Assembly: GCA_947475525.1 (NCBI GenBank)
Contig: CANJMI010000001.1
Coordinates: 248,001 to 312,000, forward strand
Length of the DNA stretch: 64,000 bases
Reading direction: 5' to 3'
Source: Polyangiaceae bacterium
Lineage (GTDB): Bacteria > Myxococcota_A > Polyangia > Polyangiales > Polyangiaceae
The notes beneath the pieces are model-generated. The model was not told the DNA's origin, did no database searches, and was given only the letters and a program-made list of their open reading frames with translations. The first letter of the stretch is position 1, and each line of letters opens with the position of its first letter. Shown here piece after piece: positions 1 through 64,000 of the stretch. The position numbers were made by a program, and so were the translations under genes.

Positions 1-122
1 ATGACGTCGCCGCAGGCGGGCGCGCCGACGAGCCCCGTTCCGACGTTCGCGTCTTCTTTGTCGAGCGTGCCGACGTTCCTCGGGTTCTCGTAGTGGTCGA
101 TGACTTTTTCGCTGTAGGCCAT
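1..122 (-). CDS. iscU: Fe-S cluster scaffold IscU, N-terminal part (runs off window)
   Basis: Only the first 40 codons are inside the window. The protein begins MAYSEKVIDHYENPRNVG and continues to GAPACGDV, which is the IscU N-terminus including the first cluster-ligand cysteine (Cys37) in the APACGD motif. IscU is the cytosolic scaffold on which IscS-derived sulfur and iron are assembled into [2Fe-2S] clusters. The ATG at 122 is preceded by an AAGGA ribosome site eight bases upstream, and the gene follows iscS by 19 bp on the same strand, so the two are almost certainly cotranscribed. Later isc genes, if present, would lie beyond the left edge. Confidence 0.93.
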   Translation of the reverse strand, partial: MAYSEKVIDHYENPRNVGTLDKEDANVGTGLVGAPACGDV

Positions 123-141
123 GGTTGTTTTCCTTCGTTCT

Positions 142-1365
142 TCAGTGTGCGGTCCACTGCACGGTGGTGAGGTCGATGCCTTCTTTGTGCATCTCCCAGA
201 GGGGAGACATGTCGCGGAGTTTCCGGACCTTTTCGATCACGAGCTTCGCGACGTACTCGATTTCTTCGTCCGTCGTAAAGCGGCCGAGGCCGAAGCGGAT
301 GGACGAGTGCGCGGCGTCGTCGGTGACGCCCATCGCGTGCAGTACGTAAGAGGGTTCGAGGCTTGCGCTCGTGCAAGCGGAGCCGCTGGAGACGGCGACG
401 TCGTTTATCGCCATCAACATCGATTCGCCTTCGACGAAGCCGAACGACAGGTTCAGGTTGTTCGGCAAGCGGTGCTCGAACGAGCCGTTCATGTGCACTT
501 CGTCGAGCGCAGACGTCAGGAGGTCGAGGAGGTGGTTGCGCTGTCCGCGGAAGCGCTCGGCTTCGGCGCGCCATTCAGCGGTCAGGAGCTCGCACGCTTT
601 TCCGAAACCAACGATGCCCGGGACGTTCAACGTGCCGGAGCGCATCCCGAACTCGTGACCGCCGCCGTCCATTTCGGTCGCGATTCGAACCCGCGGCCTC
701 GAGCGCCTCACGTAGAGCGCGCCAACGCCTTTCGGTCCGTAGAGCTTGTGCGCCGTAAGTGACGCGAGATCGACGTTCATCTCCTCGACGTCGAAGGGCG
801 TCTTGCCGACACCCTGCACGGCATCGGAATGGAGGAGCACGCCGCGCTCACGCGTGATCGCCCCGATCTCCTTGATTGGCTGGATCGTGCCGACCTCGTT
901 GTTCGCGAGCATGACGCTGACGAGGATGGTTTTGTCGGTGATCGCGCGGCGCACATCTTCCGGATCGATGCGACCCAGCTTGTCGACCCCGAGATAGGTC
1001 ACCTCGAAGCCTTCGACCTCGAGACGCTTGCACGTGTCGAGCACGGCTTTGTGCTCGATCTTCGTCGTGATGATGTGGTTGCCTTTGTCCCGATAGAAAT
1101 GGGCAACGCCTTTGATCGCGAGGTTGTTGCTCTCGGTCGCGCCGGAGGTGAAGACGATCTCCTTCGCCTTGCTTGCACCGATGAGCGTTGCCACCTGTTC
1201 GCGGGCCGTCGCGACGGCTTCGTCGGCGCTCCAGCCGAAGCTGTGGCTGCGACTCGCGGCATTGCCGAACACCTGCGTGAAGTAGGGCAGCATCGTCTCG
1301 ACTACGCGCGGGTCGGCCTGCGTGGTCGCGTGGTTATCCATGTAAATTGGGAGTTTGAGCGTCAT
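142..1365 (-). CDS. iscS: Cysteine desulfurase IscS
   Basis: This 407-residue PLP enzyme takes sulfur from L-cysteine as a protein persulfide and passes it to IscU and to tRNA-thiolating enzymes such as MnmA (also in this window). Visible features are the N-terminal MDNHATT, the cofactor-stacking His105 in IEHKAV, the PLP lysine Lys207 in [11 protein letters not shown], and the sulfur-carrying Cys331 in [15 protein letters not shown], which mark a group I desulfurase. Length and residue numbers match E. coli IscS closely. The start codon overlaps the stop of the upstream regulator by 4 nt, implying translational coupling. Confidence 0.96.
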
Positions 1366-1949
1366 GGCTTTGGTTGTTCCGCGCTAGCGTGAAGCCCTGC
1401 GACGAGCTCCGGCTCGGGCTGGGCTTCATCGTGGTTCGTGCATTCGCTGCATGCCGCGACGAGCTCGCTTGGGTCGCAGGTGTGGCATGTGTCGAGGTAT
1501 TCGAGACTTGCGCCGACTTCGCGCTCCAGCGCCGAGAGTCGTGCGATTTGCGAGTGAACTTCTTCGAGTTTTTGTTGGTAGATCTGCCGAATTTGCCGCA
1601 TGGCCTCGGGGGCGCTCGGCGCCTGCTCCCAGAGCGCGAGGATCTGCTGGATTTGCCCGAGGCTCATGCCGAGCTCGTGGAGCTTGCCGACCCAGCGAAC
1701 CCGCGCGACCGCGTCTTTTCCGTAAAGGCGGTAACGCCCTTTCGAGCGGGTGTGCGGCTTCAGCAGTCCGACGCTCTCGTAATGGTGGATCGCTCGCACG
1801 GTCTTGCCGACCTCCCGCGCGAGGTCGCCGACCTGGAGCAGACCGGCGAACTCGGCGTCGTCGATCGGTGGCACGGACACCGGACCTGGGCCCCACACGT
1901 GGGCCGTGGCGGTCGAGCCAATCAGCGGGAGTCGGTGGAGGTTGGCCAT
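1362..1949 (-). CDS. MerR-family regulator with C-terminal four-Cys cluster, heads isc operon
   Basis: A 195-residue protein with a MerR-type winged helix-turn-helix at about residues 37-105 (key pieces [20 protein letters not shown] and [15 protein letters not shown]), a dimerisation coiled coil at about 112-152, and a C-terminal cysteine cluster Cys155, Cys158, Cys167, Cys170 (C-x2-C-x8-C-x2-C). MerR proteins bind palindromes and usually sense a metal, redox signal or small ligand through the C-terminal part; the cysteines could hold an Fe-S cluster or metal. It sits where the Rrf2-type IscR sits in E. coli and overlaps iscS by 4 nt, so it is the likely isc regulator. The 35-residue N-terminal extension is unusual; a GTG at 1880 is an alternative start. 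Function is inferred. Confidence 0.85.
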
Positions 1950-2043
1950 GGCGCAAAGACCCTCACGTTGACGTGCGGATTGGGGTCTGTCTAGCCGCCC
2001 ACTCGGAGGCTGTCAAACTCGAACCCTCACGCATGCGTTAGGG

Positions 2044-2056
2044 TGACGTTACGTCA
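2044..2056 (-). promoter_or_regulatory. Perfect palindrome TGACGT-A-ACGTCA, probable operator of the isc MerR-type regulator
   Basis: The 13-bp site is a perfect inverted repeat of TGACGT around one base and lies immediately downstream of the predicted -10 box in front of the regulator gene. Similar TGACGT/ACGTCA dyads are used by some MerR regulators of the LiuR group. Placement at the transcription start fits autorepression or activation by DNA distortion. Binding by this regulator is inferred. Confidence 0.6.
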
Positions 2057-2084
2057 AGGTTAGCGCATCCAAGCATTGCGTCAA
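2057..2084 (-). promoter_or_regulatory. Candidate sigma70-type promoter for regulator-iscS-iscU
   Basis: Reading on the minus strand there is TTGACG (2084-2079), a 16-bp spacer, then TAACCT (2062-2057), directly followed by the palindromic operator. The -35 overlaps the stop codon of the upstream epimerase gene. The -10 is only a partial consensus match. Confidence 0.45.
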
Positions 2085-3046
2085 CCGGCACATGCGTTGA
2101 TGTGGGCGAGCCCGTCCTCGAGGGCGCGCTCGGCGCGGAATCCAAGGAGTTTCACCGCCCGGTCGGTGCCAGCCACCGAATGCCGAATGTCACCTGTCCG
2201 CGCGGGGCCGAGGACAGGCTCGAGGCCCGGGTGACCGCACAGTCGGCCGATCGCTCGGGCGAGCGTGCCGATGGTCGTCGGGATCCCGGAAGCGATGTTG
2301 ATGGCCACTGCGCCGCCGTGCGCCGCGGCTCCTGCGAGAAGGTTCGCCCGCACGACGTCGCGCACGTCAATAAAGTCCCGCGTTTGCGAGCCGTCACCGA
2401 AGATCGTCGGCGCTTGGCCGGTTCGGTAGGCATCGAAAAAGCGCGGGACGACGGCGGCGTACGGTCCGTTCGGATCTTGGCGCGGCCCGAAGACGTTGAA
2501 GTACCGCAAGCCAACGATGTTCATTCCGAAGGCGCGCGCGTAAGTGTCGGCGAGGTCTTCGTCCATCGACTTGGTCATGGCGTAGATCGACTGCACTGTG
2601 CCCTCGTCGCCTTCGCATTGCGGTAGCGAGGCGCAGTCGCCGAAGACGCTCGATGAGCTTGCAAACACGATGCGGCCAACCTTTGCCGTGCGCGCCGCCG
2701 CGAACACGTTGGCGGTGCCGCCTACATTGATGGCGATCGTCGTCGCCGGATCGTCCATCGAGCGGGGCACCGAGCAGATGGCCGCTTCGTGGTAAACGAC
2801 CTCGATCCCGTCGCACGCGCGCTCGCACGTGGCGAGGTCGCGGATGTCACCGAGGACGAGCTCGGCGGCTTCGCTGCCGATGAGATTCTTGCGGTTGCCG
2901 GTCGACAAATCGTCGAGAATGCGCACGACTGCGCCCGCATCGAGCAGGCCGCGCACGAGGTGCGATCCGATGAAGCCCGCGCCGCCCGTCACGAGGACCC
3001 GTTTGCCGGCGAGGTCCGTATCAGGCGCGCCAGATGCCTCGCTCAA
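2081..3046 (-). CDS. NAD-dependent nucleotide-sugar epimerase (UDP-GlcNAc/GlcNAcA 4-epimerase type)
   Basis: A 321-residue extended short-chain dehydrogenase. The NAD-binding Rossmann motif VLVTGGAGFIGSHLVRGLL lies at residues 17-35, the active-site serines near 130-134 (FASSSSVFG), and the catalytic Tyr155/Lys159 in YAMTK. The family interconverts C4 epimers of UDP-hexoses. It overlaps the upstream dehydrogenase by 4 nt; a dehydrogenase plus epimerase pair like this (as TviB-TviC or WbpA/WbpP-type enzymes) makes UDP-GalNAc uronic acid or similar precursors of surface polysaccharide. Exact substrate cannot be read from the sequence. Confidence 0.85.
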   Translation of the reverse strand: MSEASGAPDTDLAGKRVLVTGGAGFIGSHLVRGLLDAGAVVRILDDLSTGNRKNLIGSEAAELVLGDIRDLATCERACDGIEVVYHEAAICSVPRSMDDPATTIAINVGGTANVFAAARTAKVGRIVFASSSSVFGDCASLPQCEGDEGTVQSIYAMTKSMDEDLADTYARAFGMNIVGLRYFNVFGPRQDPNGPYAAVVPRFFDAYRTGQAPTIFGDGSQTRDFIDVRDVVRANLLAGAAAHGGAVAINIASGIPTTIGTLARAIGRLCGHPGLEPVLGPARTGDIRHSVAGTDRAVKLLGFRAERALEDGLAHINACAG

Positions 3047-4383
3047 GCCTTCACCACGTTCGGACGAGGGGCGCGGTACACGCCACGCGTATCGATGATC
3101 AAAAGGGCGTGCTCGGCGACGAGCGCATAGTCGACCGCCGCGTGATCGGTGGCGATGAGGATCGCATCGTAGCCCGCGATGTTTTCGGCGGTAAGTGGCA
3201 CCGAGGTCTGCTTGACCAGGTCGGGGAAGCTTCGCTTGGCGGGCGTCTCTGGCACGTGCGGGTCGTGGTAATCGACGGTCGCGCCGTCTTCACGGAGCAA
3301 GTGCATCAACTCGAACGACGGAGCTTCGCGGGTGTCGTCGACGTTCTTTTTGTAGGCGAGACCTAGGAGCAGCACGCGGCTGCCGTTGACCGGTTTTTTT
3401 TGCGCGTTGAGCGCACGTGCCAGCTTGTCGACAACGTAGCGCGGCATCGACACGTTCACTTCGCCTGCGAGCTCGATGAAGCGAGTGGCGACCCCGTACT
3501 CGCGCGCTTTCCACGTGAGGTAGAAAGGATCGAGCGGAATGCAATGTCCGCCCAGCCCCGGTCCGGGGTTGAAGCGCATGAAGCCGAAAGGCTTCGTCTC
3601 AGCCGCGTCGAGCACCTCCCAGATGTCGATGCCCATTCGGTCGTAGATGACCTTGAGCTCGTTCACGAGGGCGATGTTGACGGCGCGAAAGATGTTCTCG
3701 GTAAGCTTGGTCGCCTCGGCCGCGCGGGCGCTGGACACTGCGATCACGCGGTCGATCGCGAGTTCGTAGAGCGCCACGGAGAGCGCGGTCGACTCCGCGT
3801 CGATGCCGCCGACAATCTTCGGAATCGTTTTGGTGTCGAAGTGTGGGTTACCCGGATCTTCTCGCTCAGGGGAGAAGGCGAGGAAGAAGTCTTTGCCGGC
3901 GACGAGGCCCGTCTCCTCGAGGGTGCTGCGCACGAGCTCGTCGGTCGTTCCCGGGTAGGTCGTCGACTCGAGAACGATCAGCTGCCCGGGCCTAAGCCGA
4001 TTTCGCACCGCTTCCGCCGTCGCGATGACGAAGCGCATGTCTGGCTCGCGTTGCGCGGTGAGCGGAGTCGGCACCGCGATCAGGATCGCGTCACACTCGG
4101 CGAGTCGCTCGAAGTCGGTGGTGGCATGGAAGCGCTTCGTTTCGAGTGCCCGCTTCACCCGCTCGGCGCCGAGGTGAACGATGTAGGTCCCACCGGCCTC
4201 GAGCACGTCCACTTTGGCGCGATCGACGTCGAAACCGAGGACGTCAAAGCCCTTCTCGCAGAACGTCAATCCCAACGGAAGTCCGACGTACCCTAGGCCG
4301 ACGATCGCTACGCGCGCGTTGCGGTCGCGGATCCTGCCTAAAAGTTCCTGTGCTCGTTCGCTCGTCATCGCTGTCGTCTCCAT
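3043..4383 (-). CDS. UDP-N-acetylhexosamine 6-dehydrogenase (WbpA/TviB-like nucleotide sugar dehydrogenase)
   Basis: A 446-residue NAD-dependent UDP-sugar dehydrogenase that oxidises C6 of a UDP-sugar to the uronic acid in two steps. It shows the N-terminal NAD motif VAIVGLGYVGLPLGLTF (residues 25-41), the substrate-binding helix with ATKLTENIFRAVNIALVNE, and the catalytic cysteine Cys281 in GPGLGGHCIPLDPFYL. The C-terminal UDP-binding domain is complete. Sequence style resembles UDP-GlcNAc dehydrogenases rather than UDP-glucose dehydrogenases. It is translationally coupled to the epimerase downstream. An internal ATG at 4368 is an alternative start. Confidence 0.9.
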   Translation of the reverse strand: METTAMTSERAQELLGRIRDRNARVAIVGLGYVGLPLGLTFCEKGFDVLGFDVDRAKVDVLEAGGTYIVHLGAERVKRALETKRFHATTDFERLAECDAILIAVPTPLTAQREPDMRFVIATAEAVRNRLRPGQLIVLESTTYPGTTDELVRSTLEETGLVAGKDFFLAFSPEREDPGNPHFDTKTIPKIVGGIDAESTALSVALYELAIDRVIAVSSARAAEATKLTENIFRAVNIALVNELKVIYDRMGIDIWEVLDAAETKPFGFMRFNPGPGLGGHCIPLDPFYLTWKAREYGVATRFIELAGEVNVSMPRYVVDKLARALNAQKKPVNGSRVLLLGLAYKKNVDDTREAPSFELMHLLREDGATVDYHDPHVPETPAKRSFPDLVKQTSVPLTAENIAGYDAILIATDHAAVDYALVAEHALLIIDTRGVYRAPRPNVVKA

Positions 4384-4419
4384 ACAACAGGGACTTGGTT
4401 GCGGCGAGCCTCGGCCCGT

Positions 4420-5217
4420 TCACGTGGGATCGAATCCCAGACGAAATCCGAGGTTCGAGAAGCGCGCGGTCGGGGGATACGCATTTTTCCCCGCGCAGCC
4501 GATGCTCCAAGGCAAGTTGTTCCACGCGCCGCCGCGCACCGCGCGATGCGGTCCGTAGAGGCTTGGCGTCGGTCGTTCGTCTTGGGTCCACTGCCAGACG
4601 GTCCCGCACAGGTCGTGCACGCCGAATGGACTCACTCCGCGCGGAAAGATTCCGATGGGCACCGTCGAGCGAGGCCCGTAATCGCGATGACTCGACGCCT
4701 GCTCATCCCAGTCGTCACCCCAAGGGTAATCGCGCGCATCGTCGCCGCGGGCGGCGCGCTCCCACTCGAGTTCCGTCAGCAAGCGCGCACCGCGGAAAGC
4801 CGCGTACGCCTCGGCCTCGAAGGCGCTGATGCCGATTATCGGATGGTTTGGCGCGAGGTAGACGCTCCACTCCGATTCGCCCCAAAATCGCGGCTGCTCA
4901 ACGTTTTCCTCGAGGCGCCAGGTCCAGCCTTCCGACGACCAAAACGACGCGTCGTCGTAGCCCCCTTCGTCGATGAAGGCCCCGTATTCACCAACCGTTA
5001 CGGCAAAACGCGCAACGCCGAAGGCCGGCACGGCGATCAGGGAAATGGCGCCGCCGCTCGAGTCCTTGTGGTGGAGCGTCCCGTCCGGGATCGCGATTCG
5101 TTCACCTACGACAATGCGCGGATCGCCGTGCCCTGCGAGACCTTGTGCCGCCGTGATTCGGGCCTCGAGACTCGCTTCCCGATCGGCGAGAACGGACAGC
5201 CAAGCGACGTCATCCAT
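4420..5217 (-). CDS. Formylglycine-generating-enzyme-like (SUMF1/PF03781) protein
   Basis: A 265-residue protein with the FGE-sulfatase fold, recognised from LLTELEWERAARG, YPWGDDW, GVHDLCGTVWQWTQD, RAVRGGAWNN and SNLGFRLGF. True formylglycine-generating enzymes have two catalytic cysteines after the GGSW-type motif; here only one cysteine (IGCAGKN) is present, so aerobic FGE activity is unlikely. No DinB iron-binding domain is present, so it is not EgtB either. About 60 N-terminal residues are unassigned. It precedes the zinc-ribbon gene's product by 9 bp in coding order (that gene lies just upstream) and the sugar dehydrogenase follows. Substrate unknown. Confidence 0.7.
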   Translation of the reverse strand: MDDVAWLSVLADREASLEARITAAQGLAGHGDPRIVVGERIAIPDGTLHHKDSSGGAISLIAVPAFGVARFAVTVGEYGAFIDEGGYDDASFWSSEGWTWRLEENVEQPRFWGESEWSVYLAPNHPIIGISAFEAEAYAAFRGARLLTELEWERAARGDDARDYPWGDDWDEQASSHRDYGPRSTVPIGIFPRGVSPFGVHDLCGTVWQWTQDERPTPSLYGPHRAVRGGAWNNLPWSIGCAGKNAYPPTARFSNLGFRLGFDPT

Positions 5218-5226
5218 CGGCCGCCG

Positions 5227-5712
5227 TCAACCGTCGCGAGGAGCTCGCGCAGCGCTGTCGACAAGGGCCGGACCGCGCGGCTCGCGTTGGCGCTTGCGTC
5301 CCCGTTTGAGTGGCAGCATCGCGAGGACGATCGCGCGGACGAGACGGGCATTGTGCACGCGCCCCTTCGCGAGGATCCACACGCGGACGCCTCGTGCCGC
5401 GGCCAGGTAGAGTGTCCACCAGATCGCGAGCCCAATCGCGATCGAACCGGCTGTGGCAACGTACGACCATGGTGGCGTCATGCCAAACGACTGGCGCACG
5501 CCGTAGAGACCGGTCGTCGATCCGGCGAAAATCGCCGTAAAACGCATGATCATCCCGCGCCGTGCCCCGTAGTCTACGCGCTGGTTCCGCCACACGGTAT
5601 CCGGGAGGCTCTTCGCTTCCGGGTCTGAAACCATCACGAGACGACCGCTGCACTCCGTGCAAACGAAGCCTCCGGCGTTGACGTAGTGGCAGTCGAGACA
5701 GATTTTGACCAC
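5227..5712 (-). CDS. Zinc-ribbon membrane protein of unknown function
   Basis: A 161-residue protein not assigned to a named family. It starts with a short zinc ribbon (CLDC at residues 5-8 and CTEC at 18-21), followed by two probable membrane helices around residues 56-72 and 83-105 (FTAIFAGSTTGLYGV and YVATAGSIAIGLAIWWTLYL). The C-terminus is a basic Arg/Lys-rich tail. It is spaced 9 bp from the FGE-like gene downstream, so the two probably form an operon. Confidence 0.6.
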   Translation of the reverse strand: MVKICLDCHYVNAGGFVCTECSGRLVMVSDPEAKSLPDTVWRNQRVDYGARRGMIMRFTAIFAGSTTGLYGVRQSFGMTPPWSYVATAGSIAIGLAIWWTLYLAAARGVRVWILAKGRVHNARLVRAIVLAMLPLKRGRKRQREPRGPALVDSAARAPRDG

Positions 5713-5747
5713 GACCCCACCGGCCTATCACGTGGCGCGGAGGCGCG

Positions 5748-6971
5748 CTACTTGGGGGTCGGGACCGTGTTGACGCTGACGGTCATGCCGGGCGTTGCGA
5801 TCCACTTGAAGTTGTCGACCAGCACCGTCGAGTCCCACGCCTGATCGCCCGTGTCCCAAATCGCGAAGCGAAGGTCGATCGTGTCGCCACCTTTCACGGG
5901 GGCTTGCGTCGTAAGCCAGCTCGTTGCGCCCGCGTCGTCCCAGCTGTCGAAGCCCGTGCCGAGGAGTTCCTGTTCACCGAGTGCGCAGCCGCCGCAAACC
6001 TGGAAGAACGCGATGTTCACGCTGACCGGGTTCTTCTTCGAGTCGAAAGAAATGTTGCCGTTGATCGAGCCCATCGGCGGCGGGTTCACGAGCGCGATGA
6101 ACTGGTCGTTGAATGAGGTGCAGACCCACTCGGGGTACTCGAACGAGTAGAAATCGAAGTCGAACGAGTAGCCGGTCGCGTTCGAGGGCGTCTTCAACTT
6201 CAGCGATAGGGCGACATCATCGTTGATGTCGGTGTCGCCGCTGCAGCCTGGCACATCCTGCGGGAAGCCCATGGGCGCGGTCCCCGGTCCGGAGGTGTAG
6301 CAAGTCTGACTGCCGCATGCGCCCGCCATCGAAGCGTCGCGTGCGTTGCCGGACGACAGCGCGAGAAGCGTCCCGCCTTCGCGCGGTTTCACGTTCGCGC
6401 CGAACTTCGCGAGTAGTCCGGCTGCGGCACCGGGGCTCGCGGGCGTGCCATTCGCACGCGTATAGGCGGCCGACATGACGCCCCACCCTTTTTCCCCCTG
6501 CTTGAGCGCCTTGCAAATGCCGATCGCGCGGGCGCCGTTCATCGCGTCGAGGTCTGACAGTTGCAGACCTGCATCACACGGTTGCGTGACTTCGTCGACT
6601 TTGCCATCGCAGTTCTCGTCGCTCTGCTTCGCCTTCGGGTCCTTCGGATCGGTTGGCACTTCGAGCGCGCCCGGGTTCACGTTCGGATCGCAGTCGTTGC
6701 AGTCGCCTTCGTTGGCGGAGAAGCCATCTTTGTCGCTGTCGTCGCTCGGCGCGCCATCGCAGGCATCTGCTGAGCCGGTCGAGCCGCCGCCGCCGCCGAC
6801 GCCCGGCTCGAAGGAACCTGAGCTCGTTGCGCTATCGCCGCCGGCGCCGTCGCTGCCTCCTACGCCTGAGGAGGTGCCGCGAAATCGTGCGTCGCTGCTC
6901 GCGGAACAGGCCGCCGCCGCGCTCACCAGACCCAAGAAGCCCACCAACGCTTGAACGGATGTTTTGCGCAT
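5748..6971 (-). CDS. Secreted lipoprotein with MopE-like metal-binding motif and choice-of-anchor-L-type domain
   Basis: A 407-residue lipoprotein. The ATG at 6971 gives a signal peptide ending in the lipobox VSAAAAC, followed by a Gly/Ser linker. Residues about 75-130 carry the putative metal-binding pattern DSDKDGFSANEGDCNDCDPN with DENCDGKVDE, seen in MopE-type and myxobacterial surface proteins. The C-terminal half (LALSSGNAR, NDDVALSLKLKTP, FDFDFYSFEYPEW) matches the choice-of-anchor-L style of adhesin-like domains. It has a clear paralogue at 39516-40868. Probably outer-membrane anchored and facing the surface; partner or ligand unknown. Confidence 0.75.
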   Translation of the reverse strand: MRKTSVQALVGFLGLVSAAAACSASSDARFRGTSSGVGGSDGAGGDSATSSGSFEPGVGGGGGSTGSADACDGAPSDDSDKDGFSANEGDCNDCDPNVNPGALEVPTDPKDPKAKQSDENCDGKVDEVTQPCDAGLQLSDLDAMNGARAIGICKALKQGEKGWGVMSAAYTRANGTPASPGAAAGLLAKFGANVKPREGGTLLALSSGNARDASMAGACGSQTCYTSGPGTAPMGFPQDVPGCSGDTDINDDVALSLKLKTPSNATGYSFDFDFYSFEYPEWVCTSFNDQFIALVNPPPMGSINGNISFDSKKNPVSVNIAFFQVCGGCALGEQELLGTGFDSWDDAGATSWLTTQAPVKGGDTIDLRFAIWDTGDQAWDSTVLVDNFKWIATPGMTVSVNTVPTPK

Positions 6972-7240
6972 TTCGATTCGACTCGTTCGGGCGGACGCTG
7001 CCCAACCTCCATCGCTCAGCAACTCTCACGCCAAACGCGTCGGACGCTACGGCTGCCGCGGTTGTGGCGCCGTTTCGCGTGATTTTGCTGCTCGCGCCGC
7101 GGTTCGATTCGCGGCTACCACGACAGCGGAGTCGCGGATCGCGCGGCGGGCTCGGCACACAGGATCACCGCGGGTCCATGGCAAGGACCCCAGTCTCCGA
7201 AGCAGGCCACCCCTCGCGAGGTGACCTCAACCGAACCGCA

Positions 7241-8458
7241 TCACGACGAGGCGGTGACGCCGTTGCTCTTGCCGTGCTTCGGGCTCTTTGTCGTGGCTTT
7301 GCCGGTGGCGAAGGCGGCGGCAATCTCCTCGGCGCGATCGGTGTTCTCCCATGAGAACTCTTTTCGACCGAAGTGACCGTAGGCCGCCGTTTGGCGGTAG
7401 ATCGGACGCAGCAGGTCGAGCTGCTCGATGATCGCCTTCGGGCGCATATCGAAGTTCGCTTGGATGTAGCTCTCGAGCTTTTGCTCGTCGACCTTCGCGG
7501 TGCCGAAGGTGTTGAGGTGCACGCCAACCGGCTGGGCAACGCCAATCGCGTAGGCGATTTGGATTTCGCAGCGGTCCGCGAGGCCCGACTTCACGACGTT
7601 CTTGGCGACGTAACGCGCGTAGTAGCACGCCGAGCGGTCGACCTTTGTTGGGTCCTTGCCGCTGAACGCGCCACCGCCGTGACGGCCCATGCCGCCGTAC
7701 GTGTCGACGATGATTTTGCGGCCGGTGAGGCCGGCGTCACCCTGCGGGCCGCCGATGACGAAGCGGCCGGTCGGGTTTAGGTAGACCTTCACTTTCTTGT
7801 CGAGCATCTTCGCCGGGATGACCTTCTCGATCACCTCCGCGCGGAGGGCATCGCAGAGATCCTTGTGCTTCACGTCGGCGGCGTGCTGCGTCGAGATGAC
7901 GAGCGCCGTAATGCGCGTCGGCTTGTCGTTCTCGTATTCGAAAGTGACCTGAGTCTTGCCGTCGGGGCGGAGCCAGTCGAGCTTGCCGTTCTTGCGCACC
8001 TTGGCGAGTTGATGCGCGAGTTTGTGCGCGTACCAGATCGGTGCGGGCATCAAATCGGGGGTCTCGTTCGTGGCGTAGCCGAACATCAGGCCTTGATCAC
8101 CTGCGCCCTGCTCCTTGAACTTGCCGGAGCCTTCATCGACGCCCTGTGCAATGTCGGGCGATTGCTTTTCGATGGCGCTCATCACGGCGCAGGTCTGCCA
8201 GTCAAAACCCATGTCCGAGCTCGAGTAGCCGATCTCACGAACCGTGGACCGCACGAGGTCGGTGAGGTTGACGATCGCGTTGGTGGTGACTTCACCGCCC
8301 ACGATGACCATGCCGGTCTTCGTGAAACTCTCGACCGCGACGCGCGAACGCGAATCCTGCGCCAGGTAGGCGTCGAGGATGGCGTCCGAAATCTGGTCGC
8401 ACATCTTGTCGGGATGGCCTTCGGTGACGGACTCGGACGTGAACTGGTAGGAGCGCAT
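7241..8458 (-). CDS. metK: S-adenosylmethionine synthase MetK
   Basis: Makes S-adenosylmethionine from methionine and ATP. The 405-residue protein shows the family signatures [20 protein letters not shown] at the N-terminus, the central [12 protein letters not shown] and the loop [17 protein letters not shown]. Length is normal for the family. I chose the ATG at 8458 (MRSYQFTSE); an in-frame GTG at 8470 adds four residues and has an AGG just upstream, so the start is not settled. No SAM-sensing riboswitch structure was recognised in the leader; the only strong hairpin there is the terminator of the upstream gene. Confidence 0.96.
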
Positions 8459-8510
8459 AGAGCGCGCCACTTAGCCTGTGCACCCACCGCGCGTCAACGA
8501 GCCCGACGGC

Positions 8511-8553
8511 ACAAAATGACGAAGCCGGCACCGCAAACACGGTCGCCGGCTTC
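8511..8553 (-). terminator. Rho-independent terminator of the TRAP-type binding-protein gene
   Basis: A 9-bp perfect stem GAAGCCGGC/GCCGGCTTC (8521-8529 with 8545-8553) plus an inner ACCG/CGGT stem and a six-base loop. On the minus strand it is followed by GTCATTTTGT. It lies 79 bp after the stop codon of the 8632-9630 gene and before metK, so metK probably has its own promoter. Confidence 0.7.
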
Positions 8554-8631
8554 GACGAAGCGTCGGGCGAAGAGTCAAGGAGAGCCAATCAGCTGAGCGT
8601 CGGCAAGAGGCGCGTCAGCCGAAGAGCCCAT

Positions 8632-9630
8632 CTACTTGCCCGCCATCTGCTCGAGCTTGCGCACGAGCTCGCCTGAGAATGTGCCCTGCGCGAGTTGCTG
8701 ACGGATTTTCTTGAACGTGTCGCTCCAGACGCTGCGCTCCGCCGGGCTCAGGGTTACCAGCGTCATATGGCTCTTGATCGTCGCGAAGGCTTTCTCGTCC
8801 TCCAAGCGGATCTTCTTTGTGAGCTTTTTCCCGGCTTTTTGGCCAGATTTCTTCACGATCTCGAGTTCGTCCGCGTTCAGCGAGGCGAGCGTCTTTTGCG
8901 TCATCACGAGCCCGCCGACGCCGACGCCGACGACGTCCTCATTGACGTGGTCGAGGTGGGCCTGCCACTGCAGCGTGACTGCGGGCAGCGATGGCACGGT
9001 CGCGACGCTCACAGCACCTGACGAGAGCTTCGGAAGGAGCTCGGGTACGCCGGAAAGCACCGGCGTGTAGCCGATCACCGATGCGGTCACCGGGGCGATC
9101 GGGTCATCCGACCACGCGTAGACTTTCATGGACTTCAGGTCGGCCGGCGACTTGATCGCCTTGCCTTTGGACATCGTGTGCGCAAGGCCGACGTCTCCCG
9201 ATCCGAGGAGCGCGAAACCTTCCTTCTTGAAGGCCTCCTGGAACTCGGGGAGAAGCTGCTCGCGAACCGAGTCGAGTTTATCCCAGCCGTCGAAGAGGCC
9301 CGGCATCTGCAGCGCCAAGATAGGCTTGTGGATCGCGCTGAGGCCGACCGAGGTCACCGCGGCGCCGTCGAGCTGGCCCGCGCGCATTTTGCCGACCATG
9401 GCCTTCTCGTCGCCTTGCGCGCCGTTGAAGTACCAGTTCAGGGTCACCGCTCCCTTGGTGTCTTTGTCGACCTTCTTCGCCCAGCTCTTGAAGACCTTGC
9501 CCCATGGGCTTTTCTTCGGGGCGAGCGTGCCGAGCGACAGTTCCTTCGCGCTTGCGGAGGTGGCGGCGGTTAGGCCCGCGGTGGCGAGTAGCACTCCAAG
9601 AATCGGACCCAAGGTGGTTCGCAGCGACAT
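8632..9630 (-). CDS. TRAP transporter-type periplasmic solute-binding protein (DctP family)
   Basis: A 332-residue periplasmic protein. The start at 9630 is fixed by GGAGGA nine bases upstream and by a signal peptide (LGPILGVLLATAGLTAATSASA). The mature part starts KELSLGTLAPKKSPWGKVF and keeps DctP landmarks (KMRAGQLDGAAVTSVGL, MPGLFDGWDKLD, PADLKSMKVYAW). DctP proteins bind organic acids or similar solutes for a DctQ/DctM membrane pair, but no such permease is in the window, so it is an orphan here. Ligand unknown. A strong terminator follows. Confidence 0.8.
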   Translation of the reverse strand: MSLRTTLGPILGVLLATAGLTAATSASAKELSLGTLAPKKSPWGKVFKSWAKKVDKDTKGAVTLNWYFNGAQGDEKAMVGKMRAGQLDGAAVTSVGLSAIHKPILALQMPGLFDGWDKLDSVREQLLPEFQEAFKKEGFALLGSGDVGLAHTMSKGKAIKSPADLKSMKVYAWSDDPIAPVTASVIGYTPVLSGVPELLPKLSSGAVSVATVPSLPAVTLQWQAHLDHVNEDVVGVGVGGLVMTQKTLASLNADELEIVKKSGQKAGKKLTKKIRLEDEKAFATIKSHMTLVTLSPAERSVWSDTFKKIRQQLAQGTFSGELVRKLEQMAGK

Positions 9631-9766
9631 CGTCTTCGTCCTCCGGTGAATTTCGTGGTGCCGCGGACCCGGAATAAACCGTGAATCCGCGACGAAAGCG
9701 CGCAAGCAATAACACGCGCGCTCCGCGCTTGGGATCACCAAAACGCCTTCTCCGTCCTACCATGGC

Positions 9767-10174
9767 TCACTCGAGGCGCTGGCGTTCGGGCACGGGTGCG
9801 ACGCTCGGTCTCCGGGCTTCTCGCACGAGCGTGACCTCGAGGACGCGCTCCCCGCGAAGAACCGTCAGCGTGACAGAGGTTCCTACAGCGCCTCGTAAAA
9901 GCCGCACAAACTGCGTTTCATCGAGGTCATCGACGTGGTTTCCGTCGACCATCTTGAGCCTGTCGCCGGTGCGAATTCCCGCGCGGTCCGCAGAGCTTCC
10001 TTCCGGCACATCGAAGGCGATGACCACGCCTGTCGACGATTCACGTTCGAGCACCGCTCCGATGGAACCGAGAGGAGAAGCGGCGGACGAACACGCGAGC
10101 GACGCTGCGGCGAGGAGGGGCAAGGCGCGCACGAGGCGAGACCGAATGGTTGTCACGGCCGAGCTTTCGCTCAA
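9767..10174 (-). CDS. Small PDZ-domain lipoprotein
   Basis: A 135-residue protein with a signal peptide and lipobox LLAAASLAC (cysteine near residue 28) followed by a single PDZ domain: GVVIAFDVPEGSSADRAGIR, then GDRLKMVDGNHVDDL and VTLTVLRGERVLEVTL. PDZ domains bind peptide C-termini; no protease domain is attached. It is the last gene of a coupled chain and overlaps the gene before it by 4 nt. Role unknown, probably an envelope adaptor. Confidence 0.72.
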   Translation of the reverse strand: MSESSAVTTIRSRLVRALPLLAAASLACSSAASPLGSIGAVLERESSTGVVIAFDVPEGSSADRAGIRTGDRLKMVDGNHVDDLDETQFVRLLRGAVGTSVTLTVLRGERVLEVTLVREARRPSVAPVPERQRLE

Positions 10175-10887
10175 GGCTTCGGTTGCGATTCGCGGCGCGC
10201 GAGATCGGCGAATCGCGCTTCGAGTTCCGCGTCACTCGAGAGTGGCTCTGAGCTCGCCATGTCGGGGGACGCGCCCGGCGACCCGGGAGCCGCGATGCGC
10301 ATCCGAGTTGCGGGGAGGTAGACGATTTGGCCTTCGTCGGTGACCTCCGAACGCAGGAGGCCTTCGGCCGAAAGCTCCGCGAGCCAGCGGTCGGCTTCGT
10401 CTTCGGTAGCGCCGAGTTGTTGTGCAAGGGTTGAGGCGAGCATTGGCTGGGTGGCGCCAAGCACGGTGTCGCGGAGGGCCCGACTCCAGGCGGCCTCGAC
10501 CGACGCGCGCATCTTTTTCGAGTAGGTCGCGATGCGCGCAAGGCCCGTCATGAACACGAGAGCGAAGGGCGCCGCGAGCCCGAGAAACACGACCGCCATC
10601 GTCGTTGCCCCCCCTACGTCCAGGCGCAGCAGCGCAAGCCCAATGATGGTGCCGAAGGTTGCGAGCGCCGCGCTGCAGCCGGCCCCAAAGCGCCACGAGG
10701 TGCGCCGCGTGTAGGCTTCTTTCGCGGCGCGAAGGGCTTCGACCTCACCGCCGCGCGTCTGGGCGCCGGCGTGAATCCTAGGTCCGCCGCAAACGGTGCA
10801 AATTTGCCTCAATTCCGCGTGCGGAACGGTTTTTCCGAAGTGGTTGGCGTGAGGGCAACCCGAGGTTTGCATGGGTCGTTCGGTCAT
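10171..10887 (-). CDS. Zinc-ribbon membrane protein with helical C-terminal domain, unknown function
   Basis: A 238-residue protein of unrecognised family. Cys11/His13 and a CTVC pair (residues 30-33) suggest an N-terminal zinc site. Two hydrophobic helices follow (about 68-90 and 93-115: SAALATFGTIIGLALL and TMAVVFLGLAAPFALVFM). The C-terminal part (TLAQQLGATEDEADRWLAEL, then SAEGLLRSEV) resembles a small winged-helix module that reads out DNA or protein. It overlaps both purQ and the PDZ gene by 4 nt. Confidence 0.55.
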   Translation of the reverse strand: MTERPMQTSGCPHANHFGKTVPHAELRQICTVCGGPRIHAGAQTRGGEVEALRAAKEAYTRRTSWRFGAGCSAALATFGTIIGLALLRLDVGGATTMAVVFLGLAAPFALVFMTGLARIATYSKKMRASVEAAWSRALRDTVLGATQPMLASTLAQQLGATEDEADRWLAELSAEGLLRSEVTDEGQIVYLPATRMRIAAPGSPGASPDMASSEPLSSDAELEARFADLARRESQPKP

Positions 10888-11618
10888 GAGGCGACCTGCG
10901 CGCGGCGCTCCTCCGTGGAGGGGTTCGATGACCCGGCGACGGTCTTGAGCAGAGTGTCGAAGAGGGCTTTGCCGTCGACGCCGCCGTGCAACCGTTCGCT
11001 CATGCGCTCGGGGTGTGGCATGAGCCCCAGGATGTTGCGTGCGGGGCCTCCGTAGATGCCGGCGATGGAATCGAGCGAGCCGTTTGGGTTCGCGCTTGCG
11101 TTGACGAGACCATCGGCGTGCGCGTAGCGGAACGCGATGCGGCCCTCGGCCTCGAGGCGGCGAAGCGTGGCAGGATCGGTGTGATAGCGGCCTTCTGCGT
11201 GCGCGATAGGCAGCCGGAGTACGGCTCCGCGGCGCTCGGTAAACGGACCCTCGGCGTCGGTACGAAGAAAGATGTCACGGCACTCGAATCGGAGGTGCTC
11301 GTTGCGCAGCAGCGCTCCGGGTAGGAGCCCGACCTCGGTCAGGATCTGAAAGCCATTGCAGACGCCGAGCACGTAACCTCCCCGGTCCGCGTGGCGGCGA
11401 ATCGCCCCGATGATCGGGCTCGTCCGCGCGATTGCCCCGCACCGCAGGTAGTCTCCGAACGAGAAGCCACCGGGGAGCGCGACCAACTCCGTGTCGGGCG
11501 GCAGGGCTGTGTCGCGGTGCCAGACGACGTCGGTCGGGATCCCCATCACCTCGCGGAGCGTGCGAATCATCTCAACGTCGGAGTTCGAACCAGGAAATAG
11601 GACAACCGCGGCGCGCAT
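10884..11618 (-). CDS. purQ: Phosphoribosylformylglycinamidine synthase glutaminase subunit PurQ
   Basis: A 244-residue class I glutamine amidotransferase that supplies ammonia for the fourth step of purine synthesis. The ATG at 11618 (MRAAVVLFPGSNSD) matches PurQ N-termini. The nucleophile lies in YVLGVCNGFQ and the His/Glu pair in GLMPHPERMSE. PurS and PurL, its partners in the three-subunit enzyme, are not in the window. Its placement between a lipoprotein gene and a zinc-ribbon gene, overlapping the latter by 4 nt, is unusual for a purine gene. Confidence 0.94.
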   Translation of the reverse strand: MRAAVVLFPGSNSDVEMIRTLREVMGIPTDVVWHRDTALPPDTELVALPGGFSFGDYLRCGAIARTSPIIGAIRRHADRGGYVLGVCNGFQILTEVGLLPGALLRNEHLRFECRDIFLRTDAEGPFTERRGAVLRLPIAHAEGRYHTDPATLRRLEAEGRIAFRYAHADGLVNASANPNGSLDSIAGIYGGPARNILGLMPHPERMSERLHGGVDGKALFDTLLKTVAGSSNPSTEERRAQVAS

Positions 11619-11638
11619 GTTCCCTACTCTATACCGCT

Positions 11639-12310
11639 TCACGGGAACGGCTGTCCGGGTTGACCGCGCTGAAAGTGGAACTTGAAGTGGCCCGTCACCC
11701 GCGAGGTCTTCGCTGCCGGTACGTCGACGGTCCCCGGGATGGCGTCGCGCGGGTCGGCCATGAGAACGTCGAACGTCGCGTCGCTGAGCTTCTCCGAGCC
11801 AACCGACTCGTTGGGATCGCCGCTGAAGAGCGCCGCGAAGGTGATCGAGCCGCTCAGCCCGTAGAGAATGACATTTTGGCTGTGGCACGAGTTCTGGAGA
11901 TACAGCGACATGCTGATCCGTGGTGCCGCCCCGAGCGCGAGTCCGGGAGCGATGGCGCTCAGCAACTGCGGCGCGAGGCCTACCTCGATGGGCTTGCCGA
12001 GCTCCGTCTCGCGAAGGCTGCTAAGTTCCGTGACGAGCACCTCGAGGCCATCGGACACCCCCTGCAGGTCGCTCCCGCGCTGCACGCGGATTTGCAGCGT
12101 TTCGCGGAACGGAATGGCGCCGAAGAAGTCTGGCGCGAGGTCGAAGGTCCCGTCCCAGCACGACTCGGCTTTGAGCGCGTCGCTGTGCACGTCGCCCTCG
12201 CCCTGGCCGAGGACCGCGCAGGCGCTCGTGCTCGTGAGCAGGAGTAGCAAGGCGATCGCTCGATAGGACGTTGTCGGACGACGCCGCGAGCCGAGTGGGC
12301 GAGGCGTCAT
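11639..12310 (-). CDS. Lipoprotein of unknown function
   Basis: A 223-residue protein with a basic N-terminus, a hydrophobic stretch and the lipobox LLTSTSAC (Cys31). The rest (for example SCWDGTFDLAPDFFGAIPFR and SRVTGHFKFHFQRG) looks beta-rich and matches no family I know. It overlaps mnmA by 4 nt upstream and precedes purQ by 20 bp. Probably anchored in the outer or inner membrane facing the periplasm. Confidence 0.62.
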   Translation of the reverse strand: MTPRPLGSRRRPTTSYRAIALLLLLTSTSACAVLGQGEGDVHSDALKAESCWDGTFDLAPDFFGAIPFRETLQIRVQRGSDLQGVSDGLEVLVTELSSLRETELGKPIEVGLAPQLLSAIAPGLALGAAPRISMSLYLQNSCHSQNVILYGLSGSITFAALFSGDPNESVGSEKLSDATFDVLMADPRDAIPGTVDVPAAKTSRVTGHFKFHFQRGQPGQPFP

Positions 12311-13434
12311 CCTTGGTCCGCGTCCGCCCGCGAGATCGTTGCGCCACCGAGGACGCGGTCACCACGATAGGCGACTGCAATTTGGCCTGGCGCGATGGCG
12401 CGAACAGGTTCGTCAAACGTCACGATGTACAGCATTTTACCGTGCTCTTCGCGGCGTTCGATGGTCGCAGCCTGGGCGCGGTGATGCGAGCGGACCTTCA
12501 CGTCGGCACGCAGCGGGAACGCGACGTCTTCGGCCCATGCGCCGTCGACGAGGGTCGCACTGGAGGCGGCCGCCTCGTCGCCGACAACGACCGCGTCTTG
12601 CGATGCGTCGATGGCCGTCACGAAGGCGGGCTTGCCGAGAGCGATGCCAAGTCCGCGGCGTTGGCCAACCGTGAAATGGTGCACCCCGTCGTGCCGCCCG
12701 AGCACGCGGCCTTCGCGGTCGACGATTGGCCCCGGGCGCACGGGCGCTTTCGCTCGCGCTTCCACGAACGACGCATACTCGCCGGTCGGCACGAAGCAGA
12801 GCTCCTGGCTCTCGCCCTTTTCGGCGCCGGGCAAGCCGCGTGCGAGCGCTTCGGCACGAACCTCTTCCTTCAGCGATTGTCCGAGCGGCAGCACGAGCCG
12901 CGCGAGGTCCGCGGCGTCGAGCGTATGCAAATAGTAGCTCTGGTCTTTTCGCGCGTCGCGGCCCGCATGCAGCACCGGTCGGCCTGCCTCATCGCGTGTC
13001 ACGCGCGCATAGTGTCCGGTGGCGATCGCCGCGGCGCCGAGTCGTTCGGCGAGGCCGAAGAGCTCGCGCATTTTGACCGAGCGGTTGCACCAAACGCACG
13101 GGCTTGGCGTGGTGCCTTCGAGGTAGGCTGCCACGAACGGCTCGACGACGGCGCTCGTGAAGAGTTCGCGTCGGTCGAAGGTGTAGTGCGGGATCCCCAA
13201 GAAATCCGCGACAAGCCGTGCGTCATGCGCGTCTTCGGGGGCACAACAACGGGACTTCTCAGGCGCTCCTGGGGGATAGTCCCAGAGGTGGAGCGTCACG
13301 CCGACGGTATCGTAGCCGGCATCGACGAGGCGCGCGGCGGCGACCGCCGAATCGACGCCCCCCGACATTGCGATGAGCACCCGGCTTCCCGCTGCGAAGC
13401 CGTCGCCGAACTCTTGGCTGCTGGCAGGGATCAT
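12307..13434 (-). CDS. mnmA: tRNA-specific 2-thiouridylase MnmA
   Basis: Thiolates U34 of tRNAs for Lys, Glu and Gln, using ATP and sulfur relayed from IscS. The 375-residue protein has the ATP-binding PP-loop SGGVDS (residues 24-29), the two catalytic cysteines Cys113 (TPSPCVWCN) and Cys213 (SQELCFVP), and the HFTVGQRRGLG motif. Size is typical. It leads a chain of minus-strand genes with 4-nt overlaps down to 9767. The kinase gene at 13506 is divergent, leaving about 70 bp for both promoters. Confidence 0.95.
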   Translation of the reverse strand: MIPASSQEFGDGFAAGSRVLIAMSGGVDSAVAAARLVDAGYDTVGVTLHLWDYPPGAPEKSRCCAPEDAHDARLVADFLGIPHYTFDRRELFTSAVVEPFVAAYLEGTTPSPCVWCNRSVKMRELFGLAERLGAAAIATGHYARVTRDEAGRPVLHAGRDARKDQSYYLHTLDAADLARLVLPLGQSLKEEVRAEALARGLPGAEKGESQELCFVPTGEYASFVEARAKAPVRPGPIVDREGRVLGRHDGVHHFTVGQRRGLGIALGKPAFVTAIDASQDAVVVGDEAAASSATLVDGAWAEDVAFPLRADVKVRSHHRAQAATIERREEHGKMLYIVTFDEPVRAIAPGQIAVAYRGDRVLGGATISRADADQG

Positions 13435-13505
13435 GGGTCAGAGCATAGCCTGATGCACGCACGAGTAGCACCTTGCGTGCCGTTCGGGCTATTGTCCGCA
13501 GTCCG

Positions 13506-15719
13506 ATGACGGCACGACCGCCGCCGCCCCGCCGCACCAGTCCGCCGCTTCCCCAAGCGACAGGCCACGACCTGTCTGGTTCCCAGACATCGGCCCCATT
13601 GCATTCGGCGCCCGCGAGGTCCACGCCGCCGCTTGGTGACGACCGCCCCGATGCGGACGAGCCGCTGCCGCAGACGTTCTTCCTCGGTCGCTACCGTGTC
13701 GTCGACGAAATCGGCGTAGGCGGCATGGCGAGCGTGCACCTCGCGCGAGTCGATGGCCCGGGCGGCTTTCAGAAATGGGTCGCGATCAAGCGCATCCACC
13801 CGCACTTGGTCGAAGACGACCAGTTCGTCGACATGTTCCTCGACGAAGCCCGCATCGCCGCGGGCATCAATCACGCCAACGTCGCGCAGGTGTTCGACCT
13901 CGGCAAGGACGACAACACGTACTGGATCGCCATGGAATACCTCCACGGCGAGCCCCTCCGCGACATGATGCGTCGCGTGGACGAGCTCGGCGCGCAGGTG
14001 CCGTTTCATCTTGCCGCGCGCATTTGTGCGGATGCCGCTGAAGGGTTGCACGGCGCCCACGAGCTGCGCGGTCGCAATGGGCAGTTGCTCGGGCTCGTTC
14101 ACCGCGACGTCACACCTCACAACCTGTTTCTCACTTACGAGGGCAACACCAAGGTCGTCGACTTCGGTATCGCCAAGGTGATCGATCGCCTCGCGTCGAC
14201 GCGCGCGGGAACGCTGAAGGGCAAGCTTGCCTACATGTCGCCCGAGCAAGTGCGTGGCCTGGAAATCGACCGCCGCACGGATGTCTTCGCCCTCGGAATC
14301 GTACTTTGGGAGCTGACGACCAACCGCCGACTCTTCCGGATGGAAACCGATCTCGATACGCTCGAGAAGGTCCAAGCATGCGTGGTGCCGCTGCCCTCGA
14401 CCCTCGTCGCCGGCTATCCACCGGAGCTCGAGCAGGTGGTGATGAAGGCTCTCGCGCAACGCCGCGAAGACCGTTACCAGACCGCGCGCGAATTTTCGCG
14501 TGGGCTGCAGGAATGCCTCATGCGGCAAGGTCTCTTCGTCGCGCCCGAGGACGTCGGCGACTACTTGAAGCAGCTCTTTGCCGACCGCGTGCGCAAGCGC
14601 GACCGGTACCTCGAATGGGCTGCCGAGGTCACCGGCCACGTGGATCTCAACCAGCTGCAAGGGCACGCCGATGCCGGTCCGTCGAACCCCCCGCCGCTCG
14701 CAAATTCGCAGCACGCGCGCAGCGTGCCGCCACCGCCGCCCGAGCGGTCCGGCCCCCTCGTCTCCGGAGGCAGCGACTACGCCTCGGCGTCGGCCGTCGT
14801 TACCTCGGCGCCGCTGCGGCACGCGCCCATGATGCCGCAACATGAACTCGCGGCCACCTCGCTGATGGACGAGGACGAGGAAATCCCGACGCAGGTCGCG
14901 ACCGAAGCGCTGATGCCGCAGCCGTTAGGCAACCCGAATTCAGGGTGGCCGCCAAGCACGGCGACGATGAACCTCGGCGAGACGGTCGCCCTCCCCAATG
15001 GGTTGCGGCTGCCCTCGGTCCCGGCCGCAGGGTATGCACAGCAGGTGCACGCCCCGCCGCCCCCACCGCAACGCGACCACCTCGGGCCGACGAATCTCGC
15101 GGGAAACCCTGCGTCTCAAGCCGTGATCGAGACGAAGATGAGCATGCCGCGACCCGCGGCGCTCGCCGATTTTCTGGTCGAACAGGGTGACATCGCGATC
15201 CCCGCGCCGCGCAGCACGGGTCTGCTCGTTGCGATCGCGGTGCTCGCGACCCTCTGCGTGATCGGCGTCGGCGCACTCGTGATCTACAAGCTTGGGCATC
15301 CACTCGATTCGGCGCCGGTCGCGGCGTCCCCGACGTCGAGCTCGACGACCGCGTCGAACTCCCCCCGCTCGGCAGGCGCGCCCGGTCCCGCGTTGGTCGG
15401 GACTGCCGCGGAAGGCCAAGCGTCGTCGCCCGAGAAGAGCGCTCCTTCGGCGGAGGGGCGCGCCAATGGGGCCGAGCCTGCGACAGCCCCGCCAGCGGCA
15501 TCGGCGACGGCGCTTGCTCCGGGACGCCTGACGATCGACTGCAAGCCCGCCTGCGATTCGGTCGTTGCGGCCGGTCGCTCGCTCGGTCCGTCGCCCGTCG
15601 TGGGCGCGTCGATTCCTCCTGGCTCGCAGCGCGTCACCGTGAAGCGCGGCCCTCAACAAAAGACCGTTGTCGTTAACATTCAGTCGGGTCAGCTCACGAC
15701 TCAGACCGTGACGATGTGA
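13506..15719 (+). CDS. Eukaryote-like Ser/Thr protein kinase, membrane-anchored, PEGA-like C-terminus
   Basis: A 737-residue protein. The N-terminal kinase domain (about residues 60-340) has the glycine loop GVGGMASVHLA, Lys95 in VAIKRI, the HRD at 199-201 (VHRDVTPHNL), DFG at 219-221 and MSPEQVRG, so it should be active. A long Pro/Ser-rich linker leads to one membrane helix (LLVAIAVLATLCVIGVGALV) and a roughly 200-residue outer part ending in a small PEGA-like domain (IPPGSQRVTVKRGPQQKTVV). The ATG at 13506 is preferred over an upstream TTG at 13473. It overlaps the methyltransferase gene by 4 nt. Confidence 0.9.
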   Translation: MTARPPPPRRTSPPLPQATGHDLSGSQTSAPLHSAPARSTPPLGDDRPDADEPLPQTFFLGRYRVVDEIGVGGMASVHLARVDGPGGFQKWVAIKRIHPHLVEDDQFVDMFLDEARIAAGINHANVAQVFDLGKDDNTYWIAMEYLHGEPLRDMMRRVDELGAQVPFHLAARICADAAEGLHGAHELRGRNGQLLGLVHRDVTPHNLFLTYEGNTKVVDFGIAKVIDRLASTRAGTLKGKLAYMSPEQVRGLEIDRRTDVFALGIVLWELTTNRRLFRMETDLDTLEKVQACVVPLPSTLVAGYPPELEQVVMKALAQRREDRYQTAREFSRGLQECLMRQGLFVAPEDVGDYLKQLFADRVRKRDRYLEWAAEVTGHVDLNQLQGHADAGPSNPPPLANSQHARSVPPPPPERSGPLVSGGSDYASASAVVTSAPLRHAPMMPQHELAATSLMDEDEEIPTQVATEALMPQPLGNPNSGWPPSTATMNLGETVALPNGLRLPSVPAAGYAQQVHAPPPPPQRDHLGPTNLAGNPASQAVIETKMSMPRPAALADFLVEQGDIAIPAPRSTGLLVAIAVLATLCVIGVGALVIYKLGHPLDSAPVAASPTSSSTTASNSPRSAGAPGPALVGTAAEGQASSPEKSAPSAEGRANGAEPATAPPAASATALAPGRLTIDCKPACDSVVAAGRSLGPSPVVGASIPPGSQRVTVKRGPQQKTVVVNIQSGQLTTQTVTM

Positions 15720-17041
15720 CCTTGCGCGAACCCGTGAAGCCTCGAAGTCGATCCGTCCAAAGCCGCGGCGGGAGCCGTGCTGAGCCCGCCCTCGAGCTCC
15801 TCATCGACGATGTCGCCATGACTGGCGAGGGAGTCGGTCATTTGCCCAACGGCGACGCGGTGTTCGTTCCCGGCACGATTGCGGGCGAGCGTGTCCTCGC
15901 GGAGGTCGGCGGAGGTCGACCACGCCGCGGAACCTTGTTGAAACTTCTCGAAGTGAGCACGACCCGCGTTGAGCCGGCGTGCCCCGTCGTCGCTCGCTGC
16001 GGCGGCTGCGACTTCATGCACCTCTCGCCTCTTGCGCGCGAGGACTGGCATCGGCGTCATACGACGCGCGCGCTCACTGGCGTGCTCGCGAAGCTCGGCG
16101 TCGAGTTGCCCGAGCCGACGTTCCACTCGGCTCCGCGCGAGCTTGGGTACCGAACGCGGGCTCGCCTGCATGTCGCAGCGAACGGGCGTCACGTCCGCGT
16201 GGGCTATCGCGGGGCGCGCACCCATGAGCTTGTGCCAGTGTCCGAGTGCGTCGTCCTCTCGGCTGAACTTGCGCCAATCCTAAGTGAATTGCAGGAAATC
16301 CTCGCATCCTCCCGTGGCGAGGGTGACGCAAACGTCGCCCTTGGCCACGGCAGGATGCGCGTCTTCGATTTGCGCTGGACGGGGGTCCTCGCGGATTCCG
16401 CGTTCCGTGCACTCGACGCGGCGATTCGCGACAAGCGCCTCGCAGGCGCGCGCATTTGGCTCGACGGCGCGCGCGAGCCGCTCGTCGCCGGCGATCCGCG
16501 TCCGGTGGTCGTCGCGGCCGATGGCCTCGAGCTGGCCGTTGCCGCGGGCGGTTTTGCTCAAGCTTCGGACGACGCGGGCGCCGCGCTTGCCCGGCGCGTA
16601 GCCGAGATCGCGTCGGCGACGAAGCCCGCAAAGGCGATCGAGCTCTTCGCGGGAAGCGGCACATTGACCGTGATGCTCGCGCGCGAAGTCGGGCAGCTCA
16701 CGGCGATCGAGCGTGACGAGGCCGCGGTTCTCGCGCTACGTGGAAACCTCCTCGCCCGCGGGCTCTCGGTGCGCGTGCGACTCGACGACGCCGACGTCGT
16801 GGACCTTCCGAAGGTCGATCTCATCGTGCTGGATCCCCCTCGCGGTGGAGCGGCGGCGGCGGTCGCGAATCTCGTGAAATCGCGCCCGAAACGCATCGTG
16901 TACGTCTCGTGCAACGCGCTCACGCTCGCGCGTGACCTCGCCGTGCTCGTCGCCGACCGTTACCGGATCGAGTCGCTCGATCTCTTCGACGTGTTCGCGC
17001 AGACGAGCCACGTTGAGGTCGTCGCATCGCTCGTGCGCTGA
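15716..17041 (+). CDS. 23S rRNA (uracil-C5) methyltransferase, RlmD/RumA-like
   Basis: A 441-residue class I SAM methyltransferase making m5U in RNA. An N-terminal TRAM domain (DVAMTGEGVGHLPNG) is followed by a [4Fe-4S] site formed by Cys89, Cys95, Cys98 and Cys178, matching the E. coli RlmD pattern. The SAM-binding motif IELFAGSGTLTVML, the LIVLDPPRGG motif and the nucleophile in RIVYVSCNALTLARDL are intact. The start is a GTG that overlaps the kinase stop codon (GTGA). RlmD is the likeliest assignment, but RlmC or TrmA-type targets cannot be excluded from sequence alone. Confidence 0.88.
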   Translation: MTLREPVKPRSRSVQSRGGSRAEPALELLIDDVAMTGEGVGHLPNGDAVFVPGTIAGERVLAEVGGGRPRRGTLLKLLEVSTTRVEPACPVVARCGGCDFMHLSPLAREDWHRRHTTRALTGVLAKLGVELPEPTFHSAPRELGYRTRARLHVAANGRHVRVGYRGARTHELVPVSECVVLSAELAPILSELQEILASSRGEGDANVALGHGRMRVFDLRWTGVLADSAFRALDAAIRDKRLAGARIWLDGAREPLVAGDPRPVVVAADGLELAVAAGGFAQASDDAGAALARRVAEIASATKPAKAIELFAGSGTLTVMLAREVGQLTAIERDEAAVLALRGNLLARGLSVRVRLDDADVVDLPKVDLIVLDPPRGGAAAAVANLVKSRPKRIVYVSCNALTLARDLAVLVADRYRIESLDLFDVFAQTSHVEVVASLVR

Positions 17042-17044
17042 GCG

Positions 17045-17908
17045 ATGGCCCGTTCGCATCCGCCTTCGCTGACGACTCTCGCTCACCGGGCCGTGCGCGA
17101 CGAACGCCTCTTCGGACGCGGAGACCTTGTCGTCTGCGGCTGTTCGGGCGGACCCGATTCGACGGCGATGCTGCACGCGCTGGCCCTCTTGCGTCGCCGG
17201 TTAGGGCACGAACTCCTGGCTGTCGGCATCGATCATGGGCTTCGTGCGGAGGCGCCCGCGGAGCTCGCGTTCGCCGCCGCAGCGTCGTTGCGCATGGGCA
17301 TACCGTTCGAAGTGAGCAAGGTCGCCGTGCCGCATGGGCCGAATCTCCAGGCGCGCGCGCGGACCGAGCGCCATCTCGCCTTGCAAGCGGTCGCTTCCCG
17401 CGTCGGAGGGGCGGTCGTCGCGCTTGGGCATACCGCCGACGACCGAGCGGAAACGCTGCTCATGCGTCTCCTCCGCGGAGCGGGACCGCGCGGCCTTGCC
17501 GTGATGCCGGCCCGTGCGCCGTCACCTGTCGGCGGCGTTGATGTGGTGCGGCCGATCGTCTCCGCGCGGCGCGAGGCCGTTCGGTTGCACCTCGCCCGCC
17601 ACGAGCTATCGTTCGCTGAAGACCCTACGAACGTCGACCCGCGGTTTCTTCGCGCACGGGTGCGCCATGAGCTGCTCCCGCTCCTCGAAGACCTGTCGCC
17701 TGGCGCATCCTCCCACCTGTGTCACCTCGCCGAAATGCTCCGCCTCGAACTGCCCGACCCCCTTGCGGCGTTGGGTCGCGCCCAGCGGCTTCAACTCGAC
17801 CGGTCGGTACGTTCGGGGAAGCATTTTACGACGCTACGAATCAGTGGTGCTCGCGACGTCCGCGTGACGTTTTCGGAAAAAACACCTGTCCTTCCGGACG
17901 AACAGTGA
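17045..17908 (+). CDS. tilS: tRNA(Ile)-lysidine synthase TilS
   Basis: Converts C34 of the CAU-anticodon isoleucine tRNA to lysidine. The N-terminal N-type ATP pyrophosphatase domain shows the PP-loop [20 protein letters not shown], the [19 protein letters not shown] segment and [21 protein letters not shown]. At 287 residues it is shorter than E. coli TilS (432) and lacks most of the C-terminal tRNA-binding domains, as in other compact versions. It starts 3 bp after the rRNA methyltransferase and is followed by ftsH, a neighbour it has in many bacteria. Confidence 0.93.
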
Positions 17909-18041
17909 TCATGCTTTCCGTGGCCGTGCCCAACACGCGGCTCGGCCATTTCTTACGGCGATGGGCTCTCCCATCGACGGCCGCCTCTGCCACCCTCGCG
18001 GGCACTCAAGCCCGCGCGCATTCCCCCTCCGCGAATCGACC

Positions 18042-19988
18042 GTGAAACAATCTCACAAGACGCTGCTCCTCTGGGTGCTGCTCATCATTGTTTTCCTCGG
18101 GATCTGGACCGTTCTGAATCCGGACCGGCCCTCCGCGAAGAAGGTGAATTACACCGACTTCTTGGCGATGGTGGAGGCCAACAAGGAGAAGGAGCAATAC
18201 GTCGAGTCCGTGACGATCAAGGACGGCGAATACCACTTCGTCGCTAAAGATCCGGTGACCGGTGCGACCGCCCGCAAGATGACCGAGGGCCCGCTAAAGG
18301 GCGACCACGATCTTGTCGAGAAGCTCCGCTCGCACCGCGTGTCGGTGACGTTCGAGCGCGAAGAAGGCTCGTCGCTGTGGTCGAGCGCCCTCGTCACCGT
18401 GGTGCCGATGCTGCTTCTGCTCGGTATGTTTTACCTCTTCATGCGTCAGCTCCAGGCTGGCGGCGGCAAGGCGATGAGCTTCGGCAAGTCGCGCGCCCGC
18501 ATGCTCAATGAAGCCGGGAACAAAGTTACGTTCGAGGACGTGGCTGGCGTTGACGAAGCGAAGGACGAGGTCGAAGAGATCATCGAGTTCTTGAAGGACC
18601 CCAAGAAATTCCAGCGCCTCGGTGGCCGGATCCCGAAGGGCGTTTTGATGGTCGGTCCGCCCGGCACTGGCAAGACGCTGATCGCTCGCGCCATCGCGGG
18701 GGAGGCGGGCGTTCCGTTCTTCTCAATCTCGGGTTCCGACTTCGTTGAGATGTTCGTCGGTGTCGGCGCGAGCCGCGTACGGGATCTCTTCGAACAGGGC
18801 AAAAAGCACGCGCCTTGCATCATTTTCATCGACGAGATCGACGCGGTCGGACGTCACCGCGGAGCGGGTCTTGGCGGCGGGCATGATGAACGCGAGCAGA
18901 CCTTGAACCAACTGCTCGTTGAGATGGACGGCTTCGAGTCGAATGAAGGCGTCATCATTGTCGCCGCGACCAATCGCCCTGACGTTCTCGATCCGGCGAT
19001 CTTGCGCCCGGGTCGTTTCGATCGGCGCATCGTCGTCAACCGCCCGGACGTGCGCGGTCGTGAGGCGATCCTCGCGATCCACACGCGCCGCTCGCCACTC
19101 GGCACCGATGTCGTGCTTGAAACCATCGCCCGCGGAACGCCGGGGTTCGTCGGTGCCGATCTCGAAAACCTCGTCAATGAGGCCGCCCTGCTCGCCGCCC
19201 GCCAGGACAAAGAGTTCGTCTCGATGGTGGACTTCGAGATGGCGAAAGACAAAGTCATGATGGGCACCGAGCGCCGCAGCATGGTGATCGGCGAAGAAGA
19301 GAAGCGCACGACCGCCTGGCATGAATCGGGTCACGCGCTGGTCGCGAAGCTCCTCGCTGAGCACACCGACCCCGTGCACAAGGTGACGATCATCCCGCGC
19401 GGCCCGGCCCTCGGGTTGACTCAGCAACTTCCGAAACAAGATCGCCTAAGCCTCTCGCGGGAGTTCGCGAATGCGAGGATCGCCGTGCTGATGGGTGGCC
19501 GCGTCGCCGAGGAACTTGTCTTTGGGCACTACACGACCGGGGCGGTAAATGACATCAAGCAGGCGTCCGATCTCGCGCGCCGGATGGTCACCGAGTTCGG
19601 CATGAGCGACAAACTCGGGCCCGTTGCGTATGGCGGCGAGAGCGAGCAGGTCTTCCTCGGCCGCGACTTCAACTCCCCGTCGCGCAACTACTCGGAGGCG
19701 ACGGCCAAGCTCATCGACGAAGAGGTGCAAACCTTGGTTCTTGCCGGGGAAAACTCGGCGAAGACCTTGCTGACGGCCAACCGTGCGGTGCTCGACAAGC
19801 TGGCCGAGGCGCTGCTCGAGCGCGAGACGATTGACGGCGAAGAGATCGATGCGATCGTTGCTGGCCGTGAGCTTCCGGTGCGTGAGCGGGTGCTGATTCC
19901 GACTTACCGGGATCGGGCCTTGCAGCAGAAGGAAAAGCGCCGCGCGGCGTCCATCTTCGGGCAGCCAAAGCCTGTTCCTACGGCCTAG
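18042..19988 (+). CDS. ftsH: ATP-dependent zinc metalloprotease FtsH
   Basis: A 648-residue membrane AAA+ protease that degrades misfolded membrane proteins and selected regulators. The GTG at 18042 ([14 protein letters not shown]) matches FtsH N-termini better than the ATG at 17961. Two membrane helices (about 6-25 and 116-134) flank a periplasmic domain. The AAA domain has Walker A GPPGTGKT (205-212), Walker B IIFIDEID, and the second region of homology [10 protein letters not shown]. The zinc site is HESGH (427-431). All catalytic residues are present. Confidence 0.96.
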
Positions 19989-20038
19989 TGCTGGGCGCCT
20001 CGGACTCTCGCCAGAGGACGGAGTTCACTCGCGGGCGA

Positions 20039-20995
20039 TCAGCCCCAGGCGCCGTCCCCGTCGGGCGGTGGTGTTCGCGTCGCGAGCGTCTGCCTGGCGC
20101 GTTCCGAGTCGCGAGCAATTTGCGCCTTCAATTCGTCGAGGCTCGTGAAGCGCTGCTCGTCCCGAAGCCGTTCAGCGAAATGCACGCGCAGCTCCTCGCC
20201 GTAGAGCTCCTCCTCGAAGTTGAATAAGTGCACTTCGAGTAGACGCTGCCCGTCGCCTTGAATCGTCGGGCGCACCCCGAGGTTTGCGACACCCTGGCCT
20301 AGGGCGCGCGCGACGCCGTTCGTGATCCGATCCACGAGCACCGCGTACACCCCGTCCGCCGGTAAGAGTTCGTCTGTGCCCGCGAGGTTGCAGGTCGGAA
20401 AGCCAATGGTGCGGCCTCGTTTGTGGCCGTGCTCCACGCGAGCGGACACCATGTGCAGCCGTCCGAGGAGCTGACTTGCGCCGTCGATGTCACCGCTCGC
20501 AATGAGCTTTCGTACGCGCGTGCTCGAGAGGGCACCGTGCTCATCGTCAATCAGCACCTCAGCGAGCAGGTCGAAGCCGAGGGCACGGCCGAAGGAGTTG
20601 AGTTCGTCGAGCCCGCCCGCCCGAGCGCGACCGAAGCGAAAGTTCGCGCCGACCATGACGGCCTTCGCGTGGAGCTCGCCGAGGAGCACCCGTTCGACGA
20701 ATTCGCCTGGCGTTTGCTCGGAAAACGCGCGCGTAAATTGTCGGACGGCGATGACAATTCCAGGGCAAAAACGGCGGACGAGCTCGATTTTTCGCTGAAG
20801 GCGCGTGAGCAATGCGGGCGCCGTGCGGCCGAGGGTGACGGCGGGGTGTGGATCGAACGTGAGCAGCGTTGGGGTGAGGTTTCGCTCGTTGGCGATCCGT
20901 CCAAGCGCTGCGAGCACCGACTGGTGTCCGCGGTGCACGCCGTCGAAGTTTCCGATCACGACGGCCGAAGCGCGCGGTTGAGTGGTGAGACTCAT
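20039..20995 (-). CDS. ribF: Bifunctional riboflavin kinase / FAD synthetase RibF
   Basis: Makes FMN and then FAD from riboflavin. The N-terminal FAD synthetase (nucleotidyltransferase) domain has VVIGNFDGVHRGHQSVL, FDPHP and SSTRVRKLI; the C-terminal flavokinase domain has HGHKRGRTIGFPTCNL and GVANLGVRPTI. Choosing the ATG at 20995 gives an ATGA overlap with the preceding lipoprotein gene, which decides the start (318 residues). It is the last gene of a run containing a TonB-dependent receptor and a lipoprotein, an odd setting for ribF. No FMN riboswitch was seen. Confidence 0.94.
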   Translation of the reverse strand: MSLTTQPRASAVVIGNFDGVHRGHQSVLAALGRIANERNLTPTLLTFDPHPAVTLGRTAPALLTRLQRKIELVRRFCPGIVIAVRQFTRAFSEQTPGEFVERVLLGELHAKAVMVGANFRFGRARAGGLDELNSFGRALGFDLLAEVLIDDEHGALSSTRVRKLIASGDIDGASQLLGRLHMVSARVEHGHKRGRTIGFPTCNLAGTDELLPADGVYAVLVDRITNGVARALGQGVANLGVRPTIQGDGQRLLEVHLFNFEEELYGEELRVHFAERLRDEQRFTSLDELKAQIARDSERARQTLATRTPPPDGDGAWG

Positions 20996-22512
20996 TCGGC
21001 GCATGCCGGGGGCGTCGGGTGGGCCGCGCAGTACGCGGGATCTCGAGGCGCACCCACCTGCAGCATTTGCGCCTGGGATGCCAGTCGGGCACGTCCCCCA
21101 CAGCGCAAGCCGTCGGCACTTGGCGCCTCGCTTGTCGCGCAGGTCCCGGCCTCATTCGGCACGGTCCAGGCTTGTCCGGTCTCGTAGACGAGGTTCATTG
21201 CGTAGTTGCCTTGCCGAAGGCAACCATAGGCGAGCTCGACCTTGCGACCGAGTCGTTTCGCGAGCGTCGCGAGAGTGCCCTCGGGATCGGGGATAAGCGG
21301 CTTCCCGTTGCCGTCCGTCTCGTGGCTGACGAGCAGCGTCGCGGGCCTTTCTGGATGATGCGGATCGATGCAAATTGCGGCGGGTCGCAGCGCGATGACC
21401 AGGCTTGCTCGCTTGGTGGCGAGGTCGGGTTTTGAGAGGGCCGTGGCTGTCAGCGAGTCGAGGAGAGTGAGCCCCTGCATGAAGACAACGGGTGTGGCCG
21501 TGACCAGCGACGAGCCGTCTGCGAGGCGCGTCATCAGGGCAAGCGGCGCGAGCGAAGGGATGACGGTCGACTCCGGGACGTGATCCGCAGCGTCGCGCTT
21601 TCCATCGCGGTTGGCGTCCTCGCGGGTGATGGCGAAGCTCGCGTCATTCAGCGGCAGAGAGTACGGCATAGCCTTGCCCGCGGCCGCTTCACTCGCGGGA
21701 AAACCGGCCGCCAACGTCAAGCGGATGAGTGACGCTTCGGTGCCCGTGGGATCGTTTGTATCGAAGGAATTCAGTTCGTAGTCCGAGGGGACGACGATCG
21801 CTTGAAGCTCCCCGTTGCCTTTGGCTCCTTCAAGAACGCCCCCGACGTGAAACATGGGTCGCTCGTTGGGGAGTGAGAGACCGAGGTTCACCGACACGCC
21901 GTCGATCCGGGCGCCCGTCTCGGGGATGGCGAGCGTGCCGTCGGCGGACGGCGCCCCAAGCGCGATCGAACGGTAGTGGGGGATCGCTCCGGCGAGCGCG
22001 TCGACCGGATTCTCGACGGCTCCGCCCGCGACGTCTCCCCGGGTAGGCAAATTGAACAGTGAGAATGCCGGATTGAAGTCGCCGTCACGGTCGAAAAATC
22101 CCCGCAACTGGTAGGTGCCGGCCTCGAGTGGCGCGAGCGCGAACGGCGAGCTCGTCGAGACAAACGAGGCAGTCGGTGAGGGGCAGAGTGCCGCGCCGCT
22201 CGAGGAGAACTCGAGAGAGGAACCTCGAAAGAGCTGATCCCCCGTGACGACCGCGATGCCCGCCGGCTCGGTCGCGAGACCCTCGGGCGGTGGAAGCGCG
22301 TCTTCATGAAACGCGAACACGATCGCCGCACCGATGACGGTTCCATTGCGGGTACAGGGGGCGGGACCGGTGAACACGATGCTCCCAGTGATCGCACCGC
22401 GGGGGCCACCGGCCGCGCCGCCGGGGACGAACGTTGGCGCGTCGGAGCACCCCGCGAGGAGCAGAGCGCCGAAGAGAAGCCGCGTCGGAAGCGTAGAAAA
22501 AATCATCGTCAC
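20992..22512 (-). CDS. Large lipoprotein of unknown function coupled to TonB receptor
   Basis: A 506-residue lipoprotein with lipobox FGALLLAGC (Cys22). The mature protein is Ala/Gly/Pro-rich and beta-strand rich, with pieces such as AGTYQLRGFFDRDGDFNPAF that resemble carboxypeptidase-regulatory or Ig-like folds, and cysteines clustered toward the C-terminus. It overlaps the TonB receptor gene by 4 nt and ribF by 4 nt. The pairing suggests it works at the outer membrane with the receptor, for instance as a surface-exposed partner, but no family was recognised. Confidence 0.62.
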   Translation of the reverse strand: MTMIFSTLPTRLLFGALLLAGCSDAPTFVPGGAAGGPRGAITGSIVFTGPAPCTRNGTVIGAAIVFAFHEDALPPPEGLATEPAGIAVVTGDQLFRGSSLEFSSSGAALCPSPTASFVSTSSPFALAPLEAGTYQLRGFFDRDGDFNPAFSLFNLPTRGDVAGGAVENPVDALAGAIPHYRSIALGAPSADGTLAIPETGARIDGVSVNLGLSLPNERPMFHVGGVLEGAKGNGELQAIVVPSDYELNSFDTNDPTGTEASLIRLTLAAGFPASEAAAGKAMPYSLPLNDASFAITREDANRDGKRDAADHVPESTVIPSLAPLALMTRLADGSSLVTATPVVFMQGLTLLDSLTATALSKPDLATKRASLVIALRPAAICIDPHHPERPATLLVSHETDGNGKPLIPDPEGTLATLAKRLGRKVELAYGCLRQGNYAMNLVYETGQAWTVPNEAGTCATSEAPSADGLRCGGRARLASQAQMLQVGAPRDPAYCAAHPTPPACAE

Positions 22513-24962
22513 AGTTGGTACGAGAAAAAGAGCATGAGCCTCCGGCCCACCTGATTGCCGAACGGGTGCATCTGCGGTGCGGGCGCGACGACATTCGCGA
22601 GCGCGTTGAAGACGACCGCGCTGACTTCCGCACGACGGCCCCTAAGGAAAGCGTAGCCGACCCGTCCATTCAAGAGCTGGTAGCCCGGCAGCGGAAACGA
22701 GGAATCGACGATGCCCGCCGTGCTTGCGATTTGCTCGGACCAACTCTGGCTCGTTTGGTAGTGAACGGACACCTCCCCGTTCACACCAGAGGGCAACCGA
22801 AGCTGCGCGCCCGCGTTCACTTTGTGGTGGCTCGTGCGTTGATCTCCTGCGTCAGCGCAGTCGCCGCTCCGCGCGCGGATCCCGTAATTTACCGCATAAT
22901 TTGCAAAAACGTCGAGGCCTTCGACGCCCACGTAGTGACCCCCAACCTCGCCCCCGAGCACGTGGTCGACGCCGCAAGAATTCTCCCAGCCGCTCGAGCC
23001 AACTCGATACCGACCCGTCTCCGGGTTGAGGCCACCGACGCCGCCCGCAAGCTCGCTCAACGTCGCTCGACGCACTTGTGCGAGCTGGATGCGATCGCTG
23101 ATGCGGTGGTAGTAGGCGGCGATCTCGAACTCGACGTCGTCGCTCGATCGGTTTTGGTACTGCAGCTCCGCTGCGAGGATTTTTTCTGGAGCGATGCGAA
23201 ATGACGGATCCGCGTCGCGGCGGCTCGAAGACTGAACCTCGACCCCCGAGAGCTGAAGCTGGACCGGAAGGTCAAGGTACGCCTCGAGAAACGTGGGACT
23301 CCGGAAGGCTGTAGCGATCGATGCTTTGACCGCTTGCCGGCCTCGCGCGTCCGGTTGCACAAGAAACGTTGCGCGCGCCGATGGAACCACGGTGCGAAGC
23401 GCCGGGACGTAGTCCAACCTGCCCGACGCCGTCACTCCGAAGCGTTCGCCGAAGCGCACGGCGTCCTGGGCGAAGGCGCCTACGTGGTGCTCGATTGGCA
23501 GAGGGCTGACGAGGTAGCTCCAATCGACTTTTTTAAGCCGATATCCGACGCCGCCGAGCACGCTGTGCCGCAGACTCCCTGGCCCTACGACCGCGTTTGA
23601 GAGCTCGATGTTCGTGTCGAGCACGCGCTGCGTCGGGTGTGATTCGTAGAGTGAATGGCCCAGGTGCGCGTGGCTCTGCTGGGCGTCGGCTCCGAGGTGG
23701 CTGTAGCGCGTACGCACAACCAGGTGCTTCGATCGAAAAGCGGCCGTCGCCTCGGCGTAGTCGGCGTAAACCGCGTAGTCGTTGAATGGTCCGACGCCAT
23801 AGACGTCGAGGGTGCTTCGCCCGAAACCAACCCCGAGTTCGAGCGAGCGCTCCTTGCCTACGCGCAGGGCCGTTCGCAGATCGAAGCGCAGGTTCTCGGC
23901 ACCAATGTTTGGATCCACGTCGGCTCGCGTCACGTCGGTGCGGCCGGGTGCAAGCTCGCGGGTCCATCGCGGATAGCGCGTGTAGCCCGACGAGACACGA
24001 AATGCGAAGTCTCCGCGGCGCTGGCTCGCCCACACGGAGCCATAGCCCTGACCGCCGTCACCGATCCCAGCCCGTCCGCCGCTCGCTCCCTCTCCCGGGG
24101 CAATGGTGATGATGTTGATGACGCCACCGAGCGCGTCGGCGCCGTAGAGCGAGGAGCCGGGCCCGCGGACGATCTCGATGCGCTCGAGTTGATCGACGTC
24201 GATCGTCAAGCTCTCCCAAAAGGTCGCGCCGAGCAGATCGTTTTTCACGATGTTGCCGTTGACCAGCACGAGGACCTTGTTCGAGAGGCGCCCATTCAAT
24301 CCGCGCATCGACACGTTGGCGTCGCCGCCCGTGATCTGCATGACGTCCATGCCCGCGACGCGGCGGAGCAACTCGGGGATGCGCGTGATCCCGCTCAGGT
24401 AGATGTCTTGACGCGTGATGATCGTGGTCGAGTTCGGGGCGTCGAGGGGGCTCTCGAGTGTCCGGGAAGCCGTGACGACCTCCTCGCGGTAGGCGCCTTC
24501 GCGCGGGGAGGACTCGTCGTCTCCTCGCGCACCCGGAGACTCTTCGGGTGCCGATGGCGTGGGGGGCGCTTGGCAGGGCGCGGCGTTGCGCGCGTTCGCT
24601 GTTGTTTTTTTCTCGGCGGCGAGCCGTGCTTCGAGTTCGCGCAGCTCGAGGAGGATGCCGCGCTGGTCCTCGGGCTCGCGTGCAAGGTAGCCTTGGTAGC
24701 TCGCGACGGCTTCTTCGAGCAGTCCGGCGTCGGCGTAGGCCCGCGCGATATTGTAGCGCACGGACGGGTGCGGCAAGATGGTGTTCGCCCGTTCGAGCTC
24801 CGCGATCCCAGGTAAATAACGGCCATTTCGGATCATGGCCATGCCGCTCTCGAAGTGGCGGCGAGCCTCCGAGCGCTCGTCACCGAGTGCCAGTGACGTC
24901 AGGGCCGCGACCGTGACGAACGCCACGCCGCCGAGGACGCGCCACCCACGAACCCGAGTCAC
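22509..24962 (-). CDS. TonB-dependent outer membrane receptor with N-terminal TPR region
   Basis: An 817-residue protein. After a signal peptide (ending SLALG) come TPR-like helices (about residues 30-120: EARRHFESGMAMIRNGRYLP, PSVRYNIARAYADAGLLEEA) and a low-complexity linker. A TonB-box-like EEVVTASR leads into the plug domain (STTIITRQDIYLSGITRIPE, ANVSMRGLNGRLSNKVLVL, IEIVRGPGSSLYGADALGG) and a 22-strand-type barrel ending RRLMLFFSYQL. Such receptors import siderophores, vitamin B12, metals or sugars. The added periplasmic TPR region is not part of the standard design and may bind a partner. Substrate unknown. Confidence 0.86.
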   Translation of the reverse strand: MTRVRGWRVLGGVAFVTVAALTSLALGDERSEARRHFESGMAMIRNGRYLPGIAELERANTILPHPSVRYNIARAYADAGLLEEAVASYQGYLAREPEDQRGILLELRELEARLAAEKKTTANARNAAPCQAPPTPSAPEESPGARGDDESSPREGAYREEVVTASRTLESPLDAPNSTTIITRQDIYLSGITRIPELLRRVAGMDVMQITGGDANVSMRGLNGRLSNKVLVLVNGNIVKNDLLGATFWESLTIDVDQLERIEIVRGPGSSLYGADALGGVINIITIAPGEGASGGRAGIGDGGQGYGSVWASQRRGDFAFRVSSGYTRYPRWTRELAPGRTDVTRADVDPNIGAENLRFDLRTALRVGKERSLELGVGFGRSTLDVYGVGPFNDYAVYADYAEATAAFRSKHLVVRTRYSHLGADAQQSHAHLGHSLYESHPTQRVLDTNIELSNAVVGPGSLRHSVLGGVGYRLKKVDWSYLVSPLPIEHHVGAFAQDAVRFGERFGVTASGRLDYVPALRTVVPSARATFLVQPDARGRQAVKASIATAFRSPTFLEAYLDLPVQLQLSGVEVQSSSRRDADPSFRIAPEKILAAELQYQNRSSDDVEFEIAAYYHRISDRIQLAQVRRATLSELAGGVGGLNPETGRYRVGSSGWENSCGVDHVLGGEVGGHYVGVEGLDVFANYAVNYGIRARSGDCADAGDQRTSHHKVNAGAQLRLPSGVNGEVSVHYQTSQSWSEQIASTAGIVDSSFPLPGYQLLNGRVGYAFLRGRRAEVSAVVFNALANVVAPAPQMHPFGNQVGRRLMLFFSYQL

Positions 24963-25001
24963 GTCCGCGACGATAGCCGATCTAGCCGGCGCCGCATCCG
25001 C

Positions 25002-26504
25002 TCAGTACGGGGATGATTTGTAGCCCGGCTTCGCGGTCGTCGGTCGTAGCGGAGGGATCTCGCGGGTCGTAGGCGACGAGCCTTCGGGCACCGGCATGGC
25101 CGAGCGCGACGACAGGTTGACGGCTTCGGCGGACGCGCTCGCTGCGGGCCGCGATCCGGCGAAGGGTGGCGGCGCGGTCGAGGGTAGTGGATGCGGCGAA
25201 GCGGACGCTGCTGCGAGCGTGGCGCCGCGATGCGCGGGCTTCGTCGACGAGCGACGAGCGAGCGTCATGCCGACGACGATGAAGAGCGCGACCACCGCCA
25301 CTGCGATCATGCCTTTTGCCACCGTCCGCGCCGCGAGCGGGCGCGCGCCTAGCTGCGGAGGTGGCAGCGGTGGCCCGATGGGCGGCTCGGGAGTTGGCAT
25401 TGCGGTCGGCCGCGCTGGAATCTCGGAACGTCGCAGGTGGGCCGGCGGACCTGTGACGACGGTGTCGTTCGTGTCGCGCTCACCTGCATCTTGGAGGCGT
25501 AGCGAGACGCCGCTTGTCGAGGGCTGCATTGGCGGCGGCCAACTCGAGCGGACCGCGCTCGGCCGACTGGTCCCACCGGACAGGCTGTCGGTGGAAAGTT
25601 CCCCGGACATCGCGTGCAGCGCGTGCAGCAGCCCTTCCATCGAGTCGAATCGGTCGCGCGCTTCTTTCGAGAGGCAGCAGGCGACGATTTCCTCGAGCTC
25701 CGTCGAGAGTGCGGCTCCCGCCATGCGCGGGCGCAGTGCCGGTACCGGCTTGTGGAGGTGCGCCATCATCGTCTTCACGCTCGTTCCGTCGTCGAACGGC
25801 GGCTGGCCACACAAGAGCTCGTACGCGACGATGCCCAGTGCGTAGACGTCGGTGCTCGGCGACACGGGCGTGGCGAGGATCTGCTCGGGTGCCATGTACT
25901 TCGGCGAGCCCATGAACATGCCCTCTTGCGTCAGGTCTTCCTGGCTTTCGTCGACATGCTTGACGAGCCCGAAGTCGAGGACCTTGACGGTGTCGGCTTC
26001 GTCCGCCGTATCGACGAGCACGACGTTGCCGGGCTTTATGTCGCGGTGAATGACACCGAGCGTGTGCGCCTCTCGAAGCGACCGACCAATCTGCTTCATG
26101 ATCCGCACCACTCGGGACTCGGCGAATGGGCCATCGTCGCGGAGCGCCCGAAAGAGCGTGCGCCCTTGGAGGTACTCCATCGCGATGTAGTAGGTGTCGC
26201 CGTCTCGGCCGTAGTCGAAGACCGTGACGGTGTTCGGATGCGAGAGGTTTGCGGCGGTCGCAGCCTCGAGAAAAAAGCGCTTTTGAAACTCGGGGTCGTC
26301 GCCGTCCTCGAATCGTGGATGCAGTATTTTTATTGCGCAAACGCGTCCGAGCGGCACTTGCTCCGCCCGGTAGACTTTGCCCATCCCGCCGCGCGCGATA
26401 AAGTCCAGGATGAGAAATCGCTGACCCACGAGGCGCCCGATCATCGGATCGGCCGCGCCGCTGGAGAGTGCGTCTCTTCCTTGGTTCGTGACGGATCCGG
26501 GCAT
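25002..26504 (-). CDS. Eukaryote-like Ser/Thr protein kinase with C-terminal membrane helix
   Basis: A 500-residue protein. The kinase domain (about residues 28-290) has ARGGMGKVYRAE, Lys59 in AIKIL, IHRDIKPGNVV (HRD 153-155), DFG (177-179) and YMAPEQI, so it looks active. A Ser/Thr/Pro-rich juxtamembrane region is followed by one membrane helix (GMIAVAVVALFIVVGMTLA) and a short Ala/Pro/Ser tail with no sensor domain. The ATG at 26504 fits an upstream GAAGAG and the 25-bp gap to the gene before it; an ORF extension to 26576 overlaps that gene and is less likely. Confidence 0.88.
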   Translation of the reverse strand: MPGSVTNQGRDALSSGAADPMIGRLVGQRFLILDFIARGGMGKVYRAEQVPLGRVCAIKILHPRFEDGDDPEFQKRFFLEAATAANLSHPNTVTVFDYGRDGDTYYIAMEYLQGRTLFRALRDDGPFAESRVVRIMKQIGRSLREAHTLGVIHRDIKPGNVVLVDTADEADTVKVLDFGLVKHVDESQEDLTQEGMFMGSPKYMAPEQILATPVSPSTDVYALGIVAYELLCGQPPFDDGTSVKTMMAHLHKPVPALRPRMAGAALSTELEEIVACCLSKEARDRFDSMEGLLHALHAMSGELSTDSLSGGTSRPSAVRSSWPPPMQPSTSGVSLRLQDAGERDTNDTVVTGPPAHLRRSEIPARPTAMPTPEPPIGPPLPPPQLGARPLAARTVAKGMIAVAVVALFIVVGMTLARRSSTKPAHRGATLAAASASPHPLPSTAPPPFAGSRPAASASAEAVNLSSRSAMPVPEGSSPTTREIPPLRPTTAKPGYKSSPY

Positions 26505-26529
26505 GGCGCGTGCTCTTCGTGGGGGAGCC

Positions 26530-27174
26530 TTACGGCACGAGCTCGACGGGCTGACCCCCGAGTTGCCGCAAGACACCGATAGCTTCGCTGATCGTCTCGC
26601 TGAGCTTCGGGAACTTCTCGCGCTTCTTCGCTTCTTGCAGCAGCAGCAGCGCGGGCTCGACGTCGCGGGCCACCATCGCGGCGAGGGTGACCGCCGTCAC
26701 CGCTTCATGGCGCGCCACCGCGTCGGGGCTCGCGAGGTGCAAGAGAAAGACGTCGCTGATGTCGGCGTCCCAAGCCACGGTCATGTGGGCGAGCATCCGC
26801 AGCGCGAAGCTTGCCTCTTTCGGTTGGGCGACATCGAGTGCGGTCTCCCAGATCACCGATTGAGGCAAAAACCCGTGTTGATCGAGCAGCGCCTTCAAGA
26901 TGTCGACGGAGTCTTCTCCTGAGGCGTCGACCAGCGTTGCGTCGAGCGCGGCGTTGTCCATCACCACGAACTGACACGCCTCCTCTTCGCCGTAACGCAC
27001 CACCCGTCCTTCGTCGCCAACCTCGGTTTGGGGGAGTCCCTGCGCGAGAATGAAAGCGCACGTGTCGGCGAACGCCTCGTGCGGCAGCGCGTAGACCCAG
27101 TGGGCGCGGTCGGTCATCGCGATGAGCATCGCTCGTGCTCGTTTCTTCAGCGCCGCTTCGTCTACTTTCGTCAT
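26530..27174 (-). CDS. Conserved-looking protein of unknown function
   Basis: A 214-residue soluble protein without signal peptide or membrane helix. It is rich in acidic residues and predicted helices; the C-terminal half (SFALRMLAHMTVAWDADISD, VARHEAVTAVTLAAMVARDV) looks like a short HEAT-type helical repeat. No family was recognised. It is sandwiched between an outer-membrane protein gene (21 bp upstream) and the kinase gene (25 bp downstream), so all three are probably cotranscribed. Confidence 0.6.
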   Translation of the reverse strand: MTKVDEAALKKRARAMLIAMTDRAHWVYALPHEAFADTCAFILAQGLPQTEVGDEGRVVRYGEEEACQFVVMDNAALDATLVDASGEDSVDILKALLDQHGFLPQSVIWETALDVAQPKEASFALRMLAHMTVAWDADISDVFLLHLASPDAVARHEAVTAVTLAAMVARDVEPALLLLQEAKKREKFPKLSETISEAIGVLRQLGGQPVELVP

Positions 27175-27195
27175 CGGTCAGTTGGCCTTTGTGGC

Positions 27196-28245
27196 TTAAA
27201 GGAAAATCGAAAGTCCAAAGGTTTGGACGAACGAGGCAGAGATCGAGCTGAATGCGCCGACCTCACGGAGCCGTCCGTCGTTGTCGACGACTTGAAACGC
27301 ATCGTGCGCCGTCCCCGAGACCCCGACGACCGGCGCACCCGTCGCTTCGAAGACGAACGCGGCACGGCCCGGCAGGATTTCGTAAGCGCCGCCGAGCCCC
27401 AGGGGAAACTCCACGAACACGCCGTTTCGATCCGCCATGGCGACCGGGGTTCCACCAGGCTCGGTCAGCTGCACGCCGTTGAAGCCGAAGCGCCCGTAGC
27501 CTACCCCCGCGACGAGCCAAGCGCGCGCCCGCGCCGAGAGGTTCAACGTTGGCGCGAGTTTTCCTCCGAACGCGAACGTGCGCGCCTGGATGGGTGCGAA
27601 TACGGTGTCGGGTCGGATGGACGTCGGGCTCGTCGTTGAGAGTGCGCCGAAGGGCACGTCGACCTCGTGAGTGCCGAGAATGAAATAGGGCCTCACGTGC
27701 AGCCACGGTCGGATGTCCCACTGAAAGTGAAGCGCGACGCCGATCGCGGGTCGATAGCGAATGCGCGAGTCACCGACCACGAAAGGACGGCGAATCCACG
27801 CGAGCGCGGCGCCGACTTCGCCATGCCGCTGCCAGGGCAATGCGCCCATGAGCTCGACGTCGGCGAGTGGCGAGCGGGCCTCGGGTAGCTCTTCGGCCGC
27901 AAGCTCGACAGCGAACGGAGCTCCGGCGCGCAAGGAGACGTCAGCCGAAGCCGTGGACGTCGAGCCCGTCGCAACGCGCTCCTCGGGGTCGAACGGTTCC
28001 TCCTCGTGCACCGTGACCTCAATCACGGGCGCGAGCACCGGGGCGATCGCCGGGCCGGCTGCACCCGTGGCGTTCGGAGCGCGTTTCGGCACGGCCGGAG
28101 ACGGCGGCTTGACGGCGCCCGATGCGGGTCCGTGGTCCTGGATCAGCGTCGGCGCGTCGTCGTCATCGCCCTCTTGAGCAAAGGTGGGCGTTGCCAAGAG
28201 GCAGACGGCAGCGAGCGAGAGGGGCGAACCGATGCGGAAAATCAC
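27196..28245 (-). CDS. Putative outer-membrane beta-barrel protein
   Basis: A 349-residue protein with a signal peptide (SLAAVCLLATPTFAQ), an acidic and Pro/Ala-rich linker of about 90 residues, and a C-terminal region with alternating hydrophobic strands (VGAALAWIRRPFVVGD, VALHFQWDIRPWLHVRPYFI, AWLVAGVGYGRFGFNGVQL) ending in a hydrophobic residue (TFGLSIFL), as in outer-membrane barrels. The start is a GTG with no clear ribosome site. It heads the minus-strand run that continues to ribF. Function unknown. Confidence 0.6.
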   Translation of the reverse strand: MIFRIGSPLSLAAVCLLATPTFAQEGDDDDAPTLIQDHGPASGAVKPPSPAVPKRAPNATGAAGPAIAPVLAPVIEVTVHEEEPFDPEERVATGSTSTASADVSLRAGAPFAVELAAEELPEARSPLADVELMGALPWQRHGEVGAALAWIRRPFVVGDSRIRYRPAIGVALHFQWDIRPWLHVRPYFILGTHEVDVPFGALSTTSPTSIRPDTVFAPIQARTFAFGGKLAPTLNLSARARAWLVAGVGYGRFGFNGVQLTEPGGTPVAMADRNGVFVEFPLGLGGAYEILPGRAAFVFEATGAPVVGVSGTAHDAFQVVDNDGRLREVGAFSSISASFVQTFGLSIFL

Positions 28246-28337
28246 GCAAAAAGCAGGTTAGCGCGAAGACCTTGCCGCGTCACCCATCGTCGCCCTTTGG
28301 CGCTTGGACTCGAAGCGTCCGAAGGGTGCGGACGCCT

Positions 28338-30044
28338 TCAGCGGCGCAGGAGAAGCTTGCCGCCGCGCGCGGAGCCAAGGTTTCCGTCCGCCATGGCGGC
28401 TTCGCCGTTCACGAATACCCAGCGCATGCCTTTCGCCCGCGCGTGGGGCTTCACGTAGGTCGCTTCGTCGCGGATCTCCTTCGGATCGAAGATGAGCACG
28501 TCGGCTGCGAACCCCGCCGCGAGGACGCCCCGCTTCTGCTCGTCGAGGCGCAGGACTTTCGCCGCGGCACCACTCATCTTTCGCACCGCTTCTTCGAGCG
28601 AGAGGCGCGGAGTCTCGACGACGAACTGTCGAAGTACCCGCGCGAAAGTCCCGTGCCCCCGTGGGTGGTGGCTTGTCTCGGAGCCGTCGGTGCCGAACAT
28701 CACGTGGGGGTCGACAAGCAGCCTCGCTTGCGTGTCCGGGTCGATGACGAAGTACGCCGCGCTCGCCCCATTCGGACCGATCCGCATCAGCACATCCTCG
28801 AACGAAGTGCCGGACTCCTTCGCGAGGTCGGCGAGCGTCTTGCCGCGGTATGGCTCGGTCCCGAAGAGGGTCGCCTCGGGGCCGCCGCGCTTCATCACGC
28901 GCTCTTTCAAGAAGGTCGCAAGCTCGGTGCGCTGGTTTTTACGGACGCTTGCGTAGTTGTGGGGCGGCTTCGCAAAGTCAGGGAAAACAATGCCAATCGT
29001 CGTGTAACTCGCCTCGTAGGGGTAGATGTCCGCTGTCACGCGGACGCCGTCTCTCCTCGCCTCTTCGAGGTGCGCGAGCAATTTCTCGGCGCGTTCAGCG
29101 CCTTTGCCATAAACGATTTTGACGTGCGAGACGTGCACGCGTGCGCCGCCCTCTTTGCCCTGCGCGAGGAGCTCGTCGAGGGCCGCGTCGATGGCGTCGT
29201 CGTCCTCCGAGCGGAGGTGGCTCATCACGAGGCCATCGGCTGCGGCGACGGACTTCGCGAGTGCGACAAGCTCTTCTCTCGGGGCGTGCGAACCGGGCTG
29301 GTACTCAAGACCCGTAGTCAGGCCGAATGCGCCATCGGCAAGCTCGCGCGCGACGCGCTTCTGCATTTTTTCGAGCTGCGCGGTCGAAGGAGTCCGCGTT
29401 AGATTCACGCCTTCTTTTGCGCGCACGGTCCCGTGGCCGACGAACGGGACGACGTTGACGGCGAGCTTCTTCTTGCCGATGCGCGCGGTGAGGTTTCGTG
29501 TCGGCGCCTCGTCTGTGCTCCTGCCGTCCTGGCCAACACAGATCGTCGTTACCCCCATTGCGAGCGCGTTCGGGTTCCGTCCCGTCGGTGAGCCGTGCGC
29601 GTGCAGATCGATGAACCCGGGCGTCACGACGAGGCCGGTCGCGTCGATGCGCCGCGTCGCTCTCACTTCGCCGACCTTGCCGACATGCAGGATGCGACCA
29701 TCGTCAATGACGACATCGGCGACTGCGCCTTTCGCGCCCGTTCCGTCAACGACGGTGCCACCCGTGATCACGACGTCGACCGTGTTTTCCAACGAAAATG
29801 CCGCATCACCAAGCCACGAGGGCTCCGCCCCGAGCGTCGCGGTGGCTGCGGGGGCGGTGGCTGCGGTGGCTGCGGGGGCTGCGGTGGCTGCGGGGGCGAC
29901 CACGGACGCTTGCGGCGCCGGCCCCCACGCGGGCGCGCTCGATGCTGAGACGAGGAGCGCGCTTGTCGCGAGGGCCTCGGTTGCGGGTCCGCGGTGGCAC
30001 GCCGGAACGAGTGCGGCGAGCGCCACTGCCACACGCGTCACCAT
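28338..30044 (-). CDS. N-acyl-D-amino-acid deacylase-like amidohydrolase, lipoprotein
   Basis: A 568-residue member of the D-aminoacylase/amidohydrolase group. The ATG at 30044 gives a signal peptide with lipobox ALVPAC, then an Ala/Pro/Thr linker encoded by a tandem repeat. The catalytic part shows VDVVITGGTVVDGTG, the metal motif GFIDLHAHGSPTG, SHLRSEDDD, HVSHVKIVYGKG, and FGTDGSETSHHPRGHGTFAR. D-aminoacylases use a cysteine metal ligand in a VGNCG-type motif; here the aligned segment is CVGQDG, so that ligand is probably Asp. It should release D-amino acids or similar from N-acyl compounds in the periplasm. Substrate uncertain. Confidence 0.82.
   Translation of the reverse strand: MVTRVAVALAALVPACHRGPATEALATSALLVSASSAPAWGPAPQASVVAPAATAAPAATAATAPAATATLGAEPSWLGDAAFSLENTVDVVITGGTVVDGTGAKGAVADVVIDDGRILHVGKVGEVRATRRIDATGLVVTPGFIDLHAHGSPTGRNPNALAMGVTTICVGQDGRSTDEAPTRNLTARIGKKKLAVNVVPFVGHGTVRAKEGVNLTRTPSTAQLEKMQKRVARELADGAFGLTTGLEYQPGSHAPREELVALAKSVAAADGLVMSHLRSEDDDAIDAALDELLAQGKEGGARVHVSHVKIVYGKGAERAEKLLAHLEEARRDGVRVTADIYPYEASYTTIGIVFPDFAKPPHNYASVRKNQRTELATFLKERVMKRGGPEATLFGTEPYRGKTLADLAKESGTSFEDVLMRIGPNGASAAYFVIDPDTQARLLVDPHVMFGTDGSETSHHPRGHGTFARVLRQFVVETPRLSLEEAVRKMSGAAAKVLRLDEQKRGVLAAGFAADVLIFDPKEIRDEATYVKPHARAKGMRWVFVNGEAAMADGNLGSARGGKLLLRR
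29839..29895. repeat. Short tandem repeat in the deacylase linker
   Basis: The 15-bp unit GCGGTGGCTGCGGGG occurs at 29839, 29863 and 29881 with a partial copy at 29854. It encodes, on the minus strand, the Ala/Pro/Thr-rich linker between the lipid anchor and the enzyme. All spacings are multiples of three, so copy-number change would alter linker length without a frameshift. Confidence 0.8.
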
Positions 30045-30161
30045 GCCCCGAGTCGACACGCCGATTCGATACACTGTTGCCGCGCTGGCCGCAGTTGCGA
30101 TCGTGCTAAGCCCCCTTGCTCGGACGCGGTCCATCGGACACTGTCCGTGACGGAGCGAAAA

Positions 30162-31253
30162 ATGATGGGACGCACGACGATTCGCAAGGTGGTTTCTTGG
30201 TTTGCGGCGCTCGGGATCGCGCTCGCGAGTCGGGCGGCGTTGGCGGGTGACGAGTCGCGCCTTGGCGTGCGGTTCCAACAGATTGTTTCCGGCGACGACC
30301 ATCCGTCGATCCTGCTCGAGCCGCGCGAGGGCGTCGTGAGTCTGAAGATCCGCCTCGAACGCACGGAAGCCGCGTCCCAGGGTTCGGCCGCAGGGGGCGG
30401 GTCCCAATCGGCGCCGGCGCTTTCGTCGGGTGCGCTCGCGGCGGGAACACACAAGGCGCTGACGGTTACGCAACCGTTCGGAACGTTCGACTACACGGCG
30501 CACTTCGAGACGAAATTTGCGAACGGCGACAACTCGGCGTTCGACATGAAGTTTAGCCTCACGCGAGTGGACAAGCTGAAGCTCGAGCTCGCTGCTGAAG
30601 ACGTGAACCTCGAGAAACGCACGCTCTCGTTTCGCATCAACAATCCCGCAAAGAGCGCGACCCTCGAGGTCTACGGCAAGAGCGGCGCGAAGCTCGCTGC
30701 CGTCGCGAAGAACCTCGCGGGCACTCCGGGCGGCACGGCGATCGCGATGTCATGGACCGATCCCGGTGAAGATGTCCTCTACATCGAGCTCAAGGTGACC
30801 GACGTGGCAGGCTTCTGGAAAGGGATGCGCCTCAGCCCCTTCACGGTGAACATTCCTCACGAGGAGCTCGAGTTCGAGAGCGGTAAATCGGACATTCGTC
30901 CCACCGAGGAGCCGAAGCTCCAGAAGACGCTCGGCCTCATCAAGGATGCGCTCGAGAAGTACGGCAAGCTCATCGACATGCGCCTCTATGTTGCGGGTTA
31001 CACCGACACCGTGGGCTCGAAAGAATCGAATCGTGTTCTCTCCGCCAATCGCGCCCGAGCGATCGCCGGTTGGTACGCAAAGAACGGCTTGCGCATTCCG
31101 ATTTTCTTTCAGGGTTTTGGTGAGGACGCGCTCGCGAAGCCGACGCCTGACGAGACCGCCGAGCAGGCGAACCGCCGCGCGCTCTACATTCTCGCCGGGC
31201 AGACGCCGTCGACCACCACGAACCTTCCCAAAGCGAATTGGGCAAGGCACTGA
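30162..31253 (+). CDS. OmpA-family protein with peptidoglycan-binding C-terminal domain
   Basis: A 363-residue envelope protein. The ATG at 30162 has GGAG seven bases upstream and gives a signal peptide (SWFAALGIALASRAALA). The N-terminal 210 residues are beta-rich and unassigned. The C-terminal OmpA domain is clear: ELEFESGKSDIRPTEEPKL, VAGYTDTVGSKESNRVLSAN, RARAIAGWY and GFGEDAL, with the Asp and Arg that contact diaminopimelate. Such domains anchor the outer membrane to the wall. It is divergent from the deacylase gene. Confidence 0.85.
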   Translation: MMGRTTIRKVVSWFAALGIALASRAALAGDESRLGVRFQQIVSGDDHPSILLEPREGVVSLKIRLERTEAASQGSAAGGGSQSAPALSSGALAAGTHKALTVTQPFGTFDYTAHFETKFANGDNSAFDMKFSLTRVDKLKLELAAEDVNLEKRTLSFRINNPAKSATLEVYGKSGAKLAAVAKNLAGTPGGTAIAMSWTDPGEDVLYIELKVTDVAGFWKGMRLSPFTVNIPHEELEFESGKSDIRPTEEPKLQKTLGLIKDALEKYGKLIDMRLYVAGYTDTVGSKESNRVLSANRARAIAGWYAKNGLRIPIFFQGFGEDALAKPTPDETAEQANRRALYILAGQTPSTTTNLPKANWARH

Positions 31254-31256
31254 TTG

Positions 31257-31280
31257 TGACGGCTGCCACGAGAGCCGTCA
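31257..31280. terminator. Possible bidirectional terminator hairpin (weak)
   Basis: TGACGGCT (31257-31264) pairs perfectly with AGCCGTCA (31273-31280) around an eight-base loop, between the ends of two convergent genes. Neither side carries a T-run, so intrinsic termination is doubtful. Confidence 0.35.
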
Positions 31281-33092
31281 GTCTGGCTTGACGATCAGGA
31301 CCTGATTGCGCTCGACGTTGGTGAGGACTTTGTCTTTGCCGGTGTCGGGCCAGTGCACGCGAACTTCGAAGACCGGGGTGCTGGCGTTTTTGCCGAGCCC
31401 GAAGTGGGCCGTCATCTCGCTCTGGGAGAGGAAGTTTGAGCCCGTGTTGATCATCGAGAGGATGGTTTTCCCGCCTTTTTGCGCCGTCACGACGACCCGC
31501 GCGCCGACGGCGTCACGGCCTTCTTTGGTGAGCACGCGCACGCGCAGCCAGTCGCGCCCTCCGGCATCGTTGCGATAGAAGAGCGGCTGCTCTTGGTTGT
31601 TCACGATGAACATGTCGAGGTCGCCGTCGTGGTCGTAGTCGAGCGTCATGAGCGCCTTGCCTGAGCGCTTGTCCATGAGCCCAAGTTGTTCGGCTGCCTG
31701 CACCATCGTCCCGTTGTCGTTGCGCCAAAAACGCATGGGATCGTTGGTGTAAAAGTCGCCTTTGGTCGTGAAGGGGTAGTCGGTTCCGTTGGTGACCGCG
31801 AGGTCGAGGTCGCCGTCGTTGTCGTAGTCGAACATCTCCGCGCCCCAGGCCCAAAAGCCCGCGTTGACGCCGAGTTGTTCGGTGTTCGCGTCGCTGAATT
31901 GTCGGTTGCCGAGGTAACGGTACAAGTGGTTGCCGTACTCGCCGCTGTTGCAGAGGCCGTGCACGCAGGTCGGCCCGTTCGAGATCGACGTGACGAGCCA
32001 ATCGAGGAGGCCGTCGCCATCGAGGTCTCCGATGGCCGAGCCCATGCCGAAGGTTTCCTTCGCGACGCCGGAGTTGAACGTGCCGTTGCTGAAGGTGCCG
32101 TGATCGTTCCAGAGAAAGCGGCTCGTCCGGTAGTCGCCGGCGATGGCGAGCTCGGGCCAATCGTCGCCGTCGAAATCAACCATCGCGCTCGAGTAGCTGA
32201 AGACGCTCTCGTAGGAGCCATCGAAGCCCTTCGCGTCGATCGTTGCGTTCGCGGCGATGGTCATGTCATCGAAGAAACCAGGCTGCGTTTTTCCACGGTT
32301 GCGGAAGAGTCGCGTTCGGCCGGCGAGCTTCGGATCGAGAAATCCATAGTCGCCCGAGCCTTTCGGTCCCCATTCGGCGACGTGCAGGTCGAGCCAACCG
32401 TCGCGGTCATAGTCACCTACGGAGATGCTCGTCCCCGCCTTCACGATGCCGTCGTCCATCGCGACGCCCCGCGCGAGGGCTACTTCTTCGAAGTGACCTT
32501 TGCCGTCGTTCAAGTAGAGGTAATACCGATCGTTGCCGACGGTATTGACGAAGAGATCGAGGTCCGCGTCGTTGTCGATGTCGATCCATGCCGCGCCGTT
32601 CGTCGTGCCGAAACGCTGAAGGCCGGCTTTCGCGGTGACGTCGTCGAAGGTGCCGTCGCCCGCGTTGCGGAACAAAATCGGCGTCGCGATCATGGTCGTC
32701 ACGAAGAGGTCGGGCCAGCCGTCGTTGTCAAAGTCTCCGACCGCGGCGCCGCCCGTGATGACGTTGAGCTGGCACGCGAGTGGGGTGATGCAATTGGTCG
32801 GTGGGTCGAATGGCGCGCCTTGGCGGTAGTTCAGCCCGAGAGCTTCGGTGACTTCGGCGAAGCCTCCTTCGACCGTGGTGTTCTCGCAGCCTTCGCAGAC
32901 GCCGTAGCCCGAACCATCGGGAAGGCATGTCTGCACGCCCTTCGCCTTCGATGCCGGGCAGGGGCAGAGGTTCGTGCGGCCGCGAATGCACACTGCGCGA
33001 GGCGCGTCGTCCGTGCTGCAGGACATGCCGAGCAGCGCGAACGCGAAGACAATTGAACGGTGGATCACGTGCACAACGTCATAGTTTGGCAT
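31278..33092 (-). CDS. FG-GAP repeat / ASPIC-UnbV domain lipoprotein
   Basis: A 604-residue lipoprotein with lipobox FALLGMSC. A Cys-rich segment (CIRGRTNLCPCPASKAKG, GVCEGCE) is followed by at least seven FG-GAP/VCBS calcium-type repeats, for example GDFDNDGWPDLFV, GDYDRDGWLDLHV, GDLDGDGLLDWLV, FDYDNDGDLDLAV and LDYDHDGDLDMFI, which build a beta-propeller. The last about 90 residues are an ASPIC/UnbV domain (RDWLRVRVLTKEGRDAVGAR, MTAHFGLG). Likely a surface protein for adhesion or carbohydrate binding. Its first codons overlap the end of the preceding gene by 14 nt. Confidence 0.85.
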   Translation of the reverse strand: MPNYDVVHVIHRSIVFAFALLGMSCSTDDAPRAVCIRGRTNLCPCPASKAKGVQTCLPDGSGYGVCEGCENTTVEGGFAEVTEALGLNYRQGAPFDPPTNCITPLACQLNVITGGAAVGDFDNDGWPDLFVTTMIATPILFRNAGDGTFDDVTAKAGLQRFGTTNGAAWIDIDNDADLDLFVNTVGNDRYYLYLNDGKGHFEEVALARGVAMDDGIVKAGTSISVGDYDRDGWLDLHVAEWGPKGSGDYGFLDPKLAGRTRLFRNRGKTQPGFFDDMTIAANATIDAKGFDGSYESVFSYSSAMVDFDGDDWPELAIAGDYRTSRFLWNDHGTFSNGTFNSGVAKETFGMGSAIGDLDGDGLLDWLVTSISNGPTCVHGLCNSGEYGNHLYRYLGNRQFSDANTEQLGVNAGFWAWGAEMFDYDNDGDLDLAVTNGTDYPFTTKGDFYTNDPMRFWRNDNGTMVQAAEQLGLMDKRSGKALMTLDYDHDGDLDMFIVNNQEQPLFYRNDAGGRDWLRVRVLTKEGRDAVGARVVVTAQKGGKTILSMINTGSNFLSQSEMTAHFGLGKNASTPVFEVRVHWPDTGKDKVLTNVERNQVLIVKPD

Positions 33093-33990
33093 CGCACGCG
33101 GCGTAAATCATGGCCAAACGCCGCGCGTCCTCTTCGGACTGCGGCACGAGGAGCGCGATGGCGACGCCCGGCGGCGGGGCGGCACCGGGTCCGAGAAACA
33201 CGAGGCGCACGTCGCGCTCTTCCGGGATCGGCAGGACGGCGACGCGCATTCCAGGAAATGTGCTCACTTGCGCGCCCGTGGAGTCCGTTCGTTCGGCGTG
33301 AGCGGGCATGCTTTTACGTCGCTCGGTGGCAGCTTCGGGATCGTCGCCTTTGAAGGGCGGCGGCCTCAGCTCGTGCGCGGAGTCCGGCGGCGTCGAGCCC
33401 GGGTTGGACGATAGGCTCGCGTCGCGGCGATTGCGTTCGGCCTCTTCGAGCGGCGAGTATTCGGTGCGGCGCGCGTAGTCGGGATCGATCGCCATGAGCG
33501 CGCGGCGCAGCATCGTTTCAGGTCGAATGCGCGTGTCTTCGTCGCTGTCTTCGCCGCGAATCGCAAAGCGCATGCGAGGCGCAAGGGTGACTTCGGGCTC
33601 CGGCGGAACCCGCGGCACGATCGTGCTGTCGCTGCCGAGACCTCCGCGGCGCGCCTGGGCTTTTCGCGCAAGTTCGGTCGCCGCATCGGCTGCCATCGAG
33701 CGGCTGCGGGCGTCCAGCTCACTGGCAATATCCGCCGCCATCTTGAAGAGCTCGAGAGCGCGCAGGTCGGCATCGCGATCCGCCGCTGTGCTCGCGGCAC
33801 GTCGTAGCCACTTCAAGGCCTCGACATCGTCGCCGCTCTCCCACATCGTCGCCGCGGCTGAGAGGGCCCAGTGCACGTCTTCGGAGTCGGCTTCGTTCGC
33901 GATGGGGAACGAGCGGGACCGCCCGTCGCGACCCTGTTTCGTGGCAGCGAGGGTTCCCGGTCGTGAGTCCGCTTGGGGCTTACGGGCCAT
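33079..33990 (-). CDS. Cytoplasmic protein of unknown function with N-terminal helical repeat
   Basis: A 303-residue protein with no signal or membrane segment. Residues about 38-110 form TPR-like helices (DVHWALSAAATMWESGDDVE, ALKWLRRAASTAADRDAD). The middle is polar and Pro/Arg-rich; the C-terminus (VAVLPIPEERDVRLVFLGPG, ALLVPQSEEDARRLAMIYAA) is a small alpha/beta unit. The N-terminal helical motif looks like one found in other myxobacterial proteins, but I cannot name a family. It starts 3 bp after the LytM peptidase gene ends, so the two are probably cotranscribed. Confidence 0.58.
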   Translation of the reverse strand: MARKPQADSRPGTLAATKQGRDGRSRSFPIANEADSEDVHWALSAAATMWESGDDVEALKWLRRAASTAADRDADLRALELFKMAADIASELDARSRSMAADAATELARKAQARRGGLGSDSTIVPRVPPEPEVTLAPRMRFAIRGEDSDEDTRIRPETMLRRALMAIDPDYARRTEYSPLEEAERNRRDASLSSNPGSTPPDSAHELRPPPFKGDDPEAATERRKSMPAHAERTDSTGAQVSTFPGMRVAVLPIPEERDVRLVFLGPGAAPPPGVAIALLVPQSEEDARRLAMIYAACDAKL

Positions 33991-33992
33991 CG

Positions 33993-35564
33993 TCAGCGAG
34001 ACCGAAGGCGGCTTCGTCGCCGCCGAGCGACCAGTAGGAGGCCACCGATGGCGAGCGCCCCGATTGACGTTGTATTTTTCATAGAACCGACCGCAGGCGC
34101 CAGCGGGGCTCCCGCCGTCGACGCGTGCACAGCGCAGCTCGCACTTGCCGAGTTCCCGCCGCTCGTTGCCTCCGGGTCGGTTGGCTCGGGCAGGCTCGGC
34201 GTTCCGTTCCCGCCGCCCCCGCCGCCGCCCGCGTCATCGACGACGTACGCGAGGCCTTCGACCGTCACCCACACCGCGCGCCGCGGGAAGGGTGGACCCT
34301 CCGCCAATTCCAACACGGCTGCGCCTGCGTCTTTCAACGCGGCGGGATCCATGTGCCACCCCGGGGCATCGCTTGCGGCGAGCTTGCGTCGCGTCGCGCC
34401 GTCGAGCACCCAAATGAGCTTAGCGTCGCTCGGATCGACGAAAGCCTTCGGCGCACTTGGCAGTGCTTTACCCTCCGGCAACGCGCTCGCGTCGGCAGTA
34501 AGCTCGTCCCAAAACGACGTCAGCTTCCATGCGGTCGCAGTCGCCTCCGCGAGCGGGCGACGCGCACCCGTGAGTTCGAGCGGGGCACACGCAAGGGTCG
34601 TCGGGCTCTCCAGCAATTCGTGCCGGGTCGCATCCTCGGCGTCGATCGCGCGGAGGCGTACGGCGTGCGTGGCCCCGTCGAACAACGAGAGTGGCGAGGC
34701 TGCCGCAAAGGCGTGGTTGCACGAGCCGAGTGTGTCGCAGAGGTCGCTTCGCTCGCGATCGGCGAGGAGCTGCGCTTCGTTTGATGGGGGAGTCGCGTCC
34801 ACGTCGAGTTCGACTGCTACCGCTGCGCCCGGCTTCTCGGGATCGAAGGCCCAGCCGACGAGACGCTCGCAGTCCGCGAGTTCGAGAGCGCCGCGCGGCG
34901 GCTGGCTGAGCGTGGCTTGATACGCTGTCACGAGCGAGAGGTAGGGAGGCACGTACACCGAGCCGATGTTCGCGATGTTTTGCTTGATGTTGAAGTGCAG
35001 GTGAACCGAGGTGGAGGTTCCTCCGAAGTTGTTCGACACCTTGCCGAGGAGGTCGCCGCGTTTCACTTTTTCGCCCACGCTCACCTGAACGCTATCCATG
35101 TGGAGGTAGTCGTAGCGTGTGCCGTCGGGGGCGGTGAGGTAGACCGAGTAGCTGCCGATACTCGTGATCGTTCCGTCGACGACGGCTATCGCCCCGTGGA
35201 CGTTGCCCTCACAGCTCGCGGCGCGGATGTCCTGCCCTTGATGCCCCGTGCCGGCCGGGCATAGCGGCATGTCCCAGCTTCGCTCTTCGCAGTAGTTGTC
35301 ACGCCACGGGTAGGAAAAGTTCACGGGGGCGCACTGGCTGCCGCTCGGGCCGTAAAGCCCGCCGGTCATGTAGACTTGCGAGTTCGCGTAGGCCTTTCCT
35401 TGAATCGGGAAGAGCAGGCCGGGCGCGTACACCTTCGCGTCGACGCGCCCGTCGCCTGAGCCCGCGATGAGATCGCCCGGCGGCAGGAAGGTGAAGTCCT
35501 CGGCGTAGGCGGTGGTTGCAAGCGTCGCTACGCCCAATAGAACTGCTGCTAGAACGCGTTTCAT
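33993..35564 (-). CDS. M23 (LytM) family metallopeptidase with MYXO-CTERM-type C-terminus
   Basis: A 523-residue secreted peptidase that likely cuts peptidoglycan cross-bridges. The ATG at 35564 overlaps the upstream gene by 4 nt and gives a signal peptide (LAAVLLGVATLATTAYA). The LytM zinc site is complete: GHQGQDIRA (HxxxD), DYLHMDS and VHLHFNI. An Ig-like region follows. The C-terminus has a Gly/Ser/Pro linker, a lone cysteine (SASCAVHAS), a membrane helix (SIGALAIGGLLLVA) and an Arg cluster RRRRSRLRSR, which is the layout of MYXO-CTERM sorting signals that place proteins on the cell surface. Confidence 0.85.
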   Translation of the reverse strand: MKRVLAAVLLGVATLATTAYAEDFTFLPPGDLIAGSGDGRVDAKVYAPGLLFPIQGKAYANSQVYMTGGLYGPSGSQCAPVNFSYPWRDNYCEERSWDMPLCPAGTGHQGQDIRAASCEGNVHGAIAVVDGTITSIGSYSVYLTAPDGTRYDYLHMDSVQVSVGEKVKRGDLLGKVSNNFGGTSTSVHLHFNIKQNIANIGSVYVPPYLSLVTAYQATLSQPPRGALELADCERLVGWAFDPEKPGAAVAVELDVDATPPSNEAQLLADRERSDLCDTLGSCNHAFAAASPLSLFDGATHAVRLRAIDAEDATRHELLESPTTLACAPLELTGARRPLAEATATAWKLTSFWDELTADASALPEGKALPSAPKAFVDPSDAKLIWVLDGATRRKLAASDAPGWHMDPAALKDAGAAVLELAEGPPFPRRAVWVTVEGLAYVVDDAGGGGGGGNGTPSLPEPTDPEATSGGNSASASCAVHASTAGAPLAPAVGSMKNTTSIGALAIGGLLLVARRRRSRLRSR

Positions 35565-36157
35565 CGCGTGCCCCCTTCGCCGCCGACGTAGCGCAGTCGA
35601 TTGGCGATCGCGGTGACGTGCGCCGCGCCTTGGCAGCGCGTGTCCTGCCGTTCGAAACACTCGAGATCGAGCGAATAGGCGACGCCATTTTCGAGCCACG
35701 ATGCGCTCACAATTCCTTCGTTTTCAGTGATGAATGCGGGTCGTCCGCGAACTTCGGAGCGTCCACGCGCGGGCGGGATCTCCGGGTAGTCGTGTGCGAG
35801 CCGCGTGCCGTGGAGCGCGGTCGTGAGCCCGCCGTCCTTCGTGGACAACGCGTACCAATGCGGCCCGGTGGTGATCACCGCCGTGCGCAAAAGCTTCGGT
35901 TCGTCGACGACGAGCACGGGCACCGGCGAGTGTGCAAGCTCGCGGCGTGCCGCTTCGGAGAGCTCCTTGAGCGCGGGCCCGTCGACCGACGTCGGCCAGC
36001 TCGGCGTTCCCACGAGGGCTTTGCGAGCGTCTACGGGTGCCGCCTTCGTGACGGCGGTGGGCGTCGGCTTGGGCGGGCGTCGGTCGAACGCATCACCCGA
36101 CTCCGCACAGCCTGCCACGACGAGCGCAAGGATACCGACGAGTCGCGGTGCGAGCAT
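35561..36157 (-). CDS. Lipoprotein of unknown function
   Basis: A 198-residue protein starting at the ATG 36157 with lipobox ILALVVAGC (Cys17). The mature part is Pro-rich at first, then beta-rich (PVPVLVVDEPKLLRTAVITT, HWYALSTKDGGLTTALHGT), with two cysteines near the end (LECFERQDTRCQG). No family recognised. It overlaps the LytM peptidase gene by 4 nt, so it may act with that enzyme. A much longer reading frame extending upstream to 37771 is only an open-frame artefact across msrQ and msrP. Confidence 0.6.
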   Translation of the reverse strand: MLAPRLVGILALVVAGCAESGDAFDRRPPKPTPTAVTKAAPVDARKALVGTPSWPTSVDGPALKELSEAARRELAHSPVPVLVVDEPKLLRTAVITTGPHWYALSTKDGGLTTALHGTRLAHDYPEIPPARGRSEVRGRPAFITENEGIVSASWLENGVAYSLDLECFERQDTRCQGAAHVTAIANRLRYVGGEGGTR

Positions 36158-36285
36158 CGTGGCAGAGCGTACGCCGATCTGCTCCGCGAACAAGCCATCC
36201 TGCGTGCCCGCGCCGGAGGAACGGAAAGATGTCAGGCGCGCGGTTGCCGAGCCTGCCGAAGCGCGCTCGTCCAAGCCGAGAGCGA

Positions 36286-36891
36286 TCAGGCAGGCGAGCT
36301 GGGTCCGCGGGCCTTCTTGCCGAGGAGGAGGCGCACGGCGAACGAGGCGCCGAGGATCACGGCGTAGATGACGGGTTCGCGCACGTCGGCCTTCACGCGC
36401 ATCACGTAATGCACGACGGCGAGCACCCCCGCGAGGTAGGCGAGCCGGTGCAGAGCTTGCCAGCGTTTCGGGCCAAGTCGCTGCAGGGCGCGTTTGGTCG
36501 AGGTGAGCGCGAGCGGCGTCATGACGACGACAGCCGCGAGGCCGACAGCGATGAAGGGTCGCGAGCTTACGTCCTTGGCGAGGGTCCGCCACGCGAACCC
36601 TTGGTCGAGCGCCACGTAGACGAGGAGGTGTGCGAGCGCCGAAAAAAAGGCAGCAAGCCCGAGCGTCTTGCGAAGCTTGAGGGGCCACTTCGCGCCGGTG
36701 ACGAGCTTGAGCGGCGTGCACAGCAGTGAGGCGACGAGCAACACCAGGGCGAGCAAACCGAGCCTGTGCAGGGCCGTCTCGACCGGGTTTACCCCGAGTC
36801 CACCCGTTGCGGCGCGCACAGCGAGGATCGCAAACGGTGCGAGCGTGCCGGTGAGCACGGCGGGCTGTAGCCAATCGCTGCGGCGCATCAC
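36286..36891 (-). CDS. msrQ: Heme membrane subunit MsrQ of periplasmic methionine sulfoxide reductase
   Basis: A 201-residue protein with about six membrane helices, the b-type heme partner that feeds electrons from the quinone pool or flavins to MsrP. Heme-ligand-type histidines are visible in ALHRLGLLAL, LAHLLVYVAL and LHRLAYLAGVLAVVHYV. A GTG at 36891 and an ATG at 36888 follow the msrP stop codon immediately, so the two are cotranscribed and probably coupled. This is the standard msrPQ arrangement (earlier yedYZ). Confidence 0.9.
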   Translation of the reverse strand: MMRRSDWLQPAVLTGTLAPFAILAVRAATGGLGVNPVETALHRLGLLALVLLVASLLCTPLKLVTGAKWPLKLRKTLGLAAFFSALAHLLVYVALDQGFAWRTLAKDVSSRPFIAVGLAAVVVMTPLALTSTKRALQRLGPKRWQALHRLAYLAGVLAVVHYVMRVKADVREPVIYAVILGASFAVRLLLGKKARGPSSPA

Positions 36892-37908
36892 TTAAAAGTT
36901 CTGCGTGAGGTCCATGCCTCCGTACAAGTGGGCGACGGCGTCGGCGTAGCCATTGAACGCAAGCGTGTCGATTCGCTCGAGCTTGCCGATGCGCCGTTCG
37001 GAGCCTTGGCTCCAGCGCGGGTGATCGACCGCGGGGTTCACGTTCGCGTAAAAGCCGTATTCGGACGGGCCCGCTGCGGCCCAGGTGGTCTTCGGGCGCT
37101 CGCGGGTGAGAGCGATCGACACGATGGATTTGCAGCTTTTGAAGCCGTATTTCCAAGGCACGACCAATCGGATCGGCGCGCCGTTTTGTCCGAGCAGCGG
37201 GGTGCCGTAGAGACCAACGGCCAAGAGCGTGAGCGGATGCATCGCCTCGTCGAGACGGAGACCCTCGACGTACGGCCAGTCGAGCACGGCGCTGGTCTGG
37301 CCGGGCAGTTGCTCTGGATCGAGCAGCGTCGTGAATTGCACGAACCGCGCGTGGGAGGTCGGCTTCACGCGGGCGAGCAGCGACGAAAGCGGAAAGCCCA
37401 CCCATGGGATGACCATCGACCACGCCTCGACGCAACGCATGCGGTAGACGCGCTCTTCGAGGGGAAACCACCGCGTGAGATCGTCGACGTCGACCGTTTG
37501 CGGCGCATGCACTTCGCCTTCGATTCGAACGGTCCAAGGCGCGGTGCGGAGCGACCCGGCGTTTCGGGCGGGGGCCGATTTGCTGAGGCCGAGCTCGTAG
37601 AAATTGTTGTAGGTCGTCACTGCGTCGAAGGCCGTCGCTTCGCCTCGCGGCACACTGAACGGGCTTGGCGTGAGCGGACTCCACGGGCTCGCTTGGCCGA
37701 AAGGCGCAGGGGGCGGGGCGGGCGGGGTACCAGGCGGGCCTGAGCTCACGCCTCCACGCTCCGAGAGCCACGTGAGTCCGGCGCCCAAGCCCGCGCTCGT
37801 GCCGATGAAGGCTCCCGCTCGCGCGAGGAATTCACGGCGGCGCGCATAGAGCGCAGGCGCGGTGATCTCCGCTCCTTTGGGTTCCGGCGGCAGACGCTGA
37901 GCGACCAA
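36892..37908 (-). CDS. msrP: Molybdopterin-dependent methionine sulfoxide reductase catalytic subunit MsrP
   Basis: A 338-residue periplasmic molybdoenzyme that repairs oxidised methionines in exported proteins. A twin-arginine signal ([18 protein letters not shown]) directs folded export. The molybdenum-ligand cysteine lies in [20 protein letters not shown], and the sulfite-oxidase-type fold is supported by [15 protein letters not shown]. Only a TTG (37908) precedes the Tat motif, with GAGG and AAGG-like bases upstream. The insertion [16 protein letters not shown] between signal and domain is longer than usual. Confidence 0.9.
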
Positions 37909-37996
37909 GGCCCGACCTTACCTCAACCTCGCTCAACCGCGGAACACGCGAATGGACTTGCGTCCTCGAGGGGCATCACAAAGGATGCGCCCCCCC

Positions 37997-38146
37997 ATGG
38001 CAGCCCGACCCGACCGACAGACCAAGTCCCTGGAAACCAAGCTCGCTCGCAAAGCGACCCGTACCGGCAAGCCTGGCGCGAAAGCCAAGCGCTGGCAGCG
38101 CGCACTCGCCCGCGTGAAGGTTGAAGGCGCCCCCGCCGCGACCTGA
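37997..38146 (+). CDS. Small basic protein of unknown function
   Basis: A 49-residue protein beginning MAARPDRQTKSLETKLARKA, with about a quarter Lys/Arg and no hydrophobic segment. It could bind nucleic acid. It is divergent from msrP and lies in an otherwise empty 300-bp stretch. There is no domain evidence; reality rests on its clean basic composition and position. Confidence 0.4.
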   Translation: MAARPDRQTKSLETKLARKATRTGKPGAKAKRWQRALARVKVEGAPAAT

Positions 38147-38211
38147 CGCTCGCCGTTCGGTTGTAGGGCTTTCCACAATTAGCCCGTTGGTGCGATAGTG
38201 TGGGCTCAGCC

Positions 38212-39486
38212 ATGAGCCTTATGCATCGTCGCCAATTTTACTGCTGCACTGTGGTCGCTTTCCTTGGAGCCGCGATTGCGGTGGGAGGAGGGGGCTGCGC
38301 CGCAACCGGTTCCGACACCGAGGAGACCTCTACCGGAGCCGCGACGGTCACGACGGGCACGGGCGGGACCGGAGGTTCGGGCGGAGCGGACGCGGTCTCC
38401 ACAGTGACTTCGAGCGTTTCGTCGAGCGTTTCGTCGAGCGCCTCGAGCGCCTCGAGCGGAAGCGGAGGCGCCGGACCGGTTTGTGGCAACGGCGTGCAAG
38501 AGCAAGGTGAAGCTTGCGACTCGTCGGACTTTGCCGGCAAGACCTGCCAGGACTACGGCCTCGCGGCCGGCATGCTGCAGTGCAACGCGTTCTGCGGAGT
38601 CGTCGTTTCTGGCTGCACGCCGCTTGAAAACTGCTCCAACGGCGATGACGATGACAAAGACGGCGACACCGACTGCGCCGATAGCGAATGTTCCGCTGTC
38701 CCGAGTTGCACGGACTCGTGCGCGGCCCCGTACCTCCTCGGTGATGGGGACTTCGACTTCGAGGACACGACCGGTCGCCCCGACGTGCTGAAAGGCAGCT
38801 GCACGACCGAATCCGGACCCGAGCTCGTCTACGCGTACACGGCGACCGCCAACGTCGACGTCGTCGTCGCCCTCTATTTTTCGGACGCGGACATGAGCCT
38901 CTCGGTTCGGACGGCCTGCGGCGACGCTGAAACTCAAGTCGCCTGCACCAACGCGGTCGGACCGTTCGACTTCGAAGACGAAACGATCGCCTTTAAAGCC
39001 ACGAAGAGCATGACCTATTACATCGTGGTCGATGGCGTGAGCCCAACCGATTACGGCGCGTTTGGGATCGAGCTCACCGAAGTGTTTCCCGAGACCAGCT
39101 GCAACGACAACGTCGACGACGACAGTGATGGCTTCATCGACTGCGCCGATCCGTTGAGCTGCCAACCGAGCCTCGATTGCGTGCCGGGAGTGAAGGGCGT
39201 CGGGACGAGCTGCACAGACCACACCGATTGCGCAGCCACGGGCAACGATCCGGTGTGCATCAATGAGATGGATTACAACTGGCCGTCCGGTTACTGCAGC
39301 GAATACTGCGACTTGCTCGCGAACGACTGCGCGCTCGGCTCGGTCTGCGCGGAGCCGTCGGTGCTCGGAAAGCCCTTCAAGAAAAACGGGCTCGGCGTGT
39401 GTTTCAAGACGTGCACCAAGAAGGCCGATTGCCGTGCCGGCTACATGTGCTCGGACTTCGGCGCTGGTTTCGTCTGCAAACTCTGA
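38212..39486 (+). CDS. Cys-rich lipoprotein with Ser/Gly linker
   Basis: A 424-residue lipoprotein (lipobox region AVGGGGCA) with a long Thr/Gly then Ser-rich linker; the Ser part is encoded by short near-perfect repeats at 38410-38460. The mature part has the myxobacterial pattern CGNGVQEQGEACDSSDFAGK, two DDDDKDGDTDCAD-type motifs (CSNGDDDDKDGDTDCADSEC and CNDNVDDDSDGFIDCADPLS), a central beta-rich domain with VVALYFSDADMSLSVRTACG, and a Cys-rich tail. Likely surface-exposed; function unknown. The next gene is a MopE-like lipoprotein 30 bp downstream. Confidence 0.7.
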   Translation: MSLMHRRQFYCCTVVAFLGAAIAVGGGGCAATGSDTEETSTGAATVTTGTGGTGGSGGADAVSTVTSSVSSSVSSSASSASSGSGGAGPVCGNGVQEQGEACDSSDFAGKTCQDYGLAAGMLQCNAFCGVVVSGCTPLENCSNGDDDDKDGDTDCADSECSAVPSCTDSCAAPYLLGDGDFDFEDTTGRPDVLKGSCTTESGPELVYAYTATANVDVVVALYFSDADMSLSVRTACGDAETQVACTNAVGPFDFEDETIAFKATKSMTYYIVVDGVSPTDYGAFGIELTEVFPETSCNDNVDDDSDGFIDCADPLSCQPSLDCVPGVKGVGTSCTDHTDCAATGNDPVCINEMDYNWPSGYCSEYCDLLANDCALGSVCAEPSVLGKPFKKNGLGVCFKTCTKKADCRAGYMCSDFGAGFVCKL

Positions 39487-39515
39487 CAGCGCGCATTTTT
39501 ATGCGGAGACCGATT

Positions 39516-40868
39516 ATGCGTTTTAAAACAATCCGAATTGGTAGCGGTGTTTTCCTCGGGAGCAGCGCCGCCTTCGCGCTGATCGTGGCGGCCGCGTGTT
39601 CTGCGGGCCCGCCGAAAAAGGAGCTGACCACCGTCGCGACGTCGACGAGCACGGGCGGCACCGACGCCGCGGGCGGCAACACGCCAACGAACACGACCGG
39701 CGCCGGTGGCTTCCTGCCGACGGGCTCGGGTGGCATGGGGGGCAGCGTGATCCCCTGCGAAAATCCTGCCGACGACGCCGATTTCGACAAAGACGGCTAC
39801 ACGATCACCGCGGGCGATTGCAACGACTGCGATGCCAACGTCAATCCTGGCGCCGTCGAAGCGCCGACGAAGAAAGGCGAGATGCCCTTCGACGAGGACT
39901 GCGACAAGGAGGTCGACGAGCAAGGTGACGTCGTGTCCTGCGACGACGACCTCGTTGTCGATGAAGCCGACCCCGCGGTTGCCGCGAAGGCCGTCGGGAT
40001 CTGCAAAGTCTCCACCGGCGTGAAAGACTGGGGCCTGGTCAGCGCCAAATGGGTGATGCCGGACGGCACGCTGCCCCCTGTGGACGCGCAGGATGCCACC
40101 AACTTTCATCTCGGACACGGCGTGCTCACGGCATTCGGAAACGTGGTCAAGGTCCGCGAGGGCAAGCGGATGCTCGCCTTGTCGAGCGGGACGGCACGCC
40201 AACCCCTCGATCCCGGCTACAAGAGCCCGCAGGGTTTCAGCAAGGGCATCTCGAGCGGTCACCCGGTAGGCTTTCCAAAAGAATCGCCTGCATGCCCGGG
40301 TACCATCACCGGCGAGCCGAACGACGGCGCCGGGATCGAGCTCGAGCTTCGCGCGCCGACGAACGCCCACGGCATCGGATTCGAATTCGACTTCTTCACC
40401 TACGAGTGGCCGAACTTCGTCTGCTCGACGTACAACGATTTCTTCGTCGCGTTGCTCGAGCCGTTTCCGCCGAAGCAGCAGGACGGCAACATCTCGTTCG
40501 ACGCGATGGGCAACCCCATCAGCGTGAACAACGCGTTCCTTGATGTTTGCGGTTGCGAAGGCAATCCTCCGCAGCCCTGCGAAGCCGGTGGAAAGTTCTT
40601 CAACTGCGCCCTCGGAAATGCCGAGCTCCTCGGCACGGGATTTGGCTTTGACGCGGGAGGCTCCTTCGCGGTGGACCACGGCTCGACCAGCTGGCTGTCG
40701 AGTCAGGCGCCGATCCCCGCGAGCGGGCAAAAGGACAGCGTCATCAAGCTCCGCTGGGGCGTGTACGACTCGGGCGATGGCGCTCTCGACACAACGACGC
40801 TGATCGACAAGTTCCGCTGGATCCTCGAGGCGGGGGTTCCGGTCGTGACCGAGCCCGTCCCGAGGTGA
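39516..40868 (+). CDS. Secreted lipoprotein with MopE-like metal-binding motif, paralogue of 5748-6971
   Basis: A 450-residue lipoprotein. The ATG at 39516 has GGAG seven bases upstream; the lipobox is LIVAAAC. After a Gly/Thr linker comes DADFDKDGYTITAGDCNDC and DEDCDKEVDEQGD, then a domain with LALSSGTARQ, FEFDFFTYEWPNFVCSTYND, GNISFDAMGNPISV and LLGTGFGFD that aligns over its length with the lipoprotein at 5748-6971. An extra Cys-rich insertion (DVCGCEGNPPQPCEAGGKFF) is present. Same likely location and role as its paralogue. Confidence 0.75.
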   Translation: MRFKTIRIGSGVFLGSSAAFALIVAAACSAGPPKKELTTVATSTSTGGTDAAGGNTPTNTTGAGGFLPTGSGGMGGSVIPCENPADDADFDKDGYTITAGDCNDCDANVNPGAVEAPTKKGEMPFDEDCDKEVDEQGDVVSCDDDLVVDEADPAVAAKAVGICKVSTGVKDWGLVSAKWVMPDGTLPPVDAQDATNFHLGHGVLTAFGNVVKVREGKRMLALSSGTARQPLDPGYKSPQGFSKGISSGHPVGFPKESPACPGTITGEPNDGAGIELELRAPTNAHGIGFEFDFFTYEWPNFVCSTYNDFFVALLEPFPPKQQDGNISFDAMGNPISVNNAFLDVCGCEGNPPQPCEAGGKFFNCALGNAELLGTGFGFDAGGSFAVDHGSTSWLSSQAPIPASGQKDSVIKLRWGVYDSGDGALDTTTLIDKFRWILEAGVPVVTEPVPR

Positions 40869-40911
40869 GCCGCGTGTTACCCATACCCTTGCGAACCCAG
40901 GAGGCTCCACC

Positions 40912-41628
40912 GTGAACCGATTCGATTCTCACAGCGTCCATGCAGGCTACGAAACGAATGTTGCGCGCGAAAACGCAGCGTTTCTTCGCAAAGTCTACTT
41001 GATCATGGCCGGGGGCCTCGGGGCTACGGGAGCCACCGCGCTTGCCGTGGCGTCGACCCCTTTCCTGACGACGCTCATCTTCACCAATCCGCTCGTGTTC
41101 TACGGCCTGATCGCCATCGAGCTCGTGATGGTGTTCTCCTTCTCGGCCGTGGCGCGGCGCGTCTCAGCGGTGACCGCTGGCGCGTTGTTCATGACCTACG
41201 CGATCGTCAACGGAATCACGATGTCGGCGATCTTTCTCGTCTACACGAGCAGCTCGATCGCCACGACGTTCTTCGTCACCGGCGGCACGTTCGCGGCGAT
41301 GAGCGCGTACGGCTACGCGACGAAGCGCGAGCTCTCGGGCCTTGGCCACTTCGCACGGATGGGACTGATTGGTCTCATCATCGCGTCGCTTGTGAACATC
41401 TTCTTGCGGAGCCCGATGTTGCAGTGGCTCACGACGTTCGTTGGGGTGATCGTCTTTACCTGTCTTGTCGCGTACGACACGCAGAAGATAAAACAGCTCA
41501 ACATCATCGGCAACGAGGGGACCGAAGAGGATCACAAGGAGGCGCTCCATGGCGCGTTGATTCTCTACCTCGACTTCATCAATCTGTTTCTCTTCATGCT
41601 GCGTATTCTCGGCGGCCGTCGCGACTGA
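40912..41628 (+). CDS. BAX inhibitor-1 / YccA family membrane protein
   Basis: A 238-residue protein with seven probable membrane helices, in the BI-1 (TMBIM) family that includes E. coli YbhL/YccA and BsYetJ, a pH-sensitive calcium leak channel. Family signatures include VYLIMAGGLGATGATALAVA, FMTYAIVNGITMSAIFLVYT and DTQKIKQL with DFINLFLFMLRILG at the end. The start is a GTG at 40912 with a full AGGAGG seven bases upstream. It follows the MopE-like gene by 43 bp. Physiological role in this organism unknown. Confidence 0.92.
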   Translation: MNRFDSHSVHAGYETNVARENAAFLRKVYLIMAGGLGATGATALAVASTPFLTTLIFTNPLVFYGLIAIELVMVFSFSAVARRVSAVTAGALFMTYAIVNGITMSAIFLVYTSSSIATTFFVTGGTFAAMSAYGYATKRELSGLGHFARMGLIGLIIASLVNIFLRSPMLQWLTTFVGVIVFTCLVAYDTQKIKQLNIIGNEGTEEDHKEALHGALILYLDFINLFLFMLRILGGRRD

Positions 41629-41642
41629 CCGCGCGTCGTGTC

Positions 41643-41660
41643 GTGACGTTTTGGCGTCAC
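41643..41660. terminator. Possible terminator hairpin between convergent genes (weak)
   Basis: GTGACG (41643-41648) pairs with CGTCAC (41655-41660) around TTTTGG. It sits between the BI-1 stop and the end of the opposite membrane-protein gene. Short stem and no clear T-run, so confidence is low. Confidence 0.3.
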
Positions 41661-42073
41661 TCGCGCTCAACGACGAGCGGCGCCTGATCGAACCGGGCGC
41701 GAATTCGATTGAGTGCTTTGAGCACGGGTGCGCGGCGAACGAACGCGAGCTCGAAGCGCCGTTTTCCAGGGACGTCCAAGAGCATCACGCCCATCAGCAT
41801 GGTGAGCAGCCCTTGGCCGGGAACGCCCGGAAGCGCCAGCACGAAGCCCACGCAAAGGAGGGCTAGCCCGAGCACGTTCTTTCCGACGACGTACACCACG
41901 CGTCCCACCGGTGACCCGAACGCTCGTACCGGTGCCGCCCCGCTCGACAGAAAATAGCCCGGTGAAATTCGCACGACGAAAGCGACCACGAGGGCGCTCG
42001 ACGCCAACGTCGAGAGGAGCGCCACGAGCACGCCGAGCGCGATGCGACTTGCGGTCCAGCTATCGGGCACCAC
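41657..42073 (-). CDS. PGPGW-type small transmembrane protein
   Basis: A 138-residue membrane protein. Two or three helices are predicted: ALGVLVALLSTLASSALVVA near the N-terminus, and the characteristic segment LALLCVGFVLALPGVPGQGL followed by LTMLMGVMLLDVPGKRRFEL, which matches the PGPGW-type putative membrane proteins. The C-terminus is basic and cytoplasmic. It lies 3 bp after the prolyl oligopeptidase gene. Function unknown. Confidence 0.7.
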   Translation of the reverse strand: MVPDSWTASRIALGVLVALLSTLASSALVVAFVVRISPGYFLSSGAAPVRAFGSPVGRVVYVVGKNVLGLALLCVGFVLALPGVPGQGLLTMLMGVMLLDVPGKRRFELAFVRRAPVLKALNRIRARFDQAPLVVERE

Positions 42074-42076
42074 AGG

Positions 42077-44266
<2,190 letters not shown>

Positions 44267-44320
44267 AGCCCGAGCGGCGTCGGACGGCGAGTGCCGCCAT
44301 GCTCTGACGCCGCGGACGAC

Positions 44321-44953
44321 TCAGTTCAACAACTGTCGCGCTTTGGGTCGCGAGGGTGCCCGCGTGAATCGCGCGACGCCTTCTTCGAGCAACGCTTGGG
44401 CACGAGCCAGCACGAGCGACTCCTCCGCGCGGCTCACCACCTCGGCATCGCTTTCGGCTCCAGCCACGTTGCCTTCGATCGCACGCGCGCGGGCGATCGC
44501 GCCCATCAATCGCTGCATGATCGTGAGCGCGGCGCTCGTGCGACGATTCGGTCCTACGTCTCCCGAACTTCGGTCGCGGCTGCGCTCGTCTGCGTTTTCA
44601 GCCGCCTCGAGGCCGGCACGCAATTGGGCGACGAGCTCGGACAGTTCGGCGTTCGCGGTTGCGAGCGGAGCGCCTCCTTCGACACCTCGTGCGATCGTTC
44701 GCATGCGCGCCAGCACGCTCGTCATCGCCGGGGGGTTCGCGTTCGCGTGTCGCGTGTCGCCACTGCGCAGGCGAGTTTGAAGGCGAGCTTGAAGCGCGTC
44801 CGACAGCTCCATGACCGCACGGTCGTCACTCGGATCGGTGACTCGAAAGCCACTCGACAGGCGCGCAAACGACGTCCGAACGAGCCGGTCCTTCGGCTCC
44901 AGAGGGTGGCCGTCGGCGCGCCCATTCGGTGTTCGTCCTTGATTCGCTGCCAT
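44321..44953 (-). CDS. Highly diverged flagellin-like protein
   Basis: A 210-residue protein that keeps flagellin D0/D1 landmarks in order but degraded. SFARLSSGFRVTDPSDDRAV aligns with SFQRLSSGFRINSASDDAAG of the neighbouring flagellins; SVLARMRTIARGVEGGAPLA aligns with VLRMRELAVQSANGDL; and the end EESLVLARAQALLEEGVARF aligns with EETSVLARTQVLLQAGTSVL. The N-terminal NTN-type strand and most of the middle are missing, and polar linkers replace them. Upstream it lacks a good ribosome site and the leader hairpin of the other two. It could be a minor filament or hook-junction component, a regulator, or a decaying gene. Confidence 0.7.
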   Translation of the reverse strand: MAANQGRTPNGRADGHPLEPKDRLVRTSFARLSSGFRVTDPSDDRAVMELSDALQARLQTRLRSGDTRHANANPPAMTSVLARMRTIARGVEGGAPLATANAELSELVAQLRAGLEAAENADERSRDRSSGDVGPNRRTSAALTIMQRLMGAIARARAIEGNVAGAESDAEVVSRAEESLVLARAQALLEEGVARFTRAPSRPKARQLLN

Positions 44954-45178
44954 GGCTCGGTGTCGTCCCAGAGGTTTGGAGGCTTTAGAAAGAGGCTCTC
45001 CTAGCCATGTAGAACGGACAGATCCTCCAATACTTGAGGCTTTGTACGTCGAATTTTACTCGTGCCGCGCGTCGGTTTCGCTGCGCAGAAAACGACGCGA
45101 GCCGCGTGCCAGTCCGAGAGTGCCCGTGTTGGACATCGCGGAGCTCGCACACGGCTCGAGTCGAGCGCGTAACGCCGA

Positions 45179-46009
45179 TCAGCGCAGCAGGGAGAGAGCC
45201 AACTGCGGCGCCTGGTTCGCCTGGGAGAGCACCGAGGTGCCCGCTTGCAGGAGAACTTGCGATCGCGAGAGCAGTGACGTCTCTTCCGCAACGTCCACGT
45301 CGCGGATCGAGCTGTTCGCCGCTTCGAGGTTGGTGCGAATGGTCTGCGACGACGTGACCGCGATGCTGAGGCGGTTGGCCGCAGCGCCGAATCGTGCGCG
45401 GTTGGTCGACACCTGGGTGAGCGCCGAGTCGAGCGCGGTGATCGCCGCGGTGGAATTGGTCGCTGTTGAACCAGCGACCGTGATCCCGCTTAGACCCAGG
45501 TTGCTTGCCGAGATCGCGCCGAAGCTGACAGAGATCGTGTCGCTCGAGGTCGTCGAGATACCGACCTGAAAAGCGATCGTCGTCGCGACTCCACCAAGGA
45601 GGTCGATGCTGTTGAACTTCGTGGAGTTCGCCAGACGATCAATCTCCTCCTTCATCAACCCGAATTCGGTGTCGATGTAGCCGCGGTCCGTCGAGCTCAG
45701 ATCGCCGTTGGCGCTCTGAACCGCGAGTTCTCGCATGCGGATGACGATGCCGCTGACCTCGCCGAGCCCGCTCTCAGCGGTGCGCGACATGTTCAGTGCG
45801 TTCGTGGTGTTGCGTTCCGCGACAGAGAAGCTGCGGATACGCGCCTTCAACGACTCGCTTACGCCGAGTCCTGCGGCGTCGTCCGATGCGCTGTTGATGC
45901 GGTAACCGCTCGACAGACGCTGGAACGATTTTTGGAGAACCCCTTGCGAGTTCGCGAGGTTCTTCTGTGCTTCGAGGGATGCGATGTTTGTATTGATTAC
46001 TAAAGGCAT
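45179..46009 (-). CDS. Flagellin (short, D0/D1 only)
   Basis: A 276-residue flagellin, the filament subunit exported by the flagellar type III system. It starts MPLVINTNIASLEAQKNL and has SFQRLSSGYRINSASDDAAG, VIRMRELAVQSANGDLSSTD and the C-terminal TSVLSQANQAPQLALSLLR helix. There is no room for the variable D2/D3 domains. The start at ATG 46009 has AAGGAG six bases upstream; a TTG six bases earlier is not used. No terminator was seen after it, so the diverged flagellin-like gene 225 bp downstream might be read through. Confidence 0.95.
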   Translation of the reverse strand: MPLVINTNIASLEAQKNLANSQGVLQKSFQRLSSGYRINSASDDAAGLGVSESLKARIRSFSVAERNTTNALNMSRTAESGLGEVSGIVIRMRELAVQSANGDLSSTDRGYIDTEFGLMKEEIDRLANSTKFNSIDLLGGVATTIAFQVGISTTSSDTISVSFGAISASNLGLSGITVAGSTATNSTAAITALDSALTQVSTNRARFGAAANRLSIAVTSSQTIRTNLEAANSSIRDVDVAEETSLLSRSQVLLQAGTSVLSQANQAPQLALSLLR

Positions 46010-46041
46010 GTCCAACTCCTTCTTAGAGCTGCCGTGCTTCC

Positions 46042-46060
46042 CACCGTCATCATGACGGTG
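46042..46060 (-). promoter_or_regulatory. Leader hairpin of flagellin gene 45179-46009
   Basis: CACCGTCATGATGACGGTG on the minus strand is a perfect 9+1+9 palindrome; as RNA it forms a 7-bp stem with an AUGAU loop, 33 bases before the start codon. The other flagellin gene has the same loop with a stem differing by two compensated base pairs. It may be an operator or an RNA control element. Confidence 0.6.
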
Positions 46061-46080
46061 TTTGGGATGGCTCGGAGGGG

Positions 46081-46094
46081 CCCGCCAGGATCCC
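46081..46094 (-). promoter_or_regulatory. Upstream motif of flagellin gene, copy 3
   Basis: GGGATCCTGGCGGG on the minus strand, 21 bases upstream of the leader hairpin. It matches GGGACCTTGGCGGG, found twice at the same relative position before the other flagellin gene. Likely a promoter or activator-binding element. Confidence 0.5.
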
Positions 46095-46180
46095 TCCTAG
46101 TCAATGCGAACGGACCATCCCTAAAAAACTTTAGCCGTTCCCTCTTTGGCACCCGAATTCACTGGGAATTATCGAACAAA

Positions 46181-46220
46181 ATAAAAAAAGCCCGCACAGC
46201 CGAGTAGGGCTGCGCGGGCT
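46181..46220 (-). terminator. Rho-independent terminator after flagellin gene 46241-47071
   Basis: A 13-bp GC-rich stem (46189-46201 with 46208-46220, one G-U pair on the RNA) with a short loop, followed on the minus strand by seven T and then ATTTTG. It lies 20 bp after the stop codon, so the next flagellin gene needs its own promoter. Confidence 0.92.
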
Positions 46221-46240
46221 CATTGGGTCGCTTCTGTCGA

Positions 46241-47071
46241 TCAGCGGAGAAGGCTGAGCGCCAGCTGCGGTGCCTGGTTCGCCTGGGACAACACCGAGGT
46301 GCCGGCCTGGAGGAGAACCTGGGTTCGCGCGAGGACCGACGTTTCCTCAGCCACGTCGACATCGCGGATTGCGCTGTTCGCCGCTTCGAGGTTCGTTCGA
46401 ATCGTCTGCGAGTTCGTGACCGCGATGCCGAGCCGGTTCTGCGCGGCACCGAATCGTGCACGCGTAGTCGATACCGAGGTGAGTGCCGTGTCCACGGCGT
46501 TGATCGCCGCCGTAGCGGCGGTCGCGCCGGAGCCCCCAACGCTGATGCCGCTGAGTCCGAGGGACGAGACGGATACGCCACCGAAAGAGACCGAGATCGT
46601 GTCGTTCGAGGTCGTGCCGATGCCGACCTGGAACGCGACGGCCGCGGCGCTGCCCGCGAGCAGGTCGACGCCGTTGAATTGGGTCGAGCCCGACACGCGG
46701 TCGATCTCGTCCTTCATCAGCTGGAACTCGGTATCGATGTAGCTGCGATCTGTAGAGGTCAGATCGCCGTTGGCACTCTGAACGGCGAGCTCACGCATAC
46801 GCAGAACGATGCCGCTGACCTCGCTGAGGCCACCTTCTGCGGTACGCGTCATGCTGATGGCGTTCGCAGTGTTGCGCTCCGCAACCGTGAAGCTGCGGAT
46901 ACGCGACTTCAACGATTCGCTGACCCCGAGGCCTGCCGCGTCGTCCGAAGCGCTGTTGATACGGAAGCCGCTCGACAAGCGCTGGAACGATTGGCCGAGT
47001 GCTGATTGCGCTCGGTTCAGGTTCTTTTGCGCGCTGAGAGAAGCAACGTTGGTATTGATTACAAGAGGCAT
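46241..47071 (-). CDS. Flagellin (short, D0/D1 only), paralogue of 45179-46009
   Basis: A 276-residue flagellin of exactly the same length as its neighbour and very similar along the whole chain: MPLVINTNVASLSAQKNL, SFQRLSSGFRINSASDDAAG, VLRMRELAVQSANGDLTSTD and the same TSVLSQANQAPQLALSLLR end. Differences concentrate in the middle. AAGGAG lies nine bases before the ATG. A structured leader and two 19-bp direct repeats lie upstream and a strong terminator follows. No other flagellar, FliW or FliS gene is in the window. Confidence 0.95.
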   Translation of the reverse strand: MPLVINTNVASLSAQKNLNRAQSALGQSFQRLSSGFRINSASDDAAGLGVSESLKSRIRSFTVAERNTANAISMTRTAEGGLSEVSGIVLRMRELAVQSANGDLTSTDRSYIDTEFQLMKDEIDRVSGSTQFNGVDLLAGSAAAVAFQVGIGTTSNDTISVSFGGVSVSSLGLSGISVGGSGATAATAAINAVDTALTSVSTTRARFGAAQNRLGIAVTNSQTIRTNLEAANSAIRDVDVAEETSVLARTQVLLQAGTSVLSQANQAPQLALSLLR

Positions 47072-47119
47072 GACACAAAACTCCTTCGTAGAGTTAACTC
47101 ACCGAGGTGAGTGCCTTCG

Positions 47120-47138
47120 CGTCGTCATCATGACGACG
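47120..47138 (-). promoter_or_regulatory. Leader hairpin of flagellin gene 46241-47071
   Basis: CGTCGTCATGATGACGACG on the minus strand is a perfect 9+1+9 palindrome (7-bp stem, AUGAU loop as RNA), 49 bases before the start codon. Compared with the hairpin at 46042-46060, stem pairs 2 and 3 change from A-U and C-G to G-C and U-A, keeping pairing. Confidence 0.6.
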
Positions 47139-47156
47139 GTGTGGGCGTACGAGTCA

Positions 47157-47206
47157 GGTTCCCGCCAAGGTCCCGTGACTCTCTTGCGGTTCCCGCCAAG
47201 GTCCCG
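47157..47206 (-). repeat. Two 19-bp direct repeats upstream of flagellin gene
   Basis: The plus-strand sequence GGTTCCCGCCAAGGTCCCG occurs at 47157-47175 and 47188-47206, a 31-bp period (about three helical turns). The near copy is 19 bases upstream of the leader hairpin, as is the single related motif before the other flagellin gene. Probably binding sites for a flagellin regulator or sigma factor. Confidence 0.7.
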
Positions 47207-47330
47207 CAACCCATTCAAACGGTCGCCCGGCGCGCTCCTTGAGGACCGGGGGTCGATTTATCTCGCTCGGTCTTGCGAGTGGTGTTGATTCACCCTGCCT
47301 CGATGAAGGGGGCGCACTACGCTCTCGCGC

Positions 47331-48149
47331 GTGGGCATGGACGACCGTCGAGACATCTTCCTGCGCGGCTTGGACGCTTACCGAAAGGGTGAGCATCACG
47401 AGGCGCACGAGCATTGGGAGGAGATTTGGCAGGACGAACCCGATGAGTCGCGAAGTCGCCTTCTTCAGGCGCTGATTCAAGTCGCGAGCGCGGCTCACAA
47501 GGCGACGCATGATGTGGCTCCGCTCGGTGCGGTGAGACTTCTCGAACAGGCAGAGAGGCGCCTGCGTGCGTTGCCCGAGCGATTCATGGCTGTCGACGTG
47601 GCAGCGCTATGCGAACGCCTTGGGCCTTACGCTCACGCAATAACGACGGCGCATGCGGCGCTGGGACACGTGCGTCTCGAGGCCTCGCTCGCGCCTGAGA
47701 TCCCGATCGCTGGCGAGGTGGGTCCGTGGGGAGCGGTCGAGGCGGCGCCGCTCGTCCCGGAGCTTGCGCGGGCGGCCTGGTTCGAGCAAGGGCTGTCCGC
47801 TTACGGGCGCGGCGCGTTTTTCGATGCGCATGAGTTCTGGGAACAGCTGTGGCGTGACGAGCGGGGGGAGGATTACAAGTGCCTGTTGCAGGGCCTGATT
47901 CAGGTGGCTGCGGCGATGCACAAAGTGCAGGAGCAGCACAAGCCAGGGCCCTCGGCGAGCTTGCTCTCCCGTGCGCTGTTGCGGCTCAGCGGCTTGCCGA
48001 AGGACTTCGGTGGGCTGCAGGTGGATCGCGTGGTCCGCGAAATTCTCGACGCGCAGCGGGCCCTCGCGGAGCTTGTCGAATCGCCAAAACATTTGCCGAT
48101 GCTCGCGCCGGAGCAGGTGCCCACGATCGCTCGCGTGCTGCGGGGCTGA
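47331..48149 (+). CDS. Tandem DUF309 protein
   Basis: A 272-residue protein made of two DUF309-type units. The first has FLRGLDAYRKGEHHEAHEHW with LLQALIQVASAAHKATH, the second WFEQGLSAYGRGAFFDAHEF with LLQGLIQVAAAMHKVQEQ. Both keep the HEAHExWE-type His/Glu helix. DUF309 proteins are usually single-unit, around 100-170 residues, and of unknown function. The start is a GTG at 47331 or an ATG at 47337. The gene is divergent from the flagellin gene, whose regulatory region lies between them. Confidence 0.8.
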   Translation: MGMDDRRDIFLRGLDAYRKGEHHEAHEHWEEIWQDEPDESRSRLLQALIQVASAAHKATHDVAPLGAVRLLEQAERRLRALPERFMAVDVAALCERLGPYAHAITTAHAALGHVRLEASLAPEIPIAGEVGPWGAVEAAPLVPELARAAWFEQGLSAYGRGAFFDAHEFWEQLWRDERGEDYKCLLQGLIQVAAAMHKVQEQHKPGPSASLLSRALLRLSGLPKDFGGLQVDRVVREILDAQRALAELVESPKHLPMLAPEQVPTIARVLRG

Positions 48150-48150
48150 C

Positions 48151-48747
48151 TCAGTTACCGCCCGTGGCTGCGCGTGCGAGCACCGCGTCAAGCCGCGCGA
48201 GGAATGCGTCCGGTGTGAGGTAGTGCTCGATACGCTCGAGCTGGCGACCGTGGTCGTCGACGAACACCATCGTGGGCAAGCCGCGAACGCGGTAACGGGC
48301 TTGCTCGTGGCGGTTGGCTCGCGTCTCCTCGGTGACGTCGATCCGGAGCGCGACGAAGTGCGTGCTGAGGCGTTGCCGCACCACGGGATCCGACAACGTA
48401 TCGCTCTCGAGTAGGTGGCAAGGAAGGCACCAGTCCGCGGCAAAGTGGACGAGCATCGGGCGGTGAGTCCGGCGCGATTCGGCTGCCGCTTGCTCCACAT
48501 CGGTGAGCCACGGCGGGTCGACGTGTAGCGCGACGGCGTCTGGAAGGTCGCCCCGTTGCGCGGGGACGGAAGGCGCGCTCGGTGATTCGCGCGACGGCGT
48601 CGAGGAAGCTGCGACGCTGCCATCTTCGGTGCTGCGATCGGCGGCGCGGCCACCCGCAAGTTCCGGCATGCGCCAAGCCATCGACGGCTGCTTTGTGCAT
48701 GCGCCGAGCAGCACGGCCGACAAGGCAAGTGCTCGGCGCGCGGTCAC
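48151..48747 (-). CDS. Thioredoxin-like lipoprotein (DsbD C-terminal-domain type)
   Basis: A 198-residue protein. A GTG start at 48747 overlaps the upstream gene by 4 nt and gives a signal peptide with lipobox SAVLLGAC (Cys17). After a Ser/Pro-rich linker comes a thioredoxin fold with the active site HFAADWCLPCHLLE, a cis-proline segment RGLPTMVFVDD, and LSDPVVRQRL, all typical of periplasmic DsbD-gamma-like reductants. It probably reduces disulfides of envelope proteins; its Cys-rich neighbour is an obvious candidate substrate, though that is inference. Confidence 0.83.
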   Translation of the reverse strand: MTARRALALSAVLLGACTKQPSMAWRMPELAGGRAADRSTEDGSVAASSTPSRESPSAPSVPAQRGDLPDAVALHVDPPWLTDVEQAAAESRRTHRPMLVHFAADWCLPCHLLESDTLSDPVVRQRLSTHFVALRIDVTEETRANRHEQARYRVRGLPTMVFVDDHGRQLERIEHYLTPDAFLARLDAVLARAATGGN

Positions 48748-49472
48748 GGTTCGACGCAGGTGCCGTAAGGTTTCTCTTGGAAGGTGAGGGGCGGCTCGAA
48801 GAAAACGCACTTGCTCGCAATCGACGGGCACGAGGGGCTGTCTTGACCGGGCACATCGCACCAGCGCGCGCACTTCGCAGAAAGCGGGGTCTCGGTGATC
48901 ACGATGCAGACGCGGCCCGGCGCGCAGTCCACTTCGGAAGTGCACGCAATGCCCTCGCCAACGTTCTTCGATTTCGCGCAGTCGAAGCCCTCGCCGGTGC
49001 GGTCGATGCAGGTGACGTTCGCGTTTGCGTCGCAAGGCGAAGCGCCGATCGGCTCGCAGCCCGACGTGCAGTGGAGAACTTTCTTGGAGATGACCGAGCC
49101 GTTCGGGCGCTGTGCCTCGATGCACGAGCCTTTTACCGTGAATGGTGTTTGATCTCGCGTCGCTTGAAATTCGCAGTCGGACGCGCTCTCGCAGCGTGGC
49201 TTGCAGGCGCCGTACTTCGGGTCACAGAGCGTGCCGTCGACGCAGTCGGCGTCCCTGCTGCAGCTTTGCCAAACGTTCTTCGTGCCATCGTTGACACACG
49301 CGAATTCGCCGGTGTCTACGTTCGTTAGCGCGCACTTTTTCCCCGCGCCGCACGACCCGACTTCACCTGATGTGCAGGCGATAGGGTTGCGGTATTCGAA
49401 CGCGGGATAGTTGCAGGAGGCTGCAAAGAGCGCCGCCCCGATGGCGCATTGCTGGAAGGCACGGAAGATCAT
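48744..49472 (-). CDS. Cysteine-rich lipoprotein
   Basis: A 242-residue protein starting MIFRAFQQCAIGAALFAASC, with the lipobox cysteine at residue 20. The mature part has more than twenty cysteines in repeated small knots (SCSRDADCVDGTLCDPKYGA, CTSEVDCAPGRVCIV, CARWCDVPGQDSPSC), a pattern common in myxobacterial surface lipoproteins. Function unknown. Cotranscribed with the thioredoxin lipoprotein, with which it overlaps by 4 nt. Confidence 0.68.
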   Translation of the reverse strand: MIFRAFQQCAIGAALFAASCNYPAFEYRNPIACTSGEVGSCGAGKKCALTNVDTGEFACVNDGTKNVWQSCSRDADCVDGTLCDPKYGACKPRCESASDCEFQATRDQTPFTVKGSCIEAQRPNGSVISKKVLHCTSGCEPIGASPCDANANVTCIDRTGEGFDCAKSKNVGEGIACTSEVDCAPGRVCIVITETPLSAKCARWCDVPGQDSPSCPSIASKCVFFEPPLTFQEKPYGTCVEP

Positions 49473-49527
49473 CGCGGAGTCTCGGCAAGGTAACACCATC
49501 GGCGTCATTCTCGCCTGGGACTTCGGG

Positions 49528-49944
49528 TTAAGGGTCGTTGTGGCGGAGTCCCAGAAGCTTTGCGACGCTGGCCTCGTCCGCAGGTGTGAATTCGTAGCTG
49601 TCGAACTCGTCGCTTCTCACCCATTCGAACGCGTGCACCGCACGGGGCTCGAGAGTGCCTTCGCGAATGCGGCAATCGTACGTGTAGAGTTCGAGAAGGT
49701 AGGCTTCGTAGGTGTGGCTCTCGAAGCCGATGCACTCGCTCACGTCGACAGAGACGCCGAGGCGGTGCAGGATTTCTCGTTCGAGTGCGGCAGCATCCGT
49801 CTCGCCATCTTCGACGCGTCCGCCAGGAAATTCCCACAAAAGAGGGAGCACAGCGTTCGGTCGCCGTTGGGTGATCAGGTACTTGCCGTCGTGACCGATG
49901 ACGGCCGCGACGACGCGAATTCGGGGAAGGAGGCTTACGGTCAT
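49528..49944 (-). CDS. Nudix-fold protein with degenerate catalytic box
   Basis: A 138-residue MutT/NudG-like protein. The fold is clear: VVAAVIGHDGKYLITQRRPN, LLWEFPGGRVEDGETDAAAL, EREILHRLGV. In the Nudix box GX5EX7REUXEEXGU the two metal-binding glutamates are replaced by His-Arg (REILHRLGV), checked in the DNA. Hydrolysis of a nucleoside diphosphate derivative may therefore be weak or absent. The start ATG at 49944 overlaps the FHA gene by 4 nt. Confidence 0.82.
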   Translation of the reverse strand: MTVSLLPRIRVVAAVIGHDGKYLITQRRPNAVLPLLWEFPGGRVEDGETDAAALEREILHRLGVSVDVSECIGFESHTYEAYLLELYTYDCRIREGTLEPRAVHAFEWVRSDEFDSYEFTPADEASVAKLLGLRHNDP

Positions 49945-50792
49945 CGGGATGCGAGCGCGACGCGAAAGAGCTGTTGGCCAAGGAGCAGAACTTCGCCGGG
50001 ACCGACCTCGGTTTCGCCGCTGAGTCGAACGAACGTGCCGTTGGAACTGCCGAGGTCGATGATGACGACTCGGCCTGCCTCGACGTTGAGACGGCAGTGC
50101 GCGCCGGAAACGTAGCCATCGTCGGGGAAGACGATATCGCCGCGCTCGCGCCCGATTTGAAGGCCGCTCATTGGCACGACGAACGCGTCTCCGGTGCTGT
50201 TTCGCCCCAGCACGATGAGCACGCGGCCGGCCACGTTGTCGGTGGCGGCTCCGAGCCAGGCTACCTTTTCGTGGTCGGGCGCCTTGGCTTTTAACGCATC
50301 GAAGCGCAAGAGGGCCTGCCCCACGCGAAAGCACTGGCCCGAGGCAATTGGGCAGGGATCGCCTGCGCGTAGCTTGCGGTAGATCCCGTTGAGTGAATCT
50401 TCGTCGCGAACGAGGAGCCGCTCGCCTCTCGGAGTGAACGATCCATGGTTCGGCGACATGAACCTATCGCGCGCGAAGGCCCCGCCTCGGTTCTTACCGA
50501 ACACCGTAGGACCTTCGTTCAGGCGGTGCGAGGCGGTTGCCGAGCCGTCGATTGCAATCGAGATGAGCTCGAGGCGGCTTGGCACTGGGGGCTTGACCGT
50601 CGCGGTCCAGGTTACCCGCTCGGACCGTCTGCTGTCCGGAGGCCGCTCCAGCGAGGCTGTCTCATCCGCGGAAAGCGCAGCGGGCGCGTCCTCTTGGAGT
50701 CCGCGCGGGCGCCTTGGCATCCCGGCTCCGCAACCCATGCAGAACCGGAAGCTTGCGCCATTTTCTTTGCCGCAGCCCGGACAGACCACCAT
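49941..50792 (-). CDS. Twin FHA-domain protein with N-terminal zinc ribbon
   Basis: A 283-residue cytoplasmic signalling adaptor. A zinc ribbon (CPGCGKENG, CMGCG) is followed by a first FHA-like domain (VFGKNRGGAFARDRFMSPNH, DEDSLNGIYRKL) and a second, well-preserved one (QIGRERGDIVFPDDGYVSGA, LGSSNGTFVRL). FHA domains bind phosphothreonine, so it could read out Ser/Thr kinases such as the two in this window. In the first domain the phosphate-binding Ser/Arg positions are partly altered. It overlaps the Nudix gene by 4 nt. Confidence 0.85.
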   Translation of the reverse strand: MVVCPGCGKENGASFRFCMGCGAGMPRRPRGLQEDAPAALSADETASLERPPDSRRSERVTWTATVKPPVPSRLELISIAIDGSATASHRLNEGPTVFGKNRGGAFARDRFMSPNHGSFTPRGERLLVRDEDSLNGIYRKLRAGDPCPIASGQCFRVGQALLRFDALKAKAPDHEKVAWLGAATDNVAGRVLIVLGRNSTGDAFVVPMSGLQIGRERGDIVFPDDGYVSGAHCRLNVEAGRVVIIDLGSSNGTFVRLSGETEVGPGEVLLLGQQLFRVALASR

Positions 50793-50843
50793 CGCGTGGG
50801 CGGAGTATGCGGGAAACGCGCAGCGAAGGCGAATTCGGGTGCG

Positions 50844-51449
50844 TTACCGTGCGAGCGTCGCGAGGGCTTCACGGACGAGTTCGCCGAGTGGACGTTCGAG
50901 ATCTTGGATTGAGCCGATGGCGCGCTCGGCTTCGGAGGGTTTCCAGCCCATGCGGACGAGGGCGTCGAGGAGCTGGGCCGCGGGGCTCGTTGCGGTCGCT
51001 GGCGCGGCGGCCACGCGTTGTGGGCCAGGCTCGCCCGTCGTGAGACCCAGCAATTTCCCCTTCAACTCGAGCGAGATTCGCTGGGCGGTCTTTAGGCCTA
51101 CGCCTGGGATGCGCTTGAGTGCGGCGACGTCTTCACGTTCGATCGCGGCGGCGAGAGCGCCCACCTCGAGTGCTCCGAGCACGCTGAGCGCGAGCTTCGG
51201 TCCGACGTGCGAGACTGCGAGCAAGGTGCGAAATGCGATGCGATCGGCGGCCGTCGCAAAACCGTAGAGTTCGAGAGCATCTTCGCGGACGTGGGTATGC
51301 ACGTGCAGCGTCACGCTGCCATCGGCGGAGCCGGCTCGCCCGGCCGTGCCGAGCGGAGCCGCGAGCTCGTAGCCGACGCCCCCGACGTCGACGAGCAGTG
51401 TTCCGTCAGGCTCGCTCGCGATGAGGCGGCCGGTGAGCCTTCCAATCAC
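50844..51449 (-). CDS. ruvA: Holliday junction branch migration subunit RuvA
   Basis: A 201-residue protein that binds four-way DNA junctions and loads RuvB. It begins MIGRLTGRLIASEPDGTLLV, has the VGYELAAP strand, the helix-hairpin-helix pieces LLAVSHVGPKLALSVL and LKRIPGVGLKTAQRISLELK, and the C-terminal RuvB-binding domain (MGWKPSEAERAIG). ruvB and ruvC are not adjacent. It follows the cytochrome-like lipoprotein gene by only 6 bp. Confidence 0.95.
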   Translation of the reverse strand: MIGRLTGRLIASEPDGTLLVDVGGVGYELAAPLGTAGRAGSADGSVTLHVHTHVREDALELYGFATAADRIAFRTLLAVSHVGPKLALSVLGALEVGALAAAIEREDVAALKRIPGVGLKTAQRISLELKGKLLGLTTGEPGPQRVAAAPATATSPAAQLLDALVRMGWKPSEAERAIGSIQDLERPLGELVREALATLAR

Positions 51450-51455
51450 ACGGCC

Positions 51456-51989
51456 TCAGTTGTTCAGGGCGCCGTCTTTGATCCAGCCGGCGATCGTGTC
51501 GACGTCCGCCGCGTCGAGCGCGGGGCTGTTCAGCGGCATGCGCGTGCCGCAGCCAGCGGGGGCGCAGGTGTCGCTTATCGCGGCGCACGCGGTGAACTTC
51601 GAGTAAGCGATCTTCGCCATGAGCCAGCTCGTTTCGGGCGAGCCGGCTTCGACCATCGCGAGCGACGAGCGTTCCGAGGTGGCGCCGACAATCGCGTCGC
51701 GCACGGCCTTGAGTTCATCGTCGGTTTGCGTGATGCCGTTGGGCGCGCCAAGGCCAAGACCTTCTTGCGGCGTGCTCGCCTCCGAATTGTGGCAAGCGCT
51801 GAAATTGCAGGACCTTTGGAAGATCGGCATCACGTCGCTCTTGAAAGAGGCGCCGCTTTTAGCCGTCGCGAAATCGAGGCAACCGCTGCCTGATGATCCG
51901 GTGGTGGCGGATGTGGCGGAGGTGTCCGTAGCGTCGCCACAAGCGGCCAACGGGGCGAGAGCAAGTGCTGCGATCAAGAATTTATTCAC
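51456..51989 (-). CDS. Small lipoprotein with cytochrome c-like CX4CH motif
   Basis: A 177-residue lipoprotein with lipobox LAPLAAC (Cys17). Residues about 45-75 read FKSDVMPIFQRSCNFSACHN, where C-NFSA-CH is a CX4CH heme-binding-like motif in the context usual for cytochrome c-type domains. The end (MPLNSPALDAADVDTIAGWI) resembles the last helix of such domains with a possible Met ligand. Whether heme is attached through a CX4CH site is uncertain. It precedes ruvA by 6 bp, an odd operon partner. Confidence 0.62.
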   Translation of the reverse strand: MNKFLIAALALAPLAACGDATDTSATSATTGSSGSGCLDFATAKSGASFKSDVMPIFQRSCNFSACHNSEASTPQEGLGLGAPNGITQTDDELKAVRDAIVGATSERSSLAMVEAGSPETSWLMAKIAYSKFTACAAISDTCAPAGCGTRMPLNSPALDAADVDTIAGWIKDGALNN

Positions 51990-52149
51990 GTCATCACCTT
52001 CTTACAGAAGACCGTACTCCGCGCCCTCCTGCACGGCAACTCTGCGGGACGCGTTTGAGCTTCGAGACGTTCGTCGGGCGTCCCCCGATGACGGCGGCGC
52101 CTCGCTTTTTGGCCGCCGTGCCCGTGCCCTCGTATGATGAAGGCATTCG

Positions 52150-52599
52150 ATGTCGCCTTCGTATGCTCGCTCGGCTCGCCACGTGACCTTCGCGCTGCTC
52201 GCTTTCCTCTTCGGATGCGCGCCGCAGGCGGACGCGTTGCGCCGGGAGTTTGGCGAGCTGAAACACGATGTGGCTTCCGTCCGCGCGGAGAATGCGGCGC
52301 TCCGCGAGCGCATCGATGCATTGGAAGAAAAGGGAGCGCCCGCGCCCGTTCCCGATTCGGCTCCGTCGTCGTCGGCTGTTTCCGCGACGGACGACCGACC
52401 CGAGCTGAAGGTGGTTCGCATCTCTCCCGAGGCCTCGCAAAGCGATGGCTGGGTCGCCGTCGATCCGAGCGACCCGAAGCGTCCGCGCCCGGCATCGAGC
52501 GCGCTGTCCGATGGCCCAACGACGGAGATCCGCAGCGAACGCGGTGGTGCTGTCATGCAACGTTCGACGCCCGCCACGACCGTGGCCCCGCGCAAATGA
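52150..52599 (+). CDS. Lipoprotein with short coiled coil
   Basis: A 149-residue protein with lipobox LLAFLFGC (Cys23) followed directly by a heptad coiled coil (about residues 29-60: LRREFGELKHDVASVRAENA, LRERIDALEEKG). The remainder is Pro/Ser-rich and disordered-looking. The layout resembles the N-terminus of CpoB/YbgF-like trimerising proteins, but the TPR part is missing. Its stop codon lies 8 bp before the LysM gene, so the two are an operon. Confidence 0.65.
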   Translation: MSPSYARSARHVTFALLAFLFGCAPQADALRREFGELKHDVASVRAENAALRERIDALEEKGAPAPVPDSAPSSSAVSATDDRPELKVVRISPEASQSDGWVAVDPSDPKRPRPASSALSDGPTTEIRSERGGAVMQRSTPATTVAPRK

Positions 52600-52606
52600 G
52601 GAATCC

Positions 52607-53950
52607 ATGAGTCGCAATTGGCTCTTCGCCACCCTTGTCCCCTTCTTGTTGTTTGTCGCTCCTCTCGCCCGCGCCCAGGATGCTGGCGGACCACCCGTGG
52701 ATGGCGGAGCCCCTGGTGGCGCCGATGCTCCACCCGGTGGCGGAGACAACGGCGGCGCGCCCACCGATGGTGGAGCCGACCCCTCGGCAACGACGCCGTA
52801 CGTGCCCCAAGCCGGGGGAGGTGGCGGTCAGAAGACCGACGTCAATGCCGGGCTCGATGCGGGTACGCGGCCATCGGCAGCCGGCGCGGTGGGGCGCGAC
52901 AGTTTCACCTACGGAACGAGCTCGTCTGCGGCGACCATTCGCGGCGGCCAGAGCGGCTCGTACGTGATGTCCGGGCAGTACGTGCCTGAGCTTCACACCG
53001 CAAAGCGCGGCGACACCCTTTGGGAGATCTCGCAACGCTACTTCGGCAACACCTACAACTGGCCTCGTCTGTGGTCGTACAACCGGCAGATCCAAAACCC
53101 ACACTGGATTTATCCTGGCGATCACGTTCGCCTCCGCGAGCCGTCCGTTCAGAAGAGCGTTGGAACCGTTGGGGTCGCTCGCCTCAATCCACAGGTCTCG
53201 CCGTCGACCATTTTTCAGCGTCACGTTGGCTTTCTCCTCGACGGAAAGACCGCTGCTTGGGGCGAGATCGTCGGGAGTCCCGATGATCAAATGATCATCA
53301 CCGAACAAGACGAGGTGTACGTGCAATTGGTCGGCGACCGGGAGTACCAAGTAGGTCAAAAGCTGATCGTCTTCGAGCCCCGACAAGTCGATGAAGGTGC
53401 CGAGTTTCCGCACGTGTGGATCCGCGGCATCGTCGAGATAGACCGCATCAATGCGAAGACCAAGATGGCGCGTGCGCGCGTGCTCGAGTCGATGAGCGAG
53501 ATGCATCGGGGATGCAAAGTCGCTCCGTATGAACGCAACCTCGACGTGCTCACCCCAGTCGCCAACAAAAAGACGCTGCAAGCGCGCATCATCGGTTCGA
53601 TCTATCCGTACGAGTTCTACACCAAACATCAGGTCGTCTTTATCAACAAGGGGGTCTTGGACGGCCTCGAGGTCGGCAATCGACTGTTCGTCGTTCAACG
53701 AACCGACCGCTGGCGCCGCGACCTAAGTAGTGCGGGCCCGCTCGGTGGGACGCGTTCGCTTGTCGAGGACGACCGCAGCGCCCTTGTCGAGGACACGGCC
53801 GACGGACCGACAGCGGACTCCTATCCCGCGGAGACGTACGGCGAGCTTATCGTCACGCGCACACGGCAACATTCGGCGACGTGCCTCATCCTCGCGTCGA
53901 GTTACGAGATCCCGCGGGACGCAACGTTGATTGCCCGCGAAGGTTACTGA
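52607..53950 (+). CDS. LysM-domain envelope protein
   Basis: A 447-residue protein. The ATG at 52607 has GAGGA four bases upstream, overlapping the stop of the gene before; a signal peptide (FATLVPFLLFVAPLARA) follows. A Gly/Pro/Asp-rich stretch leads to one LysM domain (about residues 130-175: HTAKRGDTLWEISQRYFGNT, LWSYNRQIQNPHWIYPGDHV) that should bind peptidoglycan. The C-terminal 270 residues are beta-rich (RHVGFLLDGKTAAWGEIVGS, HQVVFINKGVLDGLEVGNRL) without a recognised catalytic motif. Confidence 0.8.
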   Translation: MSRNWLFATLVPFLLFVAPLARAQDAGGPPVDGGAPGGADAPPGGGDNGGAPTDGGADPSATTPYVPQAGGGGGQKTDVNAGLDAGTRPSAAGAVGRDSFTYGTSSSAATIRGGQSGSYVMSGQYVPELHTAKRGDTLWEISQRYFGNTYNWPRLWSYNRQIQNPHWIYPGDHVRLREPSVQKSVGTVGVARLNPQVSPSTIFQRHVGFLLDGKTAAWGEIVGSPDDQMIITEQDEVYVQLVGDREYQVGQKLIVFEPRQVDEGAEFPHVWIRGIVEIDRINAKTKMARARVLESMSEMHRGCKVAPYERNLDVLTPVANKKTLQARIIGSIYPYEFYTKHQVVFINKGVLDGLEVGNRLFVVQRTDRWRRDLSSAGPLGGTRSLVEDDRSALVEDTADGPTADSYPAETYGELIVTRTRQHSATCLILASSYEIPRDATLIAREGY

Positions 53951-54025
53951 GCCTGCCTGGTACGGAACGATGCCGAGGCGCGCTATGCTCTTAGCCACGT
54001 GGTGAGAGTCCCGACCGCAACGACC

Positions 54026-54211
54026 ATGAATCAGCCCCGTTGTTCGATGTGCCGGCGTGCCGTGGACGACCCCAAGCTGCTGCCGTTTTGTTCGCCGCGT
54101 TGCCAACAGCAGGACCTCGTGAACTGGCTCGACGGCGCCTATAGCCTCGAGGGTCCGCCGCCGGATGACGTTGACGTGCGGCCCTCGCCGCCCGACGATG
54201 ATGAGAGCTGA
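54026..54211 (+). CDS. yacG: YacG-type zinc-finger protein (gyrase inhibitor family)
   Basis: A 61-residue protein with CSMCRRAV and PFCSPRCQQQDLVNWLDGAY, the four-cysteine zinc site and helix of YacG, which in E. coli binds and inhibits DNA gyrase. The acidic Pro/Asp tail is also normal. I start at ATG 54026; a GTG at 53999 would add nine residues. Its stop codon shares one base with the next gene's start. Confidence 0.85.
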   Translation: MNQPRCSMCRRAVDDPKLLPFCSPRCQQQDLVNWLDGAYSLEGPPPDDVDVRPSPPDDDES

Positions 54212-55017
54212 TGCGTACCTTTTTCGCTTTCGCGGTAGTCTCACTCACGTGCTCCATGGCCTCGGCCCAGGTCCCGGGCGCTCCGCCTTCAGCCGCGCCG
54301 AACGAGCCGCCTCGACAACTCCCGAGCGCCGGCGGCCTCACCGCGCCTGGCCCGATCCCGGAGGAGCAAGCGCCCGCGAAGAACACGACGGAACTTGAAC
54401 TCGAAGAGAGCTCCGAGGGCGATGCGGGGCGTGGTCTCAGCTGGTTTTGGATCGATGTCGACGGTGGTTTTCAACACGTCGGCCTCGAGACCTTCAGCGT
54501 CAATAAGTCGAACTTGACCGCCGGGCTCGTCAAGAGCGAAGCGAGCGGCAGCTACGTCGGAGCCGGGCTCGGGTTGCAGCTCATGTTCTTGCGTATCGGC
54601 CCGCGCGCTCGTGTGGGCTTCTTCGACGATTGGCAACTGTTCTCCGTAGGCGGCGAGGTCGGTCTTCGGCTCCCGCTCGGCTTCCTCGAGCCGCACATCG
54701 ATCTTGGCGGAGGGTACGTCGCACTCGGCAGTATGTCGGGCGGCGGTCTCGCGGCGATCTCCAAGAACGCGCGCGTCAGCGGTGCCTACGGCCGGATCGG
54801 TGGCGGCCTCGACATCTTTTTAGGCAGCGTTTTTTCTGTCGGCCCGTTCGCCAGTTGGGAGTTCATGGGCCTCACGCGCCCCGGCGTTTCGCTCGCCGAC
54901 CTCGATCCGAGCGCCGTGACGTCACTCTCCGAGGCCGAGAAGACGGCAGCCGCAGCCGAGGGTTCCGGTTACGGCTCGACGGTGACGGTAGGCGCTCGCG
55001 CCGGGCTCAGCTTCTAG
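54211..55017 (+). CDS. Putative outer-membrane beta-barrel protein
   Basis: A 268-residue protein with a signal peptide (FFAFAVVSLTCSMASAQ), a Pro/Ala-rich linker of about 60 residues, and strands typical of an 8-10 strand barrel (GSYVGAGLGLQLMFLRIGPR, LPLGFLEPHIDLGGGYVALG, SVFSVGPFASWEFMGLT) ending VGARAGLSF with a terminal Phe. Start overlaps the yacG stop by one base. Function unknown. Confidence 0.65.
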   Translation: MRTFFAFAVVSLTCSMASAQVPGAPPSAAPNEPPRQLPSAGGLTAPGPIPEEQAPAKNTTELELEESSEGDAGRGLSWFWIDVDGGFQHVGLETFSVNKSNLTAGLVKSEASGSYVGAGLGLQLMFLRIGPRARVGFFDDWQLFSVGGEVGLRLPLGFLEPHIDLGGGYVALGSMSGGGLAAISKNARVSGAYGRIGGGLDIFLGSVFSVGPFASWEFMGLTRPGVSLADLDPSAVTSLSEAEKTAAAAEGSGYGSTVTVGARAGLSF

Positions 55018-55053
55018 GCGGTTTGGACGCGACGGAGGGCGGGGGCGGTCTCG

Positions 55054-56235
55054 ATGCGCGCGCTGATTGTTGGAGGTGCGGTTCTCGCCGTTGCGGCACC
55101 CGCCGCAGCGCTCGCGTTGCTCGTTCGTCGCGACCTGCGCACGAGGAGTCAATCGCCACTGCTCGTGTCGGCCCTCGCGACGGGTCTTGCGGCGGCGGTC
55201 GTCGCCTCTGTCCTCGAGAGGCTCGTGCTTCGGATGGCCGAGCTCGACGTGTTCGCGCGCAATGGATCGACGACGCTCTTGCTCTACACCTTCGCGGTGT
55301 CGGCTCCGCTCGAGATGGCGTTGACGGTGGCGGTTGTCGCGCCATTCTGGCGGATCCGGCGTTTGCGTCGCTCGGAGCAATGGTCGCATCGACCGACCGA
55401 GCGCGACGGGATGCTCTTCGCTGCGAGTGCCGCGGTGGGGCACGCGTGCATGCGTCACGCGATCCTCGCATGGCATGCGGCAGGAGGGCTTGACCTCGTT
55501 CGAGTCTTCGCCGCGGGTTTTGGGTTTGCGCTGCTCGCTTCGCTTTGGGGCTACACGCTCGGTCGCGATGCGGATCGCGGGCTCCGCGCAAAAAATCTCG
55601 CGCAAGTCTGGACCGGCTCCACGGTCTTCCTCGCCGTACAAGACGAACTGTTGTTCCATCGCGGGACGCAGGCCGTCTTCGCGGCATTGCCGCTGCTCGT
55701 CTGCGCAGTTGGTGCGGTGATGTTCCTTTGGCGCGATCCGGCGGCGCTCGTCGAGACGGCGGGCGCGGGGAGGCTCAGCGTATTTCTCTCTGCGCCGGCG
55801 CCTTCGATCGGGGCGATTCGTGACGCGTTCCGGCGGGAGGATCGTCCGCTCACTCTCCGTTGGCTGGCGCTCGGGGTGCTCGTCAACGCAGGCGTGGTCC
55901 TCACGGGTCTCGTTGCCGCGGTGCTGCTCGGTCGCCGCTTCGGGATCGATTTCGCCGCGGTCGATCGTCCGGAGAGCGCGAATGAGGCTGTTGGTCCCGC
56001 CGCCCTGCTTGCGCTCGGTGCTCTCGCGGCGTTCCCCGTTGCCGGGTACTTGATTGCCCGCGCCGCCGGCTCCCCGAGTGTGCTCGAGCCCGCGCTATCG
56101 TCGGCGCTTGCGTTGCTCGCACTGCTCGTGTTCTTCGGGCTGCTTGCCCCGTCGTCGCTCGTCTTCGTGATGGCGGTGATGCCGATCGCGTTTGGACTAA
56201 GTTGCGCGGGCGCCTGGTTCGGCACCGTCCGTTAA
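55054..56235 (+). CDS. Polytopic membrane protein resembling PrsW, active-site residues altered
   Basis: A 393-residue protein with about ten membrane helices. The segment APLEMALTVAVVAPFWRIRR followed by ERDGMLFAASAAVGHACMRH aligns by eye with the PrsW glutamic-protease motifs (PLvEEl..K and DG..yGaa.G.GFA..EN). The second Glu of the first motif is Met, and the ENxxY part is replaced by a His-containing segment, so protease activity is doubtful. The assignment is tentative. It sits 36 bp after the outer-membrane protein gene. Confidence 0.55.
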   Translation: MRALIVGGAVLAVAAPAAALALLVRRDLRTRSQSPLLVSALATGLAAAVVASVLERLVLRMAELDVFARNGSTTLLLYTFAVSAPLEMALTVAVVAPFWRIRRLRRSEQWSHRPTERDGMLFAASAAVGHACMRHAILAWHAAGGLDLVRVFAAGFGFALLASLWGYTLGRDADRGLRAKNLAQVWTGSTVFLAVQDELLFHRGTQAVFAALPLLVCAVGAVMFLWRDPAALVETAGAGRLSVFLSAPAPSIGAIRDAFRREDRPLTLRWLALGVLVNAGVVLTGLVAAVLLGRRFGIDFAAVDRPESANEAVGPAALLALGALAAFPVAGYLIARAAGSPSVLEPALSSALALLALLVFFGLLAPSSLVFVMAVMPIAFGLSCAGAWFGTVR

Positions 56236-56289
56236 TGCGGCCCCTTTGCTGCGGTGCGGCCTACGGCTCACCCCTCAGCTCGCCGAAGC

Positions 56290-57354
56290 TTAGTCGCTCT
56301 CGCCTTTTGCGAGATCCTCCTGCAGCTCCTTGAGGAGTTGTTTGGCACGCTTGCTGAGCTTTTTTGGAACTTCGACCTGGACGACCACGTGCAACGAGCC
56401 GCGGCCTGGTCCGTTGACATCCGGTGCGCCGAGCCCCGCGAGCGTGATGATGTCTCCTGGCTGCGTTCCCGCACGGAGATCGACATCGCGCACGGTCCCG
56501 TCGATAAGCTCGAGCGGTAGGGTCGCCCCGAGCGCCGCTTCCGCAAAATTGACCTGTTTGCGCGCGATAAGGTCGAGGCCCTGGCGCTCGAAGCGCGCGT
56601 GAGGCGACAGCGCAACGTCGACGTAGAGGTGTCCGGCCGGACCGCCGGCTTTGCCAGCGAGACCCTGGCCGCTGACGCGGAGGCGATGCCCCTCGTCGAT
56701 CCCCGGGGGGAAGGCCACGGTGACGGTGCGAGCTTTCTCCTCCCAGCCGGCCCCGTCGCATTGCGTGCATGGGGTCGCCACGACGCGTCCCTGGCCCTCG
56801 CAAGTCGGGCACGTTTGCGTAAACACGATGAACCCGCGGCCCGTTGAAACCTGACCTGCGCCGCCGCACGTTTTGCAGTTCTGCGGTTGAGTGCCACGTT
56901 CGCAGCCGTTTCCTTTGCACGCGCTGCATTCGACCGGTGTTCGGAGTGCGATCTCTTTCTTGCAGCCGAGCACGCCTTCTTCGAGCGTCAAGGTCTGGCG
57001 GATCCGGACGTCACGACCACGCTGTGGGCCTCGCTGCGAGCGGCCGGCTCCTGCACCCCCGCCGAAGAAGTCGGCGAAGAGATCTTGCACGTGCGAGAAA
57101 ATGTCTCCGTTGTCCTCGCCGGCGCCCCCGAGTCCGGCGTGACCGAATTGGTCGTACTGTCGGCGCTTGCCCTCGTCGTTCAGGACGCCGAAAGCTTCCG
57201 TGACCTCTTTGAACTGCGCTTCCGCGGTCTCGGAGCCTGCGTTTCGGTCAGGGTGGTGCTTGAGCGCGAGCTTCTTGTAAGCCTTGCGGACGTCGGTTGG
57301 TCCGGCATTGCGTTCGACGCCGAGCACTTCGTAGTAGCAGCGCTTGTCGCTCAT
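56290..57354 (-). CDS. dnaJ: Molecular chaperone DnaJ
   Basis: A 354-residue type I Hsp40 that delivers substrates to DnaK and stimulates its ATPase. It has the J domain with His34-Pro-Asp36, a Gly-rich linker (FFGGGAGAGRS), four zinc-finger repeats (CSACKGNG, CKTCGGAG, CPTCEGQG, CTQCDGAG) and the two C-terminal substrate-binding domains. dnaK and grpE are not adjacent, so this may be one of several DnaJ proteins in the genome. Confidence 0.95.
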   Translation of the reverse strand: MSDKRCYYEVLGVERNAGPTDVRKAYKKLALKHHPDRNAGSETAEAQFKEVTEAFGVLNDEGKRRQYDQFGHAGLGGAGEDNGDIFSHVQDLFADFFGGGAGAGRSQRGPQRGRDVRIRQTLTLEEGVLGCKKEIALRTPVECSACKGNGCERGTQPQNCKTCGGAGQVSTGRGFIVFTQTCPTCEGQGRVVATPCTQCDGAGWEEKARTVTVAFPPGIDEGHRLRVSGQGLAGKAGGPAGHLYVDVALSPHARFERQGLDLIARKQVNFAEAALGATLPLELIDGTVRDVDLRAGTQPGDIITLAGLGAPDVNGPGRGSLHVVVQVEVPKKLSKRAKQLLKELQEDLAKGESD

Positions 57355-57484
57355 CGGTTCAGCGGGTCAAGTACCCGGGAGTTGGGTTCGAGTAGCGGGA
57401 GGGAGGCCGGCGCGAAACTAAGTCGTCCGGGGCGAAAGTCAATCGAAGCGAGCCTTCAAGCCGCGCGCGCGGTGGGGCCGCGGT

Positions 57485-59164
57485 TCAGCCAGGGATCTGC
57501 GCTCGGAGTTGTGCGAGATCGCGGTGAGCTGCCGCCAGGGCGGTTTCGAGTCGTCCTACGTCATTGTGGTTCTCGGCGCGCTCATCCAGTGCTTGCTCGC
57601 GCGCGGCGAGCGACCAGGTGGCGCTCTGTAGGTCCGCTTCGAGGCGGCTCGCGCGGTTCGCAAGCGCTTCGACCTCGCCGTCCTTCGCGGCGTTCGTTGG
57701 CGGGCAAGCCCATCCAGCGCGGCGGTCGCGCACCAACTCCCGTCCGATACGCTCGGTCTCCCGAAGGTCCGCCTCGAGTGCTGCGACGCGCTCGCCTCGT
57801 TCACGGAGGCGCGCTTCGAGTGCGGCGATATCTTGGGCGGCTTCGGCTGTCGCCTCTTCGTGGGTGTTGCGGGTTGCGATCGCCGCCGCTTTTGCGAGTT
57901 CCTTCGCGAGTTGCTCTTGGAGCCGCTGGACTTCGGCATCGAGCGAGGTCGCCAGCGCGGCTTGGGTGCGGAAGCCGTCGGTCTCGGCGCGCGCCTCGCC
58001 GAGTGAGCGGCGGAGCTCGCTCAGCTGGAATTCGAAGGCCTGAACCTGTCGGATTGATGCCTGTGGTTCCGGTGCGGCCTGTGGTTCCGGTGCGGCCTGT
58101 GGTTCCGGTGCGGCCTTGGCGGCTTCTACCGAGGCGCTCTCGGCATTCGCGTCGTTGAGCGTCTCGAGCTCGGCAATGCGATCGAGCATCGCATCGAGCT
58201 CGCGCTGCCGATCGTTTTCGGCCGCTTGCTCCTCGCGCTCTCGGTCGGCAACATGGGCTCGATGGCGCTTCTGTGTGGAGCTGAGGGCGTCTTCGAGTTC
58301 GGCGATCCGCGCCGACAGCGACGTGATCGTCCGGCCTCGCTCGTCGGCGTCCTGACGTGCTTGACGCTCGCGAGAGGCGAGCTCGCGGACGGTGTGCTCC
58401 GCCGTGGTGGCGGCGAGGGCTTCGGCCGCGGTTGGCTCGGGTTCGGAGGCGTCGGCCCACGGAAGCTGTACGACGACGTAGGGGTCGAGGCGCAAAGGCT
58501 GGTGGCTTGCGAGCGCGAGGTAAGCGATGGGCTCCTCGGAGCCGTCGATAAGGGAAGAGTCGATCGCCACGGCGGGCTCGTCCGTGCTGCCGAAAGCGGC
58601 GATGGTCAAGCCTGCGAACGGCGCGGCACCGAGCATCTGCACGACCTCGAAGTGTGCGCTAACCGCATCGAAAAGCTGTAAATAGTCGATGGAAACGGCG
58701 CCGCGCGGGGCTGCGACCGCGGCGAATCCACGCGGAGCGAGCATCCTCTCGGCCAAATGGATTGCAGCCTTGGCATCGAGCACACCGCTCTCCGCAAGCT
58801 CGGCAAGATTCGGGATGATGACCGCGTCGAACGCCGCGAGCCCGAGCTCCGCGTCCCCTTCGAGCAAGGCATGACGCACGTTGCCCGTTCCTCCGCGGGT
58901 GCGCGCAATGGCCGCGGAAGTGCGGCCCGCGTCCGGGTCGAACACGTGAACGCGTCGGCCAGTCGCTTCGGCGAGCTGTTCGGCAAGTGGCGTGGAGCCG
59001 TCACCGAGAATCGCGACGCGTTTTCCGTCGACGTGTTCGCCGAGGTAAGCGCCGAGCACGGCGGCGAGTTCGGAAAGGAGGGGCGCCGGTCCGGTTGCGA
59101 CCATGGGGCGCTTGCTGTCGTTCGATTCCGCCATAGGCAGGAGCGTCGATAGGTTGGCGCTCAC
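57485..59164 (-). CDS. Methyltransferase-fold head plus long coiled coil, unknown function
   Basis: A 559-residue protein. The N-terminal about 200 residues look like a Rossmann fold (GKRVAILGDGSTPLAEQLAE, VHVFDPDAGRTSAAIA, FDAVIIPNLAEL, SIDYLQLFDAVSAHF) similar to SAM methyltransferases but without clear catalytic signature. Residues about 260-555 are heptad-rich coiled coil in several blocks, interrupted at about 355-372 by three AAPEPQ repeats. The ATG at 59164 or 59134 could be the start. Head-plus-coil designs are typical of myxobacterial motility and polarity proteins such as AglZ, but homology to them is not claimed. Confidence 0.65.
   Translation of the reverse strand: MSANLSTLLPMAESNDSKRPMVATGPAPLLSELAAVLGAYLGEHVDGKRVAILGDGSTPLAEQLAEATGRRVHVFDPDAGRTSAAIARTRGGTGNVRHALLEGDAELGLAAFDAVIIPNLAELAESGVLDAKAAIHLAERMLAPRGFAAVAAPRGAVSIDYLQLFDAVSAHFEVVQMLGAAPFAGLTIAAFGSTDEPAVAIDSSLIDGSEEPIAYLALASHQPLRLDPYVVVQLPWADASEPEPTAAEALAATTAEHTVRELASRERQARQDADERGRTITSLSARIAELEDALSSTQKRHRAHVADREREEQAAENDRQRELDAMLDRIAELETLNDANAESASVEAAKAAPEPQAAPEPQAAPEPQASIRQVQAFEFQLSELRRSLGEARAETDGFRTQAALATSLDAEVQRLQEQLAKELAKAAAIATRNTHEEATAEAAQDIAALEARLRERGERVAALEADLRETERIGRELVRDRRAGWACPPTNAAKDGEVEALANRASRLEADLQSATWSLAAREQALDERAENHNDVGRLETALAAAHRDLAQLRAQIPG
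58061..58114. repeat. Three perfect 18-bp tandem repeats in the coiled-coil gene
   Basis: CTGTGGTTCCGGTGCGGC occurs three times without mismatch at 58061, 58079 and 58097, encoding AAPEPQ units on the minus strand. Perfect copies suggest recent expansion; copy changes stay in frame. Confidence 0.95.
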
Positions 59165-59219
59165 GGCAGGTCAAACCCCTTGTGTCCGGTTGACGCGGGC
59201 GCTACCGCCTCGGTGAATC

Positions 59220-60374
59220 ATGACGGTTGAACTGCGTCAGCTGAACGGTGACAAGAAGGTCCTTCGGCATTTTCTCGACGTTGTCGATGCCGTGTACGCC
59301 GGCGACCCGAACTACGTGCGCAGTCTCGACATGGACGTCTCGGACCGCATGAACCCGAAGAAGAACCCCTTCTTCGAGGCGGGCGAAGCGACAGGTTGGG
59401 TCGCTTACGATCGCGGCGTGCCGGTGGGACGCATCAGCGCCTCGATCGACCGATTGCACCAAGAGCGTCACGGCGACGGCGCCGGCTTCTTCGGCTTCTT
59501 CGACTGCATTGACGACCCCGTGGTCGCCAAGGTCCTGCTGGACACCGCGGCGGGTTGGCTCGAAGGCCGCGGCTGCCTCACGATGCGCGGACCCTTTTCG
59601 CTGAGCATCAACGAAGAATGCGGGTGCCTCGTCGAAGGCTTCGACACTCCGCCGATGATCATGATGCCGCACCACCGCGCCTACCAAGGTGGTCTGATCG
59701 AAAACGCGGGCCTCGTGAAGTGCAAAGACCTCTTCGCTTGGACCTACGACGTCGGCTCGGTGCCGCCTCGCGCACAGAAAGCCCACGATGACATCGCGGC
59801 CTTGCCCGAGATCTCGACCCGCTCGATCGACATGAAGCACATCGCGCGTGATGTGCGGCTCATCATGGACGTCTTCAATGACGCGTGGAGCGACAACTGG
59901 GGCTTCGTGCCGACGACCGCGTCGCAGGTCGAAAAATTGGCCGAGGATCTGAAGCTCATCGTGCTCCCCGAGTTGACCAAGCTCACCTTCGTCAATGGCG
60001 AAGTGGCGGCGGTGGCGCTGGCACTGCCGAACATCAACGAGTTCATCGCGGACGCGCGCGGCAAGCTGTTTCCGTTCGGCGCCATCAAGCTCCTCTGGCG
60101 GCTTCGCGTGCGTGGCCCGAAGACTGCCCGCCTCATTATCCTCGGCATCGGCAAGAAATGGCGAAACGTGAGGAAATACGCAGGTCTTTCGGCGTTTCTC
60201 TATGTCGAGATGAACCAAGCGGGGCACTTGCTCGGGATGAAGCGCGGTGAGCTTGGCTGGACCCTCGAGGACAACGCGCCGATCAACGTCGGTATCAAGA
60301 TGATGGGGGGACGGGTCTACAAGAAGTACCGCCTCTACGAGCGCGCGCTCGGCCTCGCGTCTGCCTCGCGCTGA
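59220..60374 (+). CDS. GNAT-fold protein of the YghO-like family
   Basis: A 384-residue cytoplasmic protein. It begins with a region (VYAGDPNYVRSLDMDVSDRM, NPFFEAGEATGWVAYDRGVP, GRISASIDRLHQERHGD) and carries the signature GFFGFFDCIDDP and GPFSLSINEECGCLVEGFDT known from the YghO-type family often labelled N-acetyltransferase. The C-terminal GNAT-like half includes FNDAWSDNWGFVPTTASQVE. Biochemical function is not established for this family as far as I know. It is divergent from the coiled-coil gene, 55 bp apart. Confidence 0.75.
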   Translation: MTVELRQLNGDKKVLRHFLDVVDAVYAGDPNYVRSLDMDVSDRMNPKKNPFFEAGEATGWVAYDRGVPVGRISASIDRLHQERHGDGAGFFGFFDCIDDPVVAKVLLDTAAGWLEGRGCLTMRGPFSLSINEECGCLVEGFDTPPMIMMPHHRAYQGGLIENAGLVKCKDLFAWTYDVGSVPPRAQKAHDDIAALPEISTRSIDMKHIARDVRLIMDVFNDAWSDNWGFVPTTASQVEKLAEDLKLIVLPELTKLTFVNGEVAAVALALPNINEFIADARGKLFPFGAIKLLWRLRVRGPKTARLIILGIGKKWRNVRKYAGLSAFLYVEMNQAGHLLGMKRGELGWTLEDNAPINVGIKMMGGRVYKKYRLYERALGLASASR

Positions 60375-60405
60375 CGCTTGACCGGGCAGCGGGTTGCCGC
60401 GTTCA

Positions 60406-61230
60406 ATGCACACCATGCGCGTCGTCTTGGCCTTCGTGCTCGCCGGCTTTGCCTCGGTGAGCTCCGCCAATGCCGAGGGGCGACGGGGCGCGGTGGTCGT
60501 GGCGGCGACGACGAGTGCCGTCGTGGATGCCAAAGTGTTGGCGCGTGCCATCTACCGGGAGCCACAGCTGCGCCCGGCGCTCGACGAAGCGACCGCGCGC
60601 GCGGTTCTCGGTGACGAGCCGGCCTCTGTCGGCTCCGCGAAAAATCTCGAGCTTGCGCGGGTGGCGCGTGCGGCCGTGGAGGGCCGTGATCCTGCCGTTT
60701 CCGTGCGGCTCCTTCGGTCCCTCGGCGACGAGCTCGGCGCCGCGGCGCTCGTGATCGTAGCGGCGCCTCAGCCGCTGTCCGAGCAACCGGTCGGTGCCGC
60801 TGCGCCTTCGCCGTCGGCGCGCGTATTCCTTGTCGGCGACGGGCGTTTCTTGCCGCTGACGCTCGCCCCGCGACTTGCCGTGGCGCCTTCGCAGCCGGAC
60901 TCCGAAGTAAAGGATCCGCCCGAGGTCGATTGGTCCGACGCGGTCGCCTACCTCCGTTCGCAAGCACCTTTGCTGATCGCTCGGGCCGACGCTTTGGTTG
61001 TTTCCGCGCCGGTCGCGCAGCCGGTGGCCAGACTTCGTACGACGAACGCGCCGCTTGCACCTGATGCCCCCGCCGAGCGCGGCGAGCACGCTCGCCCTTT
61101 CCTGAGCTCGCCATGGTTTTGGGGTGGTCTTGCGGCCGTCGTGGCGGTTGGTGTGACGGTGCTGGTGCTTTCGCAGACGGCGCTAAAACCGTCGGATTCC
61201 TTGATGCTCGAAGGGCGCATCGCTCCCTAA
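60406..61230 (+). CDS. Exported protein with C-terminal membrane anchor, unknown
   Basis: A 274-residue protein with an N-terminal signal peptide (MRVVLAFVLAGFASVSSANA), an Ala/Val-rich alpha/beta region (ALVIVAAPQPLSEQPVGAAA; SARVFLVGDGRFLPLTL), and one C-terminal membrane helix (FWGGLAAVVAVGVTVLVLS). The pattern of a periplasmic domain with C-terminal anchor recurs in myxobacteria. ATG codons at 60406 and 60415 are both possible starts. Family unknown. Confidence 0.6.
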   Translation: MHTMRVVLAFVLAGFASVSSANAEGRRGAVVVAATTSAVVDAKVLARAIYREPQLRPALDEATARAVLGDEPASVGSAKNLELARVARAAVEGRDPAVSVRLLRSLGDELGAAALVIVAAPQPLSEQPVGAAAPSPSARVFLVGDGRFLPLTLAPRLAVAPSQPDSEVKDPPEVDWSDAVAYLRSQAPLLIARADALVVSAPVAQPVARLRTTNAPLAPDAPAERGEHARPFLSSPWFWGGLAAVVAVGVTVLVLSQTALKPSDSLMLEGRIAP

Positions 61231-61234
61231 TTCG

Positions 61235-62050
61235 ATGCGGCTGCCACGGCGCCTCCAAGGACTTTTCACGATGGCCGTTCCCACACACGCTTTAGCTCCG
61301 GCGGCCCGCGCGGTTCGGGAAATTGCGGCCTGTGCTGTGCTGCTCGTGGCAATCGCCGCGGGCCTTCAGCTGATTGAAGGCTACTTGCCGAATCCGCTGA
61401 CGCGCGCGATCTTCGGCGCCGTCGGGGTGTCGATCGTCGTCGGGCAACTGGGACTCGAGAAAGACGCGGCGCTCCGACTCGAAGGGCGGCGCATCGCGGC
61501 AAGCGCGACCCTTGGCCTCCTTCTCGCGGTGATTCCGCTTTTGGCGGCGCTCGCGACGGGCTCACGGATCCGCACAGGTGAGGTCGGGCTCGCAACGGTG
61601 CTCGGTGTCGCGCAGAGTGTGGCCGTTGCGTACCGTGATGAGCTTTGGCTGCACGGGCTTCCCGCGTTTTTCGCGCGCCGCGCGAACGTGCCGCTGCGGT
61701 TCGTGCTGCCGTATCTCGTCGTGACGGGTATCGCTCCCGTCCTTCTCGATGCGCACGCGACACCGGCCGGGCTCGCGCTCGTCGCGTCGTCGAGTCTCCT
61801 GTTCACCGTGTTGTGGCTGCGAGGCGGCGGCGCCGTCGTGCCCGTTGTCGCCCACCTGGTTTGGCGGCTCGTGGCGGAAGTGGTCTTCGCCGGTGACGTG
61901 TTCGACCTCGAGCCGAACAAGCTGCCGACCGGAGCGCGGGCATCGGGGACTCTCGTTTGGGTGAGCGCCGTCGCGATGGTTGCCGCGGCGCTTCTCACTT
62001 GGCGTTGGGCCGTCAGGTTGCGCCTTCGTTCGCCCGCCGAGGATTCGTGA
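61235..62050 (+). CDS. CPBP-like polytopic membrane protein with altered EExxxR motif
   Basis: A 271-residue protein (259 if started at ATG 61271) with about seven membrane helices. AYRDELWLHGLPAFFARRAN occupies the place of the CPBP/Rce1 motif EExxxRG, and PVVAHLVWRLVAEVVF the later His motif. Here the first Glu is Asp and the Arg is His, so if it is a CPBP-type intramembrane protease or immunity-like protein it is a divergent one. It begins 5 bp after the previous gene. Confidence 0.55.
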   Translation: MRLPRRLQGLFTMAVPTHALAPAARAVREIAACAVLLVAIAAGLQLIEGYLPNPLTRAIFGAVGVSIVVGQLGLEKDAALRLEGRRIAASATLGLLLAVIPLLAALATGSRIRTGEVGLATVLGVAQSVAVAYRDELWLHGLPAFFARRANVPLRFVLPYLVVTGIAPVLLDAHATPAGLALVASSSLLFTVLWLRGGGAVVPVVAHLVWRLVAEVVFAGDVFDLEPNKLPTGARASGTLVWVSAVAMVAAALLTWRWAVRLRLRSPAEDS

Positions 62051-62090
62051 GCGCGCCGCAGTCACGCGCGCGGAGCCGTCACGTTTCTGC

Positions 62091-62714
62091 TTACAACGTT
62101 CGCCCGCCCACGACGGTGCGCGTCTCTTCGACGTCGGTAAGCTCTTCGGTTCTCACCAGCAATTGCGCACGAAGACTCTCGCCTATCGCTTGCCACTCGA
62201 GCCCGCGGTACCGCGCCTGGCCTTCCCGAGCCACAAGCCAGTATCCCCCAATCGTTTCGCTCGATGTTCGCGCGGGCGGCATGGCGAGGTAGGGGCCGGT
62301 TGGGGCTTCGGCAAAGTCCGGCTCGACCCGCAACGCCCCGGAACGCGTGGGGGGATTTTCGCTTCGGCTCGCCAATTCGAACTCGAGCGTCGAGCCGTCC
62401 TCGAAGGCGACCGTGATCGCGTCTCCACGAACCTCCGTCGCTACGCAGGGTGTCCGCTCGTGAATCACCACTTCATCCACGCTCTTGCCCGAGCGCAGGC
62501 GCAACGCTCCTCCGTCGATGCGTCGGTCGGTCCGGTCGGCTTCGCGCTTCAGCCTGACCTCGTGCGACACGAAGAGCTGCAAGCGGCGCAATTGCTCCGG
62601 TCCAAGGCTGTGGTCGCGTCGAAGCTGCGCGGTCAAGGGGATGGGCTTGACGGTGCAGCCCGCGAGCCAAACCAAGGCAAAAATCGACCAAACCGCCGTT
62701 GTTGCGCGCCTCAT
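62091..62714 (-). CDS. Lipoprotein of unknown function
   Basis: A 207-residue lipoprotein with lipobox FALVWLAGC (Cys20). The mature part has a helical segment (LRRDHSLGPEQLRRLQLFVS) followed by beta-rich sequence (VATEVRGDAITVAFEDGSTL, GGYWLVAREGQARYRGLEW). No family recognised. It is divergent from the CDP-alcohol phosphatidyltransferase gene, about 70 bp apart. Confidence 0.62.
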   Translation of the reverse strand: MRRATTAVWSIFALVWLAGCTVKPIPLTAQLRRDHSLGPEQLRRLQLFVSHEVRLKREADRTDRRIDGGALRLRSGKSVDEVVIHERTPCVATEVRGDAITVAFEDGSTLEFELASRSENPPTRSGALRVEPDFAEAPTGPYLAMPPARTSSETIGGYWLVAREGQARYRGLEWQAIGESLRAQLLVRTEELTDVEETRTVVGGRTL

Positions 62715-62782
62715 GCTGGCTTCAACGCGGCCCGCGGCCCCGACCTTTCACTTCCGTCGGACATCCAATAAGGTCGCGCCCC

Positions 62783-63796
62783 GTGCTCGCGCTTATTCAC
62801 GCCGTTCGAGTGCCGCTCGCTCCTCCAATCGACGAGCGACTGTGCGGCCTGACGCTTCTCGAGCGCGCCGTCCTCAGCGCCCAGAGCAAAGGGGCCGAGC
62901 GCATTCTCGTTGTCGTCCGCGAACACGACCGCGCTACCGCGAGCGCAGTTCAGGGCCATCCGCGGGTGACGCTACCGGTGGCTATCGCGTGTTCCGCCCC
63001 GGCTCCCGAAGGGGGAGAGCCTCGGCTCGAGCTTCACTACGACCGCGTGGCCGAGGTTCTCCTCCGCACAGCAGCTGACCGCAAGGAAGCCACCCGTCGG
63101 CTCTTCGAAGCGTGTCGCAAACCGGTCGACGGGTTCATCTCGCGCCACCTCAATCGGCACATTTCGATCGAGCTATCGAAGCTCGTCGTCGAGACGCGCA
63201 TCTCCCCCAACGCGATGACGGCGTTCACGTTCTCGCTCTCGCTTGTTGCGGCCTATTTTGCCGTTCGTGGAGGATACTGGCCGACGCTCGCTGCGGCCTT
63301 TCTGATGCAGTGCAATTCGATCCTCGACGGGTGTGATGGCGAGCTCGCGCGCGTGCGGCATCAGGGCTCGAAGCTCGGTCAATGGCTCGATACTGTCGGA
63401 GATGATTGGTCCAACGTCATCTTCTGGGCGGCGCTGGGTTATGGCGCGCGCACGGTTCCCGGTGTTGGCCACTGGCTCGCGCTCGGCGGTTACGTCGGCG
63501 CCATCGGAAACGGCGTGGCTGCGCTCGCGAATTACGCTGTCCTGGCTCGACTCGGCTCGGGAGATTTTTATGCCCTCGACGCCGGAAAAACGAAAGACCG
63601 CAGCGGTCTCATCGGGGCGCTCGTCGGCGTCGTTGAGCTTCTTTTGAAGCAGGACTTTTTCCTTTTCCTGATGCTCCTCGTAGCGGCCGCGGGACTGATC
63701 CAACAAGCCCTCATCGGCATCGCTGTCGGTGCCGTTGTCACGGCGGCAAACTCGCTCGTGCGCGCCTTCGTTTTCTTCGGGAAGAAGCGGGACTGA
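62783..63796 (+). CDS. CDP-alcohol phosphatidyltransferase with N-terminal nucleotidyltransferase-like region
   Basis: A 337-residue protein started at GTG 62783 (AAGG about ten bases upstream). The C-terminal membrane domain has the full CDP-alcohol motif: Asp185-Gly, Ala189-Arg190, Gly199, Asp203, Asp207 (in DGELARVRHQGSKLGQWLD), and six or so helices. The N-terminal 95 residues (LIHAVRVPLAPPIDERLCGL, LLERAVLSAQSKGAERILVV) resemble a shortened sugar nucleotidyltransferase without its GxGxR loop. The order recalls archaeal IPCT-DIPPS fusions that make inositol-phosphate diesters. Substrate alcohol unknown; an inositol phospholipid is possible. Confidence 0.8.
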   Translation: MLALIHAVRVPLAPPIDERLCGLTLLERAVLSAQSKGAERILVVVREHDRATASAVQGHPRVTLPVAIACSAPAPEGGEPRLELHYDRVAEVLLRTAADRKEATRRLFEACRKPVDGFISRHLNRHISIELSKLVVETRISPNAMTAFTFSLSLVAAYFAVRGGYWPTLAAAFLMQCNSILDGCDGELARVRHQGSKLGQWLDTVGDDWSNVIFWAALGYGARTVPGVGHWLALGGYVGAIGNGVAALANYAVLARLGSGDFYALDAGKTKDRSGLIGALVGVVELLLKQDFFLFLMLLVAAAGLIQQALIGIAVGAVVTAANSLVRAFVFFGKKRD

Positions 63797-63802
63797 GGCG
63801 GC

Positions 63803-64000
63803 TCAACGCAGCAGGAAGTGGTACGCGAGCATACCGAGAGCGCTGCCGGTAACGAGGCCGGTTCCGGCCCCGAGGAGCAGGTAGCGGAGTTGCTCGTGGG
63901 CACCCTTGGTGAGCCCGCCGCCCTCGCCAATCTCGGGCGCGTCACCTTGGCGCCGGCCCCCGTTGCGGCGGAAGCGCTCGGCCCTCAGCGTGCGCGTGCC
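63803..64000 (-). CDS. C-terminal part of a membrane protein (runs off window)
   Basis: An open frame of 65 codons enters from the right edge and stops at 63803. It has an Arg/Gly-rich stretch, then TKGAHEQLRYLLLGAGTGLV and TGSALGMLAYHFLLR, a hydrophobic helix at the C-terminus. It is convergent with the phosphatidyltransferase gene, 6 bp apart. Too little is present to identify it. Confidence 0.5.
   Translation of the reverse strand, partial: GTRTLRAERFRRNGGRRQGDAPEIGEGGGLTKGAHEQLRYLLLGAGTGLVTGSALGMLAYHFLLR

What the first reader, a model, noticed from the sequence alone, without database searches (positions are those of the whole stretch)
44321..44953. A third, heavily degraded flagellin-like protein beside two intact flagellins
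The 210-residue product keeps SFARLSSGFRVTDPSDD near the N-terminus, an RMR-containing helix, and a C-terminal helix aligning with EETSVLARTQVLLQAG, all in flagellin order. It has lost the N-terminal NTN strand and most of the D1 middle, and has acidic/basic linkers instead. Flagellin folds depend on both ends, so either this is a specialised short paralogue (junction protein, filament tip, secreted decoy or regulator) or a decaying gene. The frame is open throughout, which argues for some selection.
Basis: partly seen in the sequence, partly recalled or inferred. Interest (0 to 1): 0.72.

Follow-up and report, generated by a model that had tools for sequence, protein, structure and literature searches.

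The report
Conserved short flagellin lacking assembly ends
Next to the genes for the bacterial flagellum's main protein lies a shortened, reshaped copy that cannot be an ordinary filament subunit, yet it is kept in all five sequenced members of its genus, so it is a working specialised protein of unknown exact job rather than a dying gene.

Summary
The 210-aa ORF (44321-44953, -) is a real, flagellin-derived gene. All five genomes of the genus carry an orthologue with an uninterrupted frame (38-57% identity), always the last gene of a flagellin array. No comparable copy turned up among 184 genomes of the order. A profile of the five matches the genus flagellins (hhalign E 4e-17) and, in the PDB, only flagellins (best 2.7e-11). 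Codon models reject neutrality (dN/dS about 0.1-0.2, 2dlnL 50-90), so decay is refuted. In three of five genomes the gene has its own copy of the promoter-like motif (TMAAG-N15-CCGTTC) found before the flagellins. The retained pattern is specific: the N-terminal D0 helix is replaced by a proline/charge-rich segment, mostly of the same length; RLSSGFR, inside the known flagellar export-signal region, is nearly invariant; the distal half of D1 is deleted; the C-terminal D1 helix is kept; the C-terminal D0 tail, which FliS and filament packing need, is lost. Best explanation: a late-class, filament-incompetent flagellin paralogue, probably exported as a non-structural protein (works like Campylobacter FlaC, different anatomy). 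Export is inferred, not shown. Rivals: cytoplasmic FliW/FliS/FlhA regulator, or minor structural subunit. AlphaFold was uninformative.

The parts
44321..44953 (-). short flagellin-derived gene, 210 aa
   Evidence: orthologues in 5/5 genomes of the genus, dN/dS well below 1, profile match to flagellins
44873..44953 (-). residues 1-27: N-terminal D0 helix replaced by a Pro/charge-rich segment of the same length
   Evidence: flagellin-invariant cells kept 7/40, four of them the start Met; AlphaFold pLDDT <50 for residues 1-18
44843..44872 (-). residues 28-37, SFARLSSGFR: near-invariant segment inside the region that corresponds to the FliC 26-47 export signal
   Evidence: flagellin-invariant cells kept 32/35; export-signal literature PMC6337784
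44699..44707 (-). residues 83-85, RMR of the second N-terminal D1 helix
   Evidence: R83 and R85 invariant in shorts and flagellins
44369..44515 (-). residues 147-195: C-terminal D1 helix plus first half of C-terminal D0, strongest constraint
   Evidence: dN/dS 0.06-0.11 for residues 135-195; invariant RL, GN, AEE, R184, ALLE
45013..45037 (-). TCAAG-N15-CCGTT promoter-like motif of the short gene (59 bases before the start)
45179..46009 (-). flagellin B, 276 aa, directly upstream
   Evidence: Pfam Flagellin_N 5e-37, Flagellin_C 2.5e-21
46109..46133 (-). same promoter-like motif before flagellin B
46241..47071 (-). flagellin A, 276 aa
   Evidence: Pfam Flagellin_N 1e-39, Flagellin_C 1.7e-22
47218..47242 (-). 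same promoter-like motif before flagellin A
42077..44266 (-). prolyl oligopeptidase gene 54 bases downstream; neighbour only, not kept next to the short gene in G002
   Evidence: Pfam Peptidase_S9; synteny

Best explanation
Shown: a genus-specific paralogue of flagellin, kept by purifying selection at the end of the flagellin array, with a flagellin-type promoter motif in three of five genomes. It has lost both parts of the D0 domain that stack in the filament core, and the distal half of D1. Kept are the RLSSGFR segment within the region used as the flagellar type III export signal, and a helical core made of the proximal D1 helices. Inferred: it is made together with the late flagellar genes, passes through the flagellar export channel, cannot join the filament, and ends up as a soluble helical protein outside the cell. 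That would be a non-structural flagellin, working like Campylobacter FlaC. What it does outside (for example binding to prey, particles, phage or a partner at the filament tip) is not determined.
For: Orthologues in 5/5 genomes, no stops, one clade in the tree (long branches). Purifying selection: omega 0.10, 0.12 and 0.21 with 2dlnL 88, 90 and 56 against omega=1, strongest at residues 25-64 and 135-195. Same place, after the last flagellin, in all five. Promoter-like motif: 4 hits in the window, 3 of them before the flagellins and the short gene, 0 of 100 shuffles reach 4; of 62 exact hits (TMAAG-N15-CCGTTC) in five genomes, 15 lie 37-245 bases before a flagellin or short gene, three of them short genes. 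Segmental retention: RLSSGFR 32/35, D0 N-helix 7/40, D0 C-tail 11/50. FliC 1-47 and, in a truncated form, 26-47 direct export (PMC6337784). The termini are needed for polymerisation (PMC8306008). The genomes encode FlgK, FlgL, FliS, FliW and CsrA (FlgK and FlgL read by eye in G000 only).
Against: No secretion data. The second half of the 26-47 region is not conserved among the short proteins (12/50 cells). The C-terminal tail needed for binding the export chaperone FliS is mostly lost (PMC5466977), so export might be poor. No exact promoter motif before the G002 and G004 copies. dS is near or beyond saturation in the comparisons, so omega values are rough.
Confidence: 0.42

Rival explanations
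1. Cytoplasmic regulator: the protein stays inside and binds FliW, FliS or the export gate FlhA through the retained D1 helices, tuning flagellin translation (FliW-CsrA) or export.
For: FliW, CsrA and FliS are all present. In Bacillus, FliW contacts flagellin residues 50-72 and the C-terminal D1 helix 240-260, and FlhA contacts D1 (PMC6070490); the C-terminal D1 helix is the most constrained part of the short protein. It is co-regulated with flagellins.
Against: In Campylobacter FliW needs the N-terminal D0 part and FliS needs an intact C-terminus (PMC5466977), both lost here. Part of the 52-75 segment is deleted in G000, G001 and G003.
Confidence: 0.25
2. Minor structural part: it docks by its D1 helices at the hook-filament junction, the filament tip or the surface of the filament.
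For: D1-type helices and RLSSG retained, flagellin-type promoter motif.
Against: D0, which forms the inner tube and is critical for polymerisation, is missing at both ends. FlgK and FlgL are encoded separately, so it is not a replacement for the junction proteins.
Confidence: 0.15
3. Decaying pseudogene with a frame open by chance.
For: Long open frames are common on both strands of this GC-rich DNA; identity to flagellin is low.
Against: Open in 5/5 genomes, omega far below 1 with 2dlnL 50-90, specific residues invariant, promoter motif kept in three genomes.
Confidence: 0.03
4. It acts on flagellin outside the cell or during assembly, for example as a terminator or length-control factor that caps growth because it lacks the outer D1 and D0.
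For: A subunit-like protein without D0 sent down the same channel could end polymerisation; made with flagellin.
Against: The FliD cap and HAP system already covers tip functions; no direct evidence.
Confidence: 0.1

Closest known systems
Campylobacter FlaC (non-structural, secreted flagellin-like protein; PMC4863622, PMC5466977)
   Same: Short flagellin paralogue, separate from the structural flagellins, conserved in its lineage; FlaC is not needed for motility and is secreted through the flagellum.
   Different: FlaC keeps both D0 and D1 and lacks mainly the outer domains. Here D0 is lost at both ends and the distal D1 is lost too. Secretion is shown for FlaC, only inferred here.
Structural flagellin (FliC/Hag; PF00669, PF00700)
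   Same: Homologous, same order of RLSSG, RMR and the C-terminal D1 helix, adjacent genes, shared promoter-like motif.
   Different: Below Pfam cut-offs, no N-terminal INTN..SL.AQ helix, no ANQ.P..AL.LL tail, no distal D1.
FlgL (hook-filament junction protein 3)
   Same: Distant flagellin relative with a flagellin-like N-terminus.
   Different: The genome has a separate FlgL between flgK and csrA-fliW; no FlgL model was among the short protein's NCBIfam hits.

Membership tests
Flagellin (structural) | common descent with flagellins | tested here: met
   profile-profile E 3.9e-17 over 194 columns; PDB profile search hits only flagellins
Flagellin (structural) | Pfam Flagellin_N and Flagellin_C above curated cut-offs | tested here: not met
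   Flagellin_N 16.8 bits against 26.6, no Flagellin_C in the window copy; orthologues also below cut-off
Flagellin (structural) | both D0 segments needed for filament packing | tested here: not met
   conserved cells kept 7/40 (N) and 11/50 (C tail)
Flagellin (structural) | D0/D1 fold | tested here: inconclusive
   AlphaFold helical but mean pLDDT 51 and 57, no PDB fold match
FlaC-type secreted flagellin | conserved, distinct from filament flagellins, co-occurring with them | tested here: met
   5/5 genomes, separate clade
FlaC-type secreted flagellin | D0-D1 domains retained, only outer domains missing | tested here: not met
   D0 lost, distal D1 deleted
FlaC-type secreted flagellin | secreted through the flagellum, not needed for motility | not testable with these tools
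   needs experiment
FlgL | FlgL model match and flgK-flgL gene order | tested here: not met
   no FlgL model among its hits; the FlgL-like gene follows the FlgK-like gene elsewhere

The most novel reading that the evidence does not exclude
A lineage-specific class of flagellin-derived proteins in which the filament-forming D0 domain has been discarded, while the export-signal segment and a D1 helical core have been kept for a new, filament-independent role (secreted effector or assembly regulator), made from its own late-flagellar promoter.
Probability: 0.4. Interest if true: 0.65.

Novelty: new variant of a known kind. Interest (0 to 1): 0.5.

Why it matters
Few non-structural flagellins are known, and the best studied, FlaC, still has its polymerisation domains. 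A naturally D0-less flagellin kept by selection separates what is needed for export from what is needed for assembly. It gives a simple system for asking whether RLSSG with a disordered N-terminus is enough for export, and what free-living bacteria use secreted flagellin derivatives for.

Tried and rejected
AlphaFold with 5 and with 27 sequences gave mean pLDDT 51 and 57, helical only; Foldseek against PDB gave no match under E 3.8. Both are uninformative and not counted as evidence either way. A frameshift hiding the lost N-terminal D0 in another frame was looked for by tblastn of flagellins against the gene and its leader: only chance-level hits in other frames. A functional link to the downstream prolyl oligopeptidase was considered and dropped: it is adjacent in G000, G001 and G003, but in G002 a different (aconitase-like, by eye) gene follows. 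A sigma-54 promoter scan gave one near match in G000 that is not shared with the orthologues. Rfam found no known RNA in 43000-48500. Literature search found no description of such a protein in the open-access library.

Full report
What was checked. The ORF at 44321-44953 on the minus strand is present as described. It reads MAANQGRTPN...RTSFARLSSGFRVTDPSDD...ARMRTIA...EESLVLARAQALLEEGVARF...RQLLN. Upstream on the same strand are two intact flagellins (45179-46009 and 46241-47071; Pfam E 1e-39 to 2e-21), 225 bases away; downstream, after 54 bases, is a prolyl oligopeptidase gene.

Is the resemblance real? The window copy alone scores below the Pfam cut-off (Flagellin_N 16.8 bits, E 0.0075). 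Searching the five genomes of the genus found an orthologue in every one, without stops. The G004 and G002 copies hit the flagellins at 1e-16 and 1e-12 and begin with PLFTK (the G004 copy MPLFTK), close to the flagellins' MPLVVNTN. A profile of the five matched 54 distinct PDB sequences up to E=1; all are flagellins, the best at 2.7e-11. Profile against profile with 22 flagellins gave E 3.9e-17 over 194 columns from N- to C-terminus. Flagellin ancestry is established.

Is it decaying? No. Pairwise codon models give omega 0.10 (G000-G001), 0.12 (G000-G003) and 0.21 (G002-G004), each rejecting omega=1 (2dlnL 88, 90, 56). Flagellins themselves give 0.04-0.07 between genomes, so the short gene evolves faster but is clearly constrained. 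Split by region, residues 25-64 (0.08-0.17) and 135-195 (0.06-0.11) are the most constrained; the first 24 residues and, in the G002-G004 pair, the tail are the least. Caveat: synonymous sites are near or beyond saturation.

Where is it found? In the genus 5 of 5. In 108 genomes of the family and 184 of the order the five-sequence profile finds these five at E<1e-86; the next hits are 3.5e-16 and weaker and, among those listed, are nearly all flagellin-sized frames of 250 aa or more (the exceptions are contig-end fragments in G001 and one frame with an internal stop in G086). The scan of genome contigs found only the G003 record, a lake metagenome-assembled genome labelled Deltaproteobacteria. 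The five form one clade in the tree, on long branches. In each genome the gene is the last of a flagellin array; the prolyl oligopeptidase follows in three, a different gene in G002.

How is it expressed? Leaders of the flagellins share a promoter-like motif TMAAG-N15-CCGTTC, resembling a flagellar sigma-28 site in form (my reading; the sigma factor was not tested). In the window the shorter form (ending CCGTT) occurs four times, three before flagellin A, flagellin B and the short gene; 0 of 100 shuffles reach four. Across five genomes 62 exact sites occur (44 for the reversed control pattern), and 15 lie 37-245 bases before a flagellin or short gene, including the short genes of G000, G001 and G003. 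G002 and G004 lack an exact site before the short gene; they may be read through from the flagellin.

What is kept and what is lost? Counting columns that are at least 90% conserved in 22 flagellins: N-terminal D0 helix 7 of 40 cells kept (four are the start Met); residues 28-37 (S..RLSSGFR) 32 of 35; residues 38-51 12 of 50; second D1 helix start (RMRELA) 30 of 95; distal D1 and outer part 14 of 145, mostly deleted; C-terminal D1 36 of 65; IRDVDVAEE bend 11 of 35; first half of C-terminal D0 21 of 40; D0 tail 11 of 50. In four of five copies the segment before RLSSG has the flagellin length, so the N-terminal D0 was replaced, not cut.

What does this imply? Literature: the flagellin termini are disordered in the monomer and critical for polymerisation (PMC8306008). 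FliC residues 1-47, or a truncated 26-47 construct, direct export (PMC6337784). FliS needs the flagellin C-terminus and FliW the N-terminus in Campylobacter (PMC5466977). In Bacillus, FliW also contacts residues 50-72 and 240-260, and FlhA contacts D1 (PMC6070490). Put on the map above: filament packing is predicted lost; the first half of the export-signal region is the best kept part; FliS and FliW contacts are at most partial. All five genomes encode FliS, FliW and CsrA, and G000 has recognisable FlgK and FlgL genes (by eye), so the partners exist and the short protein is not a substitute for FlgL.

Verdict on function. I favour an exported, filament-incompetent protein that works like Campylobacter FlaC (about 0.42), over a cytoplasmic regulator (0.25), minor structural part (0.15), growth terminator (0.1) and pseudogene (0.03). 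Existence, ancestry, selection and position are shown; the shared promoter is statistical; export and any role outside are inference. It is not filed as a FlaC member because FlaC keeps D0 and D1, a feature tested and not met here.

Limits. Structure prediction failed to reach useful confidence and the fold search is therefore uninformative. The open-access library holds no account of this protein that I could find, which is not proof that none exists.

Noticed in passing
window 46010-46070 and 47072-47140 (-), and leaders of flagellins in L031-L034: Flagellin leaders in the genus share a palindrome (CGTCATGATGACG) and, just before the start codon, an inverted repeat AACTC-N-AAGAA-GGAGTT that pairs the ribosome-binding site; the flagellin A leader folds better than shuffles (z -2.65). 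It could be a CsrA-type translational switch; the short gene's leader in the window lacks it. No Rfam family matches.
   Followed up: partly
L034 6853-7215 (-) = G000:C8:134855-135214: A 120-aa protein sits directly behind the same promoter-like motif, with orthologues in all five genomes (two of them with a stop in the matched frame); the motif also precedes the G002 and G004 copies. Its C-terminus (..TADEM) looks by eye like that of rod/hook proteins, but Pfam and NCBIfam give nothing.
   Followed up: partly
L121 653-3871 = G000:C2 near 273152-276370: Gene order flgK-flgL-csrA-fliW (by eye and by the Flagellin_N, CsrA and FliW matches); the CsrA is 90 aa, with an extended C-terminal tail.
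   Followed up: no
G085 (same family): contigs C4, C20, C21, C35, C111, C181: A genome with an unusually large number of flagellin matches (17 at the profile threshold).
   Followed up: no
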